DNA of 53,585 nucleotides from Deltaproteobacteria bacterium (lineage in GTDB: Bacteria; Desulfobacterota; Binatia; UBA9968): NCBI GenBank assembly GCA_009692615.1, contig SHYW01000026.1, positions 1-53,585 on the forward strand. Direction: 5' to 3'. Made by a program: the position numbers and the translations under genes. The notes beneath the pieces are model-generated. The model was not told where the DNA came from, did not search any database, and worked only from the letters and a program-made list of their open reading frames with translations. Below are positions 1 to 53,585 of this stretch, in pieces. How positions within the stretch are numbered: the stretch's first letter is position 1; every line of letters starts with the position of its first letter.

Positions 1-87
1 TGGGAGCCAGGACGGGACGGCCCATGCTACATCACGGTCTCCACGGACCGAGGGGCGTACGGCCTGTCCCATCCTGTTTCGTATTAA
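1..87 (+). CDS. 3' end of an unidentified gene (partial)
   Basis: An open frame enters from the left edge and ends at a TAA at 85-87, giving the last 28 residues of a protein (ending LSHPVSY). About 22 of the 28 codons end in G or C, like the real genes of this window, which supports coding. The family is not recognisable from so short a tail. The stop lies 20 bases before the convergent transposase gene. It could be a chance open frame, since there is no upstream sequence to test. Confidence 0.4.
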   Translation, partial: WEPGRDGPCYITVSTDRGAYGLSHPVSY

Positions 88-107
88 CGAATGTGCATAC
101 AGACACT

Positions 108-668
108 TCAATATGAATATACAAGGGGCGTATGGCATACGCCCTTCTCCGGATTCTCCCGATCCAACGCCCACTGAGCGGGATTGTTCACGATATATTC
201 TCGAACCCGTTGCAGTTCCTCGTCATTACGAAGGACATGATCGTAATAGTTGCGTTGCCAGACCGCGGCTCTTGGCGTCCCACGCATTTCGTTTATCCAC
301 TTCGTCGTCGCGGACTTAAATCCGCGCACGACGGCGCCGAGAGTCTGCGACGGTGAGTGGAATTTTTCGGAGGGCGTATGCAATACGCCCCTACGGGAGC
401 TTTCTATTGCTTCCAATGCATGAAAGTGATTTGGCATCACTACGTATTCATCCAACGCTACTTGCGACCGAATAGTGGGCGTCCGGATCCATTCCGAAAC
501 AACAATTCTTCCCGTATCGTTCAGAACCATGGCACCGTCAACCACATCGCCAAATATGCATGCTCGGTTGTTAACAGAGAGTGTTATGAAATAGGCCCCG
601 GCATCGCCATAGTCGTAGTGCGGCAAACGAATCGAGCGGCGCTGTCGATTTGAAATGCCATCCACCAT
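108..668 (-). CDS. REP-associated tyrosine transposase (RAYT, IS200-like Y1 family)
   Basis: This is a 186-residue single-strand transposase of the Y1/HUH superfamily, the type linked to REP palindromes rather than autonomous insertion sequences. The N-terminal RRSIRLPHYDY block (11-20), the HUH pair in MPNHFHAL (His81, His83), the VWQRNYYDHVLRN block (136-148) and the REYIVNNP block with the likely nucleophile Tyr158 are all present, so it looks intact. I chose ATG at 668 because GGAG sits nine bases upstream; a GTG at 674 is also in frame. Two palindromes of the flanking repeat family lie inside the coding sequence and encode GVLHTP (94-99) and GVCHTP (176-181). A third lies just upstream of the start. 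Known RAYTs cut and join one strand at cognate REP hairpins; activity here is inferred. Confidence 0.9.
   Translation of the reverse strand: MVDGISNRQRRSIRLPHYDYGDAGAYFITLSVNNRACIFGDVVDGAMVLNDTGRIVVSEWIRTPTIRSQVALDEYVVMPNHFHALEAIESSRRGVLHTPSEKFHSPSQTLGAVVRGFKSATTKWINEMRGTPRAAVWQRNYYDHVLRNDEELQRVREYIVNNPAQWALDRENPEKGVCHTPLVYSY
126..144. repeat. REP-like palindrome, inner stem TATG
   Basis: GGGCGTATG, one central base, then CATACGCCC: a perfect 9-bp stem. It lies inside the 3' end of the RAYT gene and encodes residues GVCHTP near the C terminus. It shares the GGGCG/CGCCC outer stem with repeats at 372, 712, 23551, 40260, 50171 and 51134. Confidence 0.85.
372..399. repeat. REP-like palindrome with GTAG-side tail, inside the RAYT gene
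   Basis: GGGCGTAT, three bases, ATACGCCC, followed by CTACGGGAG. These 28 bases are the exact reverse complement of 703-730, so the 5' half of the transposase gene lies between two inverted copies. The copy is translated as GVLHTP, between the HUH motif and the C-terminal half of the protein. Confidence 0.85.
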
Positions 669-702
669 CGTCACTGACTCCTCGACCTTGACTCCGCTCT
701 CT

Positions 703-730
703 CTCCCGTAGGGGCGTATTGCATACGCCC
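703..730. repeat. REP-like palindrome upstream of the RAYT gene
   Basis: CTCCCGTAG followed by GGGCGTAT, three bases, ATACGCCC. It is the inverted partner of 372-399 over all 28 bases. It sits between the start of the transposase gene and the stop of the amidohydrolase gene, where a cognate REP of a RAYT is expected. Confidence 0.85.
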
Positions 731-736
731 ATCCGA

Positions 737-1834
737 CTAACCCTTCATCCCAAACAGCCGCATTGCATTACCGCCAAGAATCTTTTCCTTGTCCGCATCC
801 GATATCCCCTTCATCGCCTTGATCGGCGCGATGGTATTCGGCCAGGTGGAGATCGCGTCGCCGTGGTCGAAGTCGCTGCCGATGATGATGTTGTGGTTGG
901 GCCAGACCTCGACGATCTGCGGTAGGTAATCTTCCCAGGCGATGGCGGCGATGTAAAGTTGGTCGAAATAGTCGCTCGGTGCGCGTTTGAGTTTGTCGCG
1001 TTTGCGGAAAAAATCATTCACCGAAGTCGTGCCTGGCGATGTGGTCAATGTATGGTGATTGAGCGTCGTCATCAGCCAGGGCACCCAGCCGATGCCGCCT
1101 TCGAAAAATGAAATGCGCAGATCGGGAAAGCGGTCGAGCATGCCGCTCATGATCAAGCGCGCGGCGCTAACCATGTAGGTCAAGGGAAATCCGAGAGCGG
1201 TGGCGAGCATCTTGAAGCCGTCGTAGCGGTCGCTGCCGACCAGCCAGGGATGGCAATCCTGCGCTTCGAACACGCGGGTGCCGGGATGGACCAGGATCGG
1301 CACATCTAATTTGCAAACCTCTTCGTAAAACGGCCAGAGCACTTCGGCGTCGAGATCGCAGTTGGCGTGGCCGCCCATGAGCTTCACGCCTTTGAAGCCA
1401 AGCTCATTCACCGCACGGCGCAGTTCGCGGATCGCTTCGTCCACATCAGGCAAGTAAACCCAAGCGATGCCGAGAAAGCGCTCCCGCCCGGCGATGTCTT
1501 CGGCCACCGTGTCGTTGTAAGCGCGCGCCATGGCGACGCCGAGGTCGCGTTCGACCTCGTAGATCAACGGCCGGTTGTCGGCAATCACGACTTGGTAGTC
1601 GAAACCCTCCTTCACCATGACATCGTGGTGCATGTCGAGATTCCAGCGCGTTTCGCTGAAGCTATGAATTTTCTTGCCGTCGCGAAAGTAGGTCGCGGCG
1701 TCGCCGGGAAAATCGACACCGAAGCGCGTCACCGCGCCGCTGCCTTTTTGGAATTCGATATGGCCGCGCCCAGGATGATCGACCTTATCGATAAAACGCA
1801 CCGGCCAATAATGTGTGTCGCCGTCAATGTACAT
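737..1834 (-). CDS. Amidohydrolase family 2 (ACMSD/resorcylate decarboxylase-like) protein
   Basis: A 365-residue TIM-barrel metal-dependent hydrolase or decarboxylase of the amidohydrolase 2 group. The first-strand motif DGDTHYWP (4-11) replaces the usual DxHxH. Also visible are PILVHPGT with a metal-type His near residue 183, FFEGGIGWVPWLM, and GSDFDHG near 319-325 with the terminal catalytic Asp. Family members hydrolyse lactones or decarboxylate aromatic acids; the substrate here cannot be named. The ATG at 1834 has GAGGTG a few bases upstream. It is one of three divergent members of this family in the window (with 35136-36227 and 40304-41413). It appears to be a single-gene unit, divergent from the MFS gene. 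Confidence 0.87.
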   Translation of the reverse strand: MYIDGDTHYWPVRFIDKVDHPGRGHIEFQKGSGAVTRFGVDFPGDAATYFRDGKKIHSFSETRWNLDMHHDVMVKEGFDYQVVIADNRPLIYEVERDLGVAMARAYNDTVAEDIAGRERFLGIAWVYLPDVDEAIRELRRAVNELGFKGVKLMGGHANCDLDAEVLWPFYEEVCKLDVPILVHPGTRVFEAQDCHPWLVGSDRYDGFKMLATALGFPLTYMVSAARLIMSGMLDRFPDLRISFFEGGIGWVPWLMTTLNHHTLTTSPGTTSVNDFFRKRDKLKRAPSDYFDQLYIAAIAWEDYLPQIVEVWPNHNIIIGSDFDHGDAISTWPNTIAPIKAMKGISDADKEKILGGNAMRLFGMKG

Positions 1835-1867
1835 GGTTACACCTCGTCAATAGTTTCATTCGGGATA

Positions 1868-1954
1868 TCACCGCGGAGACGCAGAGAACGCCGAGTTAAG
1901 AGTTCTGGATGAGCAACTATTCCGAACTCTCCCAACTCTGCGTCTCTGCGGTGA
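1868..1954. repeat. Inverted repeat, CACCGCGGAGACGCAGAG type
   Basis: TCACCGCGGAGACGCAGAG at 1868-1886 is nearly the reverse complement of CTCTGCGTCTCTGCGGTGA at 1936-1954, enclosing about 50 bases. It is a widespread style of intergenic element. It runs over the most distal start codon (1909) of the MFS frame, which argues against that start. Confidence 0.7.
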
Positions 1955-1983
1955 AAATCCGATTCTTATTCAGCCGCGATTCT

Positions 1984-3330
1984 ATGGCGCGCGCGGCGCG
2001 AGATCAACAACGTTTGACGCTCTTTCGTCGAACCGCTACATTGACGGCACTTTCGAATCCACCGGAGAACAACAACCTAGTGGCCGACTCTTCAGATCAT
2101 ACCGATCAAGCCAACACCATCATCCGCCCCTGGTCATCCCTGCTGATCCGCGACTACCGCTTGATCTTCACGGCGATCCTGTGCGGCAACACCTCGAACC
2201 ACATGCGCAACGTGGCGACGCTTTACCACGTCTACCAGTTGTCGGGTTCCTCGGTGCAGTTGGGCTTCACCGGCTTTTTTCAAGCCGCGCCGTTTATTTT
2301 CTTCGGCCTGTTCGGCGGCGTCCTCGCCGACACGCTCAATCGCAAAAAGCTCATCGCCATCACCCATAGTTTAAACATGCTTCCTGGCCTGGCGCTGGCG
2401 CTGCTCACCATGAGCGGCGCGATTCAGGTCTGGCATATCAATGTTCTGATGGTTTTCGCCGGCGCCCTGCAAGTGCTCGGCGGGCCGGCGCGCCAGGCGA
2501 TCATTCCGAGCTTGATCCCACAGTCACATCTTCTCAACGCCGTGACCTTGGCGACTTTGATGATGCAGGGATCCCAGCTCACCGCGCCGGTGATCGCCGG
2601 CTTTATGATCGACTTTTACGGCGTCGGCGCGTCCTACTTGATCGACGCGCTTTTGCCGCTGCCGTCGGTCATCGCCGCGCTGATGATTCACGGTTCGGGG
2701 ATTCCTCAGGGAGAACGGCGGCAGATCGGCTGGCATAGTCTCATCGAAGGCGTCGAATTTCTTTGGCACACGCGAATTATTTTATCGCTCTTCGTGCTTG
2801 ATTTCTTCGCCGTGCTGTTCGGTTTCTACCGGCCGATCCTGCCGATCTTCGCCGATGAAATCTATCACGTCGGCGCGCGCGGCTTGGGCATGCTTTACGC
2901 GTCTCCAGCCATCGGCGCGCTGATCGGCTCGGGCATCCTGCTCGGCTTCGGCGACGTTAAACGCAAAGGCGCCCTCGCCGTCGTCGTTACGATGCTCTTC
3001 GCCGTGAGCTTGGGTCTGTTGGGATTGTCGAAATGTTTTTGGATGGGACTGATCGCCGTCGGCCTACTCGGCATCAGCGATGCCATCAGCGTCGCCATGC
3101 GCCGCACCGTCGTGCAGTTGCTCGCCCCCGACGACATGCGCGGCCGCGCGACCAGCTTTCTCACCGTCTTCGCGCAGACAACCAATGCCACCGGCGCGGT
3201 CATCGCCGGCGCCGGCGCCGCGCTCATCGGCGCGCCCAACGCCGCGCTGGTCGGCTGCGTCCTCTGCGTCCTGACCGTCTTCGGCACCTGCTGGGCGATC
3301 CCGCAATTGTGGAGTTATCGCTCCGAATAG
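1984..3330 (+). CDS. MFS transporter (enterobactin-exporter/MFS_3-like)
   Basis: An inner-membrane major facilitator protein with about twelve hydrophobic segments, starting after a hydrophilic leader at PWSSLLIRDYRLIF. GGVLADTLNRKKLIA is the typical loop 2-3 signature of this superfamily (G-x3-D-x2-R-[KR]), and DDMRGRATS is the equivalent conserved loop of the MFS_3 (EntS/macrolide-efflux) group. Length fits (about 400-450 residues). The start is uncertain: ATG 1909 lies inside an intergenic repeat, ATG 1984 has no clear ribosome site, and GTG 2080 has GGAG about twelve bases upstream and would give the most typical N terminus. Substrate unknown; export is more likely than import for this branch. 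Confidence 0.87.
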   Translation: MARAARDQQRLTLFRRTATLTALSNPPENNNLVADSSDHTDQANTIIRPWSSLLIRDYRLIFTAILCGNTSNHMRNVATLYHVYQLSGSSVQLGFTGFFQAAPFIFFGLFGGVLADTLNRKKLIAITHSLNMLPGLALALLTMSGAIQVWHINVLMVFAGALQVLGGPARQAIIPSLIPQSHLLNAVTLATLMMQGSQLTAPVIAGFMIDFYGVGASYLIDALLPLPSVIAALMIHGSGIPQGERRQIGWHSLIEGVEFLWHTRIILSLFVLDFFAVLFGFYRPILPIFADEIYHVGARGLGMLYASPAIGALIGSGILLGFGDVKRKGALAVVVTMLFAVSLGLLGLSKCFWMGLIAVGLLGISDAISVAMRRTVVQLLAPDDMRGRATSFLTVFAQTTNATGAVIAGAGAALIGAPNAALVGCVLCVLTVFGTCWAIPQLWSYRSE

Positions 3331-3351
3331 TTTCGCGACGAGAATACAGAA

Positions 3352-3427
3352 TTCACCGCAGAGGCACAGAGTTCGCAGAGATTATTTTTACTTTCCCCCC
3401 TCGGCGTCCTCTGCACCTCCGCGGTGA
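3352..3427. repeat. Inverted repeat, TTCACCGCAGAGGCACAGAG type
   Basis: TTCACCGCAGAGGCACAGAG at 3352-3371 and CTCTGCACCTCCGCGGTGAA at 3408-3427 are near reverse complements with about 36 bases between. It lies between the convergent MFS and VOC genes and could also form a bidirectional transcript end. Same family as 1868-1954. Confidence 0.7.
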
Positions 3428-3441
3428 ACTATCCGAATCCC

Positions 3442-3882
3442 TTATTTCCCGACGATCTCTTCGTAGGTCGGCGTCGGCATGCCCGGCTTCCAGGTTGGAT
3501 CGCACAGCTCCAACATGTTGCCGCTCGGGTCGAGGAAATAGAGCTCGCGTCCAGTAAAGTGGCCCTTCTCGCGATAGACCACCGCCTCGGCGATCTTCAC
3601 ACCTTTTTCGTGCAGCAGTTTAGCGCCGCGATCCCACATGTCCGGACTGACCATGAAGGCGTGATGCAGACGATTGTCTTGCTGCGGCGTGCGCGTCAAA
3701 GATTCTTTGCGCTCGCAGAGAAGAATGTCGTGGCTGCCGGCTTTGAAGCAGGACATCTTCGATCCACCCAGCCGCCCCTTCGATTCCAAACCGAGAATCT
3801 CGCCGTAAAACTTTTCCGACTCGTCCAAATTGTTCACCGGTATCGACCAGTGCACCACACCCTGAACTTTTAACTCAGCCAT
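3442..3882 (-). CDS. VOC family (glyoxalase/extradiol dioxygenase fold) protein
   Basis: A 146-residue single-domain vicinal-oxygen-chelate protein with two beta-alpha-beta-beta-beta units. Candidate metal ligands are His in VVHWSIPV near the N terminus, His in RLHHAFMV and Glu in GNMLELCDP, the usual 2-His-1-Glu pattern. The frame extends ten codons further upstream, but the ATG at 3882 has a perfect GGAGG five bases before it, so I placed the start there. The fold covers lyases, dioxygenases and resistance proteins; a dioxygenase or lyase on a small aromatic substrate fits the catabolic setting, by inference only. It stands alone, convergent with the MFS gene. Confidence 0.88.
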   Translation of the reverse strand: MAELKVQGVVHWSIPVNNLDESEKFYGEILGLESKGRLGGSKMSCFKAGSHDILLCERKESLTRTPQQDNRLHHAFMVSPDMWDRGAKLLHEKGVKIAEAVVYREKGHFTGRELYFLDPSGNMLELCDPTWKPGMPTPTYEEIVGK

Positions 3883-3960
3883 CTGCGCCTCCAATTGATT
3901 TAAAATTGCCAACGATCAAATTACACGCCGTAGAAACGATCCAAGTTTGCGTTCCATCCG

Positions 3961-3996
3961 ATTCCCCCTTTGAAAAAAGGGGACACAGGGGGATTT
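3961..3996. repeat. Hairpin repeat ATTCCCCC...GGGGGATTT
   Basis: ATTCCCCCTTT, then AAAGGGG, ACACA and GGGGGATTT form nested inverted repeats of a kind common between genes in many environmental bacteria. It fills the gap between the RlmD-like gene and the VOC gene and may act as a transcript end. Confidence 0.6.
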
Positions 3997-4009
3997 TCTT
4001 TCCGTCGCA

Positions 4010-5239
4010 TCACTTCTCCAACTGTACCACGGTCTCCACTTCCTCGGTCTGAGGAAACATATCGAAAGGCTGCACATGAGTAACGCGATAGCCGTGCAAC
4101 GAAAGCTTGTCGAGATCTCGCGCTAGACTCTTCGGTTCGCAGGAAACGTAGATCAGCCGGTGCGCGCCGACTTGCAGCAATTCGCTTAGCGCCGCCGCCT
4201 GCACGCCTTTGCGCGGCGGGTTGAGCACGATCAAATCGACCTTCGGCAACGATTGACGCCACTGCGCCAGCGTCGTCGCCACGTCGCCGGCGGTAAAGCG
4301 GCAGTTACCGCGGCCGTTGCGCCGGGCGTTTTGTTTCGCCGTGGTGATCGATAGCTCGCTGTCGTCCACCGCCCAAACTTGCCGCGCCGAAGTCGCGAGA
4401 TAAAGCGAGATCGGTCCGACGCCGCAATAAAGATCGAGCACGGTTTCGCCGCCCTGCAAATCCGCCAGCCCGCGCACATGCTCGTAAAGTTTGCGTGCCA
4501 TGAACGGATTGGCCTGGGAGAACACGCCGGCGGGAAAAACCAGTTTCAAATCGCCGATCCGCTCCATCAAGGTGTCGCGCCCGCCGAGGCTCCGATAACT
4601 ATCGCCCCAGATAACGTTGCCGCGCGCCTCATTGATATTTTGAATCACACCGGTGACGAAGGGAAAGCGGTGATGCAGGGCGTCGGCCAACAAGCCGCCT
4701 TGCGGCAAAGCGCGATGGCGCGTCACCAATGTCACAGACATCTCCTTGCGCGCAAAGCTGTAACGAAAGTCGAGATAGCGCAGCTCGCCGCTATCGTCGC
4801 GCTCGTCGTAGGGCAGGATGCCAAGTTCGAGGATTTTTTTCTTTAAATAAAATAACACTTGATTGACCGGCCGCGGATGCACCGGACAAGCGGAAATGTC
4901 GATCACGCTGTGGCTCTGCGGCACGTACAGTCCCGCGGCGATCTCGCCACGGTTGCGCCGGACGACCAATTTTACCCGCGCGCGATAACCCAAGCGCTCG
5001 GGCGACGGCGCCACGGCGGGCACTTCCAGCGAGTTTAATGAAGCATATTCGGCAAAGGCACGCTGAACGATCGTGCGCTTGCGCAGCAGCTGCTCGGGAT
5101 ACGGCACCTTGATAAACGGACAGCCGACGCAGTTGGGAAAGTGTGGGCAGTGCGCTTCGTATTCACCGCGTGGCGCGCGATCTTGCCCCGGCGCTGACTT
5201 GTTGCGACGCTGCATGGCGGTTTTCGCTCTGGTTACCAT
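4010..5239 (-). CDS. rlmD: 23S rRNA (uracil-5-)-methyltransferase, RlmD/TrmA family
   Basis: A 409-residue class I SAM-dependent RNA uracil-C5 methyltransferase. An N-terminal iron-sulfur cluster site is visible as HCPHFPNCVGCPF plus a later Cys in DISACPVHP. The SAM site is VLDLYCGVGP, the substrate loop is LNPPRKG, the nucleophile is the Cys of YVSCEPKSLARDL, and the C-terminal EVETVV carries the general-base Glu. The N-terminal TRAM domain of E. coli RlmD is absent, so RlmC/RlmCD-like specificity or a tRNA target is also possible. Start at 5239 is the longest ATG; an in-frame Met nine residues in is an alternative. It has no operon partner and is divergent from the carboxyltransferase gene. 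Confidence 0.85.
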   Translation of the reverse strand: MVTRAKTAMQRRNKSAPGQDRAPRGEYEAHCPHFPNCVGCPFIKVPYPEQLLRKRTIVQRAFAEYASLNSLEVPAVAPSPERLGYRARVKLVVRRNRGEIAAGLYVPQSHSVIDISACPVHPRPVNQVLFYLKKKILELGILPYDERDDSGELRYLDFRYSFARKEMSVTLVTRHRALPQGGLLADALHHRFPFVTGVIQNINEARGNVIWGDSYRSLGGRDTLMERIGDLKLVFPAGVFSQANPFMARKLYEHVRGLADLQGGETVLDLYCGVGPISLYLATSARQVWAVDDSELSITTAKQNARRNGRGNCRFTAGDVATTLAQWRQSLPKVDLIVLNPPRKGVQAAALSELLQVGAHRLIYVSCEPKSLARDLDKLSLHGYRVTHVQPFDMFPQTEEVETVVQLEK

Positions 5240-5397
5240 TGATGAATCCTACCGTTCACTTAGTCCCGACACAATCGGCCTTGTTTGTCAGCCAAAAGTG
5301 CGGCAACCGTTTGCTCTGGAACGGGATAATTTATACAGATATTGAATCCTAAAGACAGACGCCCGGTAATTTGAACGGCCTTTTACGTGGAGGAAGC

Positions 5398-6861
5398 ATG
5401 AGCGAGCAAGTTAGATTCATCGATACGACAGTACGCGACGGCAACCAGAGCCTGTGGGCGTTGAACATGAAGATCGGTTCCATGCTGCCAGCGTTGTCGC
5501 ACATGGATGACGCCGGATTCGAGTCCATGGAATTTTTTCTTAGCGTGATTTTCAAAAAATACGTCCGCGAGCACAAAGAGAATCCTTGGTACTGGCTGAA
5601 GGAAGGCACCAAGCGGATCAAGAAAACCCGCCTGCGCTACCATGGCGGCATGCACAGCGCGTTTGAGAAAACGCCGCACTGCATACTCAAACTGTTGGTC
5701 GAGCGGCTGGTTTCCTACGGACTCACTTTGACGCGCACGTCGAACTGCTGGAACGACTACGACGCCTTTGGCGAAGAGATCGCCGATCTCAAGAAACATG
5801 GCATGGACACGGTGGCAAATCTGATCTACTCGGTGTCGCCGCGCCACACCGACGAATACTTTGCGCGCAAAGCCAAAGAAGCGGCGGCGACCAAGCCGTG
5901 GAGAATTTGCTTCAAAGATGTCGGCGGCCTGCTCACGCCCGACCGCGCGCGCTCACTGATTCCCGTCGTGCTCAAAGCCGCCGGCGACATCCCGGTGGAG
6001 TTTCACGCCCATTGCAACAGCGGCCAGGCGCCATTGAATTATCTTGAAGGCGTCAAGCTCGGCATGCGCATTCTGCACACCGCAATTCCGCCGCTGGCCA
6101 ACGGCTCGTCGCAGCCGTCGATTTTCAACATCGCCAACAATTTGAGAGCCCTCGGCTACGATCCGCAAGTCGATCTCAAGCCATTGGAACCGGTGGTGCG
6201 ACATTTCACCGAAGTGGCTAAGCGCGACGGCCTGCCGATCGGCAAACCGGTGGAATATGACGAATCGATGTACCAACACCAAGTTCCTGGCGGCATGATT
6301 TCCAATATGCGCCATCAGTTGAAGATCGTCGGCAAGGAACATCTGATGGCGGCGGCGTTGGAAGAAGCCGGCAAGGTGCGCAAGGACTTCGGCTACCCGA
6401 TCATGGTCACACCGCTCTCCCAGTTCGTCGGCACCCAAGCGGCGATCAATGTGATCGTCGGCGAACGCTACAAAGAAGTGCCCGATCAAAACATTCAGTA
6501 TGCGCTTGGCTTCTGGGGCAAAGAAGCCATCGAAGTCATGGACCCCAACGTGAGAGACAAAATTCTCAGCCGGCCGCGCGCCAAAGAATGGACCCACTGG
6601 GAACAGGTCGAGCCGACACTAAACGAAGTGCGACAGAAATACGGCGCCCAGTTATCCGACGAAGATCTGATCCTGCACTACTTCGCCGGCGAAGAATACG
6701 TCAAAGCGCTCCCCGATCACGGCAAGCCGCGCGAATACATCGACGCGACCCAGCCTTTAGTAAAAATCATCGAGCAGCTGTCGAAGCGCAAAGATTCGAA
6801 TCAGGTCTATATCAAGCAGCCGGGATTTACGGTGCGGATGGAGAAACGGTCAACGGTTTAA
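5398..6861 (+). CDS. HMGL-like/pyruvate carboxylase carboxyltransferase-domain protein without biotin domain
   Basis: A 487-residue TIM-barrel enzyme of the DRE-TIM/HMGL superfamily, closest to the carboxyltransferase half of pyruvate carboxylase subunit B and oxaloacetate decarboxylase alpha. The barrel opens with TVRDGNQSLWA (11-21), has KDVGGLLTP with the presumed carbamylated Lys173, and the metal pair FHAH (His203, His205) followed by the PPLANGSSQPS strand. The PYC/OADA conserved domain follows to the end. The protein stops at residue 487, where relatives continue into a biotinyl-lysine domain; none is present or adjacent. The start ATG at 5398 has GGAGG five bases upstream. It may work with a separate biotin carrier or without biotin; the reaction is unknown. 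Confidence 0.85.
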   Translation: MSEQVRFIDTTVRDGNQSLWALNMKIGSMLPALSHMDDAGFESMEFFLSVIFKKYVREHKENPWYWLKEGTKRIKKTRLRYHGGMHSAFEKTPHCILKLLVERLVSYGLTLTRTSNCWNDYDAFGEEIADLKKHGMDTVANLIYSVSPRHTDEYFARKAKEAAATKPWRICFKDVGGLLTPDRARSLIPVVLKAAGDIPVEFHAHCNSGQAPLNYLEGVKLGMRILHTAIPPLANGSSQPSIFNIANNLRALGYDPQVDLKPLEPVVRHFTEVAKRDGLPIGKPVEYDESMYQHQVPGGMISNMRHQLKIVGKEHLMAAALEEAGKVRKDFGYPIMVTPLSQFVGTQAAINVIVGERYKEVPDQNIQYALGFWGKEAIEVMDPNVRDKILSRPRAKEWTHWEQVEPTLNEVRQKYGAQLSDEDLILHYFAGEEYVKALPDHGKPREYIDATQPLVKIIEQLSKRKDSNQVYIKQPGFTVRMEKRSTV

Positions 6862-6873
6862 GGGAGAGAAGTT

Positions 6874-6947
6874 CGTAGGATGTGCTGAGCTTAGCGAAGC
6901 GCATCGATCGAAATGACGGTGCGCTTCCTTCGTCAGCACACCCTACG
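6874..6947. repeat. Inverted repeat CGTAGGATGTGCTGA
   Basis: CGTAGGATGTGCTGA at 6874-6888 and TCAGCACACCCTACG at 6933-6947 pair with one mismatch. The loop contains a second partial palindrome. It directly follows the carboxyltransferase stop. A different element rich in GTTTCGAGTT / AACTCGAAAC fills 6960-7020. Confidence 0.65.
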
Positions 6948-7036
6948 CTTGGTTGACCGTTTCGGGTTACGAGTTTTGTGTTTCGAGTTAACCCGTAACT
7001 CGGAATCCGAAACTCGAAACCGCGTTTGCGCGGCAG

Positions 7037-7678
7037 CTACGGATCGTCCCCTTCAGACGCCGCTCCCGGCGCCAAATGGCTGACATCGCCCCAAGTGAGC
7101 AGCATCCAGTTGCCGTCTTCATGGGCGAAGACGTTTATGCCGGCATTGACGAACTCGAAGCGGCGCGGCGCCTCGAGAGAAATTTCCAGCGTGTGGCGAA
7201 AGAAACCACTCACAACACCGCCGTGGGTGACGACGACAATCTGCTCGCCCTGATGTTTCGCGGCCAATTCGTTCAGACAGCCGATGTTGCGCTCCACCTG
7301 CTGCACCATGCTTTCACCGCCGGGAATCACGTAACCCGGACCTTGGCTGCGCATGAGCCGGCGCTCTTCTGAATACTTCGCCGCGATCTCCTCACCGCTT
7401 AGCCCTTGGAAAATCCCCAGATGACGCTCGCGCAAACGCGCGTCGGTGTGGATGTTGTGCCCGGTCACATTGGCGATCTCCTGCGCCGTCTGCATCGCCC
7501 GCCCGAGATCGCTGCTATAAAGCGCGGTGAATTTCTCCCGCGCCAATCGCTGCCCCAACGCCTTCGCCTGCGCCAAACCTCTGTCGGTTAGACGGCTGTC
7601 GAGGTAACCCTGGCGAATGCCGCGAACATTCCACTCGGTCTGACCATGGCGGACGATGATGATATGCGTGCGGTTCAT
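7037..7678 (-). CDS. Histidine phosphatase (phosphoglycerate-mutase-like) family protein
   Basis: A 213-residue cytosolic branch-1 histidine phosphatase. The phosphorylated His11 lies in IIIVRHGQTEWN, the second active-site His in VVVTHGGVVSGF, and Arg and Glu ligands in RERHLGIFQG. Branch members include cofactor-dependent phosphoglycerate mutases, alpha-ribazole phosphatase (CobC) and general sugar or nucleotide phosphatases. The short length and GIFQG loop favour a phosphatase over a mutase. The start ATG at 7678 is followed immediately by the first beta strand. It is convergent with the carboxyltransferase gene, with palindromic repeats between; no partner suggests a pathway. Confidence 0.88.
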   Translation of the reverse strand: MNRTHIIIVRHGQTEWNVRGIRQGYLDSRLTDRGLAQAKALGQRLAREKFTALYSSDLGRAMQTAQEIANVTGHNIHTDARLRERHLGIFQGLSGEEIAAKYSEERRLMRSQGPGYVIPGGESMVQQVERNIGCLNELAAKHQGEQIVVVTHGGVVSGFFRHTLEISLEAPRRFEFVNAGINVFAHEDGNWMLLTWGDVSHLAPGAASEGDDP

Positions 7679-7811
7679 GAAAATGTTCCTAATCGGTTTT
7701 TCGTTAGTCTCATGCTATAAGGATCGTTGTCAAATGATTGGCACGAGATTCCAGTCAGATAACAATCACCGGATGAATTCATAACATAACCACAATCAAG
7801 CTGAGGCTTTC

Positions 7812-8360
7812 ATGATCGATGCCGGATATATGGCGAAGAGAAGCTGTGCGAAGCCAGATCTTTTCAATATCGCCGGAGTCGATGACATCTATTCTGTCAG
7901 TGGCTGTATATCTGAAGATTTCGCGGACTATATCGATTTCTGGGCACACAATGGATATTGGCTCTTCGATTCGCCGAAGATAATCCTAGACTTGGCTAAG
8001 GATCACTCCATCGACCTCCACGGAACACCGTTATTCTTTTATCAAGTCTACGAGTACGAATGGAGCGAACAAGACCACGCATGGCGCAAGGTCAGCCCTG
8101 AGCCTTCATTCCCCACGAACGTGACTCAGCCGACAGATGTTCAACTTGAAGGATTCGACGTGGCAACATTTTCGTGCGGCAACAGCGCCGAGTGTTCGCC
8201 CCTTTCCTGCAACGGCCTAGGCGCTGAGATCGCCGTGAATTCACATTGCTTGATTCCTTCCTTCGACGATGCGAAACGATTTCTTGAGGAAGGGAAATTT
8301 GACAACAGTGAACCCGGCCCCTTCCGTATATTTGCCGTGTATTGCGTCGATTGGCGATAA
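7812..8360 (+). CDS. Conserved hypothetical protein, cytosolic
   Basis: A 182-residue protein that I cannot assign to a named family. It has no signal peptide and no membrane segment, is rich in acidic and aromatic residues, and has a Cys-rich middle (SCGNSAECSPLSCNG) followed by NSHCLIPSFDDAKRFLEEG and GPFRIFAVYCVDW. The C-terminal half resembles small conserved proteins seen beside unrelated genes in soil bacteria. The ATG at 7812 has GAGG six bases upstream, supporting translation. Codon use is less GC-rich than that of its neighbours, which may mean later arrival. It is followed by two GGTGCGC hairpins and then another small gene. Confidence 0.7.
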   Translation: MIDAGYMAKRSCAKPDLFNIAGVDDIYSVSGCISEDFADYIDFWAHNGYWLFDSPKIILDLAKDHSIDLHGTPLFFYQVYEYEWSEQDHAWRKVSPEPSFPTNVTQPTDVQLEGFDVATFSCGNSAECSPLSCNGLGAEIAVNSHCLIPSFDDAKRFLEEGKFDNSEPGPFRIFAVYCVDWR

Positions 8361-8367
8361 TTCGTCG

Positions 8368-8410
8368 GGTGCGCTGGCGCACCGTCCCCGATTCGGTGCG
8401 CAAGCGCACC
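8368..8410. repeat. Two GGTGCGC hairpins
   Basis: GGTGCGCTGGCGCACC (8368-8383) and GGTGCGCAAGCGCACC (8395-8410) each form a 7-bp stem with a two-base loop. The same palindrome recurs at 9040-9055 and 9892-9907. They sit between co-directional genes. Confidence 0.8.
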
Positions 8411-8436
8411 CTACTGGGTTGGCAAGCGTTGATTAA

Positions 8437-8991
8437 ATGAACCACAGCAAAATAGTTGGCGCAATTGTTGTCGTCGTCCTGCTTGTCGCGGCTTCCTACT
8501 ATTATTTTCGCGGCAAAGGGTATGTGATCGAGCTGACAGAGAGCGAGATCCAACAGAAATTATCCGACCGCTTTCCAGTCAACAAATGCGTCCTGATCAT
8601 GTGCCTCTCTCTCAGCGATCCAGTGGTAAAGTTGGAAGACGGCACGGACCGAATCCGCTTCGCCGCCCAGGCAGCGCTCAATATTAAACTCAACGACAAA
8701 CAACTTCATGGCCTCGGCGAGTTTGCCGGTCGGATTCGCTATGCCCGGCAGCAGGGTGAGTTTTATCTGGACGATGCGGAAGTAATCTTATTGCGCATCG
8801 ATGGCATTCCGGAACCGTATTCACAAAAAGCCCATGAGTTGGCCAAGGCCGCGGTCAACGAATATTTAAAAATCCGGCCCATTTATCGCTTGAAACCGAC
8901 GGAAGCCAAACACGTTCTCGCTCGCTTGGTGTTGAAGGACGTGCGCGTCGCCAAGCGAGTTCTGATCGTGACACTTGGATTGGCAAGCTAG
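8437..8991 (+). CDS. DUF1439-like membrane-anchored protein
   Basis: A 184-residue protein with an N-terminal uncleaved signal or anchor (residues 5-24, IVGAIVVVVLLVAASYYYF), so most of it is probably periplasmic. The rest resembles DUF1439 (YceB-like) proteins: a TESEIQQKLSDRFP helix near the start, then beta strands and a closing helix with LIVTLGL at the end. Members of this family are usually lipoproteins of lipid-binding tubular fold; here the lipobox is replaced by a plain anchor. Function unknown. No clear ribosome site precedes the ATG at 8437. It is flanked on both sides by GGTGCGC hairpins. Confidence 0.72.
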   Translation: MNHSKIVGAIVVVVLLVAASYYYFRGKGYVIELTESEIQQKLSDRFPVNKCVLIMCLSLSDPVVKLEDGTDRIRFAAQAALNIKLNDKQLHGLGEFAGRIRYARQQGEFYLDDAEVILLRIDGIPEPYSQKAHELAKAAVNEYLKIRPIYRLKPTEAKHVLARLVLKDVRVAKRVLIVTLGLAS

Positions 8992-9039
8992 CCTGCCAAC
9001 TTGTCGTCAGCTCTCCGCTCTGCTATCCAAAGTTCATAG

Positions 9040-9055
9040 GGTGCGCAAGCGCACC
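9040..9055. repeat. GGTGCGC hairpin
   Basis: GGTGCGCAAGCGCACC is identical to 8395-8410 and lies between the DUF1439-like gene and the hydrolase gene. It is preceded by TAG, as are other copies. Confidence 0.8.
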
Positions 9056-9084
9056 GTACTATTCCTTGAGATTAGGATTTTTCA

Positions 9085-9891
9085 ATGGCCATCGTGAAAC
9101 GCAACAACGTCGACATCTACTACGAAACTCACGGCCAAGGCACGCCGTTCCTCTTTTTCTGCGAAACCGCCTGCGCCGGCGACATCTGGGACCATTTTCA
9201 GGTGCCGGAGTTTTCCCGCGACCACTTGGTCATCACCCATGATTATCGCGGCACGGGGAAGTCGAGCCGGCCCACCGAGCAATATTCCTGCGATGATTTT
9301 GTCGACGATGCGGTGGCGATTCTCGATGAGCTCAAAGCCGGGCCTGCCATCGTCCTCGGCCATTCGCTAGGCGGGCGGCTGGCGCTTTTGATGGCGCTCA
9401 AGTACCCGGAGCGAGTCAAAAAGATCGTCGCCGCTTCGGTCGGCGCTGGTGCAGCAAACACGCAAGGCATTCCAATCAAGATGTGCAAAGAAATGGTCCA
9501 CTGGGGCTATGAGAAATATGTCCGCGAGCATACCCTGGAAGTGGGCTGGCCAGCGGAATACATCCAAGCGCACCCCGACCACGTCGAGCGCTTCCTTAAA
9601 GTTCGCATGAACAACCTACCGACGCTCGACGACTACCTGAGCCATGTCATCGCGCGCCAGGCCTGCGACGTGAGCCAGCGGCTGGGGGAAATCAAACATC
9701 CCACGCTGGTTCTGGTCGGCGACAAAGATCACGGCTCCGCCACCGGCTCGTCCCACCGCGTCGCCTCGGAAGCGATGGCCAAAGCGCTGCCCAACAGCCA
9801 GTACGCCGTCATCGCCAATGAAGCGCACAACTATTTCATGACCAACCCGGATGAGGCCCATCGGATCATCCGCAAGTTTTTAGCTTCGTAG
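9085..9891 (+). CDS. Alpha/beta hydrolase
   Basis: A 268-residue alpha/beta-hydrolase of the 3-oxoadipate enol-lactonase/esterase type. The nucleophile elbow is GHSLGG with Ser94, the acid lies in LVLVGDKDHGS, and the catalytic His is in ANEAHNYFMTN near the C terminus. The oxyanion region is FFCETACAGD, where many relatives have HG. No signal peptide, so cytosolic. Typical substrates are ring-cleavage esters, lactones or beta-diketones, which would fit the catabolic theme, but nothing fixes the substrate. The stop codon TAG overlaps the start of the following GGTGCGC hairpin. The binding-protein gene lies 63 bases downstream and could be co-transcribed. Confidence 0.88.
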   Translation: MAIVKRNNVDIYYETHGQGTPFLFFCETACAGDIWDHFQVPEFSRDHLVITHDYRGTGKSSRPTEQYSCDDFVDDAVAILDELKAGPAIVLGHSLGGRLALLMALKYPERVKKIVAASVGAGAANTQGIPIKMCKEMVHWGYEKYVREHTLEVGWPAEYIQAHPDHVERFLKVRMNNLPTLDDYLSHVIARQACDVSQRLGEIKHPTLVLVGDKDHGSATGSSHRVASEAMAKALPNSQYAVIANEAHNYFMTNPDEAHRIIRKFLAS

Positions 9892-9933
9892 GGTGCGCTT
9901 GCGCACCGAGGTCGGAATGGCGCGCGAGCGCAC
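9892..9933. repeat. GGTGCGC hairpin plus an imperfect copy
   Basis: GGTGCGCTTGCGCACC (9892-9907) is a perfect palindrome. A second, imperfect copy (GGCGCGCGAGCGCACC) ends at 9933. They abut the hydrolase stop codon and precede the binding-protein gene. Confidence 0.75.
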
Positions 9934-9954
9934 CCAACTCGGAGATTGATCGAA

Positions 9955-10953
9955 ATGCGTAAAAGTCTCGCGGCCATTTTATTCGCATCGTTTACGTTCA
10001 TCGGCGCATCACAGCCCAGCGATGCTGCGGACGCGCAATTGGAAAAACTCCGCGTCGCCATGGCGTCGATCAGCACCAGCCAGGTCAATCTCTGGGTTCC
10101 TCTAGACACCGGGCTGTTCAAAAAATACGGCCTCGATGTCGATCTGGTTTTTATCAGCGGCGCGCCGGTGGTCAACGCCGCACTGCTTTCCGGCGAAGTC
10201 GCGTTGGCGCAGGGAGGACCGGCGCCGGCGATACAAACCAATCTCAAGGGCGCCGGCACCTATATCATCCTCGGCAACACCAACCGCTTTCCCTATCAAT
10301 TGGTCGCCGCCGCCAACATCCGGCAGATCTCCGACTTGAAAGGCAAACGCTTCGGCATCGCCCGCATCGGCGCCGCCGATCAGACGGCGACGTTATTAGT
10401 TCTGCCCAGATTCGGCATTGCGCCGGAAAAAGATCTGAGCCTGATCGCCGTCGGCGCCGTGCCGAGCCGCTTCGCGGCATTGGTCAGCGGCGCGGTTTCA
10501 GCGACGTTGCTGATTCCACCGGAAACCACCAAGGCCAAAGAACTCGGCTTTCACGTCCTGACCAATTTTATGGACATCGACGTCGACTACCAGCAGAACG
10601 CTATCTACACGACCAAAAGTTTCATCGACCGGCGCACCGACACCCTGCGCCGTTTCGTCATGGCTTACTCCGAAGGCATTCACTTCATTCATACCAACGC
10701 CAAAGCCACGCAGCAGATCATGAAAAAATATTTGAAGGGTGACGACAAATCGATCGAAGAAGCTTACAACGAAGTCGTCGTCAAAGCCGCGCCGAAAATT
10801 CCCTATCCGACCAAAGCCGGCTTGCAGACGCTGCTCAATTTCATGATGAAAACCACACCGGAGCTGGCCAATGCCAAGCCCGACGACTTCATCGACACGC
10901 GGATTATCAAAGAGCTCGAAGAGCGCGGCTTCTACGCTCGATTGTATCGCTAG
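9955..10953 (+). CDS. ABC transporter substrate-binding protein (NMT1/SsuA-like)
   Basis: A 332-residue periplasmic binding protein of the NMT1/THI5/SsuA clan. A signal peptide covers about residues 1-24 (MRKSLAAILFASFTFIGAS). Family landmarks are the GLFKKYGLDVDL helix-strand, GEVALAQGG, the DLKGKRFGIARIG lobe linker and the AKELGFHVL segment. ATG 9955 is preceded by GGAG ten bases upstream; a TTG three codons earlier is possible. The next gene is a close paralogue sharing most motifs, clearly a tandem duplication. No permease or ATPase gene is nearby, so the ligand and the transport partner are unknown. Relatives bind sulfonates, pyrimidine precursors or aromatic acids. Confidence 0.9.
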   Translation: MRKSLAAILFASFTFIGASQPSDAADAQLEKLRVAMASISTSQVNLWVPLDTGLFKKYGLDVDLVFISGAPVVNAALLSGEVALAQGGPAPAIQTNLKGAGTYIILGNTNRFPYQLVAAANIRQISDLKGKRFGIARIGAADQTATLLVLPRFGIAPEKDLSLIAVGAVPSRFAALVSGAVSATLLIPPETTKAKELGFHVLTNFMDIDVDYQQNAIYTTKSFIDRRTDTLRRFVMAYSEGIHFIHTNAKATQQIMKKYLKGDDKSIEEAYNEVVVKAAPKIPYPTKAGLQTLLNFMMKTTPELANAKPDDFIDTRIIKELEERGFYARLYR

Positions 10954-11054
10954 AAGAGATTACGTAAGGTGCGTTTAGCGAACCTTAAATAGCCGAGTAT
11001 TGCGATTTGAGTTCTAAAAAACGGCTTGAAACATTGGACACCAACGGAGTAACG

Positions 11055-12038
11055 ATGAAGCAATTCCAGCTCGGTCTCGCGTTATTGGCGGCGCTTGTTT
11101 TCACCAACACTGCCGCAAGCCAAAGCGAAAAAATTCGCATCGCGATCTCTTCTATCAGTACCAGCCAAGTCAACGTCTGGGTGCCGATCGATACCGGCTT
11201 CTTCAAGAAACAAGGCTTGGATGTGGAACTCGTCTACATCAGCGGCGCGCCGGTCGGCGCCGCCGCTCTGATGTCTGGGGAAGTCGCGATCAGCCAAGGC
11301 GGTGTCGTCGGCTCGATCACCAGCAATCTGCGCGGTTCGGGAACTTACATCATCCTCGGCGGCGCCGACCGCTTCCCCTACCAACTGATCGTCGCGCCGA
11401 GCATCAAGCAGCTATCCGACTTGAAAGGTAAACGTTTCGCGGTGTCGCGCATCGGCTCCGCCGATCACACCGCGACGATGTTCGTGCTGCCCAAGCTCGG
11501 CATCCAACCGGACAAAGAGTTGAATATCGTCCAAGTGGGTTCGGTGCCGGCGCGCTTCGCCGCCTTGGTGAACGGCGCGGTCCAAGGCGCCCTATTAATC
11601 CCGCCGGAAACGGTCAAAGCCAAAGAGCTAGGCTACCGCGTGCTCAGTAACTTTGCCGATATCGAGATCAACTATCAGCAGAACGGCGTCTACACCACGC
11701 GCAACTTCATCAACAAGCGCCCCGACATGCTGCGCCGCTTCGCCGTCGCCTACTCGGAAGGCAATCATTTCATTCACAGCAATTCCGAAGGCACGCAGAA
11801 GATCATGCGCAAATATTTGCAAGGCGAGGAAAAAGCCATCCGCGAGGCCTACACCGAGGTCGTGCTCAAAGGGACGCCGAAGATTCCCTATCCGAGCAAA
11901 GCGGGGATTCAGACGCTGCTCGATTTTCTTGCCAAGACCTCACCCGAAGCAGCCAACGCGAAACCCGACGACTTCATCGACACGCGCTTTGTCAAAGAAT
12001 TGGAAGACAGCGGCTTTTATGCGAGATTGTATCGTTAG
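11055..12038 (+). CDS. ABC transporter substrate-binding protein (NMT1/SsuA-like), paralogue
   Basis: A 327-residue exported binding protein, alignable over its full length with the preceding gene product (for example SISTSQVN, ISGAPV, DLKGKRF, FYARLYR at the C terminus). The signal peptide is about residues 1-22. The open frame starts earlier (11007), but ATG 11055 has GGAG upstream and places the signal peptide at the N terminus. The differences lie mainly in the second half, which may mean a changed ligand. It is followed after 23 bases by the double-VOC gene, so the SBP-VOC pair is probably one transcript. Confidence 0.9.
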   Translation: MKQFQLGLALLAALVFTNTAASQSEKIRIAISSISTSQVNVWVPIDTGFFKKQGLDVELVYISGAPVGAAALMSGEVAISQGGVVGSITSNLRGSGTYIILGGADRFPYQLIVAPSIKQLSDLKGKRFAVSRIGSADHTATMFVLPKLGIQPDKELNIVQVGSVPARFAALVNGAVQGALLIPPETVKAKELGYRVLSNFADIEINYQQNGVYTTRNFINKRPDMLRRFAVAYSEGNHFIHSNSEGTQKIMRKYLQGEEKAIREAYTEVVLKGTPKIPYPSKAGIQTLLDFLAKTSPEAANAKPDDFIDTRFVKELEDSGFYARLYR

Positions 12039-12061
12039 AATTAGCTCATCGGAGGAGACCC

Positions 12062-12886
12062 ATGTTCGGTAAGATTCGCCACATCGCCATGTACACCCAT
12101 AATCACGCCGCGGTCGATAATTTTTACCAAAAAGTTTTCGGCATGCGGCGCATGACCAGCAACACACTGGATGAAACCGGCAAGCAGAATGCCAATCGCG
12201 GCCACATAAGCGACGGCGTCATCGGTTTGGCGATCCTGTCGCGCTACGCCGGCATGCAGTCAGGCATGGACCACTACGGCTTCGAAGTCGAAGACATCAA
12301 TGAATACCTCCGGCGCATGGAACAGCACTTTCCAAAAACCATGATCGCCAAAGGCTTGGACTACGTTCCCTTCGCGGGCTTACGTAGCTACGATCCCGCC
12401 GGCACGCAGTTCGACATCGCCCAGACCCATGTCGCCAACGTGCGCGAAGGTTACAATCAAGCCGGTTGGGAACAGCCGCGCTGGATCAGTCATATCTCGA
12501 TCCGCGCCAACGATCCCGGCCAGGTGGCGGAGTTCTACGAAAAAATCTTTGAACTCAAGGAAGCTGAGACTTACAAGGACGACGGCTCCATCTGCATGAC
12601 CGACGGCAAAGTCAAACTCCTTCTGCGCCCGCGCGATCAGAGTCTTTACCGCGGTTTACGTGAAGGACTCGATCACTTCGGTTTCAAAGTCGACAACCTC
12701 GAACAAACCAAGAAAGATTTAGATGGCTTGATGGAGAGCGAACCCTACACTGCCAACGGCCGTTTTGTCGGCGGCAATGGCAAAAAAAACGAAGAAGACT
12801 TTCACCGTTGCTGTTTGGGCCAGCACTTCATCGCCGATCCGGACGGAGTGATGATCGATTTGGCTGAATCACACCCTAAGGAGTGA
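12062..12886 (+). CDS. Two-domain VOC protein (extradiol dioxygenase-like)
   Basis: A 274-residue protein of two vicinal-oxygen-chelate modules: 1 (about 3-125) starting RHIAMYTHNHAAVDNFY, and 2 (about 140-272) starting ISHISIRANDPGQVAEFY. The layout matches type I extradiol ring-cleavage dioxygenases and related two-module enzymes. Candidate metal ligands in module 2 are His in SHISI, His in LDHFGFKV and Glu in LAESHPKE. Excellent ribosome site: GGAGGAGACCC directly before ATG 12062. It follows the duplicated binding proteins and precedes an SDR gene, which suggests uptake and oxidation of one compound. The substrate is unknown; it could also be a non-catalytic binding protein. Confidence 0.86.
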   Translation: MFGKIRHIAMYTHNHAAVDNFYQKVFGMRRMTSNTLDETGKQNANRGHISDGVIGLAILSRYAGMQSGMDHYGFEVEDINEYLRRMEQHFPKTMIAKGLDYVPFAGLRSYDPAGTQFDIAQTHVANVREGYNQAGWEQPRWISHISIRANDPGQVAEFYEKIFELKEAETYKDDGSICMTDGKVKLLLRPRDQSLYRGLREGLDHFGFKVDNLEQTKKDLDGLMESEPYTANGRFVGGNGKKNEEDFHRCCLGQHFIADPDGVMIDLAESHPKE

Positions 12887-12972
12887 AAAATAAGGAGTAG
12901 GATGACTAAGACTCGGACTCTTCGCTCCTTACCCCTAACTACTGACTCGTAACTTCCCAGCTAAGGAGCTTT

Positions 12973-13764
12973 ATGCGCGATCTCGGACTGACAAATAAAG
13001 TGGTTCTCATCACCGGTGGCGGCGGCGTGCTCGGTTCGGCGTTTGCCCGCGGTTTCGCCGATTCCGGCGCCAAGGTAGCGATCGGCGACTTCGTGCGCGA
13101 CAAAGCGGAGAAAGTCGCCGCCGATCTAAAAGCGCACGGCGCAGATGCCATCGGTGTCGGCGCCGACGTTACCAAGGAAGATCTGGTGACGAAAATGGTC
13201 GCCGATGTCGTCGACCGTTTCGGCACCATCGATATTTTAGTGAATGCCGCCGCCGTGCAAATTTATCCTGGCAAAGAAATCACCGAAATCCTGTCCAACG
13301 AGTGGGATTCCGTTCTCGGTATCGGTCTTAAAGGCATCTACATGTGTTCCAAGCAAGTCGTGCCGGTGATGAAAAAAAACGGCCGCGGCAAGATCGTCAA
13401 CATCGCTTCCATCGCCGGCCATCGCGGCTTGCCGGGAGGCTCAGCCTACAGCGCCGCCAAAGGCGGCGTCGTCAATCTCACTCGACAGATGGGCGTCGAG
13501 CTCGGCAAGTATCATATCAATGTGAACTCCATCAGCCCCGGCTTCACGCCCAACCGCTTGACCAGCGTCAATCAGTACGCCGGCAAACCGGACGATAGCA
13601 GCCAGACTCTGCCGGCTGGCGTCAATCTCACGGTGCCGCCGTTGGGTAGAAACGGCGACATCGAAGACTACGTCGGACCGGTGCTCTTTCTCGCCTCTAC
13701 CTGGGCCGACTACATCACCGGCGCGGATATTCCCGTCGAGGGCGGCAGGATGGCAGCGCGATAA
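12973..13764 (+). CDS. Short-chain dehydrogenase/reductase (SDR)
   Basis: A 263-residue classical SDR. The dinucleotide site is TGGGGVLGSAFA near residues 15-26, the NNAG-equivalent is VNAAA, and the active site has a Ser in IASIAGHRG and Tyr-x3-Lys in SAYSAAKGG. An acidic residue at the end of the second strand (AIGDF) favours NAD over NADP. Family reactions are alcohol/ketone oxidoreductions. AAGGAG precedes the ATG at 12973. The 86-base gap from the VOC gene carries an imperfect inverted repeat (AGGAGTAGG / CTCCTTACC), but the genes may still share a transcript. Substrate unknown. Confidence 0.92.
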   Translation: MRDLGLTNKVVLITGGGGVLGSAFARGFADSGAKVAIGDFVRDKAEKVAADLKAHGADAIGVGADVTKEDLVTKMVADVVDRFGTIDILVNAAAVQIYPGKEITEILSNEWDSVLGIGLKGIYMCSKQVVPVMKKNGRGKIVNIASIAGHRGLPGGSAYSAAKGGVVNLTRQMGVELGKYHINVNSISPGFTPNRLTSVNQYAGKPDDSSQTLPAGVNLTVPPLGRNGDIEDYVGPVLFLASTWADYITGADIPVEGGRMAAR

Positions 13765-13821
13765 CGATGGATGCCCATCGTCAAAGATGCGATAGCCGAC
13801 CTAATCGATATTAATCGTGAG

Positions 13822-14511
13822 TTAGTTGAGCGTTCGCGGCGCGACTTCCAAATCGCTATCCACCGGGCCGGCGCCGAGACGCAGCAGATCGACGAGCACG
13901 GTTTCGCGATCTTTCATCGTTGCCGCTTCAAGCAACGCCTGCTTTTCCGCCGGATGAAATGGCAAAGAGACGCCGAGCAGATTGATCAATTCGAGATCGG
14001 AGAATTTATCCGCCTGCTCCGGCCGCACCTGCATGCCGTGGGCTTTACCGTAGAGTTCTAATGCCGCCATCACCGCGACGCGCTGACACTGCCAACCGTC
14101 GCTCAACCTGCCGTCGGGAAATTCTTGATAACTCGCTTTGACCCGCCGGTAACCGCGCTGCAAAGTAAACTCTTCGGCGAAACGAAAACGATTGACGCCC
14201 TTGAGCTGCACGAAGAAGCGGCCGTCGGCAAGCTTTTCCGACTTCTCGATGTAGCCGGCGCAGCCGACTTTGTACAAGTCGGGAACCGCGTCGGCGACCT
14301 CGGGCTGCGGCCCGCGATTGTCGTTATGCGGTGTGAAGGGTTGAATCATGCCAAAAACCTTGTCGCCATCGAGAGCGTCCTCGATCAGATTGCGATAGCG
14401 CGGCTCGAAAATATGCAACGGCAGCACCGTCCCCGGCAGCAGCATCACCCCAGTCAATGGAAACACCGGCAAGATTTCCGGCAGCTCGATTTGGGGAATT
14501 CTCATCGCCAC
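13822..14511 (-). CDS. LON peptidase substrate-binding-domain protein
   Basis: A 229-residue protein made only of the N-terminal (LAN/PUA-like) domain of Lon protease. PVFPLTGVMLLPGTVLPLHIFEPRYR is split across residues 14-39 and is the family hallmark, followed by GDKVFGMIQP and the CAGYIEK turn. The ATPase and protease parts of Lon are absent, as is normal for these stand-alone proteins, whose role is unknown. I kept the GTG at 14511 because GAGG is eight bases upstream; an ATG two codons later is the alternative. It converges with the SDR gene and is divergent from the PPOX-family gene. Confidence 0.88.
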   Translation of the reverse strand: MAMRIPQIELPEILPVFPLTGVMLLPGTVLPLHIFEPRYRNLIEDALDGDKVFGMIQPFTPHNDNRGPQPEVADAVPDLYKVGCAGYIEKSEKLADGRFFVQLKGVNRFRFAEEFTLQRGYRRVKASYQEFPDGRLSDGWQCQRVAVMAALELYGKAHGMQVRPEQADKFSDLELINLLGVSLPFHPAEKQALLEAATMKDRETVLVDLLRLGAGPVDSDLEVAPRTLN

Positions 14512-14661
14512 GCGCGTAACCTCAGCATGATTCGTTTATAAGGCAAGCCAGCCAAACGGTCAAGGCAAGCGCGCCGCTCAGGCCCTTGCTTTTGACCAGG
14601 GCGTTATTCTACTTTAGCGCCTGCTCAAGCGGATCGGCGCGGCGCGAAAGGAAAGTCATCC

Positions 14662-15093
14662 ATGGCGGAATTTGTTCCAGTCCAACTCGACAAGGCGAAG
14701 GAATTTCTCAAGGCCCATCACTATGGCGTGTTATCGACGCGGCGCAAGAACGGCGATTTGCAGATGTCGCCGGTGACCTGCGGCCTCGATGAAAACAGCC
14801 GGGCCATCATCAGTAGCCGCGAGACCGCTTACAAGGTCAATAATCTACGGCGCGACCCGCGCGCCGCCTTGTGCGCCTTCACTCCCAACTTTCACGGCGG
14901 CGGCTGGGTGCAGATCAACGGCAGCGCGAAGATTATTTCCCTGCCCGAAGCCCTCGACACCTTGGTCTATCTCCAGCGCCAAACCTACGGCGAGCACAAG
15001 AGCTGGCCGGAATTTCACGAAAGAATGGCGCGTGAAAAACGAGTTGTTATTAGCATCGCCATCGAAAGCTTCGGTCCAACCGTACGAGGATGA
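14662..15093 (+). CDS. PPOX-class (F420- or FMN-dependent) split-barrel oxidoreductase
   Basis: A 143-residue protein of the pyridoxamine-phosphate-oxidase-like split-barrel fold. HHYGVLSTRRKNGDLQMSPV (19-38) is the first strand pair and cofactor loop, ISSRETAYKVNNLRRDPRAA the phosphate-contact segment, and WVQINGSAKI the closing strand. The pattern is that of the PPOX class F420-dependent family. A cofH gene 9 kb away supports F420 being made in this organism. The reaction is unknown. The gene starts an apparent operon: the AlgH-like gene begins four bases after its stop. Confidence 0.85.
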   Translation: MAEFVPVQLDKAKEFLKAHHYGVLSTRRKNGDLQMSPVTCGLDENSRAIISSRETAYKVNNLRRDPRAALCAFTPNFHGGGWVQINGSAKIISLPEALDTLVYLQRQTYGEHKSWPEFHERMAREKRVVISIAIESFGPTVRG

Positions 15094-15097
15094 ATCT

Positions 15098-15724
15098 ATG
15101 CTTCAGCCAAGCAAAATATTGCCGGCGCTCTGTTTCTGTCTGCTCAGCGCATTGAACGTTATCGGCAACCCGCCCGCGGATGCCATCGCAGGGGACCGAG
15201 AAAAATCTCTAATCGGCCAGCTTTTGGTCGCCACCTCGGAGATGAAAGATCCGCGCTTCGCCGAGAGCGTCATTTATCTGGTCAAACATGACAGCACAGG
15301 CGCCATGGGGTTGGCGGTCAACAAACCTCTGGCCAAGACCGAACTCAACGACCTGCTCAAAGGCTTCGGTGTGGAAGCCAAAAATATCAAACGCGAAGTC
15401 ACGATCCATTACGGCGGGCCGGTATCACGGCGCCAAGGCTTTCTGATCCACAGTGACGATTTTTATCTCGCCGCGACCAACAGAATCACCAATGGCATCG
15501 CCATGAGCGCCGATAGCCAGATGCTCGAAGCATTGGCGCGCGGCTACGCGCCGCGCCAGTCATTATTCTTGCTCGGATATGCCGGCTGGGCGGCGGGCCA
15601 GCTGGAAGCCGAACTAAAAACCAATTCGTGGTATATCATCCCCAGCGACAAGGCTTTGATCTTCAGCGAAGATGCCGAGAGGAAATGGCGCCAAGCGATG
15701 GACAAGCGGCAGATCCCGCTGTGA
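15098..15724 (+). CDS. YqgE/AlgH (UPF0301) family protein with N-terminal signal-like segment
   Basis: A 208-residue member of the AlgH/YqgE family, whose role remains unclear. Core motifs are GQLLVATSEMKDPRFAESV, GAMGLAVNKP, HYGGPVSRRQGFLIHS and LFLLGYAGWAAGQLEAEL. Unlike the usual cytosolic proteins, it starts with about 25 hydrophobic residues (ILPALCFCLLSALNVIG) that look like a signal peptide. I chose ATG 15098, preceded by GAGGA; the open frame extends far upstream, but only as a shadow of the PPOX gene. The four-base gap implies co-translation with the PPOX-family gene. The cupin gene follows after 40 bases. Confidence 0.87.
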   Translation: MLQPSKILPALCFCLLSALNVIGNPPADAIAGDREKSLIGQLLVATSEMKDPRFAESVIYLVKHDSTGAMGLAVNKPLAKTELNDLLKGFGVEAKNIKREVTIHYGGPVSRRQGFLIHSDDFYLAATNRITNGIAMSADSQMLEALARGYAPRQSLFLLGYAGWAAGQLEAELKTNSWYIIPSDKALIFSEDAERKWRQAMDKRQIPL

Positions 15725-15764
15725 GCGATACGGCAGTCGTACCTTCGACAACATAGGAAGGCAT

Positions 15765-16115
15765 ATGAAAATCGTCAGACTCTACAGCGGCAGCGATCAG
15801 AAATCCCACTTCGAAGAATTTGAAATGCAGTTCGGCGGTAACCAGCCCATGCTCAGCACCGATGCCCGGGCCGCCACCAGCGCGGTGTTTCGTAGCGCAC
15901 CGGTGGGTTTATTCCTCGATCGCCATCCGGCGCCGCGCCGCCAATTTCTCGTCACCCTGTCGGGCTCCTGGGAGATCGAAGCGAGCAACGGCGTCAAACG
16001 CGTTTTCAAGACTGGCGACGTCATGCTCGCCGACGACACCAGCGGCGAGGGCCACACTTCTCGCGTCCTCGGCAACGAACCTCATGTCTTCATGACCGTG
16101 CCGTTGGCGGATTAA
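15765..16115 (+). CDS. Cupin-domain protein
   Basis: A 116-residue small beta-barrel (cupin) protein. It has LDRHPAPRRQFLVTLSGSWEI for the first cupin motif and FKTGDVMLADDTSGEGHTS for the second. Of the usual metal ligands only the motif-1 His and the motif-2 His are clear, so metal binding is uncertain. ATG 15765 is preceded by GGAAGG three bases upstream. Likely cytosolic. It lies in the PPOX-AlgH group, ahead of a binding-protein-fold gene, and may be a small sensor or isomerase. The function cannot be given. Confidence 0.8.
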   Translation: MKIVRLYSGSDQKSHFEEFEMQFGGNQPMLSTDARAATSAVFRSAPVGLFLDRHPAPRRQFLVTLSGSWEIEASNGVKRVFKTGDVMLADDTSGEGHTSRVLGNEPHVFMTVPLAD

Positions 16116-16183
16116 CAACTCGGCCAAGCCGTTCCAATCGTTCAAGCGTTTCAAACTATCGGTGTGAAGAATTCGGAGCATAA

Positions 16184-17116
16184 ATGTTACGTATCGCCGT
16201 GCCGGATCTAGTTTCCAATTCTTATTTTCCCATCATCGCCGCCGTCGAAATGGGCTTTTTCAAAGAAGCAGGCTTCGACGCTTCGGTGGAGTTGCTATTC
16301 CCGATTCCGAAAACCTTCGAAGCCTTGCGCGACGGCGAACTGGACTTTGTCGTCGGCTCGGCCCACGCAACACTCTTAGCATTCCCACAGTGGCAAGGCG
16401 CGAAGCTGCTCGCCGCTTGCGGCCAGCACACCTATTGGTTTCTGGTCATTCGCAGCGATCTAAATCCTCAGCGCGGTGACTTAAGTGTAGTCAAAGGCTT
16501 GCGCATCGGCGCCGCACCCGGCGTGAACCTGAGCCTCCAACGCATGTTGGTCGAAGCCGGCATCGATCCGGAAAAAAACGGCGTGCAAATCATGCCGATC
16601 CCCGGCGCCGCCGGGCCCAATGTTTCATTTGGTCTGTCAGCCGCCAAAGCCCTCGAAGAAGGCAAGCTCGACGGCTTCTGGGCCAACGGCATGGGCTGCG
16701 AAGTGGCGCTACGCCGCGGCGTTGGGACAATGGTGCTCGACGTGCGCCGGGGCGATGGTCCCGCCGCCGCGCGCCACTATACGTTCTCCGCATTAGTGGC
16801 AACCGAAAAGAAGATCAAAGACGACCCAGCCGCTGCGCGCGCGGCGATCCGTGCCCTGATGAAGGCCCACAAAGCGCTCAAGTCCGATGCCAACCTGGCC
16901 ACCGCGGTGGGCAAGAAAAGATTTCCGCCTTCCGAAGCCGAATTGATCGCCGAACTCGTACGGCGAGATTTGCCCTACTACGACGCCAACATTTCTCCCG
17001 AGAAGGTCGCCAGCATGAACCGCTTCGCCCAAGATATCGGCCTGCTAAGCGCGCCGGTAGCATACCACCAAGTAGTCGCCACAGAGTTCAGCCATTTATG
17101 GACCGAAGCGGTTTAA
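16184..17116 (+). CDS. NMT1/THI5-like binding-protein-fold protein without signal peptide
   Basis: A 310-residue protein with the two-lobe fold of NMT1/THI5-type binding proteins: AAVEMGFFKEAGFDASV, DFVVGSAHATLLAF, KGLRIGAAPGVNLSLQRML and LVATEKKIKDDPAAARAA. The fold begins at residue 2 (LRIAVPDLVSN), so there is no signal peptide and no upstream in-frame extension that provides one. It should therefore be cytosolic. That makes a role as ligand sensor, enzyme (as in THI5 or dihydroxyphthalate decarboxylase relatives) or chaperone possible. No strong ribosome site is seen. It follows the cupin gene by 68 bases and is the last gene before the sigma-factor operon. Confidence 0.82.
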   Translation: MLRIAVPDLVSNSYFPIIAAVEMGFFKEAGFDASVELLFPIPKTFEALRDGELDFVVGSAHATLLAFPQWQGAKLLAACGQHTYWFLVIRSDLNPQRGDLSVVKGLRIGAAPGVNLSLQRMLVEAGIDPEKNGVQIMPIPGAAGPNVSFGLSAAKALEEGKLDGFWANGMGCEVALRRGVGTMVLDVRRGDGPAAARHYTFSALVATEKKIKDDPAAARAAIRALMKAHKALKSDANLATAVGKKRFPPSEAELIAELVRRDLPYYDANISPEKVASMNRFAQDIGLLSAPVAYHQVVATEFSHLWTEAV

Positions 17117-17314
17117 ATTACTGAAATAACGCAGTTCTCAACGGGCGCGCTGAAATCACTAACGGCCTCACGGCTCAGGTCTGCGAGCTAAATAACGCGC
17201 TGAGGCTTTGAATTGGCGCCGTCAAACGTCCAATATGAGTCCGGAGATCGCACCGGCGCCACCGACCGTAGCTCAATTTTATTGAGAAACGTTAACAAAA
17301 GCGGGAACCTTTTA

Positions 17315-17923
17315 GTGAAACCGAAGTCTAAACCACCTGAACCCATGCTGTCAGAAGCGAGCACGGACGCAGAGTGCGTCGAGAGATTGCAGCGCGGCGA
17401 GACGGACGCCTTCGAACCGCTGATTCGTCGGCATCAGAAAACGATCTTCAATTTGGTTTACCGAATGCTGGGCGATTACGATGAAGCCGCGGAGGTCTCC
17501 CAGGAGGCGTTCCTGTCGGCTTATAAGGCCATCAATACATTTCGTGGCGATGCCAATTTTTCCACCTGGCTCTATAGGATCGCACTTAATCACGCCACCA
17601 CCCGACGCAAAACTCTCAATCTACGCCAACAACGCTACGTCGCAATTGAAAACAGCGATGCCGCCACCGATCCGCAACTCGGCCCGGCTGAAACTCTGGA
17701 AAAAAAGGAAGTGCGCGAGCGCGTGCAGCAAGCCATGAACAGCTTAGATCCGGACGATGCCACGGTGATTTTACTGCGCGACCTGCATGACACGCCCTAT
17801 GAAGAAGTCGCGCGGGTCTTGGAAATCCCCATCGGCACGGTAAAGTCGCGCTTACACCGGGCCCGTCAGGCTCTCAAGGTCGAGCTCGCCTCCTACTTCA
17901 AAGCGAGAAGGAAAGCGGTATGA
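17315..17923 (+). CDS. ECF-type RNA polymerase sigma factor (RpoE-like)
   Basis: A sigma-70 family factor of about 202 residues with only regions 2 and 4. Region 2 spans LIRRHQKTIFNLVYRMLG to RGDANFSTWLYRIALN, including the DNA-melting and -10 recognition helices. Region 4 is DLHDTPYEEVARVLEIPIGT, ending with VKSRLHRARQALK (the -35 helix-turn-helix). It directs core polymerase to a stress regulon. The start is uncertain: TTG 17213, GTG 17315 or ATG 17345; the two internal ones trim a non-conserved leader. Its stop overlaps the anti-sigma start by four bases (ATGA), so the two are translationally coupled. Autoregulation is typical but no promoter was identified with confidence. Confidence 0.9.
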   Translation: MKPKSKPPEPMLSEASTDAECVERLQRGETDAFEPLIRRHQKTIFNLVYRMLGDYDEAAEVSQEAFLSAYKAINTFRGDANFSTWLYRIALNHATTRRKTLNLRQQRYVAIENSDAATDPQLGPAETLEKKEVRERVQQAMNSLDPDDATVILLRDLHDTPYEEVARVLEIPIGTVKSRLHRARQALKVELASYFKARRKAV

Positions 17924-19047
17924 ACTGCGAAGAAGTAAATAATCATCTGGTCGACTATCTCGACAAGAGCCTCGACACCGCGACCACCACGCGGGTAGCG
18001 ACCCATCTGATCGCTTGCGCCAACTGCGGCGTGGAAGCCGGTGAACTGACCGATTGCATCGAACAAGTCGCGAGTCTTCCCAGACTCGACCCTCCTCTCG
18101 GATTCGCCCAGCGCGTTATGGCCCATGTGCGCGAGCTTGAAGAAAAACCGACGCATTGGCAGCGGCTGTTTTTACCATGGGGTAAGATACCGATGTCGGC
18201 AACCGCGTTGGTGATGGTCGGCGTCGTCGGCATCGTTATGTACCAGAAAGACGATCGGCTAAAGCAATCCGATCCAAGCAAGATGACACTTTCGGCTGTC
18301 ACCGGGCCATTGGCAACCGAGAAGAAGACAGAAAATACCGCTAAGCCAGCATTCCCTAGCCAATCCGATCAAAAAGAAAAACTCACAGAACAAGCTCCCG
18401 CCCAGGCCAGACTAAAAGAAGCGGCAGCCGCTCCAGCAACATTACCGCCGAACCATCAAATCGCCTCGGCCAGATCCGAAGTTGAAGCGCGCCCGGATGA
18501 ATTAAAATTCGCCAAACGGGCGCCGATCCAAGTGCAAGAAGTGATTAGTCCGCGCGAGCCAAGCCGATTTTTCCGCGATGGAGCTGGATTCGCTTCGCCC
18601 GTCCCCTTCGGCGGACTGCGCCAAGCCGCGCCAAGCTCGGCGCCGATGGCGGCACTGGAAAGATCGCCATCGCCGATCGGCGAGCGTAGCGTTGACATCA
18701 AGTTCCTCGTCCGCCGCCACCCGCCGCAGCGACGCGACCAGGTCGAAGGCGCGAGCAACGACTCGCTAAAAAAATCAGCGGAAGCGGATGCGGCCCCGAG
18801 CTTAGCCGGCAGACTCGGCGCGACAGCGGCGCCGAAGATCGAGTCCATTGGCGAGATCCGATTTTACAACGTCGCGCCCGAGCACTATGAATTTTTCAAA
18901 AAAGAACTCGCCAACGAATCGATCATCGAATCGGAATCAAAAGCCAACGCCAAAGAAAAAGAAATTATGCCCGCCGGCCGCGAGCTGTTGATCGAAGTTA
19001 CCATTCTGCCGGCCGCTTCTCAGGAACCTTCCACGCCTTCGCGTTAA
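17920..19047 (+). CDS. Transmembrane anti-sigma factor with zf-HC2 domain
   Basis: A 375-residue inner-membrane protein that should hold the sigma factor inactive. The N-terminal zinc-binding anti-sigma domain shows Cys3, His29, Cys33 and Cys36 (HLIACANCG). One membrane helix covers about residues 91-108. The periplasmic part is a long Ala/Pro/Lys-rich linker (about 110-330) ending in a compact domain with IRFYNVAPEHYEFFKKEL. That C-terminal domain resembles DUF2275-type anti-sigma proteins and may sense the signal. The four-base overlap with the sigma gene shows coupling. A terminator-like hairpin follows before the DUF4139 gene. The signal is unknown; release probably needs proteolysis. Confidence 0.88.
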   Translation: MNCEEVNNHLVDYLDKSLDTATTTRVATHLIACANCGVEAGELTDCIEQVASLPRLDPPLGFAQRVMAHVRELEEKPTHWQRLFLPWGKIPMSATALVMVGVVGIVMYQKDDRLKQSDPSKMTLSAVTGPLATEKKTENTAKPAFPSQSDQKEKLTEQAPAQARLKEAAAAPATLPPNHQIASARSEVEARPDELKFAKRAPIQVQEVISPREPSRFFRDGAGFASPVPFGGLRQAAPSSAPMAALERSPSPIGERSVDIKFLVRRHPPQRRDQVEGASNDSLKKSAEADAAPSLAGRLGATAAPKIESIGEIRFYNVAPEHYEFFKKELANESIIESESKANAKEKEIMPAGRELLIEVTILPAASQEPSTPSR

Positions 19048-19052
19048 CCTAG

Positions 19053-19077
19053 CGCGCGCCCCGCGCGAACTTTTTTT
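19053..19077 (+). terminator. Rho-independent terminator-like hairpin
   Basis: CGCGCG (19053-19058), loop CCC, CGCGCG (19062-19067), three bases, then seven T residues at 19071-19077. It lies 6 bases after the anti-sigma stop and 66 bases before the DUF4139 gene. It could end the sigma/anti-sigma transcript or attenuate read-through. Confidence 0.6.
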
Positions 19078-19142
19078 CAGCGCCGCCGTCTAACTCGGTC
19101 AATGAACCCAGCAAGGGTTCGTGACTTAACCGGAGGTGTTTT

Positions 19143-20576
19143 GTGAAAAAAGTATTTTTCTATTTTCCGTTGCTCATAGTTGCCATTGCGTTTAGCTTCG
19201 CCGCTCGGGCGGCCAACGCGCCCGCCGAAGCTTACAACGTCAGCAGCGGTCTGAACGATCAAGAAAGCGTCGCGGTGACGGTCTACAACAGCGACATCGG
19301 CTTGATCAAAGACATTCGCCGTCTGACTTTGCCGAGCGGTCTAACCGAATTACGTTTCGGTGAAGTGGCCGCCAAGATCATGCCGCAAACCGTGCACATC
19401 AAGTCGCTCAGTCCGACCAATCCCATCCATGTCCTGGAGCAAAACTACGAATACGACCTACTCACGCCGCGCAAATTGCTCGACAAATTCGTCGGCAAAG
19501 AAATCATGGTGCTCAAAGACGGCGCCGAAGTACCGATAACGATCCTCAGCACCAACGACGGGTTGGTCTACAAACTCGGCAACCGGATCTTCACCGGCCA
19601 GCCCAACAATCTCATCTTCCCAAGCATCCCAAGCAGTCTGATTGCGCAGCCGACCCTGCTCTGGTCGCTGGAGAATCGCAACGTCAACGCGCAGAAAGTC
19701 GAAGCGACTTATCTGACTCGCGGTTTGAATTGGAAAGCCGACTACGTCGCCGTCCTCGATAGTAAAGACAAGCTGCTCGATCTGTCCGGCTGGGTAACCC
19801 TCGACAACCAAAGCGGCGCGACCTATCAAAACGCGCGCTTAAAACTAGTCGCCGGCGATTTGAATCGCGTCATAGAAGACTACCGCGCCCGCGACGCGGT
19901 CGGCGGTCGGATGGAGCTGGCGTCCAAAGTAGCCTCACCGGCGCCCTTCGCCGAGCAATCTTTCTTTGAATATCATCTCTACAGCTTACAACGGCCGACG
20001 ACGATCAAGAACCAGCAGACCAAACAAGTGAGCCTTTTGTCGGCGGAGCGGATTGCGGTAAGCAAACGTTACATCTTCACCGGCTCGCCACAATATTTTC
20101 ATAGCCGCTTCGCCGGCGTCTTGCCGAAGCAAAAGGTCGGCGTCTTCGTCGAACTCGCCAACAAGAAGGAAAATAATCTAGGCATGCCGCTGCCGATGGG
20201 CACGCTGCGCATTTACAAAGCCGACAGCGACGGCAGCCTACAGTTCATCGGTGAAGACCGCATTGATCACACACCCAAAGATGAGTTGATTAAAATCAAG
20301 ATGGGCAACGCCTTCGACGTGGTCGCCGAGCGCAAGCAAACCGACTGGCGCAAAATCGCCGACAACATCTACGAAGCCGCCTTCGAAATCAGCCTGCGCA
20401 ATCACAAAGACGAGCCGGTGACGGTGAGCGTCATCGAACCCATGTTACGCGACTGGGATCTCCTCACCAGCTCGCATACGCACAAGAAAGTCGAAGCGTT
20501 TACGGCGCAGTTCGAAATCCCGGTGGCGAAAGACGGCGAGACGAAGTTAACTTACCGGGTAAGGTACAAGATCTAA
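19143..20576 (+). CDS. DUF4139 domain-containing exported protein
   Basis: A 477-residue exported protein. The signal peptide is about residues 1-26 (VFFYFPLLIVAIAFSFAARA). The mature part begins with VAVTVYNSDIGLIKDIRRL, then a YEYDLLTPRKLLDKFVG segment and LTRGLNWKADYVAVL, the core of DUF4139, with a beta-rich C-terminal half ending KLTYRVRYKI. Family function is unknown. The start is GTG 19143, with GGAGG six bases upstream. It follows the sigma/anti-sigma pair across a terminator-like hairpin, so it may be the first target of that sigma factor. No cysteine pair or enzymatic motif was seen. Confidence 0.88.
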   Translation: MKKVFFYFPLLIVAIAFSFAARAANAPAEAYNVSSGLNDQESVAVTVYNSDIGLIKDIRRLTLPSGLTELRFGEVAAKIMPQTVHIKSLSPTNPIHVLEQNYEYDLLTPRKLLDKFVGKEIMVLKDGAEVPITILSTNDGLVYKLGNRIFTGQPNNLIFPSIPSSLIAQPTLLWSLENRNVNAQKVEATYLTRGLNWKADYVAVLDSKDKLLDLSGWVTLDNQSGATYQNARLKLVAGDLNRVIEDYRARDAVGGRMELASKVASPAPFAEQSFFEYHLYSLQRPTTIKNQQTKQVSLLSAERIAVSKRYIFTGSPQYFHSRFAGVLPKQKVGVFVELANKKENNLGMPLPMGTLRIYKADSDGSLQFIGEDRIDHTPKDELIKIKMGNAFDVVAERKQTDWRKIADNIYEAAFEISLRNHKDEPVTVSVIEPMLRDWDLLTSSHTHKKVEAFTAQFEIPVAKDGETKLTYRVRYKI

Positions 20577-20820
20577 TTCGTACTCGTGTTCGTGAATTTC
20601 AGAACGGACTGGCGCGAAGGAATTGAGATCAAGGGAAAGAAGGTTGACATTGACCCGTTTTTACAAGCGATGAGTACGATGCGTCACGCGGAACGCAAGG
20701 GGTTAATACGATTCTGGATACTCATCTAAACTCAGACTTTGGTTCCAACTAGCAGTGGTTAGGGACGCCATTCACATTCTCCTCCAAAGCGCGTTCAATC
20801 CAACATGTGAATCGACGGTT
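20577..20820. other. Intergenic space with a possible 47-codon ORF
   Basis: This 244-base space lies between convergent genes. A GTG-initiated frame at 20586-20729 (+) would encode 47 residues, including WREGIEIKGKKVDIDPFLQ and MRHAERKG. It has no ribosome site and its GC at third positions is poor. It may be a remnant of a longer gene. I see nothing else firm here. Confidence 0.25.
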
Positions 20821-22743
20821 CTAGCGCGAAGCCTCGATCGACCGCGCGATAAAATCGCGCGTCACCTTCGTGCGCGGCACTTTGCCGGTAAACCAACTAT
20901 GCGCATCCTCTTCTAGGCCGATGCCGTGCATGTAGTTGTAGAGCGCTTTGTTGAGCGCGATGCCGAGAGTGTCGTGGTCGACGCCGGTGGGGTCGATGAA
21001 GCCGACGTCATTTTTTGCGAATGAGATTTTTGGCAACGGTTTGAGCGTGACGCCGTACTGTTCGGGATTTTTGCCCACTGGCGAGTGCACCGTGCAGGTG
21101 AAGCGGTGGAAAAAGCCCGATTGAATACAGCCCGCTTCGAAAAGTTGCCGGACATATTCGAGGGCGTCGACAGTTTCTTGCACGGTTTGAGTTGGGAAGC
21201 CGTACATCAAATAGGCGTGGACCAAAATGCCGGCGTCGGAAAACGCGCGTGTTACTTTGGCGACTTGCTCGACGGTGACGCCTTTTTTCATCAGCTTGAG
21301 CAGGCGGTCGGATGCGACTTCAAGGCCGCCGGAGATCGCGATGCAGCCGCTTTCGGCGAGATCTTGGCAAAGCTCCGTGGTGAATGATTTCTCGAAACGA
21401 ATATTGCCCCACCACGAGATCGCGAGCCGGCGTTTCTTTAATTCAGAGGCGAGCGCTTTTAACGCCTTGGGCGGAGCGGCCTCGTCGACGAAATGGAAAC
21501 CGCTCTGTGCGGTCTCTTGAATAATCGTCTCGATCCGATCCACCAGAGTCGTCGCGGCGACATCGTCGTAACGCGCGATGTAGTCCAAACTCACGTCGCA
21601 AAAGCTGCACTTCTTCCAGTAACAACCATGGGCGACGGTTAATTTATTCCAGCGCCCGTCGGACCACAGACGGTGCATTGGATTCAACATATCCAACAAC
21701 GAAAGATAGCGGTCGAGTGGCAGCCCGTCCCAAGTCGGCGTGCCGACATCGGCGAACGGAATATCCGATTCAATGAAGTTGATGTAACGGACCGTAGACA
21801 TCTCTCGGATGAAGGTCCGCACCAGGCCGGACTGAGCGCGCTTACCTGCCAAATGTTCAATTAATGCGAGAACCGGCCGCTCGCCGTCATCCAAAGTCAC
21901 GTAGTCAAAGTAATCGAACACGCGCGGCTCGCTGAGATCGCGCAATTCCGTGTTGGCGAATCCGCCGCCGAGCGCGGTGACGATCGATGGATGCGTCGCC
22001 TTGATCGCTTGAGCAATGCGAAAGGCTGCGTACACCGATCCGGGAAACGGCACCGAGATGAGCACCAGATTTGGCGCGTGTCGAAGGATCGATTCAAGAG
22101 TTAGATCACGCAAAGTTTGATCGACCAGATTGAGCGGCGCGCTAAGCGCCTCGGCCAAAGGAGCGAAAGTCGGTTGGCTTTGCACCAGCGATTCGGCGTA
22201 GCGGACAAACTCGAAACGCGGGTCCACCGACTCGCGAAGCACGTCAGCGATATCGTCGAGATACAGCGTCGCCAAGTGGCGCGCACGGTCTTGTGTGCCC
22301 AGCGCGCCGAACGCCCAGGCCAGCGGATCTTCGTCGCCAGCATTGAGAAAAAAATCGATAGGCTTGAAGCGCGGTCCTTCGGGAAGGAACTGCCGGCCGC
22401 AAATGCGATGAGCGAGCGTCGAGTCGCGGCCTTGCAAGAAGCCGATGGTCGGATCGATGGTGGCAAAATAGTTCTCGAACTTGCGCAGGAAGCCGCGGGT
22501 GATCGGTGAGAGTTTGCGTTTTGGCAGAGCATTCGCAGCTTCGCGCATCGCCGATAGTCCGTCGGCGGAAAACAGTTTTAATACCAACGCCAGCGCCAAA
22601 TCTTCTTGCACCGCATCGACCCCGCGGGAGCGCAGAAATCCCGTGAGATAGGCCGTCGATGGATATGGCGTATTGAGCTGCGTCATGGGCGGAATGATCG
22701 ACAGCACGCGGATCGCTTGAGTCGGCATAGAGACTGGCATCAT
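20821..22743 (-). CDS. Radical SAM protein with B12-binding-like N-terminal domain
   Basis: A 640-residue protein. The first third has the layout of a cobalamin-binding domain (IPPMTQLNTPYPSTAYLTG, then LVLISVPFPGSVYAAFRIA and ALGGGFANTELRDL), though the classical DxHxxG motif is not seen. The radical SAM core carries the iron-sulfur site HGCYWKKCSFC with Cys374, Cys379 and Cys382, a C-x4-C-x2-C spacing instead of C-x3-C-x2-C. GGLEVASDRLLKLMKKG and YLMYGFPTQT are typical later elements of this B12-type group. The reaction is unknown; methyl transfer or ring chemistry is usual. Start ATG 22743 follows a GGGAAAG-like site. It is divergent from peptide deformylase across 73 bases. Confidence 0.88.
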   Translation of the reverse strand: MMPVSMPTQAIRVLSIIPPMTQLNTPYPSTAYLTGFLRSRGVDAVQEDLALALVLKLFSADGLSAMREAANALPKRKLSPITRGFLRKFENYFATIDPTIGFLQGRDSTLAHRICGRQFLPEGPRFKPIDFFLNAGDEDPLAWAFGALGTQDRARHLATLYLDDIADVLRESVDPRFEFVRYAESLVQSQPTFAPLAEALSAPLNLVDQTLRDLTLESILRHAPNLVLISVPFPGSVYAAFRIAQAIKATHPSIVTALGGGFANTELRDLSEPRVFDYFDYVTLDDGERPVLALIEHLAGKRAQSGLVRTFIREMSTVRYINFIESDIPFADVGTPTWDGLPLDRYLSLLDMLNPMHRLWSDGRWNKLTVAHGCYWKKCSFCDVSLDYIARYDDVAATTLVDRIETIIQETAQSGFHFVDEAAPPKALKALASELKKRRLAISWWGNIRFEKSFTTELCQDLAESGCIAISGGLEVASDRLLKLMKKGVTVEQVAKVTRAFSDAGILVHAYLMYGFPTQTVQETVDALEYVRQLFEAGCIQSGFFHRFTCTVHSPVGKNPEQYGVTLKPLPKISFAKNDVGFIDPTGVDHDTLGIALNKALYNYMHGIGLEEDAHSWFTGKVPRTKVTRDFIARSIEASR

Positions 22744-22816
22744 AGCAGCTTTCCCGCGGCAGGTTTAACCCGCGCCGCTCTTCCGCCATCTCCAGACCTA
22801 TGCTAAAAACTTTTCC

Positions 22817-23350
22817 ATGTCGATTCTCAAAGTCACTCGTCTCGGTCATCCGGTATTGCGCCAGGTCACGAAAAATATCTCCGTCAAAGAACTCAAAAGT
22901 CCGGCGATGCAGAAATTCATCGACGACATGGTTGAAACCATGAAGGAATATGACGGTGTCGGATTGGCGGCGGATCAGGTGTTCACCTCCAAACAACTGG
23001 CAGTGCTGGAAGTCGCCGACAATCCGCGGTATCCGCGCAAAGCCAAGGTGCCGCTCACAGTGCTGGTCAACCCCAAAGTCACGCCTATGTCGGATGCCAT
23101 GGAAGATGATTGGGAAGGTTGCCTGAGCATCCCCGATCTGCGCGGTCTAGTGCCGCGTTATAAAACGATTCGCGTCCAGGCGCGGGATCGTCTCGGCAAG
23201 AAATTGGACTTCATCGCCAACGGCTTTCACGCCCGGGTGATTCAACACGAGTTCGATCATCTCAACGGCAAGGTTTATCTTGATCGCATGCGTGACTTTA
23301 CCACGCTTAGCTTCCTGCAGGAGTTTTCGCGTTATTGGATGACGAAGTAA
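22817..23350 (+). CDS. def: Peptide deformylase
   Basis: A 177-residue iron/zinc hydrolase that removes the formyl group from the N-terminal Met of new proteins. All three motifs are present: GVGLAADQ (47-54), EGCLS (100-104, metal Cys102) and QHEFDHLNG (143-151, metal His144 and His148, catalytic Glu145). Length is standard. The usual neighbour fmt is missing, and the gene stands alone next to a divergent radical SAM gene. Downstream is a 396-base space without a gene. Essential housekeeping function is very likely, unless another copy exists elsewhere. Confidence 0.96.
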   Translation: MSILKVTRLGHPVLRQVTKNISVKELKSPAMQKFIDDMVETMKEYDGVGLAADQVFTSKQLAVLEVADNPRYPRKAKVPLTVLVNPKVTPMSDAMEDDWEGCLSIPDLRGLVPRYKTIRVQARDRLGKKLDFIANGFHARVIQHEFDHLNGKVYLDRMRDFTTLSFLQEFSRYWMTK

Positions 23351-23746
23351 CTAACAATTCTAGCATTCAGATTTGCGAGAAAAACATTGAGACCGGAGCG
23401 TAGTCCAAACACCACTCATCACAGTAAAAGCGATGTTGCACCTTCCATTCCGTCATTCCCGTGAAAACGGAAATCCAGGCGATCGAGAATAAACCGTTCA
23501 TATAATCTCTGTGAACTCCGTGTGCTCTGTGGTGAACCCCATCTTCGGACGGGCGAGCGCCGCTCGCCCCTACACCGGATGCGCAACCGCCGGGGAGCCC
23601 TGCACAGAGGTCGAGGTCCAGAATCCCACCCGCGCTTAGGATTGTCCTCTCGGCGCCGCGTGCCGACTCAACGCTCATAACTTTCCTCTCCGCGTTTCCT
23701 TCGTTCCGTCGTTGAGTTTCCGCCATCGAAAGGCTAAAGTCGCGCC
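23351..23746. other. Gene-free space of 396 bases with repeat fragments
   Basis: No convincing gene is present; the open frames are shadows. The space holds half of a CTCTGTGGTGAAC-type element near 23512-23538, the palindrome at 23551-23573, and C/T-rich sequence of low complexity before the cofH start. A promoter for cofH should lie near its right end, but I cannot point to it. Confidence 0.6.
23551..23573. repeat. REP-like palindrome, inner stem AGCG
   Basis: GGGCGAGCG, one base, CGCTCGCCC, followed by CTAC. It has the same 9+1+9 layout and the same GGGCG/CGCCC outer stem as the RAYT-linked palindromes, and the CTAC tail matches GTAG of the other copies in inverse orientation. The inner four base pairs differ. 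Confidence 0.8.
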
Positions 23747-25042
23747 ATGAATTTTCCGCATCTAGAATCGTCGCTAGACCGGCTGTTGAGCGCGGTGTCG
23801 CACCCCACGGCGCGGACTCTCGATCGCGCGCTTGCGGGTGAAGATATTTCCGTCGACGAAGCCACCGCGCTGTTCGAAGCGGACGGTTCCGATCTCTTGG
23901 CGATCCTCGCCGCGGCGGATCATTTGCGCGCCCAGACCATTGGCGACGTGGTCACCTACGTCATCAACCGCAACATCAATTTCACCAACGTGTGCGTGAA
24001 ACAGTGCGGCTTTTGCGCCTTTAGCCGTGGCCATCTCGCTGAGGAAGGCTACTTTCTGCCGATCGAAGAAATCATTCGCCGCGCCGGCGAAGCCAAGCAA
24101 CTCGGCGCCAGCGAAGTTTGCGTTCAAGCCGGTCTGGCACCGGGCATGGACGGCTGGCATTATGTAAAACTATGCCGAGCCCTCAAAGAGGCGTTTCCCG
24201 ATCTGCACGTGCACGGCTTTTCTCCCGAAGAAGTTTTATACGGCTCGACGCTCACCGGCGCGACCATTCGCGATTATCTGATCGCTCTCAAAGAGGCGGG
24301 CGTCGGCAGCTTGCCCGGAACTTCCGCCGAAGTGTTCGTCGACGAAGTGCGCCAGCGCATTTCCCCCGGCCGGATCAGCACCGAACAATGGATCGAGGTT
24401 ATTCAAACCGCTCATGAAGTCGGCATCCCGACGACTTCAACGATCATGTATGGCCACATCGAAACCGCGCGCCACCGGGCGATTCATCTAAATGTTTTGC
24501 GCGACGTGCAAAAGCGTACCGGCGGTATTACCGAATTCGTGCCGCTTAGTTTTGTCTACGACGAAGCGCCCATGTCGCATCGCAACAACTTGCCCGAGCT
24601 GCGCCACGGCGCCAGCGGCGCGGAAGTGATGAAGATGTACGCCGTGTCGCGTCTCATGCTCAACAACTGGATTCCCAATTTACAAGTGTCGTGGGTCAAG
24701 GAAGGGCCGAAGCTGTCGCAAATCGCTCTACTCGCCGGCGCCAACGATTTTGGCGGCACGTTGATCAACGAAAGCATTTCCACCGCCGCCGGTTCCGCCT
24801 ACGGTCAGCTGATGAAACCCTCTGAGTTCCGCGGTCTGATTCGTGAGATGGGGCGCATCCCGGCGGAGCGCTCGACGACCTATCAAAAAGTTCGCGTCTT
24901 CGAAACCGAAAGCCGTCATCGCGACCTGCTCGATGAAGTGAACGATCCGGCGCAGCGTTTCGGCTCCTATCAAAACCTCATCCAGCTCAAGCAATACCGC
25001 TTCCGGGATTTTTACCGCGAGCAGAAGAGCGTCAAAGTTTAA
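23747..25042 (+). CDS. cofH: 7,8-didemethyl-8-hydroxy-5-deazariboflavin synthase subunit CofH
   Basis: A 431-residue radical SAM enzyme that joins a tyrosine-derived radical to the ribityl-diaminouracil precursor, the first step to the F420 chromophore. The cluster motif is CVKQCGFC (Cys83, Cys87, Cys90), preceded by NRNINFTNV. EVCVQAGLAPGM, HVHGFSPEEV, GSLPGTSAEV, STIMYGHIET and ITEFVPLSFV follow in the family order. Its partner CofG, or a fused FbiC, is not in the window, so it must be elsewhere. The related menaquinone enzymes MqnC/MqnE are less likely given FTEFVPL-type and PGTSAE motifs. It sits downstream of the repeat-rich space and only 14 bases before a small membrane-protein gene. 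Confidence 0.92.
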   Translation: MNFPHLESSLDRLLSAVSHPTARTLDRALAGEDISVDEATALFEADGSDLLAILAAADHLRAQTIGDVVTYVINRNINFTNVCVKQCGFCAFSRGHLAEEGYFLPIEEIIRRAGEAKQLGASEVCVQAGLAPGMDGWHYVKLCRALKEAFPDLHVHGFSPEEVLYGSTLTGATIRDYLIALKEAGVGSLPGTSAEVFVDEVRQRISPGRISTEQWIEVIQTAHEVGIPTTSTIMYGHIETARHRAIHLNVLRDVQKRTGGITEFVPLSFVYDEAPMSHRNNLPELRHGASGAEVMKMYAVSRLMLNNWIPNLQVSWVKEGPKLSQIALLAGANDFGGTLINESISTAAGSAYGQLMKPSEFRGLIREMGRIPAERSTTYQKVRVFETESRHRDLLDEVNDPAQRFGSYQNLIQLKQYRFRDFYREQKSVKV

Positions 25043-25056
25043 TTTCGCCAGCACGC

Positions 25057-25698
25057 GTGTTTCATCAGATGATCGGCAATCCTGACCAATTCGAAGCGCT
25101 CGGCAACCGGCTCGGCTTTCGCATCGTCGAAAACACCCCGGACAAAGTGCGCCTGGTCTGGCAAGGCGCGCGTTTTCCAGCGTTTCTTTGCCTCGGCATG
25201 GCGCTGTTGCTGCTTGGAGTTTCGATTCCCATCGTTCAAGCTTTGTTGCTGCGCGGCTTTGTCGGCCCCGCCGGTTCACTGTGGTATTTCCCGCTGATGA
25301 ATATCGTTCTGTTCGGTATCGCAATTTTTCTCATCACCCAACGGCGCAGCATCGAAATCGATTCCAACTCTCGACAACTCGTGGTGCGGCGCCAGAGCCT
25401 CTACCGCTCGATTGTTTTCACAGTCAGCTTCAATGAGATCAGCAAAATCACTCTAAGCAACGATCAGATCAACAGCGGCTTTGCCGTCGGCGGTTCGACG
25501 GCGGCGCAAACCTTCGCGGTGCCGGCATTGCGCCTGGTGGTTGGCAACGGCGCCAACGTGCTGCTCGACCGCGGCAGTTTCAAAAAGCTCGCGGAGATCG
25601 GCAATCTGATCAGCGAACGAATGGCGGCCTTGCTCGAAGTCGACACGCAAATGGCCGAGCCGTTGCTGAAAAGAGAACTGCGCGCGAGTTTGAATTGA
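25057..25698 (+). CDS. Small membrane protein of unknown function
   Basis: A 213-residue protein with two membrane helices (about 42-64 and 75-94) followed by a cytosolic beta-rich PH-like part (RSIEIDSNSRQLVVRRQSL, VSFNEISKITLS, LRLVVGNGANVLLDRG). This layout resembles bacterial PH-domain membrane proteins, but I cannot name a family. Start GTG 25057 lies 14 bases after the cofH stop; ATG 25069 is an alternative, and neither has a clear ribosome site. Close spacing suggests co-transcription with cofH, but a role in F420 synthesis is not implied. Confidence 0.72.
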   Translation: MFHQMIGNPDQFEALGNRLGFRIVENTPDKVRLVWQGARFPAFLCLGMALLLLGVSIPIVQALLLRGFVGPAGSLWYFPLMNIVLFGIAIFLITQRRSIEIDSNSRQLVVRRQSLYRSIVFTVSFNEISKITLSNDQINSGFAVGGSTAAQTFAVPALRLVVGNGANVLLDRGSFKKLAEIGNLISERMAALLEVDTQMAEPLLKRELRASLN

Positions 25699-25761
25699 CT
25701 GCCCACTCGACTAATTGCCTTGGGGATTGTGACACCTTCGACGGAAAGTAGACTCGTAGTT

Positions 25762-25850
25762 CCGTCATACCGGCGCAGGCCGGTATCCAGCTTTTCTCTT
25801 ACCTTGAATAGCGCAAGCGAAGATGGATGCCGGCCGGCGCCAGCATGACA
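25762..25850. repeat. Inverted repeat CGTCATACCGG...CCAGCATGACA
   Basis: The 27 bases from 25763 (starting CGTCATACCGG) and the 27 bases ending at 25850 (ending CCAGCATGACA) are reverse complements at about four fifths of positions. This is a common intergenic hairpin style in proteobacteria-like genomes. It lies between convergent genes and may serve as a transcript end. Confidence 0.65.
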
Positions 25851-25860
25851 ACGGCTTTCA

Positions 25861-26523
25861 TTATGAAGCCGGACCGCGGGCGATGATCTGGTGTAGCTGG
25901 CCAATCGCTTTCTTGACCCCTTCTTGGGCCAACTCATCGGCACTCAACCAACGCACGCCGCGCAGACTGATGTCGCCGAGAGCGAAAATATTTTCACTGA
26001 GGAATTTTTGCGTCTCGTCGAATTGCACCGACCAGATGACGTCGCCGCGACGAATATCGACGAGTTCCAAAACAAAGGTCACCGACGCCGGACTCTTGGC
26101 GCCCCATTCATCGCCGACCCGCTCGCGAAAACGCTGCACCCGTCCGATCATCACCGCATCGGCATAAACCATTTCGCCAATCTTTCTGAGCCGGCTCACT
26201 TCGCCGTCCGCCGGCAGACCTTGGCCCATTTCACGCACTTCATTTTCCGACACGATTTGCCAATTGGGCAACCCGGCCATGGCCGAATGAACTAAGCGCG
26301 CCAGGGTCTCCGGCGCCTCGCGCTCGCTGGTACGCGGCTTCGGCGGATTGGTAAAGGGAATTTTTTGCGTCGGCGCGGGTACCATAGCGCTGGGCGGCAG
26401 GATCGCGATGCGGCGAATCCGGCGCGCTTCAAGATCGGTGGCATGGCGGCTCTGTAAATTACCCGGACCGATGGCGCAGCCAACCAGGGAAAACACCAAC
26501 AACAACTGAGAGATTTTCAGCAT
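25861..26523 (-). CDS. Putative lipoprotein
   Basis: A 220-residue protein with a lipoprotein signal: MLKISQLLLVFSLVGCAIG, where the Cys at about position 16 would be lipidated. The mature part has RRIAILPPSAMVP, a beta strand typical of outer-membrane assembly and DUF799-like lipoproteins. Later come a helix with SENEVREMGQG, then ADAVMIGRVQRF and VTFVLELVDIRRGDVIWS, like TolB-N/curli-assembly CsgG-type folds. I chose ATG 26523 because it places the signal peptide at the N terminus; a GTG four codons upstream is open. It lies 18 bases downstream of aspS on the same strand. Function unknown. Confidence 0.78.
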   Translation of the reverse strand: MLKISQLLLVFSLVGCAIGPGNLQSRHATDLEARRIRRIAILPPSAMVPAPTQKIPFTNPPKPRTSEREAPETLARLVHSAMAGLPNWQIVSENEVREMGQGLPADGEVSRLRKIGEMVYADAVMIGRVQRFRERVGDEWGAKSPASVTFVLELVDIRRGDVIWSVQFDETQKFLSENIFALGDISLRGVRWLSADELAQEGVKKAIGQLHQIIARGPAS

Positions 26524-26541
26524 CGTGTCACCCACCGATGA

Positions 26542-28347
26542 TCATTGTTTGTCGCCACCGCTGACGCGAATGCCCAATTCGCGCAACTGGCGCGGGTCCA
26601 CTTCCGACGGCGCTTCGGTGAGCATGCAGACGGCGCGCTGGCTTTTGGGAAAAGCGATGACGTCGCGCAAAGATTTCGCGCCGCTCAAAAGCATCGCCAA
26701 GCGGTCGATGCCGAAGGCGATGCCGCCATGGGGCGGAGCGCCGAAGCCTAAGGCTTCTAGGAAAAACCCGAACTTGGCGTCGGCTTCGGCACTGTCGATG
26801 CCCATAAGGCCGAGAATTTTTCGTTGCAACTCGACCTGGTGAATACGGATGCTGCCGCCGCCGACCTCCGTGCCGTTCAAGGCCAGATCGTACGCCTTGG
26901 AGCGCGACTTAGCCGGCTCGCTGTCGAGTAAGTGCATATCTTCGTCCAACGGCGCGGTGAACGGATGATGCAGTGCGACGTAACGTTTTTCCTGGGCGTC
27001 ATATTCCATCAAGGGAAAGTCGACGACCCAAACCAGGGCGTAAACTTTTTCCGGGATCAAGCCGAGCTTCTCGCCCAAGTGGAGGCGCAGATTGCCGAGC
27101 GCGTCGTGGACGATTTTCGCGCTGTCGGCGGAGAACAGCACGACGTCGCCGACTTGGGCCTGGGAAATTTTTTCAACTTCTTTTTGCTCGGCCGGCGATA
27201 AAAATTTCGCGATCGGCGACTGCCACCCTTCGGCGGTGATCTTGGTCCAGGCGACGCCTTTAGCGCCGAAGGTAGCGACGAAGGGCGTCATATCGTCCAA
27301 GTCCTTGCGCGACATGTCGGCGCCTTTGGGAATGCGCAGGCCTTTGACGACCCCGCCCTTTTGGATCGCCGCGGAAAATACTTTTGCCTGGCAGTTGGCG
27401 AGCACGGCGGTGAAGTCGCACAGTTCCAAACCAAAGCGCATGTCGGGTTTGTCCGAACCGAAACGGTTCATCGCCTGCTCGTAGGTCAGACGCGCGAAGG
27501 GCCGCTTGATCTCGATACCCTTCAATTCTTTGAACAGCAGCGTGATCATACCCTCGACCACGTTCATGACATCCGCCGAATCGACGAAGGACAATTCCAT
27601 GTCGAGCTGGGTAAACTCAGGCTGGCGGTCGGCGCGCAGATCTTCGTCGCGAAAGCATTTGACGATTTGAAAATAGCGGTCGAGACCGCCGACCATGAGA
27701 ATCTGCTTGAACAGCTGCGGCGACTGCGGCAGCGCGTAAAACTTGCCGGGATAAATCCGGCTCGGCACCAAATAATCCCGCGCCCCTTCCGGCGTGCTCT
27801 TGGTCAATACAGGGGTTTCCACGTCGATGAAGCCCAAGCCGTCGAGATAGTCGCGAATCAGTTTGGTCATACGATAGCGCAGCAACAGCGGGCCGAGTCC
27901 TTGGGGCCGGCGCAGGTCGAGGTAGCGGTATTTGAGTCGAGTGTTCTCGTTGGCATCGGTTTCGTCGTCGATGATAAACGGCGGCACCGCGGAGGCGTTG
28001 AGTAATCGTAAGTCGTTGCTCTTCAACTCCACTTCGCCGGTGGCGAGATCGGGATTGATGTTCTCGGGCGAACGCTTGGCGAGCACGCCGCGCACGGCGA
28101 TGACATCTTCCGAACGTAGCTGCTTGGCCTTCTCGTGGGAAACCGGATCGATCTCGGGATTGAACACCACCTGGCAAATGCCGCTGCGATCGCGCAGATC
28201 GACAAAGATCACGCCCCCATGATCGCGCCGGCTATGCACCCAGCCCGCCAGCGTCATCTCCTGGCCCACCGAAACCGCCCGGGCCTCGCCGCAATAACAA
28301 GTGCGCTTCCAATCGCCCAACGGGTCGCTAAAAACTCGCTCCGCCAT
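26542..28347 (-). CDS. aspS: Aspartyl-tRNA synthetase (bacterial type, with GAD domain)
   Basis: A 601-residue class IIb synthetase that charges tRNA-Asp (and tRNA-Asn if non-discriminating). An N-terminal OB-fold ([20 protein letters not shown]), motif 1-2 region ([40 protein letters not shown] over several segments), the GAD insertion in the middle, and motif 3 [14 protein letters not shown] are all in place. Length matches bacterial AspRS (about 590). Start ATG overlaps the hisS stop by one base (TAATG), giving translational coupling. A lipoprotein gene follows after 18 bases. Confidence 0.97.
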
Positions 28348-29624
28348 TAATTTGCCTTCCTCGCCGTCAACTCGGTTTCGATCTCAGCCAATGAAATTTC
28401 TTTTTGTTGTTTGGTCGTCATGTCGCGCAAGATCACATGGCCTTTCGCCAACTCATTGGCGCCGACGATCAACACCGACGCGGCATTGAACTTGTCGGCC
28501 CGGCGCATTTGGCTCTTCATGCTGCGCGCTTCGCCGTCCATCTCGACACTGAGTCCGGCCCGGCGCAAGCGATGCACCAGCGGAAATGCCCAGTCACGCG
28601 CTAGCTCGCCGAGCCAAACGATAAACAGCGCCGGCGGTTCCGGCGCTACGGCATCTTGCAAGCGCAGCAGCATGGTCAAGCGCTCGACGCCCATGGCGAA
28701 GCCAACGCCGGGGATCGCCGGTCCGCCCAGCTGTTCGACCAAACCGTCATAGCGCCCCCCCGCCGCCACCGCGCTCTGGGAACCCAAGAGTGAAGTCGTC
28801 CATTCGAAGGTAGTCCGGCAGTAATAATCGAGCCCGCGCACCATGCGCGGATTGAGGGCAAACTCGACTTCCGTATCACCGAGCAAGCGTTGAACCGTGG
28901 CGAAATGATCGAGGCAAGCGGCGCACAAGCTATCGAGAATCGATGGCGCCTCGCGGGTCGCGTGAATGCAGCCTGGCTCTTTGCAATCGAGGGCGCGCAG
29001 CGGATTGCGTTCCATGCGCCGTTGACAATTGCCGCACAGCTCGGCTTCGCGCTGGCGCAAAAAAGCCAACAGCGTGGCGCGATATTGCGGCCGGCATTCG
29101 GCGCAGCCAAGCGAGTTAAGCTGCAACTTCGGTTCGGGCAATCCCACCGCGGCGAGAAAATCATGGAGCAGGAGCAACACTTCGGCATCGATCAGCGGAT
29201 CGCCGCGCCCCAAAGCCTCGGCGCCGATCTGATGAAATTGCCGCATGCGCCCCTTCTGTGGCCGCTCGCGGCGAAACATCGGTCCCATGTAATAAAGCTT
29301 TCGCACCGGCTCGACTTTATACATTTCCGCTTCGACGTATGCGCGCACGACCCCAGCCGTGCCTTCGGGACGAAGCGTCAATTTAGTACCGTCACCATCG
29401 CCGCGGCCGTCGCGATCTTCGAAGGTATACATTTCCTTCTCAACGATATCGGTGCTCTCGCCGATGGAGCGGCTAAACAGCTCGGTCTTCTCCAAGATCG
29501 GCATGCGTATCTCGGCAAAATTGTAGGCGCTAAAAACCCGCCGCGCCGCCGCTTCGAGCCGCTGCCAAGATTCCACTTCGCCGGGGAGAATATCGGCGAA
29601 ACCTTTGATGCTGGTGATCTTCAT
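28347..29624 (-). CDS. hisS: Histidyl-tRNA synthetase
   Basis: A 425-residue class IIa synthetase. The core contains motif 2 around [20 protein letters not shown] (spread over about 111-130), the histidine-A loop [14 protein letters not shown] and motif 3 [17 protein letters not shown] ending [10 protein letters not shown] Cys-rich insertion ([23 protein letters not shown]) is typical of many bacterial HisRS. The C-terminal anticodon domain runs from [10 protein letters not shown] to the end. It forms an operon with aspS, whose start overlaps its stop by one base. The ATG at 29624 is preceded by a GGTAAG-like site. Confidence 0.97.
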
Positions 29625-29712
29625 GGGGAAACTTACCGCGTTTTATCAAGACACCATAAGAACTAGCGGAGATCAAGTTAGCGCCGCCGGCAGGTCCCTG
29701 GTGACATGGCTA

Positions 29713-30432
29713 TTAGCGCGTGTTGTAGCGGTACAACCGGCTGCGCCGGGTGGTGCCCTGCAGCTCGGCGAAGAGAAAGCCGCGAAAGGTCATAAAGTAA
29801 GTCAGCGCCGCGCCTAAGACAAAGGCATAGAGAAACAATTGCAAGATGACCGGTAGAGCCAAAAGATAGGACTCAAACACATCGAACAGGTAAAAGCCGG
29901 CGACGCCGAAGATTAGATTGGGCACCAACCACTCGATCCAGTTGTCAACGATGAATTGATAGCTGGCGCCGATCAGTTCCAATCCGGTCGTGCGGCTTTG
30001 ATAGATCAGTTCGGGCGCCGCGTTGAGGATGATGTAAACCGCCAGCTTGAAGAGCAAATAGAGCAAGGCGCCGTTGGCCGCCGAAGCGAAACCGACCGCC
30101 ACCACGCGCATGGGAATCCACAGGATAAAACCGATGGTGATCAGCTCCCAAATATAGACTGTAAATCCGCTCAAAAAATCATTGACGTTGGCGCGGCCGC
30201 TGTCGAGCAAGTTTTTGATCAAGAACAACGCCGAACTGGCGCAGGCTTGGCTCGCGAGCGAATACAACATGCCGCCGATGAAACCTAAAGGCGCGACGAT
30301 GGTGCCGACCACGGTCAAGATGATGCCGTAGGCCAACGGCGCCAAGCTCACCACCCAATTTTTGCTCAGACATTGCCCGGCGCGACTCAAAGCCGCGGCG
30401 TACAACCAAAGGGTAACTTGCAACGTTTGCAT
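29713..30432 (-). CDS. Integral membrane protein of unknown function
   Basis: A 239-residue inner-membrane protein with five to six hydrophobic segments (for example VSLAPLAYGIILTVVGTIVA, WELITIGFILWIPM, LPVILQLFLYAFVLGAALTY). It contains no transporter or enzyme motif that I recognise. The C terminus is basic and cytosolic (TTRRSRLYRYNTR). It lies 88 bases upstream of hisS on the same strand and may share its transcript. Function unknown; it could be a lipid or stress-related membrane factor. Confidence 0.78.
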   Translation of the reverse strand: MQTLQVTLWLYAAALSRAGQCLSKNWVVSLAPLAYGIILTVVGTIVAPLGFIGGMLYSLASQACASSALFLIKNLLDSGRANVNDFLSGFTVYIWELITIGFILWIPMRVVAVGFASAANGALLYLLFKLAVYIILNAAPELIYQSRTTGLELIGASYQFIVDNWIEWLVPNLIFGVAGFYLFDVFESYLLALPVILQLFLYAFVLGAALTYFMTFRGFLFAELQGTTRRSRLYRYNTR

Positions 30433-30558
30433 GGGTTTATTTATAGCAGAAAAATAATCGCGATGCCGAATCGGTGCGGATCAAATTCAATCTTTAGCCA
30501 TTGGACAAAGTGTCAGCCGCTGGGTTATATCGGCTACAAAGCAAAAACTGGAGGACGC

Positions 30559-31554
30559 ATGCAAAGCGTGGCGTATTTTTTCCTGATACTTCTGATGTTC
30601 TTGGCATCGCCGACCAGCGCCGCGGCGCAGGCGCAACCGTTTACGCTCCGCTACGGCCAGATTCCTTCGACGGTCAAGACGGTGTCGGCGCTGCCGTTTC
30701 ATATCGCCGGGCGCAAAGGATTTTTCAGCCGTGAGGGTGTCGATCTTAAAATTATTCTAATCGAAGGCGGCGCCGCTAACATGGTCATCGCGCTCAGCCA
30801 GGGCTCCGTCGACATCACCCGCACGGCGACCCCATACTTGATCCAAGATGTGCTCAAGGGTTCGGACAACGTTGCCATCCTGGGCGAGACCGCGACGCCG
30901 ATCTATAGTTTGATCGTGCGGCCGGAAATTAAATCTTTCGCGCAACTCAAAGGCAAAACCATCGGCCTTTCCCTAGCCGTCGACACGATTTCTATTTCCA
31001 CCCGCAAGCTGCTGGCGATGAACGGTATTTATGAGAGCGATTTCAAGGTCAAAGAGTTAGTCGGCACACCGGCGCGCGCCGATTGCTTGAAAAAAGCTGA
31101 ATGCGACGCCGTGCCGCTCGGCCAGCCTGAGGATTTCCAATTGATCGACCAAGGCTACCATCGCCTCGGCGTTTCCACCGACGCTATGAGCAACTTTCAG
31201 TTTATCGTCAGCGCCGTGCGCCGCGCTTGGGCAAGCAAGAACCGCGAGTCGTTGTTAGCGTACGCGCGGGCGTTGGCGGGCGCCTACCGCTACATGCGCG
31301 ATCCCGCCAAGCGCGATGAAATCGTCGCTCTCGTCAGCGAGACCACCGGCACCTCGCCGGCCATCGCCCGGCAAACGCTGCAGCTTTATTTCGAGCCCGA
31401 ACGGGGAGTCTTTCCCAAACAGGGAGAAATCGACGTCAAAGGGTTCAATGAAGTCATTCGCGTCATGGGCGAGGCCGGCGAACTTAAAGCGCCCCTGCCG
31501 GCGGCCGAACGATTTATCGATTTGCAGTATTTAAAAGCCGCGGGATTGCAGTGA
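30559..31554 (+). CDS. ABC transporter substrate-binding protein (NMT1-like)
   Basis: A 331-residue periplasmic binding protein. The signal peptide is about residues 1-24 (SVAYFFLILLMFLASPTSAA). NMT1 landmarks are HIAGRKGFFSREGVDLKI, IALSQGSVDITRTATPYLI and QLKGKTIGLSLAVD. The frame opens at 30373, but ATG 30559 has GAGG four bases upstream and places the signal peptide correctly. It stands alone: the membrane gene is divergent, and the small gene downstream is convergent. No permease is nearby. Sequence motifs differ from the SBPs at 10-12 kb and 42-48 kb, so it is a separate subfamily. Confidence 0.9.
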   Translation: MQSVAYFFLILLMFLASPTSAAAQAQPFTLRYGQIPSTVKTVSALPFHIAGRKGFFSREGVDLKIILIEGGAANMVIALSQGSVDITRTATPYLIQDVLKGSDNVAILGETATPIYSLIVRPEIKSFAQLKGKTIGLSLAVDTISISTRKLLAMNGIYESDFKVKELVGTPARADCLKKAECDAVPLGQPEDFQLIDQGYHRLGVSTDAMSNFQFIVSAVRRAWASKNRESLLAYARALAGAYRYMRDPAKRDEIVALVSETTGTSPAIARQTLQLYFEPERGVFPKQGEIDVKGFNEVIRVMGEAGELKAPLPAAERFIDLQYLKAAGLQ

Positions 31555-31578
31555 ACAACGGACGGAAACGATCGCCAC

Positions 31579-31866
31579 TCAACAGGAGTAAATGTGGACG
31601 GCGTCTTCATCGATGCGGTGGCCGCGGGTGATCAACGAGACGATGCTGCGGACGTTGCGCGTGACATCGGCGAGGTTGGCCACCGGAAATCCATCGGCGA
31701 GATATCTGCCGATGATTCGATCCTCGCGTAAATTGACGATTTCTAGAAAGTCTTTATTGTTGCCGTCGAAGTAGTGCTGCATTCCGGGCGGCGGACTGTC
31801 CAAGTCTGCTTGCAGCGCCTTGGTGATTTTGATTCCAACGAATAACCGACTAGCCGATTCACTCAT
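31579..31866 (-). CDS. Small hypothetical protein
   Basis: A 95-residue acidic protein without signal or membrane segment (SESASRLFVGIKITKALQA, HYFDGNNKDFLEIVNLRED, ITRGHRIDEDAVHIYSC). A perfect GGAGG lies four bases before the ATG at 31866, which is strong evidence that it is translated. I do not recognise the family. It lies 66 bases downstream of the Rieske oxygenase gene on the same strand and could be co-transcribed, for example as a small accessory protein. Confidence 0.65.
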   Translation of the reverse strand: MSESASRLFVGIKITKALQADLDSPPPGMQHYFDGNNKDFLEIVNLREDRIIGRYLADGFPVANLADVTRNVRSIVSLITRGHRIDEDAVHIYSC

Positions 31867-31932
31867 TACGCCTCCACTGTCTGGGCTAAAAATAACATTT
31901 CGGTTCCAAAACTGCCATCGACGTGGCTACGG

Positions 31933-33255
31933 CTAAGCGAAAACAAGCTTGCCGTCGCGGTCGCGGATCAGACCGCGGCCGTCGCTGGACGACGGCATGT
32001 TTGCCGGGCCGATGCGCAGTTCGTTCACAGGAACATGGCCGTGAAAGGTGTCGACTTCGAGCATCTCCTTGGCTTGGCGTTCGACCCCTTTTGGGTCGCG
32101 CCCTTCGGCGACGTCCGCCATCGCCTTGTGCCAGATGCGCCGCATCATGATCACGCCGCGATCGGAGCTGGCAAGATGTTCCAGGCGCCGCTCGGGAATT
32201 GCGCCTTGGGATTCTTGCAAGACTAAATCTTCGAGTGCCGGAATGCCTTCCCAACCTTTGTATTTGCGTTGATCGTAATTTTTCTCCTCCGCGGTGCCTT
32301 TGAGATTGTCCGGCAAGCCGAAGAGCCAGCCGCCGGTAAAATTGCCCCGGCGTATCAGGCTATAGCGAAACAGTTCGAAGTGGTGATCGTCGATGATCCG
32401 GATCATGCCGCCGCCTTCTTGCCGTTCGTCGGTGAAGTCGGGCGGAAAGCCCGAGCGGATGCCGGAGAAACGCCAGTGGATCGGCATGGCCATTGACCAA
32501 GTGTTGACGAACTTGATCTCCGGATCGCCGGTGTCGAGCACCGAAACGGTTTTCATACCGTAGTCGGTTTCCACCTGCTCCAACGGCAGCGGCGACCAAT
32601 TCTTTACGCTCCGATCGCTAAACGGTTTGAGTTCGTCCGGCAGATCGCGCACGACCAAGCCGTGGAGAATTGTCGCGTGGCCCATGTCGGCGAAATTTTC
32701 CATCCAGTTGAGATAGTTGTAGTTGCGAATATCGCCGCCGACCAGTTTCACCACGCCGTCGGTGCGCGCCAAGACGTCGATCTTCGCCAGCGCCGGCGGA
32801 GATTCTTTGTCCGGACCCATGTAGGTCCAGACGACACCGGCCCATTCTTGGACCGGATACCAAAGATGACGAATGGTATTCTTGAGATTGCTGTCGCAGG
32901 GCTCCAGCGGCGTATCGATGCAGCGGCCTTGGCTATCGTACTTCCAGCCATGGTAAGAGCACATCAAACCGTCTTCGCGCACCTGGCCATACTCAAGCGA
33001 CGCCAGACGATGCTGACAACGAATGCCCAACAAACCCGGCCTCCCCTTGCCGTCGCGAAACACGACTAAGTCCTCGCTCAACAGGCGCACCGCGATGGGA
33101 ATATCCTTTAGGTGCGCCGCCAAACAAACCGGATGCCAATAGCGGCGCAACATCTCGCCGCCTTTAGTCCCCGGCCCAGTGCGCGGCAGATCGTCGAGTA
33201 ATTGCTGATAGCCACTAGCCGGCGTTTGACCGATATCCAAATTACGTTCCGCCAT
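31933..33255 (-). CDS. Rieske non-heme iron oxygenase alpha subunit (phthalate 4,5-dioxygenase-like)
   Basis: A 440-residue ring-hydroxylating oxygenase component. The Rieske [2Fe-2S] site is CQHRLASLEYG with Cys80 and His82, then MCSYHGW with Cys99 and His102. The mononuclear iron site is NFADMGHATILHG with bridging Asp190, His193 and His198. The length and LLSEDLVVFRDGKGRPGLLG style match single-component alpha subunits of the phthalate 4,5-dioxygenase/vanillate demethylase group. The ATG at 33255 has GGAGG nine bases upstream; the frame is open ten codons further. No ferredoxin or reductase gene is nearby. The dihydroxyphthalate-decarboxylase-like gene 10 kb away makes an aromatic carboxylate a plausible substrate. 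Confidence 0.92.
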   Translation of the reverse strand: MAERNLDIGQTPASGYQQLLDDLPRTGPGTKGGEMLRRYWHPVCLAAHLKDIPIAVRLLSEDLVVFRDGKGRPGLLGIRCQHRLASLEYGQVREDGLMCSYHGWKYDSQGRCIDTPLEPCDSNLKNTIRHLWYPVQEWAGVVWTYMGPDKESPPALAKIDVLARTDGVVKLVGGDIRNYNYLNWMENFADMGHATILHGLVVRDLPDELKPFSDRSVKNWSPLPLEQVETDYGMKTVSVLDTGDPEIKFVNTWSMAMPIHWRFSGIRSGFPPDFTDERQEGGGMIRIIDDHHFELFRYSLIRRGNFTGGWLFGLPDNLKGTAEEKNYDQRKYKGWEGIPALEDLVLQESQGAIPERRLEHLASSDRGVIMMRRIWHKAMADVAEGRDPKGVERQAKEMLEVDTFHGHVPVNELRIGPANMPSSSDGRGLIRDRDGKLVFA

Positions 33256-33350
33256 ATGACTGTACCTCCGTCGCTTAGCTGCCAATGTCCCAACGGACGC
33301 AACCTGCTGCGTCCCGAGTACATCCGAGATCCGACACGAACACGAACACG

Positions 33351-34598
33351 CTATCTCTCCGCCACGACACTATACCGCTTCGTCAAGGCGATAAAATTCT
33401 CCGCAACGATCTGCGTACCGAAGCGAGAAAAATGGCGATCATCGGTAAAGTAGGGATTTTGCCCTTCGGCGATCATGCGCTGATAAATCCAGCCGCTGAT
33501 ATCTTCGCAGCCAAAACTGGTCGCCTTGCACATTGCCAAAGCGGCGCCGCGGCGCGGATCGAGATCCACCAGCGTGCGCGCGCTGCGGGCGAGATTGGCA
33601 TAAATTTCCGCGTGATCGGGATGGATGACCATGGCGATGCGCCAGTTGCGATCCTTGGCGCTATCAGCGACGCCATCGAAGAACAACTTGAGCGCTAGCC
33701 GTTGCTTATCGTCAAGCGGGCGCCGCGGGTCGAAGTTTTGCGGATCATGGGCGTAGCGAAGCTTTACTTGCTTCACGCCATCGACTGCATACTGCCACGG
33801 CTTTAAGGCAGCCTTAACACGCGGCGCATGGAACCAGGCGAAGGTAAACGTTGCGCGGCGCCAACGGTCGAACCGTTCTGTCAAATCGGCGATCGTTGGA
33901 AACTTCCCTGCAAGTCCGCGCGCTCTGCGGGTGAAATATTTATTGACGCCGACAAAATCGTTGTAGGCGTAAAGGTAGAACGCCACGAAGGCGCCGGGTG
34001 CGATCCGTTGAGAAACATATTTGAGAGTCGCCAAATAATCCGCCGGCGAATTGCCGGTGACTCCGAAGACGCAAGGTTGGATGCCCAACTCGGTGAGCAC
34101 GGGACCAAAGGTATCGTGATAAACCAGCCCGCTGCCGTAAATCATCGAGTCGCCGATCAGCGCATACTGACAACGGCGCGGATTGCCCCTAGTGCTGATC
34201 GGGTCGGCGCGAAAGCCGTCGGCGCCGATAAAAAGTTCATCGAACTTCCAACCTGAAGCGTCAGGATCGGATTGATTGGGCGATTTTACATTGACCCGGG
34301 TTCCGGGAACATAGTGAGAACGATCGAGGGCCATGTATTGATCCGCCACCGTGCCGGGACGGCGCGCGGAATAGTAGAATTCGAATCCAATCAGCGCCAC
34401 CGGTAGGATCAAGATAAAACCGACGAAGCGCATCAATTTCAACGGACCGAACAGGGTCCATGAAATTGCCATCATAATCGGCCAAGAAATAAGCGCGCCG
34501 CGCAGCGCGCCGCTGATCATGCCGACCAGCACGGCGTAGAGCGTACCGACGGCAAAGGCCAGTAAGAAAATAGCCAAATGACGCAAAACACTTTTCAT
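33351..34598 (-). CDS. Membrane-anchored SGNH-hydrolase-like protein
   Basis: A 415-residue protein with three N-terminal membrane helices (about 8-29, 36-52, 56-76) and a large outer domain. That domain shows SGNH/GDSL-type blocks: YALIGDSMIYG with Ser151, FGVTGNSPADY, an AYNDFVG block, and TDDRHFSRFG near the C terminus with a D-x2-H pair (Asp386, His389). These fit a lipase, acetylesterase or polysaccharide O-acetyl processing enzyme facing the periplasm. The combination with three helices is not a family I know by name. It has no close operon partner; the Rieske gene lies 95 bases downstream. The start ATG at 34598 is supported by an AAAAGAGG-like region upstream. Confidence 0.78.
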   Translation of the reverse strand: MKSVLRHLAIFLLAFAVGTLYAVLVGMISGALRGALISWPIMMAISWTLFGPLKLMRFVGFILILPVALIGFEFYYSARRPGTVADQYMALDRSHYVPGTRVNVKSPNQSDPDASGWKFDELFIGADGFRADPISTRGNPRRCQYALIGDSMIYGSGLVYHDTFGPVLTELGIQPCVFGVTGNSPADYLATLKYVSQRIAPGAFVAFYLYAYNDFVGVNKYFTRRARGLAGKFPTIADLTERFDRWRRATFTFAWFHAPRVKAALKPWQYAVDGVKQVKLRYAHDPQNFDPRRPLDDKQRLALKLFFDGVADSAKDRNWRIAMVIHPDHAEIYANLARSARTLVDLDPRRGAALAMCKATSFGCEDISGWIYQRMIAEGQNPYFTDDRHFSRFGTQIVAENFIALTKRYSVVAER

Positions 34599-34683
34599 GA
34601 ATATTAATCAAAAGAGGAGACTCTGAATTCCTCTGTGTTCTCGGTGGCCTCGGTGGTGAAAAGATATTCCGGCACTCGTCGCA

Positions 34684-35106
34684 TCAGTCGTGCCGATCGT
34701 GCCGCACCGAAGCTCTTCCCTCTTTCTTTTCCGATTGATGGCGTTTGTCGTCGAGCATGCGCGCTTTGGCGCGCCGGGAACGTTTTCTTTTCTGACGGCG
34801 AATTTTTTCGATCCTTTGCTCTTCGGCGGCGATGGAGCCGGTAAACTTCGCTTCGATTTTATCGAGCAACAACCTACGCGCCAGAAAACGATTGAGCCCT
34901 TGGGAGCGCTCCTGCTGACATTTCACCTGGATGCCGGAAGGCCGGTGCAACAGTACGACACAAGACGAGACTTTGTTGACGTTCTGCCCGCCGGCGCCCG
35001 ACGAGCGCACGAACTGTTCGTCAATATCGCGTTCGAGCACACCCAGCGCTTGCATGCGCTCGGTGAGTTTTTTCTCTTTGTCGCTGGAGATGGGAAACGA
35101 AGCCAC
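34684..35106 (-). CDS. Ribosome-rescue peptide release factor (GGQ domain, ArfB/PrfH-like)
   Basis: A 140-residue protein containing only the catalytic domain of class I release factors. VRSSGAGGQNVNK (33-45) holds the GGQ loop (39-41) that triggers peptidyl-tRNA hydrolysis. The C-terminal third is a strongly basic tail (KIRRQKRKRSRRAKARM) that can enter the mRNA channel. There is no codon-recognition domain, so it should act on stalled ribosomes. Start is GTG at 35106. It lies 29 bases from the amidohydrolase stop on the same strand, probably by chance. Confidence 0.9.
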   Translation of the reverse strand: MASFPISSDKEKKLTERMQALGVLERDIDEQFVRSSGAGGQNVNKVSSCVVLLHRPSGIQVKCQQERSQGLNRFLARRLLLDKIEAKFTGSIAAEEQRIEKIRRQKRKRSRRAKARMLDDKRHQSEKKEGRASVRHDRHD

Positions 35107-35135
35107 GCTTTATACTCTTTTTAGTTGGAAAAATT

Positions 35136-36227
35136 TCAGATGCCGTAAAGTCGCTTCGGGTTGTCGGAGAGAATCTTCCGCTTAGTCTCGGCGCTTAAAT
35201 CCGCCATCGCTTTGAAGCGCGCGATGGCGTTGAGTTCGCTGGAGGTATCGCCATGGCCGTAGTCGGTGCCGATGACCAGATTATCTTCACTGGCGTAGGA
35301 AATTACATAGGGGAAATCGTCGTCGGTCTGAGTTGAAACGTAAATGTTGTACTCGCGCAGGCAGTCTTTCGAAATCGGCCGGGCGCTGCCAAGGGAACGG
35401 CGTATCGCCTCATGAATCACCCAGGGAACCCATTGGCTCGACACTTCGATGAACCCCCAGCGGAGCTTGGGAAAAACCTGCGGAATCTCGCTCATGATCA
35501 GAGCGAAACAAGCGGTCACTGTGGGCACGCGGAAAGTCGAAAAGCCGCCGCCAGCGTCGTTGGTCAACAATTTAAATAACTCCGGACTGCCGTTGGCCAA
35601 ATGCACCGTGACCGGAATATCCAAGCGTTGGGCTTCTTCGTAGATCGGATAGAAAAATGGGTCGGTCATCATTCTTTCGCGCTCGAAGGGGCGCATGCAG
35701 ACGCCGACCGCGCCATGTTCCTTGGCGAAGCGAATTTGTTCGACGGCTTCGTTGGGCGACAGCGCCGGCACGACGCAGGTCCAGCGCAGGCGATTCTCGC
35801 CCATGCGCCAAACATCGGCGAGCCAGCGGTTCCACGCCCAACTGAGCGCCAGCTCGGCGTCAGGGCGGCTGGTGAGCGGCGTGATCCACAGTGAATTGAA
35901 CAGCACCTGCACGTCGATGCCGAGCTCATCCATGTGGCGCAGCCGTTGGGCGACGTTGGAAACTTCGCGAGCTTCCACCGGTGTAGCAACCTGCCGGCCG
36001 AATCTTTTCAAATGGGCTTCGGATTGGGCGTCGTCGGGTGAGGGAAACTTGCTGCCGAGATTTTCACCGTCGAGAACCCAGATCTGGCGTTGGGGATTTT
36101 GCGGCGAAGTCGTCAAGGTCGGTCGAAATTTTTGCTCCGACGCTTCCAGGTAATCCCACACCCGCTCGGTCTCAACCACATGGGCGTCGGCATCGATGAC
36201 ATCGGTTTTTATTCCGGCATTCGACAT
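35136..36227 (-). CDS. Amidohydrolase family 2 protein
   Basis: A 363-residue TIM-barrel amidohydrolase/decarboxylase. Key parts: VIDADAHVVETERVWDYLE near the N terminus (Asp12, Asp14 and His16 take the DxDxH place), PVTVHLANGS with a metal His, and VIGTDYGHGDTSSEL with the terminal Asp. A long acidic N-terminal loop follows the first strand, as in ACMSD-like proteins. ATG 36227 has AGGAG six bases upstream. It is the first gene of a possible short operon with the GGQ-factor gene. Substrate unknown; an aromatic acid or ring-cleavage product is the usual choice. Confidence 0.87.
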   Translation of the reverse strand: MSNAGIKTDVIDADAHVVETERVWDYLEASEQKFRPTLTTSPQNPQRQIWVLDGENLGSKFPSPDDAQSEAHLKRFGRQVATPVEAREVSNVAQRLRHMDELGIDVQVLFNSLWITPLTSRPDAELALSWAWNRWLADVWRMGENRLRWTCVVPALSPNEAVEQIRFAKEHGAVGVCMRPFERERMMTDPFFYPIYEEAQRLDIPVTVHLANGSPELFKLLTNDAGGGFSTFRVPTVTACFALIMSEIPQVFPKLRWGFIEVSSQWVPWVIHEAIRRSLGSARPISKDCLREYNIYVSTQTDDDFPYVISYASEDNLVIGTDYGHGDTSSELNAIARFKAMADLSAETKRKILSDNPKRLYGI

Positions 36228-36309
36228 AAATAACTCCTGGCGGCAAAGATAACCTGCCTATCATCGGCTGTCCACCAGGAAGGATGCGCGACGGGAGGAT
36301 AATTTTCAA

Positions 36310-37476
36310 ATGGCTATCGAATTCCCGCGGCGCACAAGTTATAAGAATCACTGTTCGCCGCAGCGCGCCAACACGATGACTCAAACCGACCAACTCCGCC
36401 GCCAGCTACCGAGCATCCTACGTGCCCTCGCCGTCGGCATCCCAGCGGGCTATCTGTTTGCGTGGCTGAAAACTCCGATCCCATGGATGATCGGCCCGAT
36501 GGTGGCAGTGGCGGCATTGAATCTCAGCGGCGTTTCCATGGATTCGCCGCCCTACGCCCGTCAATTGGGACAAGTGATACTAGGTTCGGCGGTGTCGCTT
36601 TACTTTACGCCGCCCGTGGTAACGGCGCTGGCGGGAAATCTGCCCGCGGTGTTGGCCACCACCGTCGCGGTATTTTTAGTCGGCATCTTCGGCGCGCTGA
36701 CCCTCAGCAAGGCTTCCGGCGTCGATTGGAAGTCGACTTTCTTCGCGTCGATTCCAGGCGGCGCCATGGCGATGGCTGTGCTCGCGGATCGCTACGGCGC
36801 GCAAATGTCGCCGGTGGCAGTGGCGCACAGCTTGCGCGTTTCACTGGTCGTCATGATCGTGCCCTTCGCCCTGACATACGGCGGCTTTCCTCTTGAAGCG
36901 GCGGCGTACAAACCGAATCTGCCGCTGGTGCCGCTGGTTTTGCTCCTCTGGCTGTTGGCCAGCGCGATCCTCGGCGAGATTTCCGAACGGTTTCATTTTC
37001 ACAACGGCTGCCTGCTGACGCCGATTTTTTTCGGCGCGGCGCTGACCCTGAGCGGCGTCGAACTTTCCGCCGTGCCCCATGGATTTACCGACTTTGCCCA
37101 GCTCATGTTCGGCTTGGTGCTCGGCGCCCGTTATGAGCGCGCCTTCTTCGCGCGCAATAAGCTCTTCATCCCGTTCGCGCTGCTCAATTCGCTCTTCATC
37201 CTGGTCGCCTCCGCCATCGCCGGCGCCGGCCTCGCATGGCTGTTTAACTTACCGATGGCCACCATGATCATCGCCACTTCGCCGGGCGGTTTAGCCGAGA
37301 TGACGCTCACCGCCCAAGCGCTTCATATCAGCGTGCCGTTAGTCGTCGCCTTCCATTTATTTCGCGTCGTGGTGGTGAACATGGGGACACAGCATATTTT
37401 CGTCGCGGTATCCGCCCTGATGGGACGCCAGCCGGTGCAAAAAAGCCCAGCGGTAGCGCCAAAACCGATCGATTGA
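36310..37476 (+). CDS. AbrB-family membrane protein (putative ammonia-monooxygenase-like)
   Basis: A 388-residue membrane protein made of two homologous AbrB halves with about ten to eleven helices (for example LRALAVGIPAGYLFAWLKTP, AQLMFGLVLGARYERAFFA, LVAFHLFRVVVVNMGTQH-like end). The family was once called ammonia monooxygenase but is thought to be a transporter or regulator. GAGG eleven bases before ATG 36310 supports this start; an internal Met at 36376 is also possible. It is divergent from the amidohydrolase gene across 82 bases, so the two may share a control region and substrate. Co-occurrence with TctC-type binders is common in such catabolic regions. Confidence 0.87.
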   Translation: MAIEFPRRTSYKNHCSPQRANTMTQTDQLRRQLPSILRALAVGIPAGYLFAWLKTPIPWMIGPMVAVAALNLSGVSMDSPPYARQLGQVILGSAVSLYFTPPVVTALAGNLPAVLATTVAVFLVGIFGALTLSKASGVDWKSTFFASIPGGAMAMAVLADRYGAQMSPVAVAHSLRVSLVVMIVPFALTYGGFPLEAAAYKPNLPLVPLVLLLWLLASAILGEISERFHFHNGCLLTPIFFGAALTLSGVELSAVPHGFTDFAQLMFGLVLGARYERAFFARNKLFIPFALLNSLFILVASAIAGAGLAWLFNLPMATMIIATSPGGLAEMTLTAQALHISVPLVVAFHLFRVVVVNMGTQHIFVAVSALMGRQPVQKSPAVAPKPID

Positions 37477-37588
37477 ATCGATGGGAAGATGATTCTAACG
37501 CTAGAAGAAATATTTTCGCTTGCCGAAAATCATTTCAACGATGTATCATTGGCTATCGCAACAAATTCTTCGGAGTACTTACTATCCT

Positions 37589-37858
37589 ATGACCGTTGAA
37601 TCATTGCTCGCCCGGGTGCGAGTCGATCCTGAGGTCTGCTCGGGCCGGCCCTACATTCGCGGCACGCGCATCCGCATCGCGATCATTCTCGACGCCTTGA
37701 CCGAAGGCCTCAGTCCCGCGGCGATACTCGATCATTATGCGGCGTTGGAGTTCGACGACCTGCGCGCGGCCTTGGAATACGCCAGTCAGCTAGCCCAGGC
37801 CAACGGCGGCTTTGCCATTGTCAATCATCAGCCCCAACAGTTCTTTCAAACCCGCTGA
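37589..37858 (+). CDS. DUF433 domain protein (VapB-like antitoxin family)
   Basis: An 89-residue protein of the DUF433 family. SGRPYIRGTRIRIAIILDAL (18-37) and GLSPAAILDHYAALEFDDL are the hallmark segments, forming a small helix-turn-helix-like domain. Family members often act as antitoxins to a PIN-type toxin (DUF5615) encoded next to them. No toxin gene is present here: downstream are only a VOC remnant and a broken gene. Start ATG 37589 follows GGAG by thirteen bases; the frame is open a further 23 codons upstream. An orphan regulator or a decayed toxin-antitoxin pair are both possible. Confidence 0.82.
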   Translation: MTVESLLARVRVDPEVCSGRPYIRGTRIRIAIILDALTEGLSPAAILDHYAALEFDDLRAALEYASQLAQANGGFAIVNHQPQQFFQTR

Positions 37859-37875
37859 CCGCCGGTTCGCTAAAC

Positions 37876-37959
37876 TCACCAGCCCCGTAGCGATAGATCG
37901 ATCAGATTGCCGTCGGGATCGGCGACGCGATGTGCCGCTTCGCGATTGGGCAGCTGTTT
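37876..37959 (-). pseudogene. C-terminal remnant of a VOC-family gene
   Basis: The minus strand reads 27 codons ending HRVADPDGNLIDLSLRGW and a TGA, the typical C terminus of a small glyoxalase-type VOC protein. A TAG stops the frame directly upstream, and no VOC-type N-terminal sequence follows at 37960-37993. Only the tail survives. It sits between the DUF433 gene and the broken binding-protein gene. Confidence 0.65.
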
Positions 37960-37993
37960 CTAATTTTCGCCATGCTAACTTCCGAGCGCAATT

Positions 37994-39082
37994 TCACCGG
38001 TTCAACAAAAATTCTTCGCGCAACTGCTGATAAGTCTTGTCGTATTGGATCGCGTCTTCTGGCGTCAACAGCAGCACCTTCACGCCCTTGGCTTCTAAAT
38101 CCAAATCCGGATAGCGCGGCTTGAGACCGCGCCGACCCGAAGAACGGCCGCCTTCGGAAAAACTCTTCTGCGCCGCTTCGGAAAGAATATAGTCGAGCAG
38201 CAATGCCGCGGCGTGGGGACGCGGAGTTTTCTTGACGATACCGATGGGACTGGGCGTCGCCGGGGTCGGATCGGGATAAGCAATCTCCACCGGACAGCCG
38301 CGCGAGTATTTAAGATCGGCCAAACGGTAAGCGTAGAGATCGATGGCCGCTTTGAACTCGCCGGCGCATAGAAGCTGCGCCAGCAACGTATGTCCCTTGC
38401 GGATGACCACATCGTTTTTGCTGATCCCTTGGAGATATTTTTTGGTCCGTTCCGGCCCCCAGGTTTTGAGCCAGCCCATCAACGATTTGTCCGGGTCCAT
38501 GTCGAGGGCGAAGTTGCCTTTCCATTTGGCGTCGAGAAAGTCGTCGTACTTCTTGGGCGCGTCGGCGCTAGTCACCATGCGCGTGTTGTAGGCGATCACC
38601 GCGACGTTGAAGTCGTACGCGGTCCAATAGCCCTGGCGATCTTTGTGGGTGTCGTAATACGCCGCCCGTTCCGGCGAAAAATATCGTCCGGCGACGCCGG
38701 CCTTGATCAGCGCCGGCATATGCTCGTTGCTCGCCGCCATGACATCGGCGTCGAGCTTGCCGCTGCGCGCTTCGGTGAGCAGACGATTGGCGACGCGCTC
38801 ACCCGACGCTCAATAGCCCTCGATCTTAACGCCGTAGCGCTTGTCGAAATCGACGCGCAGCCGCTCCAGATGATCGCTGCTAACGTTGCCATAGATGATC
38901 GCTTTGCCGCCTTCGGCTTTGGCGCCGGCGACCAGCCGCCTCTGCCGCTCATCCGGAGCAAGCTTATTCAATTCCTGCCAAAGTTCTTCAGGTTCTTTGG
39001 CGGCAGCGGCGAATCCTTGCGCTGCCGGCGCCAACAACCCGGCGACGAGCAGCATTATGATTACCGTAGTGAATTGTTTCAT
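37994..39082 (-). pseudogene. Extracellular solute-binding protein gene broken by an in-frame TGA
   Basis: One reading frame of 363 codons encodes a class of iron/2-aminoethylphosphonate-type binding protein. The first part has a signal peptide (FTTVIIMLLVAGLLAPAAQG) and the strand GGKAIIYGNVSSDHLERL. After KIEGY a TGA (38812-38810) interrupts, and the same frame resumes as ASGERVANRLLTEAR and goes on to the natural end REEFLLNR. In this family the stretch is usually YRASGERV-like, so the stop is most likely CGA changed to TGA at Arg. A sequencing error would look the same. Without read-through there is no functional binding protein. It is downstream of the SBP at 39226 on the same strand. 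Confidence 0.85.
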
Positions 39083-39225
39083 CGAGTTCCTCTCAAGCGT
39101 GAGCCCTTGCAGCAGCGCACGTTCTCTTCAATCGCAAAGAAACAGGCGAGAAACAAGTTGCGGCTATGCTTTGTCAGCACCCTCGATCCTTGCGCACTCC
39201 CGCAAAGAAAAGACCGCGATAGATT

Positions 39226-40218
39226 TCATTTACCGTCGCCGCCCAGCCGTTTGCACAAGCCGAGATCGATCACGTCTTCGACTTTTAGCGCCGCCGCCTT
39301 GGGATTGATTCCCAGTTCGACCATGAGTTTTAATATTGAGCGCACGCCGGTGGTGGTCGGACAAATATTCCGCGGCAACTCTTCGACCAGCTGCGCGTAG
39401 AACGGCTCGGCGCGCTCGGCACTCGCCATGCGCAATTGCTTGACCATGGTCTGGATAACAGTTTTCTTATTGACTGCGTTGCGAATGAAATGAATGGCAT
39501 CCACCGTCGCGCGGCCGACGCGTTCGACCATCATCGGATCGTTGCGCAGCAGTTTTCGTGTCGTCACCATGCCGCTGGCCTGAAACGGCAGATTGAGTTG
39601 GCCCATGTCGACCAGCACGGCGAAACCTTGGGCGCCGATCTGTTTGGTCATCTCCGGCGCGAGAAGCGTCGCCTGGGCGTTACCGGTCTGAAGTGCCGCG
39701 ACTCGCACCGGCTCCTCGCCGGTTAGCAATAAAGTGATGTTGTCCCGTTTTGGATTGAGACCGAGATGATCGAGCGCCACATGGGCGCCCAGCGATGCCA
39801 AACCGCCGGCGCTGGCGCCGATGGCGACGCGCTTGCCCTTGAGATCATCGGCCCGCTTGATGCTCGGATGAACCACCAATTGATAGCGCACGCTGTTCTG
39901 ATTACCCATGAACATGACCAGATCGCCGCCGGCGGCCACCGCATTGGCGACATGGGTTGGTCCGATCAGACCGACGTGAACTTCCCCGGCGAGCATCGCC
40001 TGGGCCGCCCGCGAGGCGATGATGAATACCGGTTCAAGCTCGACATTATGCTTAGCGAACAAACCCTGCTCGCGCGCCACCCAAATCGATGTCATGTAAG
40101 CGTTGATCGCGCCATAGGCAAACACCGCCTTGGACGGCGCCTCCGCAGCGCGGCAATATGAGCCTGACCATCCAACAAACAAGTAAAGTGAAAGAGCTTG
40201 GATCAGCTTTGTGCGCAT
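39226..40218 (-). CDS. ABC transporter substrate-binding protein (NMT1-like)
   Basis: A 330-residue periplasmic binding protein. The signal peptide is about residues 1-26 (KLIQALSLYLFVGWSGS). Landmarks are WVAREQGLFAKHNVELEPVF, GEVHVGLIGPTHVANAV, DDLKGKRVAIGASAGG and PLLTGEEP-like middle strand; the C terminus reads EDVIDLGLCKRL. The open frame extends 66 codons upstream, but that extension translates a palindromic repeat (40256-40278), so ATG 40218 is the real start. It is the last intact gene of the long minus-strand array, 85 bases after an amidohydrolase gene. Confidence 0.88.
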   Translation of the reverse strand: MRTKLIQALSLYLFVGWSGSYCRAAEAPSKAVFAYGAINAYMTSIWVAREQGLFAKHNVELEPVFIIASRAAQAMLAGEVHVGLIGPTHVANAVAAGGDLVMFMGNQNSVRYQLVVHPSIKRADDLKGKRVAIGASAGGLASLGAHVALDHLGLNPKRDNITLLLTGEEPVRVAALQTGNAQATLLAPEMTKQIGAQGFAVLVDMGQLNLPFQASGMVTTRKLLRNDPMMVERVGRATVDAIHFIRNAVNKKTVIQTMVKQLRMASAERAEPFYAQLVEELPRNICPTTTGVRSILKLMVELGINPKAAALKVEDVIDLGLCKRLGGDGK

Positions 40219-40255
40219 ACGCAGCTTCTTTAATTCTCGGCGTCGTGTCTTCCGT

Positions 40256-40278
40256 GTAGGGGCGACCGGCGGTCGCCC
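40256..40278. repeat. REP-like palindrome, inner stem ACCG
   Basis: GTAG, then GGGCGACCG, one base, CGGTCGCCC. The same 23 bases occur at 51130-51152, and the layout equals that of the RAYT-linked palindromes with a different inner stem. It lies in the gap upstream of the binding-protein gene. Confidence 0.85.
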
Positions 40279-40303
40279 TTCCCTCGATTCAACGCATCGA
40301 TCA

Positions 40304-41413
40304 CTAAAGATTATACAGCCGCGCGCAATTGTCCCAAAGAATCTTTCGCCGGCTGCCGTCGCTGACATCTTTAATCGAGAAAAATTCATCGAGCGCATGC
40401 GGAAAGTGGGCGTCAATATGCGGATAGTCGGTAGAGATGAGAATATTGTCGTCGCCGATGCGCCGGATCACGTCGGTGACCAACTCCTCATCCGGGTCCA
40501 TGGAGATAAAACACTGCCGCAAAAAATATTCGCTCGGCTGGCGCGATAGCGACACATCGGCCAACGGCCCGTGCAGCTTGGCGCGCTCGTCGAGGCGATA
40601 AAGCAGCCAGGGCAGCCAGGCGCAGTTGCCTTCGAGAAAAGCCACGCGCAGCTTGGGGAATTTTTCTAAGACGCCGCCGGCGCAGAAGCATGAGATCGCT
40701 TGAATCAGCTCCAGCGGATTACGCAGCGCCAGGGCGACGATATTGGCGTTGGGATGGCCGAAAAATTTATTGGCGACTTGGTCCTGTTTCGGCCTTGCCG
40801 GCGGATGAAAACACAGAGCCACGCCGAGCTTCTCGATCTCAGCCCAGAGCGGATCGAAGTAGCGGTCGTGAATCCGCTTGCCGTTGATCGGCTCGGGACA
40901 AAGCGACAGCGCGCGGATCCCCAACTGGTTGACGACGCGCCGCACTTCTTCAACCGCCAAGTCGACATCGTGCAACGTGATCAGCGCCGAGCCCTTGAGC
41001 CGCTGCGGGTTGACCGCGCAGAAGTCGGCGATCCAACTATTCCACGCGCGACAAAGATCGTTGGCATACTCCGGTTCCAACGTTTCGTCACAATGCAGCG
41101 GCGAGGTGCGGAACAGCACCGCTAGATCCAAACCTTCGCGATCCATCGCTTCGACCTGCGACACCGCGTCATAGTCGCGCGCCACGGCGAAATCGTAACG
41201 ACCGGCCACTTGCTTCTGACCGTGCTCGATCACGTCGGTAATCGCCCGCAGCGTCGTGCCGCCGCCGAGCTTGAACTCGACCCGGCCATGTTTGCCGTTG
41301 CGCTCGCCGCGCGGAATCCGTTCGCCCCATTTCGGGTTCATGAACTTGTCGTAAAGATTCGCCGCGTCATAAACATGCATGTCGCTGTCGAAGGTCTTGA
41401 ATCCTTGTTTCAT
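40304..41413 (-). CDS. Amidohydrolase family 2 protein
   Basis: A 369-residue TIM-barrel amidohydrolase/decarboxylase. FKTFDSDMHVYDAANLYD near the start holds Asp9, Asp11 and His13 in the DxDxH-like place; VALCFHPPARP carries the metal His and LISTDYPHIDAHFPHALDE the terminal Asp. KFGHPNANI-like and GVLEKFPKLRVAFLEGNCAW segments are typical of the ACMSD/gamma-resorcylate decarboxylase set. ATG 41413 has GGAG eight bases upstream, and a GTG three codons earlier is possible. It is embedded between the TctC-type gene upstream and a binding-protein gene downstream, in one minus-strand run. Confidence 0.87.
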   Translation of the reverse strand: MKQGFKTFDSDMHVYDAANLYDKFMNPKWGERIPRGERNGKHGRVEFKLGGGTTLRAITDVIEHGQKQVAGRYDFAVARDYDAVSQVEAMDREGLDLAVLFRTSPLHCDETLEPEYANDLCRAWNSWIADFCAVNPQRLKGSALITLHDVDLAVEEVRRVVNQLGIRALSLCPEPINGKRIHDRYFDPLWAEIEKLGVALCFHPPARPKQDQVANKFFGHPNANIVALALRNPLELIQAISCFCAGGVLEKFPKLRVAFLEGNCAWLPWLLYRLDERAKLHGPLADVSLSRQPSEYFLRQCFISMDPDEELVTDVIRRIGDDNILISTDYPHIDAHFPHALDEFFSIKDVSDGSRRKILWDNCARLYNL

Positions 41414-41479
41414 TTTCTGCACTCCGCAATAATTCTCTAGACCCGAAATGGTTTTGAGCGAGTTGAACCGGAGAATTAT

Positions 41480-42505
41480 TTATTTCTTCGGCAGCAGCAC
41501 TTCCGCCAACTTGCTCTTCACCGGTCCAGCCAATTTGCTGAAGTTGACCATCGTCTTCGCCAGATCCTCGCCGCTCATGGGATCGACTTCTTGTTGGGCG
41601 CTCTTCGCCTCGGCCAGCATCGCCGGATCTTTTAACGTGGCGGCCAGCGCTCGGCGCAAAAGCTGTACGCGATCTTTCGGCGTGGCCGGCGGCGCCGAGA
41701 ATGCCAGCGTCACGGCATTGACATCGTGAATCCCGGTCTCGATCAATTGCTTGGCCTCCTCGGTCTTGGCGTAACTGATCACCAGCGGCACCTGCGGGAT
41801 CTCCGCAATCGGCACCTTGTTGGCTTGAACGACCGGTAAGACATCGCCGGCTTCGTACTGGCGCCGCCAAATGCTTTTTAGCCCCGACCAGCTGGTGCAT
41901 TGCCCCGCCAGTTCACCGGAGTCGGCGGCAAGCGCGATATCCGCCGTACCCTTGTAGCCCTGGACCAACTGGATCGGCAAGCCCAAGGCAATTTTGAGTA
42001 TCTGCGAGATGTCGTCCTGCCGCGTGCCCGGAATCATGCCGCCGAGCTTCACTGGCTGTTTCGCGGCATACCATCTATCCATGCTGGTGATACCGCTGAC
42101 CTTGGTCAGTGCGCACACCATGGTCTGCTGCGTCGGCACGCCGATCCATTCGAACTTGAGCGGGTCGAACTCCATCCCTTGGCCGCCCAAATATTTTTGC
42201 AGAGCCAGACCGCCAACCCAAACCCCGATGGTGAGTCCATCGGGCTTGACGCGGTTGTAAAGATGATTCGCCGAGATCAACGTGCCAGCACCGGTCATGT
42301 TTTGCACGATCACGCTGGGATTACCCGGCAGATAACGGCCGAAATGGCGCGCCACGATACGCGTCAAGGTATCGAAGCCGCCCCCAGGCGGCGCACCGAC
42401 GATAAACGTGAAGGTCTTGTTCTTGTAAAAATTGTCCTGAGCGCGCACCGCGGGTGAAAAAAGAATTGTTAGCGCAAGCACCGTGAAAAATACGCGTTGC
42501 CGCAT
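41480..42505 (-). CDS. Tripartite tricarboxylate transporter substrate-binding protein (TctC/Bug family)
   Basis: A 341-residue exported binding protein of the Bug/TctC family. The signal peptide is about residues 1-22 (RVFFTVLALTILFSPAVRA). The family start FTFIVGAPPGGGFDTLTRIV, then HFGRYLPGNPSVIVQNM and GAGTLISANHLYNRVKPDG are characteristic. The ligand is normally a carboxylate. The membrane partners TctA and TctB are absent from the window. AGGAG six bases before ATG 42505 supports the start. It lies between an NMT1-type binder and an amidohydrolase. Confidence 0.92.
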   Translation of the reverse strand: MRQRVFFTVLALTILFSPAVRAQDNFYKNKTFTFIVGAPPGGGFDTLTRIVARHFGRYLPGNPSVIVQNMTGAGTLISANHLYNRVKPDGLTIGVWVGGLALQKYLGGQGMEFDPLKFEWIGVPTQQTMVCALTKVSGITSMDRWYAAKQPVKLGGMIPGTRQDDISQILKIALGLPIQLVQGYKGTADIALAADSGELAGQCTSWSGLKSIWRRQYEAGDVLPVVQANKVPIAEIPQVPLVISYAKTEEAKQLIETGIHDVNAVTLAFSAPPATPKDRVQLLRRALAATLKDPAMLAEAKSAQQEVDPMSGEDLAKTMVNFSKLAGPVKSKLAEVLLPKK

Positions 42506-42585
42506 GGACTCTCCTAAGCAAGTCGATGATAGAAATTTGGAGCGCTGCGAAGATTTAACATGAAAGGACGACCCTCAGTCCAGCC

Positions 42586-43539
42586 CTATTTCTTGATCCC
42601 CAACTCCCGCTGCACGTCGCGAATGATGCCGAACTCCGCGACTTCACTCAGCGCCACGGCGCGCTCGATCTTCATCGCTTCGCGCCCTTGGTCGATAACC
42701 AGCTTGAGCCCGCTCTCAGACATGCCGCCGTCTTCGCTGAAAATCTTCCAGGTCGAATCGTAGGTCGCCGCCGCGCTTTCGCGGTCGACCTTGACCCAAT
42801 CCATCATCGATTGAATCGTCCCCTCGCGATTGGACCGAACATATAAATTAGCCCGCAGCAAAGCCTTGACCATGCGCCGAACTTCGTCGGGTTTTTCCTT
42901 GAGTTTTTTTAAGTGGGTGCCGACGCCGGTGAACGGCATCTTAAAGATTTCGTGGAAGCGCGACAGCACACGGTAACCGCTGCGCTGGGCGTCGGTATCG
43001 GTCGGCGGCGACAGCACCGCAACGTCGACGATCCCCTCTTTCAACGCCGCGTAGCGGCTGCGCTCCCCGCCCAGCTGAATAATTTTTAATTCTTTTTCCG
43101 GATCGACGCCGCCATGTCTCATCATCATGCGCGCCGCCACGTCGGATGCCGCGCCATAAGTGCTGACCGCCAAAGTCTTGCCCTTCAAGTCGCGGATAGT
43201 TTTGTACTCCGGGCGAGCGATCAGTAGATGGGTCGAGCTGTCCATGTAGCTGGCGACGACTTTCATCGGCAGGCCGCGCAGCGCGCCGCGCACCACCGAG
43301 GAGAACACCAAGGTGTAATCGATATCGCCGGTGGCCAACGCGGTAATCGACACGTTGGCGTTCATCCGGATTAACTCGACGTCCAACCCCTCGTCGCGAA
43401 ACATCCCGCGCTTGAGCGCCAAACCGGCAGTTAGAAAAGACACATCGACCGCCGAAATCGACATTCGCACTTTGTCCGCCGCCTCGACCGCACCGAGCAT
43501 CACCGTCAACGATAAAATAATGACAACAGCAATTCTCAT
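42586..43539 (-). CDS. ABC transporter substrate-binding protein (NMT1-like)
   Basis: A 317-residue periplasmic binding protein. The signal peptide is about residues 1-20 (IAVVIILSLTVMLGAVEA). It aligns over nearly its whole length with the product of 47331-48308: shared runs include RMNANVSITALATGDIDYT, RGLPMKVVAS, DLKGKTLAVS and the ending RDVQRELGIK. It is also related, more distantly, to 46195-47334, so a local duplication produced three copies. ATG 43539 is preceded by AAGGAG. Ligand unknown; an aromatic or other organic acid is likely by context. Confidence 0.9.
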   Translation of the reverse strand: MRIAVVIILSLTVMLGAVEAADKVRMSISAVDVSFLTAGLALKRGMFRDEGLDVELIRMNANVSITALATGDIDYTLVFSSVVRGALRGLPMKVVASYMDSSTHLLIARPEYKTIRDLKGKTLAVSTYGAASDVAARMMMRHGGVDPEKELKIIQLGGERSRYAALKEGIVDVAVLSPPTDTDAQRSGYRVLSRFHEIFKMPFTGVGTHLKKLKEKPDEVRRMVKALLRANLYVRSNREGTIQSMMDWVKVDRESAAATYDSTWKIFSEDGGMSESGLKLVIDQGREAMKIERAVALSEVAEFGIIRDVQRELGIKK

Positions 43540-43629
43540 CGGAATCTCCTTACCCTTTACCCTTCACCCCTTACGACTATCGAATCAACCTCTGCACCCG
43601 CACCGCGACGAATCTTCGTGTCGGATCTT

Positions 43630-44592
43630 CTACAGATCCAGAGTGTTCGGCGCAAATAGCTCTCCATAGGTCAATTTCTTTTCAGCCAACCCCTGCTCGT
43701 ACAGATAACCCATCAACGTCTCGACCACGTGGCGGTTTTTTTCAAAACCGTAGGGCCAGGGATCGTCGCCGAGGATTCGTCGCTGCTCGTCCACCGGGCC
43801 GCGGAACCACGCTAGGCTAATCTTATACGGCGATAAATCCACCAGACGCGCGTGAGCGTCTTCCTTGGCGCGCTGAAATGCTTTGAACAAACTGCGCGCG
43901 ATCCACGGGTGCGCTTCCCACACATCTTGGCGCAAGGCGACCGAGTGCATGATCGGAAAGATGCCGGTCTTTTTGAAATATTCGGCTTCGACCTTGGGCG
44001 AGTCTTCGAACAAGCGGCGCACATGCGGCGGCGGATTGAACAGCGACGGAAATAAACTCGGAATCATGATTGCATCGAGCTCGCCGTCAAACAGCATCTG
44101 ATCCGGCTTGCGGCCCGGCGCAATGCGCGTGACTTTGTAGCGCTTGGGCAAGTCCATCTCCATGCGCGAGTGCGACTCCCAGGTGTGCCAGTGGAGGTCA
44201 TCGAGATTAACGCCATACTCATGCTGCAAAGTGCCGCGAATCCAAACCGTCGCGGTTTGTTGGAACTCGGCAAGGCCGACGCGCTTGCCCATTAAATCCT
44301 TTGGCTCGCGGATACCGCTCTTGGTATTGATGAAAATATAGGAATGGCGAAACGCCCGCGCCGGAAACACGGGAATCGCGGTGAGCGGCTTGCCGATGCT
44401 GCGTGCGATGATGTACGACGACAAGGAAATCTCCGAGGCGTCGAAGTCGTAGTAGTTGAGCATCCGCGTCCATATTTCCAAATGGGGCAAGACGAGCCAG
44501 TTAAGCTCAATCCCCTCCGGCCGAACCGTGCCATCGATCAACGGATGCGTCCGGTCATAATCGCCGCAGGCAATAGTCAGTTGTAATGCCAT
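43630..44592 (-). CDS. 4,5-dihydroxyphthalate decarboxylase-like protein
   Basis: A 320-residue protein of the family that contains 4,5-dihydroxyphthalate decarboxylase (Pht5), which has the fold of periplasmic binding proteins but works in the cytosol. It begins directly with LQLTIACGDYDRTHPLIDG and has no signal peptide. Family segments are LVLPHLEIWTRMLNYYDFDA, EISLSSYIIARSIGKPL, FPARAFRHSYIFIN and DLMGKRVGLAEFQQTATVWI. A GAGGAG site precedes ATG 44592. It lies between UbiD and a binding-protein gene; decarboxylation of a hydroxylated aromatic acid is plausible, but a sequence-only call cannot separate enzyme from binder. Confidence 0.85.
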   Translation of the reverse strand: MALQLTIACGDYDRTHPLIDGTVRPEGIELNWLVLPHLEIWTRMLNYYDFDASEISLSSYIIARSIGKPLTAIPVFPARAFRHSYIFINTKSGIREPKDLMGKRVGLAEFQQTATVWIRGTLQHEYGVNLDDLHWHTWESHSRMEMDLPKRYKVTRIAPGRKPDQMLFDGELDAIMIPSLFPSLFNPPPHVRRLFEDSPKVEAEYFKKTGIFPIMHSVALRQDVWEAHPWIARSLFKAFQRAKEDAHARLVDLSPYKISLAWFRGPVDEQRRILGDDPWPYGFEKNRHVVETLMGYLYEQGLAEKKLTYGELFAPNTLDL

Positions 44593-44612
44593 AGTTGCTC
44601 CTCACAAATTTA

Positions 44613-44685
44613 TTCACCACGAAGGACACGAAGGTTTCGGAAAGTATTTCCCCAGCTTCGTGATCTTCGTGTCCTTCGTGGTGAA
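44613..44685. repeat. Inverted repeat TTCACCACGAAGGACACGAAG
   Basis: The run from 44613 (TTCACCACGAAGGACACG) and CGTGTCCTTCGTGGTGAA at 44668-44685 are reverse complements. It fills the gap between the dihydroxyphthalate-decarboxylase-like gene and UbiD and resembles the elements at 1868 and 3352. Confidence 0.8.
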
Positions 44686-44698
44686 ACGTTTTTTTCAA

Positions 44699-46102
44699 TT
44701 ACGATAACCGATCGCCCCATTTGCCGATTATCCGTTCGCGCAATTCTCGGCTCGAGCGTGAGACCGCCGGAAATGTTTCTTTCCATTCGTAGGGCCGCGT
44801 CGCGTCGATGATGGCGCGCGAGTTGAAACCCTTTTGATCCTTGGGAATGATCGGGTCGAGCGGGCCGCTCCAGCAGCGGCGCAGGATTTCGATATCTTGG
44901 GCCGGATCGGAGCGCGTGCACACCGCCCACAGTACTTCGTTCAAGTTGGTCGGATCGATGTCGTCGTCAACGACGATGGTGTAGCGCCCTAAATAGGCCG
45001 CGGCGTGACACTCAGTCGCGATCAAACCGGCTTGGCGGGCGTGACCGGGATAGCGTTGCTTGATCGCCACGACCAGAAATAAATATGCCGCGCCGGCTGC
45101 CTCGTGGTACCAGACACCGCGCACGTCCGGCACACCGGCCGCTTCGAGATCGTCCCACACCAGCGCGGCTTTGAGCGGCGCGCGCCATTTGCGCGTGTAG
45201 CCCAACAGGATCGGATCGTTTCGGTGCATGACATTGTGAATTTTCACGATCGGCTCGGGCCGCGACGAGCTACCGTAGTAACCGGTCCATTCGCCGAACG
45301 GCCCTTCGATTTTTTCCGGGCCGAGCACGCATTCGCCTTCCAAAACAATTTCCGCCGTGGCGGGAATCGGCAGGCCGGTGAATTCGCCCTTGATCACATC
45401 CACCGGCTCGCCTTGAATGCCGCCGATGAAATCGTACTCGCACACACCGTAGGGCACCTCCAACGCGCCGGCGAGAAAGATCAACGGATCGTGGCCGACG
45501 GAAATCGCAACTTTGAACGGCTCGCCGCGGGCGAACGCCTTGTCGCGATGAATCCGCCCATGGCGCCCCGGCGCGATGTAAAAGCCGACGGTGTTCTCGT
45601 CGTGGATCATCACCCGCGCGGTGCCGAGGTTGGTCCAGCCCTCTTCGGGATCGTGGGTAATATTCACGCTGCCGGTGCCGATGTAGCGTCCGCCGTCCAG
45701 TTCGAACCAGCGCGGCGTCGGGAATTTTAGAATGTTGACATCCTTGCCGCGCTGAATATTTTCCAGCACCGGTCCGTCGCGCACGACACGCGGCGCGATA
45801 TGCTTCAAAGCTTTCGACCGCGTACGCCACTCGGAGACGAATTCCATCGATGACAAATCCTGCGGCATGCCCAGACTCAATCCGAGCCGCTTGGTCGATC
45901 CCAGCGAGTTGACCAGCACGCGATAGCCCTTGGGATAACCTTTGACCGAATCGAACAACACCGCCGGCGAGCTGCCGCGCTCGTTGACGATGTCGGCAAC
46001 CCCGCCGATTTCCAAATCCCAATCCGCGCCGTCGATGTGGCGGATCTCACCGAGCGCGTCGGCCTGCTTGAGCCAACTCCTCATGCCGTCTTCTTGTTTC
46101 AT
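44699..46102 (-). CDS. UbiD-family prenylated-FMN decarboxylase
   Basis: A 467-residue UbiD-type decarboxylase, which reversibly removes carboxyl groups from aromatic or alpha,beta-unsaturated acids using prenyl-FMN. Visible parts are LGSTKRLGLSLG near residue 65, PTPRWFELDGGRYIGTGSVN-like core, VGFYIAPGRHGRIHRD and the active-site strand EGPFGEWTGYYG with its conserved acidic residue. The UbiX flavin prenyltransferase is not in the window. GGTGAGG two bases before ATG 46102 gives a strong start. It is next to a dihydroxyphthalate-decarboxylase-like gene on the same strand, a pairing that points to an aromatic carboxylic acid pathway. Confidence 0.92.
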   Translation of the reverse strand: MKQEDGMRSWLKQADALGEIRHIDGADWDLEIGGVADIVNERGSSPAVLFDSVKGYPKGYRVLVNSLGSTKRLGLSLGMPQDLSSMEFVSEWRTRSKALKHIAPRVVRDGPVLENIQRGKDVNILKFPTPRWFELDGGRYIGTGSVNITHDPEEGWTNLGTARVMIHDENTVGFYIAPGRHGRIHRDKAFARGEPFKVAISVGHDPLIFLAGALEVPYGVCEYDFIGGIQGEPVDVIKGEFTGLPIPATAEIVLEGECVLGPEKIEGPFGEWTGYYGSSSRPEPIVKIHNVMHRNDPILLGYTRKWRAPLKAALVWDDLEAAGVPDVRGVWYHEAAGAAYLFLVVAIKQRYPGHARQAGLIATECHAAAYLGRYTIVVDDDIDPTNLNEVLWAVCTRSDPAQDIEILRRCWSGPLDPIIPKDQKGFNSRAIIDATRPYEWKETFPAVSRSSRELRERIIGKWGDRLS

Positions 46103-46194
46103 TGCCTCACCTTACAAATCGTTTCAACACTCTTCGTAGGATGGGTTGAGTCCTTCGACGTGGCTCAGGATAGACTCCGCGATACCCATCGTTC

Positions 46195-47334
46195 TTAAAA
46201 TCCCTTCTGCACTTCCCGCAGCAGCCGCAGATCCAGCACTTTTGCCAACGGCGTTTCTTCTTTCAAACCCATGCGCTCGGTCTCGCGCTTGAGCGCGTCG
46301 CGTATGCCCTTTTCATCCATGCCGCCGTCCTTGGAAAAAGCCGGCAACATCGACTTGTAAAGTTCGTCCGCCGCAGCCGTGTCCACGCTCCACTCTTTAG
46401 CGATGAATTGCATCACTTCACCCGGCCGCTGCTGAATGAAACGCAAACTCTTAATCGTCGCGCTGAGCATGCGCCGCACCAACTCCGGCCGCTCGCGAAT
46501 CATTTTGTCCGACGTACCCAAACCCGAAAGCGACTGCTCGACGTAGTCGCCGAAATACGCCAGCGTGCGAAAGCCCAACTGCTTCGCCATTGCATTGAAC
46601 GGCGGCGACAACACGCCGGCATCGATTGTACCGGCTTTCATAGCCGTGAGAATATTAGCAGTCGTGCCGGTGCCGAGAAAAGCCACATCGCGATCCGGCG
46701 TCAGGCCGTTCTTGCTGACTAAAAATCGCGCCAGCGTATCAGTCGACGAACCGATGGCGGTGATGCCGATGATCTTATTTTTTAGTTCGGCCATCGATTT
46801 GATTTCCGGTCGCGCCATCAACCAGAAGGACGGTTTGATCGTCAGGAAGCCGACGACTTTCACCGCCAACCCGCGCGCCGCCCCCGCCATCACCTGCGAC
46901 TGCGCGCCGGAGAAATCGATATCGCCGGTAGTCAGCGCCGTGACTTGAATCGTCGATGAGACCAGCACCATTTGAAGATCGATGCCTTCAGCCGTAAAGA
47001 TTCCCTTGTCGCGGCCAAGCGTGATCGGCAGATAATTCAAACTCTTCGCTGGATAAGCGAAGCGGACGCGGTCCGCGGCAAAGCTCACGTCAACGCCAAC
47101 CGAAAGCGTGAAAAGAAAGATTAAGGCTATCGCCCGTCGCGCGGCTCCCTTCCGAATTCCTCCCCCTCGACGGGGGAGGATAAAGGTGGGGGTGCCGCGC
47201 ACGCTATTGAAAATGTCGGGCACCCCTTCCTCTATCCTTCCCCGTTGAGGGGAAGGAAGTTCGGATTCGTGCTCAACCGAACCTCGCACTGGATGTGAGA
47301 TTACGCGCGTCATTCCATCCAACTCTCGCCTCAT
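46195..47334 (-). CDS. ABC transporter substrate-binding protein (NMT1-like), N terminus uncertain
   Basis: A binding protein of the NMT1 type, with a signal-like segment AIALIFLFTLSVGVDVSFAA, then FAYPAKSLNYLPITLG, VTALTTGDIDFSGAQ, ELKNKIIGITAIG and LSGLGTSDKMIRERP. ATG 47334 overlaps the previous gene's stop (ATGA), so coupling would start here. But the first 66 codons run through a pair of C/G-rich hairpins (47159-47256) before the signal peptide, which is abnormal. A later start (for example GTG near 47202) or a repeat inserted into the gene's 5' end is likely. It is one of three related binders within 6 kb. Confidence 0.8.
   Translation of the reverse strand: MRRELDGMTRVISHPVRGSVEHESELPSPQRGRIEEGVPDIFNSVRGTPTFILPRRGGGIRKGAARRAIALIFLFTLSVGVDVSFAADRVRFAYPAKSLNYLPITLGRDKGIFTAEGIDLQMVLVSSTIQVTALTTGDIDFSGAQSQVMAGAARGLAVKVVGFLTIKPSFWLMARPEIKSMAELKNKIIGITAIGSSTDTLARFLVSKNGLTPDRDVAFLGTGTTANILTAMKAGTIDAGVLSPPFNAMAKQLGFRTLAYFGDYVEQSLSGLGTSDKMIRERPELVRRMLSATIKSLRFIQQRPGEVMQFIAKEWSVDTAAADELYKSMLPAFSKDGGMDEKGIRDALKRETERMGLKEETPLAKVLDLRLLREVQKGF
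47159..47256. repeat. Pair of head-to-head C/G-rich hairpins
   Basis: A hairpin of CCTCCCCCTC...GGGGGAGG (47159-47179) and a hairpin of CCTTCCCCGTTGAGGGGAAGG type (47236-47256) face each other with the inverse pair GGATAAAGGTGGGGG / CCCCTTCCTCTATCC between. A third copy of this element is at 50126-50160. It lies inside the extended N-terminal frame of the binding-protein gene. Confidence 0.75.
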
Positions 47335-48308
47335 CGCCCTTTGATCCCCAACTCGCGTTGCGCGTCGCGCAGCGCGCCGAGATCGGCGACTTCGCTGGCG
47401 AGTATCGGGCGAGCGATCTTCGCTTCCTTCGCGGCACTCTCGATGACCAGCTGGAGACCGTCCTCCGGGATGCTGCCGTCGGCATTAAAGACCTTCACCA
47501 CCGAGTCGTACGACAGGGTGGCGTTCTCTTTGGACGTGCGTCCCCAGTCCATCAGTACTTCGATCGCGCCGTCGCGGTTGTTGCGCACAAAGCGGTTGGC
47601 TTTGATCAGCGCCTTGATGACTCTTTTAACCTCGTCCGGCTTTTCGTTTAGTTTTTTCAAATTTGCACCCAACCCGACGAAGGGAAACTTAAAGAGCTCG
47701 TAGGCACGGGCCAAAACTTGAAAACCCAGCTTTCGTCCTTCGACATCCGCCGGCGGGGAAATCACGATGACGTCGACGATGCCTTCCTTGAGAGCGAAAA
47801 ATCTCGCCTGGTCGGCGCCTAATGCGACTATCTTCATTTCCTTGTCCGGATCGACACCGGAATATTTGAGCATCATGCGCGCCGAGACATCGGCGGTCGC
47901 GCCGAAGGAGCTGACACCGAGAGTTTTACCTTTAAGCTCTCTGACGGATTTGAATTCCGAGCGCGCCACCAGCATCTGCGTCGGGCTATCGAGAAAGCTC
48001 GCGACGACGCGGATCGGCAAGCCGCGGATCGCCGCGCGCACCACCGAACCGAAGATCGTCGTGTAGTCTATATCCCCGGTCGCCAACGCGGTGATCGAAA
48101 CATTGGCATTCATCCGAATGACTTCGGGGTCGATGCCTTCCTCCTTGAAGAACCCTCGCTTGTAGGCAACCGCGGGAGTCAAAAACGCCGCGTCCAAACT
48201 CGAAACCGAGAGTCGCACCTTGTCAGCGGCTTCGCTGCCTGCGCAAAAGGGCATTACGCCAACAAACACAACAAGCAACTGTAACCTAACCAACGCCGTT
48301 CGGTTCAT
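47331..48308 (-). CDS. ABC transporter substrate-binding protein (NMT1-like)
   Basis: A 325-residue periplasmic binding protein. The signal peptide is about residues 1-27 (ALVRLQLLVVFVGVMPFCAG). It contains AYKRGFFKEEGIDPEVIRMN, TALATGDIDYTTIFGSVVRA, ELKGKTLGVSSFG and the RDAQRELGIKGR end, so it is a close paralogue of 42586-43539. An AGGAAT site lies upstream of ATG 48308. Its stop overlaps the start of the next binding-protein gene (ATGA), so the two are coupled. Confidence 0.9.
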   Translation of the reverse strand: MNRTALVRLQLLVVFVGVMPFCAGSEAADKVRLSVSSLDAAFLTPAVAYKRGFFKEEGIDPEVIRMNANVSITALATGDIDYTTIFGSVVRAAIRGLPIRVVASFLDSPTQMLVARSEFKSVRELKGKTLGVSSFGATADVSARMMLKYSGVDPDKEMKIVALGADQARFFALKEGIVDVIVISPPADVEGRKLGFQVLARAYELFKFPFVGLGANLKKLNEKPDEVKRVIKALIKANRFVRNNRDGAIEVLMDWGRTSKENATLSYDSVVKVFNADGSIPEDGLQLVIESAAKEAKIARPILASEVADLGALRDAQRELGIKGR

Positions 48309-48336
48309 TTCGTTTTGATTCCTGTGGGTCTAATTC

Positions 48337-48356
48337 CCCCGCAGCTTGCTGCGGGG
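48337..48356. repeat. Perfect 20-base hairpin
   Basis: CCCCGCAGCTTGCTGCGGGG has a 9-bp stem and a two-base loop. It lies in the 80-base gap between two binding-protein genes. There is no T-run, so it is not a classic terminator. Confidence 0.75.
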
Positions 48357-48388
48357 AAGTTCATTCCCTGTGCCTCTTGCCTTCCGCC

Positions 48389-49375
48389 TCACCGAATCAC
48401 TTTAGTCGCCCGCACCAGCACATTCGGCGGAATCGTCAGGCCGATCGCTTTCGCCGCTTTCAGATTGACGATGAACTCGAACCGCATCGGCTGCTCGACG
48501 GGAAGGTCTCGCGGTGTGCGACCTTTCAGAATCTTATCCACGTACACCGCCGCGCGCCGGTCCAGGTCCCTATTGTCCACGCCGTAGGTCATAAGCCCGC
48601 CGGCCTCCACGATTGCTGGCGAAGTGTACATCATCGGGAGCCGGTTCTTTACCGCGAAGTCTAAAATCTGTGTGCGGTGAGCACCCGCGATGGGGCCCGC
48701 CACCATGAAAAGGACTGCCTGAGCGCGCTCCTTCGTCGCGGCTCGGAATGCAGTCTCAATATCTTTGGGAATTAGTACGTCTAGGTATTGAAGCTTCACG
48801 CCGAACGCCTTTGCGGCGAGATTCACGTCTCTTAACAACTGCGCGATGTCCGTTTGGGTCGAAGACGTGAAGACGGCCACGCGGGAGAGGCTGGGAATGA
48901 TCTCTTTCAAAAGCTCCAATCGTTTTCCGTTTAGCTCCGGGGCAAGGGTTGACAGTCCAGTAATATTCCCGCCCGGATGCGCCAGACTGTCGACGAACCC
49001 GCTCCCAACAGGATCGCCAACCTGCGACATGACAATGGGAATCGTGACAGTTGCTTCCTTGGCGGTACGGGTTGCTGGCTCACCACCTGTGACGATGATG
49101 TCTACCTTGAGACGCACCAGCTCGTCCGCCAGCGCAGGCAGGCGATCGAATTTCCCCTCTGCGTATCGATACTCAACGATGATATTTTTCCCCTCTACGT
49201 ACCCAAGCTCGCGCAGACCCTGGCGGAATGCCCCGATGCGGTCCGCTTGAGTGGAAGGGGAGCCAGCATATAGTAATCCTATCCGGGGGATTTTCTTCGA
49301 TTGCTGCGCCTGGGCTGGAAAGGGATGCGCCAAAAGCATCGAGCAAAAACTTCGCCGAGTGATTTTTTTACTCAT
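48389..49375 (-). CDS. ABC transporter substrate-binding protein (ABC_sub_bind/TrpX-like)
   Basis: A 328-residue protein of the ABC_sub_bind family, a different binder type from the NMT1 genes. The leader has twin Arg before a hydrophobic stretch (KKITRRSFCSMLLAHPF), so Tat-like export is possible. Then come RIGLLYAGSPSTQADRIGAF, LRELGYVEGKNIIVEYRYAE, VDIIVTGGEPATRTAKEAT and IPIVMSQVGDPVGSGFVDSL. Ligands are usually amino acids or purine/aromatic compounds. It lies 80 bases upstream of the binder at 47331 on the same strand, separated by a hairpin, with a gap of about 208 bases to the molybdenum hydroxylase genes. Confidence 0.9.
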   Translation of the reverse strand: MSKKITRRSFCSMLLAHPFPAQAQQSKKIPRIGLLYAGSPSTQADRIGAFRQGLRELGYVEGKNIIVEYRYAEGKFDRLPALADELVRLKVDIIVTGGEPATRTAKEATVTIPIVMSQVGDPVGSGFVDSLAHPGGNITGLSTLAPELNGKRLELLKEIIPSLSRVAVFTSSTQTDIAQLLRDVNLAAKAFGVKLQYLDVLIPKDIETAFRAATKERAQAVLFMVAGPIAGAHRTQILDFAVKNRLPMMYTSPAIVEAGGLMTYGVDNRDLDRRAAVYVDKILKGRTPRDLPVEQPMRFEFIVNLKAAKAIGLTIPPNVLVRATKVIR

Positions 49376-49412
49376 GATTTTTTTCTCTCGCTCTTACTGA
49401 CACGTGATCTCT

Positions 49413-49541
49413 GATTCTGCTGAAACCATCCGTTCATCCTTCGAGAGCCTCAGGACGAACAGAGGAGCGGTTGAGATCATTGGAGTTTATCCGTTCATGC
49501 TGAGCCCGTCGAAGCACTCCTCGGGGTTTTTCAGCAGAATC
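49413..49541. repeat. 129-base element with 13-base terminal inverted repeats
   Basis: GATTCTGCTGAAA at 49413-49425 and TTTCAGCAGAATC at 49529-49541 are perfect reverse complements. Between them are two directly repeated CCGTTCATxCT segments (49430 and 49491), one beside TCGAGAGCCTCAGGAC and one beside TGAGCCCGTCGAAG. It looks like a small non-autonomous or repeat-derived element between genes. Confidence 0.6.
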
Positions 49542-49583
49542 ATCTCTGACTTCTGTCACCTAATCACCTCCATCGCCCGCACC

Positions 49584-50081
49584 TTACGGTCTTTCCCTTT
49601 TCGCCTGACTCTCCTGTGCCGCTTCGAGGATCGATTGCGCGATGGCGCCGTAGGCGCCGCAGCGGCAGATATTGCCGTTTAACCATTCGGCGATTTGCTC
49701 GCGCGACGGAGTCGGATTCTCCATCAACAACGCCTTCGCCGCCATGATCTGTCCCGGCGTGCAGTAGCCGCACTGGGCACCGATGTTGCGGATGAAGGCT
49801 TCCTGCAACGGGTCGAGTTGCTCACCTTGCGCGACACCTTCAATGGTCAGCACCGATTTGCCGTTGGCTTCGAACGCCAAATAATTGCACGCGCTTACCG
49901 CGCGATTATCGACCAACACCGTGCACGCGCCGCACACTTCCGACTCGCACGAGCGTTTCGTACCGATGAGCTGGAGGCGATTGCGAAGAAACTCAAGCAA
50001 GGTTTCCTCGATCGGCACTTCGCCGGACCAAGGTTTGCCGTTGACGCTCACCGATAAATTAAATGTACTTTGCGTTTTCAT
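49584..50081 (-). CDS. coxS: Molybdenum hydroxylase small subunit ([2Fe-2S], CoxS/XdhC-like)
   Basis: A 165-residue iron-sulfur subunit. Cluster 1 ligands are in CESEVCGACTVLVDNRAVSAC, cluster 2 in CGYCTPGQIMAA and NICRCGAYGAI. It passes electrons from the molybdenum centre to the FAD subunit. I chose ATG 50081, since NLSVSVNGKPW follows at the usual distance; a GTG at 50099 is also open. Gene order on the minus strand is L, M, S with repeats in between. Confidence 0.94.
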   Translation of the reverse strand: MKTQSTFNLSVSVNGKPWSGEVPIEETLLEFLRNRLQLIGTKRSCESEVCGACTVLVDNRAVSACNYLAFEANGKSVLTIEGVAQGEQLDPLQEAFIRNIGAQCGYCTPGQIMAAKALLMENPTPSREQIAEWLNGNICRCGAYGAIAQSILEAAQESQAKRERP

Positions 50082-50125
50082 ATGATCGACTTCGTCCACT
50101 TCGCTGACCTCTCCGATTCTTACCT

Positions 50126-50160
50126 CCTTCCCCTCGACGGGGAAGGATTGAGGAAGGGGT
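50126..50160. repeat. C/G-rich hairpin, same family as 47159-47256
   Basis: CCTTCCCCTCGACGGGGAAGG (50126-50146) is a stem-loop and is followed by ATTGAGGAAGGGGT. It lies between the S and M subunit genes. Confidence 0.7.
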
Positions 50161-50170
50161 GATCTTGAAA

Positions 50171-50190
50171 GGGCGTATTGCCATACGCCC
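50171..50190. repeat. REP-like palindrome, inner stem TAT
   Basis: GGGCGTATTG followed by CCATACGCCC; arms GGGCGTAT/ATACGCCC with four bases between. It matches the palindromes around the RAYT gene near 0.1-0.7 kb, more than 49 kb away. Confidence 0.8.
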
Positions 50191-50211
50191 TTACTGCACC
50201 CCTATCTTGGC

Positions 50212-51060
50212 CTAACTCGCCTGCTCCAGCGCATCGCCGAGCATGACTCCGGCCATGTACAATTTATAATCAGCGCCGCCCAGCAAGTCATCCACCGGCT
50301 GAAGCAAACCGCGTAAATACTTTTTCTCTTCCGCGACAATTCTCTTGGCCTCACTCAACGTCACGCCTTTAAGTTTGCCTTCGAGTTCAGTCAGCCTCAG
50401 CGCCTTCGGGCCAATACAGCCGACCGCAAGTCGCGCCTCGGCAATGATTCCCTCGGCGAATAGTGCCGCCGCCGCGACGCCGAGCGTCGGACGCTGATAG
50501 CGATGCAGCCGGAGATACGCACTGCTCATCCCGGCCGGCAGCGATGGGATCGTAACCTCCAACAACAGTTCGCCCGCTTCGAGCGCCGTGGCGTACATGT
50601 CAACGAAAAACTCATCGAGCGCGAGCCGCCGTTCGCCTTTCGCATTGCCGATCGTCACTGACGCGTCATGAATCAGCAGCACGGTCCCAGGATCGGAGTG
50701 CGGATCGTTGAACGCAAGATTGCCGCCGAGCGTGCCCTGATTTCTGACGCGAATGTTCGCCACTTGAGATTCGGCGTAAGCCAACGACGCCGCGTGCTCG
50801 TGCGCAAGCGCGCTGGTCGCCAGCGCATGATGCGTCACGCAGGCGCCAATACGTAGCGAATCTCCGATCAGCTCAACGCGATGAAGTCGTGGAATCTGCT
50901 TAACGTCAATCAACACTTCTGCATCGATCAAACCGTTGCGCATCAGCAACAATAATTCGGCGCCGCCAGCGTAGAATGTTGCTTTGTCGCCGTAGTCCGC
51001 AAGCGCTTGAGAAGCTTCTTGAACCGTAGTCGGCTGTATTAATTGTAACGGTTGCAGCAT
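50212..51060 (-). CDS. coxM: Molybdenum hydroxylase FAD-binding subunit (CoxM-like)
   Basis: A 282-residue FAD subunit. The N-terminal YAGGAELLLLMRNG is the first flavin contact, and the GGNLAFNDPHSDPGTVLL stretch carries the second typical flavin-binding loop. CO_deh_flav_C features (for example YLRLHRYQRPTLGVAAAAL) follow. It links the iron-sulfur small subunit with an external acceptor. The ATG at 51060 lacks a clear ribosome site. A 151-base repeat-rich gap separates it from the S subunit. Confidence 0.94.
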   Translation of the reverse strand: MLQPLQLIQPTTVQEASQALADYGDKATFYAGGAELLLLMRNGLIDAEVLIDVKQIPRLHRVELIGDSLRIGACVTHHALATSALAHEHAASLAYAESQVANIRVRNQGTLGGNLAFNDPHSDPGTVLLIHDASVTIGNAKGERRLALDEFFVDMYATALEAGELLLEVTIPSLPAGMSSAYLRLHRYQRPTLGVAAAALFAEGIIAEARLAVGCIGPKALRLTELEGKLKGVTLSEAKRIVAEEKKYLRGLLQPVDDLLGGADYKLYMAGVMLGDALEQAS

Positions 51061-51129
51061 GATTTTTTCTTTAGGTGATCGGAGAATCGAATCAAAGCAT
51101 CAGCATTCCTGCTTCCTCTCCCTCTGAGT

Positions 51130-51152
51130 GTAGGGGCGACCGGCGGTCGCCC
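51130..51152. repeat. REP-like palindrome, inner stem ACCG
   Basis: GTAG, GGGCGACCG, one base, CGGTCGCCC; identical to 40256-40278 over 23 bases. It lies between the L and M subunit genes. A further CCCTC/GAGGG hairpin follows at about 51165-51195. Confidence 0.85.
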
Positions 51153-51255
51153 TTCTGCGCGCCCTCACCCTTCCCTCTCCCAAAGGGCGAGGGTAAGATC
51201 TGATTCGACTGCGTCACCGGCTCATCTCATTTGTCGAACTCGAAACCCGAAACTC

Positions 51256-53538
51256 TTATATTTTTTCCATCGCCCGGAGAATCTTTTCCGGTGTTATCGG
51301 CAGCGAGCGCACGCGCACGCCGAGAGCGTCGAAGATCGCGTTGCCGATGGCCGGACCGACGGTGACGATGGAGGTCTGCGCCATGCCCTTGGAACCGAAC
51401 GGTCCCGGGCCGTCGCCCTTTTCCAACATCGACGAATAGAATAGCTCGGGCAAATCTTTCATCACCGGCAGACGATATTGAAAGGGATCGCCATTTTGAA
51501 ATTGCCCGTCTTGATAAATGGTCTCCTCGAACAGCGCGTGGCCGAAGCCCATCACCGCGCCGCCGTCGACCTGCGCCTTGGCCGAGGGATAGTGAATCGT
51601 CTTGCCGGCGTCGGCGATCACCGCGTAGCCCAAAATGCGCAGCTCGCCGGTGTCGCGGTTGACTTCCACTTCCACCGCCGCGCCGCTTGGCGCCCAGTGG
51701 TCCATGCCGGCGAAGGCCGAGTCCTTCACCATCGGCGCCACGCTATGATAGCCGACCGCTTTCAAGACCACGCTGTTGCCGACCACGCGGATGATTTCGT
51801 TGATCGAGAAACTCGACTCGCCCCAGCACAGCCGGCCGTCGACCATGCGCCAGTCCTTGGCTTCACCGCCTTTGACTTGCGACGCTAAACCGAGCAAATC
51901 CGCCTGCAAGGTTTTGCACGCGTTGTGCACCGCGTTGCCCATCTGCATGGTGGTGCGCTGGGCGCTGACGCCAGCGAAGGGCAAATGCACCGCGGTGTCC
52001 GGCGTGCGCACGCGGATCTGGCTTTGCGGCAAATTTAAAGTCTGCGAGGCCACAACGCTGAATAAATTATGCGTCCCCTGGCCGATCTCCGGCGCGTTGT
52101 GTTGAATGGTGAGAACACCACGAGCGTCCATGGTCACCAGCGCGTAGGCGCGCCCGCCGCCCTGAGAGCCATGGCGCAAGCTCAACGCCATGCCGCGGCC
52201 GCGCGCCCAACGTGGACCGCTCGTACTCGATGCGGAATTCGCTTTGCCGTCCCAGCCGATGCCGGCGAGCGCATCGCTCATGAGATCGAGATAGTCGGTG
52301 TCCATGCGCGGCGTACCGGTGCAGACGAAATCACCGCGCAGCAAGACATTCTTCTTGCGAAACACGTAGGGATCGATGCCGAGCTGGCGCGCCACGCTGT
52401 CCATGGCACACTCGATGCCCCAGGTGGTCTGAATTTTTCCCGTGGCGCGGGTGTGGCCGGCGGGAACTTTGTTGGTGTAAACGCATTTGCCGCGGATGCG
52501 CAGGTGCGGGATGCGGTAACAACCCCAAGCCGAGATAACCGAATTGTGCACCGCGGTGAGCCCGCCGGTGGTGTAAGCGCCAGTGTCGACGACTAAATCG
52601 ACATCGAGGGCAGTGATTGTGCCGTCGGCTTTGACGCCGATCTTGGCTTTGAAGACTTCGGCGTGGCGCGAGTTTTGGCGAAAACTTTCTTCCGCCGACG
52701 CGATCAAGCGCACCGGCCGGCCGAGCTTGCGCGAAAGAAACAGCGCGGCGAAATGCGCCGGCGTCGGAATCTTCGAGCCGAATCCGCCGCCGACATAGGG
52801 CACACGCACGCGAACTTTGTCCGGCTCTAGCCCAAGAAAATGCGCGAACTCGGCGGCGTCGCGGGTCGGCGAGCTGGTCGGCAACCAGACATTGGCTTCG
52901 CCGTTGACATACTGCGCCAGGAAGCCGCCCACCGGTTCCATCGGATGATGGAACATCGACGGCGATGAATAACTCTCTTCGAAAATCCGCTCCGCTTGCT
53001 TGAACCCTTCGGCGACATCGCCCCAGACCAGACTATCTTCGGCCAAAAGATTGCTGCCGTGCTCCTCATGCAAGATCGGCGCGCCCGGTTCGAGCGCCGC
53101 CACCGCGTCGAACACCGGCGCCAGCGGCTCATAGTCGACTTGAAAAAGTTTCACCGCGCGCTCGGCGGTGCGCCGATCCTCAGCGACAACCAGCGCCACC
53201 AGATCGCCGTCGTAACGAACTTTCTTGGTGGCGACAAAATCCTGATCGTCGACGCCCTTGAGATGCTCATGGGGCGCCAGCTTCAGCCGCGGATCGACGC
53301 CATCGAGATGATCGCGGTCGACAACCCCCAAGACGCCCGGCAGCTTCAACGCCTCGGAGGCATCGATGCAAAGAATCCGGGCGTGCGAGTACGGACTCAT
53401 CAACGCCGCGCCAAAAGCCGTGCCCAGCAGATCCGGCAGATCGTCGATATACACCGCCCGCCCCGTGACCTTGTCACGCATGTCGATGCGGGGGGCCAAA
53501 TCAATTTTCGATTTTAGATTTTCGATTTTGGATTCCAT
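51256..53538 (-). CDS. coxL: Molybdenum hydroxylase large subunit (xanthine dehydrogenase/CoxL family)
   Basis: A 760-residue molybdopterin-binding subunit. Ald_Xan_dh_C N-domain segments (RIDMRDKVTGRAVYIDDLPD, then DGDLVALVVAEDRRTAERAV) and Mo-binding segments (RVPYVGGGFGSKIP, GRGMALSLRHGSQGGGRAYA, INAPEIGQGTHNLF-like) are present. The C-terminal conserved loop reads PFGSKGMAQTSIVTVG. There Gln721 stands where relatives have the catalytic Glu of GxGE. It lacks the AYRC motif of CO dehydrogenase, so it is a xanthine/aromatic-type hydroxylase. The ATG at 53538 follows a GGTG-like site; the first residues (MESKIENLKSKI) come from an A/T-rich repeat. L is first in the cluster, then M and S. Confidence 0.94.
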   Translation of the reverse strand: MESKIENLKSKIDLAPRIDMRDKVTGRAVYIDDLPDLLGTAFGAALMSPYSHARILCIDASEALKLPGVLGVVDRDHLDGVDPRLKLAPHEHLKGVDDQDFVATKKVRYDGDLVALVVAEDRRTAERAVKLFQVDYEPLAPVFDAVAALEPGAPILHEEHGSNLLAEDSLVWGDVAEGFKQAERIFEESYSSPSMFHHPMEPVGGFLAQYVNGEANVWLPTSSPTRDAAEFAHFLGLEPDKVRVRVPYVGGGFGSKIPTPAHFAALFLSRKLGRPVRLIASAEESFRQNSRHAEVFKAKIGVKADGTITALDVDLVVDTGAYTTGGLTAVHNSVISAWGCYRIPHLRIRGKCVYTNKVPAGHTRATGKIQTTWGIECAMDSVARQLGIDPYVFRKKNVLLRGDFVCTGTPRMDTDYLDLMSDALAGIGWDGKANSASSTSGPRWARGRGMALSLRHGSQGGGRAYALVTMDARGVLTIQHNAPEIGQGTHNLFSVVASQTLNLPQSQIRVRTPDTAVHLPFAGVSAQRTTMQMGNAVHNACKTLQADLLGLASQVKGGEAKDWRMVDGRLCWGESSFSINEIIRVVGNSVVLKAVGYHSVAPMVKDSAFAGMDHWAPSGAAVEVEVNRDTGELRILGYAVIADAGKTIHYPSAKAQVDGGAVMGFGHALFEETIYQDGQFQNGDPFQYRLPVMKDLPELFYSSMLEKGDGPGPFGSKGMAQTSIVTVGPAIGNAIFDALGVRVRSLPITPEKILRAMEKI

Positions 53539-53585
53539 CGATCACCGTTAAGAAGTAAGGAGTTAGTAGTGAGGAGTAAGGGGTT

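Follow-up and report, generated by a model that had tools for sequence, protein, structure and literature searches.

The locus described here raises the question of what a large subunit of the molybdenum hydroxylase family does when its catalytic glutamate, regarded as essential in the family, has been replaced by glutamine. The window, by which we mean the whole 53,585-nucleotide stretch of DNA that was analysed, holds an uninterrupted ORF with an ATG start that encodes a 760-residue large subunit of the xanthine-oxidase family, here called LQ. The Glu of the C-terminal GxKGxGE loop is absent from LQ, and Gln721 stands in its place with a codon that sits within GPFGSKGMAQTS. The preceding position, 720, is Ala where Gly is usual, as is also the case in some Glu-type sequences.

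51256–53538, minus strand: LQ, molybdopterin-binding large subunit with Gln721 replacing the catalytic Glu (ORF, Pfam and fold match)
51376–51378, minus strand: Gln721 codon, CAG, at the position of the catalytic Glu (E726 of HCR; alignments)

LQ is a member of the xanthine oxidase family by descent and fold. The Pfam domains Ald_Xan_dh_C, MoCoBD_1 and MoCoBD_2 were each found above the gathering cut-off, and phmmer alignments to solved relatives placed Glu opposite residue 721 in each of the eight distinct sequences shown aligned, which represent seven proteins: HCR (1rm6, E726), QOR (1t3q, E743) and Kdh (7dqx, E748), with Glu numbers counted off the alignments, as well as 5y6q, 8uem, nicotinate dehydrogenase (3hrd_B) and PaoC (5g5g, with its mutant entry 5g5h). 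The claim of a previous sequence-only reading, that CAG at 51378-51376 puts Gln in the place of the family's catalytic Glu, is thus borne out, as is its statement that the gene is complete. Among solved chains the best sequence match is the alpha subunit of HCR (1rm6_A; TIGR03194), which has the same domains but differs in that its residues E726, Q214 and S523 correspond to Gln, Ser and Gln in LQ. Every NCBIfam model scored below its cut-off, so that no named enzyme type of NCBIfam covers LQ; the best match was TIGR03194 (4-hydroxybenzoyl-CoA reductase alpha) with 400.9 bits where 994.55 are required, and NF043082 (xanthine dehydrogenase XdhA) and TIGR02416 (aerobic CO dehydrogenase large subunit) gave 398.5 bits (cut-off 780) and 187.4 bits (cut-off 991.15), respectively. 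An AlphaFold model of LQ built with 14 sequences (mean pLDDT 79.3, pTM 0.80) has the family fold of the xanthine-oxidase large subunit, matching 7dqx_A with Z 37.0 and rmsd 2.8 over 709 aligned residues and 1rm6_D with Z 36.7 and rmsd 3.0 over 728; the cofactor loops 249-254, 362-367 and 525-527 have pLDDT under 50 in this model. Its catalytic residue, by contrast, places LQ outside what defines a functional molybdenum hydroxylase.

Whether Gln721 is peculiar to one contig was addressed by a survey of relatives. Matches to LQ at E <= 1e-142 are present in 10 of the 25 genomes of the window's family, its own included. Besides LQ itself, 13 full-length sequences from nine other genomes, 44-96% identical to it, carry Gln at this position, and one further sequence carries Asn, for a total of 15 non-Glu rows (14 Gln with the window counted, and one Asn); the Gln codons are CAG or CAA in the five that were inspected. 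These 15 rows group together in a single clade (SH-aLRT 100) in a 66-row tree, inferred by a quick method with the catalytic columns left out. When the set was extended to 115 rows, all 100 rows that lie outside the clade had Glu and none of the 15 within it did; a single change suffices on the 115-row tree, and none of 500 label shuffles was as low. The larger set consists of the 66 rows, 44 rows from 64 further loci and 5 chosen plasmid records. The 44 were picked without regard to motif, from lists ranked by similarity to LQ or to LE (a Glu-type large subunit that neighbours LQ in several relatives), and the survey is therefore no random sample of the family. Ten hits with a query span of <600 residues and identical copies were dropped from the first set, and 7 short hits and 20 duplicates from the added one.

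The Asn row is a weaker basal paralog (G009:C98:12051-14234, L051:9016-11259; loop GSRGVGNSS) whose tandem neighbour is a large subunit of the Gln type. Both trees carry a long-branch warning that includes this row, and since it is a long branch in both, its basal place is less sure and is the weakest part of the tree. In G015, LQ (L045:9161-11431) has 11 residues missing in frame immediately ahead of the MSQTS stretch of the catalytic loop.

Within the window's own genome (G000), each of the 24 other full-length large subunits keeps Glu, a count that excludes a split copy (C38) and the fragments found on C45, C71 and C130 (13090-13218). The 25 full-length xanthine-oxidase-family large subunits in 5.0 Mb, the window's included, amount to a large expansion, and in G012 more than 70 large-subunit candidates were seen at first look. 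A contig scan with the LQ protein, which reveals close relatives only, returned seven loci, which correspond to seven genomes of the family (G003, G004, G005, G007, G012, G015 and G019). At a wider range, LQ was matched in two genomes of a 395-genome phylum sample, one of them the window's own, and a search of the class at E <= 1e-160 found matches in 18 of 148 genomes; non-Glu rows occur in 10 of these 18 (own included), all of the window's family. Among the best 25 of 1172 plasmid records the top identity was 35.9%, all 1172 were under 60%, and the five plasmid large subunits chosen for different organisms all carry Glu. As far as these sequences tell, Gln is fixed throughout a clade down to about 44-48% identity.

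This distribution bears directly on the possibility that Gln721 is a sequencing error, or that the gene is in early decay. Large paralog families do shed members, and the G015 copy without part of its loop could be seen in that light. Against such an explanation stand the 13 further full-length Gln rows and the Asn row from nine other genomes, their intact ORFs and dN/dS values of about 0.1, and we consider it very improbable. A GAG misread as CAG, named beforehand as a finding that would undo the observation, is excluded by the 13 other Gln rows, and the alignment with homologues that had been proposed as a check showed a clade with conserved Gln that holds all 14 Gln rows. Error and decay were both rejected on the clade-wide conservation together with the low dN/dS.

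Pairwise dN/dS for LQ was 0.083 between the window and G004, 0.097 between the window and G001, and 0.117 between G001 and G015; the most distant pair, G001 and G007, gave 0.208 with a dS that is probably saturated. The corresponding values for LE were 0.108 (G004 and G001), 0.112 (G001 and G015) and 0.213 (G001 and G007), and the evolutionary rates of LE and LQ are similar. The LQ of the window and its G004 copy are 96% identical (dS 0.28), whereas the adjacent M genes, which encode the FAD-binding subunit, are only 76% identical (dS 1.48; window 50212-53538 compared with L042), a contrast suggesting that only LQ underwent recombination or gene conversion.

Conservation of the cofactor pocket was assessed over segments of our own choice from known motifs, in comparison with random block sets. 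In the LQ subclade, identity was 0.700 in the rest of the protein and 0.879 in the pocket, a pocket value reached by 0 of 5000 block sets. The figures were 0.852 and 0.671 for LE with three LE relatives (3 of 5000 sets as high), 0.860 and 0.731 for another Glu-type set of ten rows (52 of 5000), and 0.639 and 0.543 for the deep non-Glu rows (183 of 5000); conservation of the catalytic loop is weaker in the deeper clade members, at 0.525. The pocket of LQ is as conserved as that of Glu-bearing clades, which speaks against relaxed decay. Conservation of this kind would indicate ligand or cofactor binding, and may reflect turnover or mere cofactor binding alike. Since Gln is fixed in the whole lineage and the pocket is strongly conserved, Gln721 is a real and maintained variant, neither a broken gene nor a sequencing error. 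The suggestion of the sequence-only reading that the locus shows a changed chemistry rather than decay accordingly holds in its second half (clade-wide Gln, dN/dS of about 0.08-0.12 in the closer pairs, conserved pocket), while a changed chemistry is plausible, with a catalytically silent subunit almost equally probable.

The substitution is accompanied by further changes around the cofactor.

51958–51960, minus strand: Gln527, at a position that is Ser in all 95 Glu-type rows (S523 of HCR; alignment)
52438–52455, minus strand: active-site loop HTRATG, residues 362-367, where others have the AYR/AFRGFG type, with Arg364 kept (alignment; role of the loop from passages of PMC8305194)
52771–52791, minus strand: molybdopterin-binding loop GGGFGSK, kept (alignment)
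52873–52875, minus strand: Ser222 at the position of HCR Gln214; Ser, Ala or Asp in the ten-row subclade, Gln in 73 of 95 Glu-type rows (alignment)

Q721, Q527, F521, H362 and T363 are invariant in the ten-row subclade to which the window belongs. Because Gln527 replaces an otherwise invariant Ser, cofactor binding of LQ may be altered. Phe521 takes the place of an Asp found in 96% of rows elsewhere, while the molybdopterin loops GGGFGSK and GQG are retained together with Arg364, with one GGGH variant in G012:C12. Loss of Gln214 proved weak as a hallmark of the clade, as Gln is also absent there from 22 of 95 Glu-type rows (Lys in 10, Ala in 8, Ser in 2 and Gly in 2). Ten Glu-type large subunits of the window's own genome (L012-L014, L017-L020 and three more) carry Lys at this position and make up a separate branch. 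Five deeper rows keep both Gln214 and the AFR loop and lack the Glu, and from this combination it seems that Glu was lost first and that the pocket was rebuilt later.

A remodelled pocket might also contain a replacement for the missing base. LQ would then be an ordinary C-H hydroxylase whose proton acceptor is the substrate or another residue, for example His362. All members of the ten-row subclade have His362, where Ala is the commonest residue elsewhere (53 of 95 Glu-type rows), and the Kdh loop equivalent to LQ 362-367 lies about 4 A from Mo (PMC8305194); a QM/MM model of Kdh in the same source has the Mo-OH proton going first to the substrate. Clade-specific acids are present too (E167, D168, E188, E214, D471 and D613), all outside the defined pocket segments; a different Glu standing where the base would be, the second finding named beforehand as undoing the observation, is conceivable among them. 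However, position 362 is Ala in the five deeper non-Glu rows, so that His362 cannot explain the whole clade, residues 362-367 belong to the poorly predicted loops of the model, and a Glu-to-Ala mutant of Kdh was dead even with substrate assistance (PMC8305194). We hold a substitute base to be unlikely.

The remaining explanations depend on the company that LQ keeps in the genome. Downstream of it on the same strand follow M and then S, so that the FAD and twice [2Fe-2S] partner subunits are present in the window, and both partners are intact as had been stated from the sequence.

50212–51060, minus strand: M, FAD-binding subunit, intact (Pfam FAD_binding_5 and CO_deh_flav_C)
49584–50099, minus strand: S, [2Fe-2S] subunit with 8 cysteines (Pfam Fer2 and Fer2_2; cysteine count)
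46195–49375, minus strand: three substrate-binding proteins, two of NMT1 type and one ABC_sub_bind, same strand as LQ
44702–46102, minus strand: UbiD-type decarboxylase, same strand as LQ; UbiD is near LQ in some other loci too

The spacer between LQ and M (51061-51255) contains a palindrome-like repeat (GGGCGACCGCCGGTCGCCC) and a CTCGCCCTTTGGGAGAGGGAAGGGTGAGGG element. An amidohydrolase gene is also found near LQ in the window. UbiD decarboxylases occur near LQ in the window, G001, G012:C147 and G012:C276 by Pfam and in G015 and G012:C12 by BLAST. Cupin proteins are encoded nearby in G001 and in G012, and several loci also have binding proteins of the NMT1 type. From these neighbouring gene families we infer an aromatic or heteroaromatic acid pathway as the probable setting of the LQ loci.

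In G004, G001, G015, G007 and G012:C147, LE is encoded directly upstream of LQ on the same strand, and it is also upstream in a fragment from G003, where LQ stops before residue 721. LE (for example L042:7333-9612) belongs to the same family as LQ, at about 36-38% identity, and is encoded in one row of genes with M and/or S, but it keeps the Glu (GPYGAKGMGEGG) and the AFRGFG loop and falls into another clade. Both M and S follow LQ in G001, G015 and G012:C147, S only in G007, and the contig of G004 ends after M; there is thus at most one M/S set after LQ in the LE-bearing loci. This arrangement raises a substantial possibility that LQ is a pseudoenzyme paired with LE in an asymmetric complex served by a single M/S set, in which it would stabilise, regulate or orient the active half. 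The similar rates of LE and LQ fit this proposal. The engineered E1265Q variant of mouse AOX1 (PMC2671166) was inactive with all substrates tested and held 60% Moco against 70% in the wild type; it has the same Glu-to-Gln exchange as LQ with no other change of the pocket, and its inactivity makes a silent subunit a simple alternative for LQ. Sulfolobus tokodaii GAOR2 and GAOR3, in the account given in PMC4726530, have one M/S pair in common and different L subunits, which is a precedent for LE and LQ sharing M/S, and GAOR2 has a wide L-L contact. GAOR2 keeps its catalytic Glu672, unlike LQ, and GAOR3 is likely a monomer in the same account, so L-L dimerisation is not general in the family.

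LE is, however, not a constant companion. It is not a neighbour of LQ in G019, in G005 (where about 1.3 kb upstream is visible), in G012:C276 or in G012:C12, that is, in four of the nine other core loci, nor is it adjacent in the deep-row loci G017 and G009:C55; the upstream side of G009:C98 is hidden by a contig end. An obligate LE-LQ pair as a rule is thus unsupported. G012:C12 and G017 have M and S after LQ despite the lack of an adjacent LE, which suggests that LQ can be wired for electron transfer alone. BLAST with the M and S of the window detected neither gene in the retrieved portions of G019:C44, G009:C55 and G009:C98, and S but no M in G007 and G012:C276. Relatives of LE likewise occur with no LQ beside them, in G012:C276:46785 with its own M and S and in G019:C29 and G019:C41 without either.

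The window contig ends 47 bp upstream of LQ, which puts its upstream neighbour, including any LE, out of view. These 47 bp look unlike the corresponding intergenic stretch of G004 by eye, and the blastn match between the two stops 7 bases past the LQ start, so that we make no claim of an LE beyond the contig end. An ortholog of LE was not found in G000 either, the best matches there being 52-53% identical. These observations, and a pocket constraint in LQ that is not relaxed, count against the silent-subunit proposal.

We lean, at a little short of an even chance, towards LQ as a Moco-bearing and base-less, yet maintained and remodelled subunit that works on the FAD/Fe-S platform with non-canonical chemistry. 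This preference over a silent partner is founded on the maintained pocket and on the LQ-M-S loci without LE. LQ would most likely still bind the molybdopterin cofactor and dock on the M/S platform (FAD and twice [2Fe-2S]); in several loci this platform may also serve the LE encoded immediately upstream. As Gln is unable to accept the Mo-OH proton, the base-assisted hydroxylation of the textbooks is not expected of LQ, and the inactivity of AOX1 E1265Q (PMC2671166) and of the Kdh Glu-to-Ala mutant (PMC8305194) leads to the same expectation. The remodelled pocket could instead handle a related compound, probably of aromatic or heteroaromatic acid type, in a step where the substrate or some other group accepts the proton, or where Mo-OH is not the nucleophile. 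The weaker loop constraint in the deep rows, the loop loss in G015 and the loci without M and/or S speak against this preferred explanation.

In the excerpts of the open-licence literature that were covered, no description of a natural Gln variant or of tandem Glu/Gln large subunits was found, and absence from print is not claimed. There is a fair possibility, which we put forward tentatively, that the clade is an old natural lineage of Mo hydroxylase-like enzymes working without the catalytic Glu, which may use a chemistry that begins otherwise than with base-assisted Mo-OH attack, on a platform shared with LE. A Gln lineage with a rebuilt pocket under selection would mean either that the Mo centre carries out another kind of reaction or that the protein is a pseudosubunit of a molybdenum enzyme.
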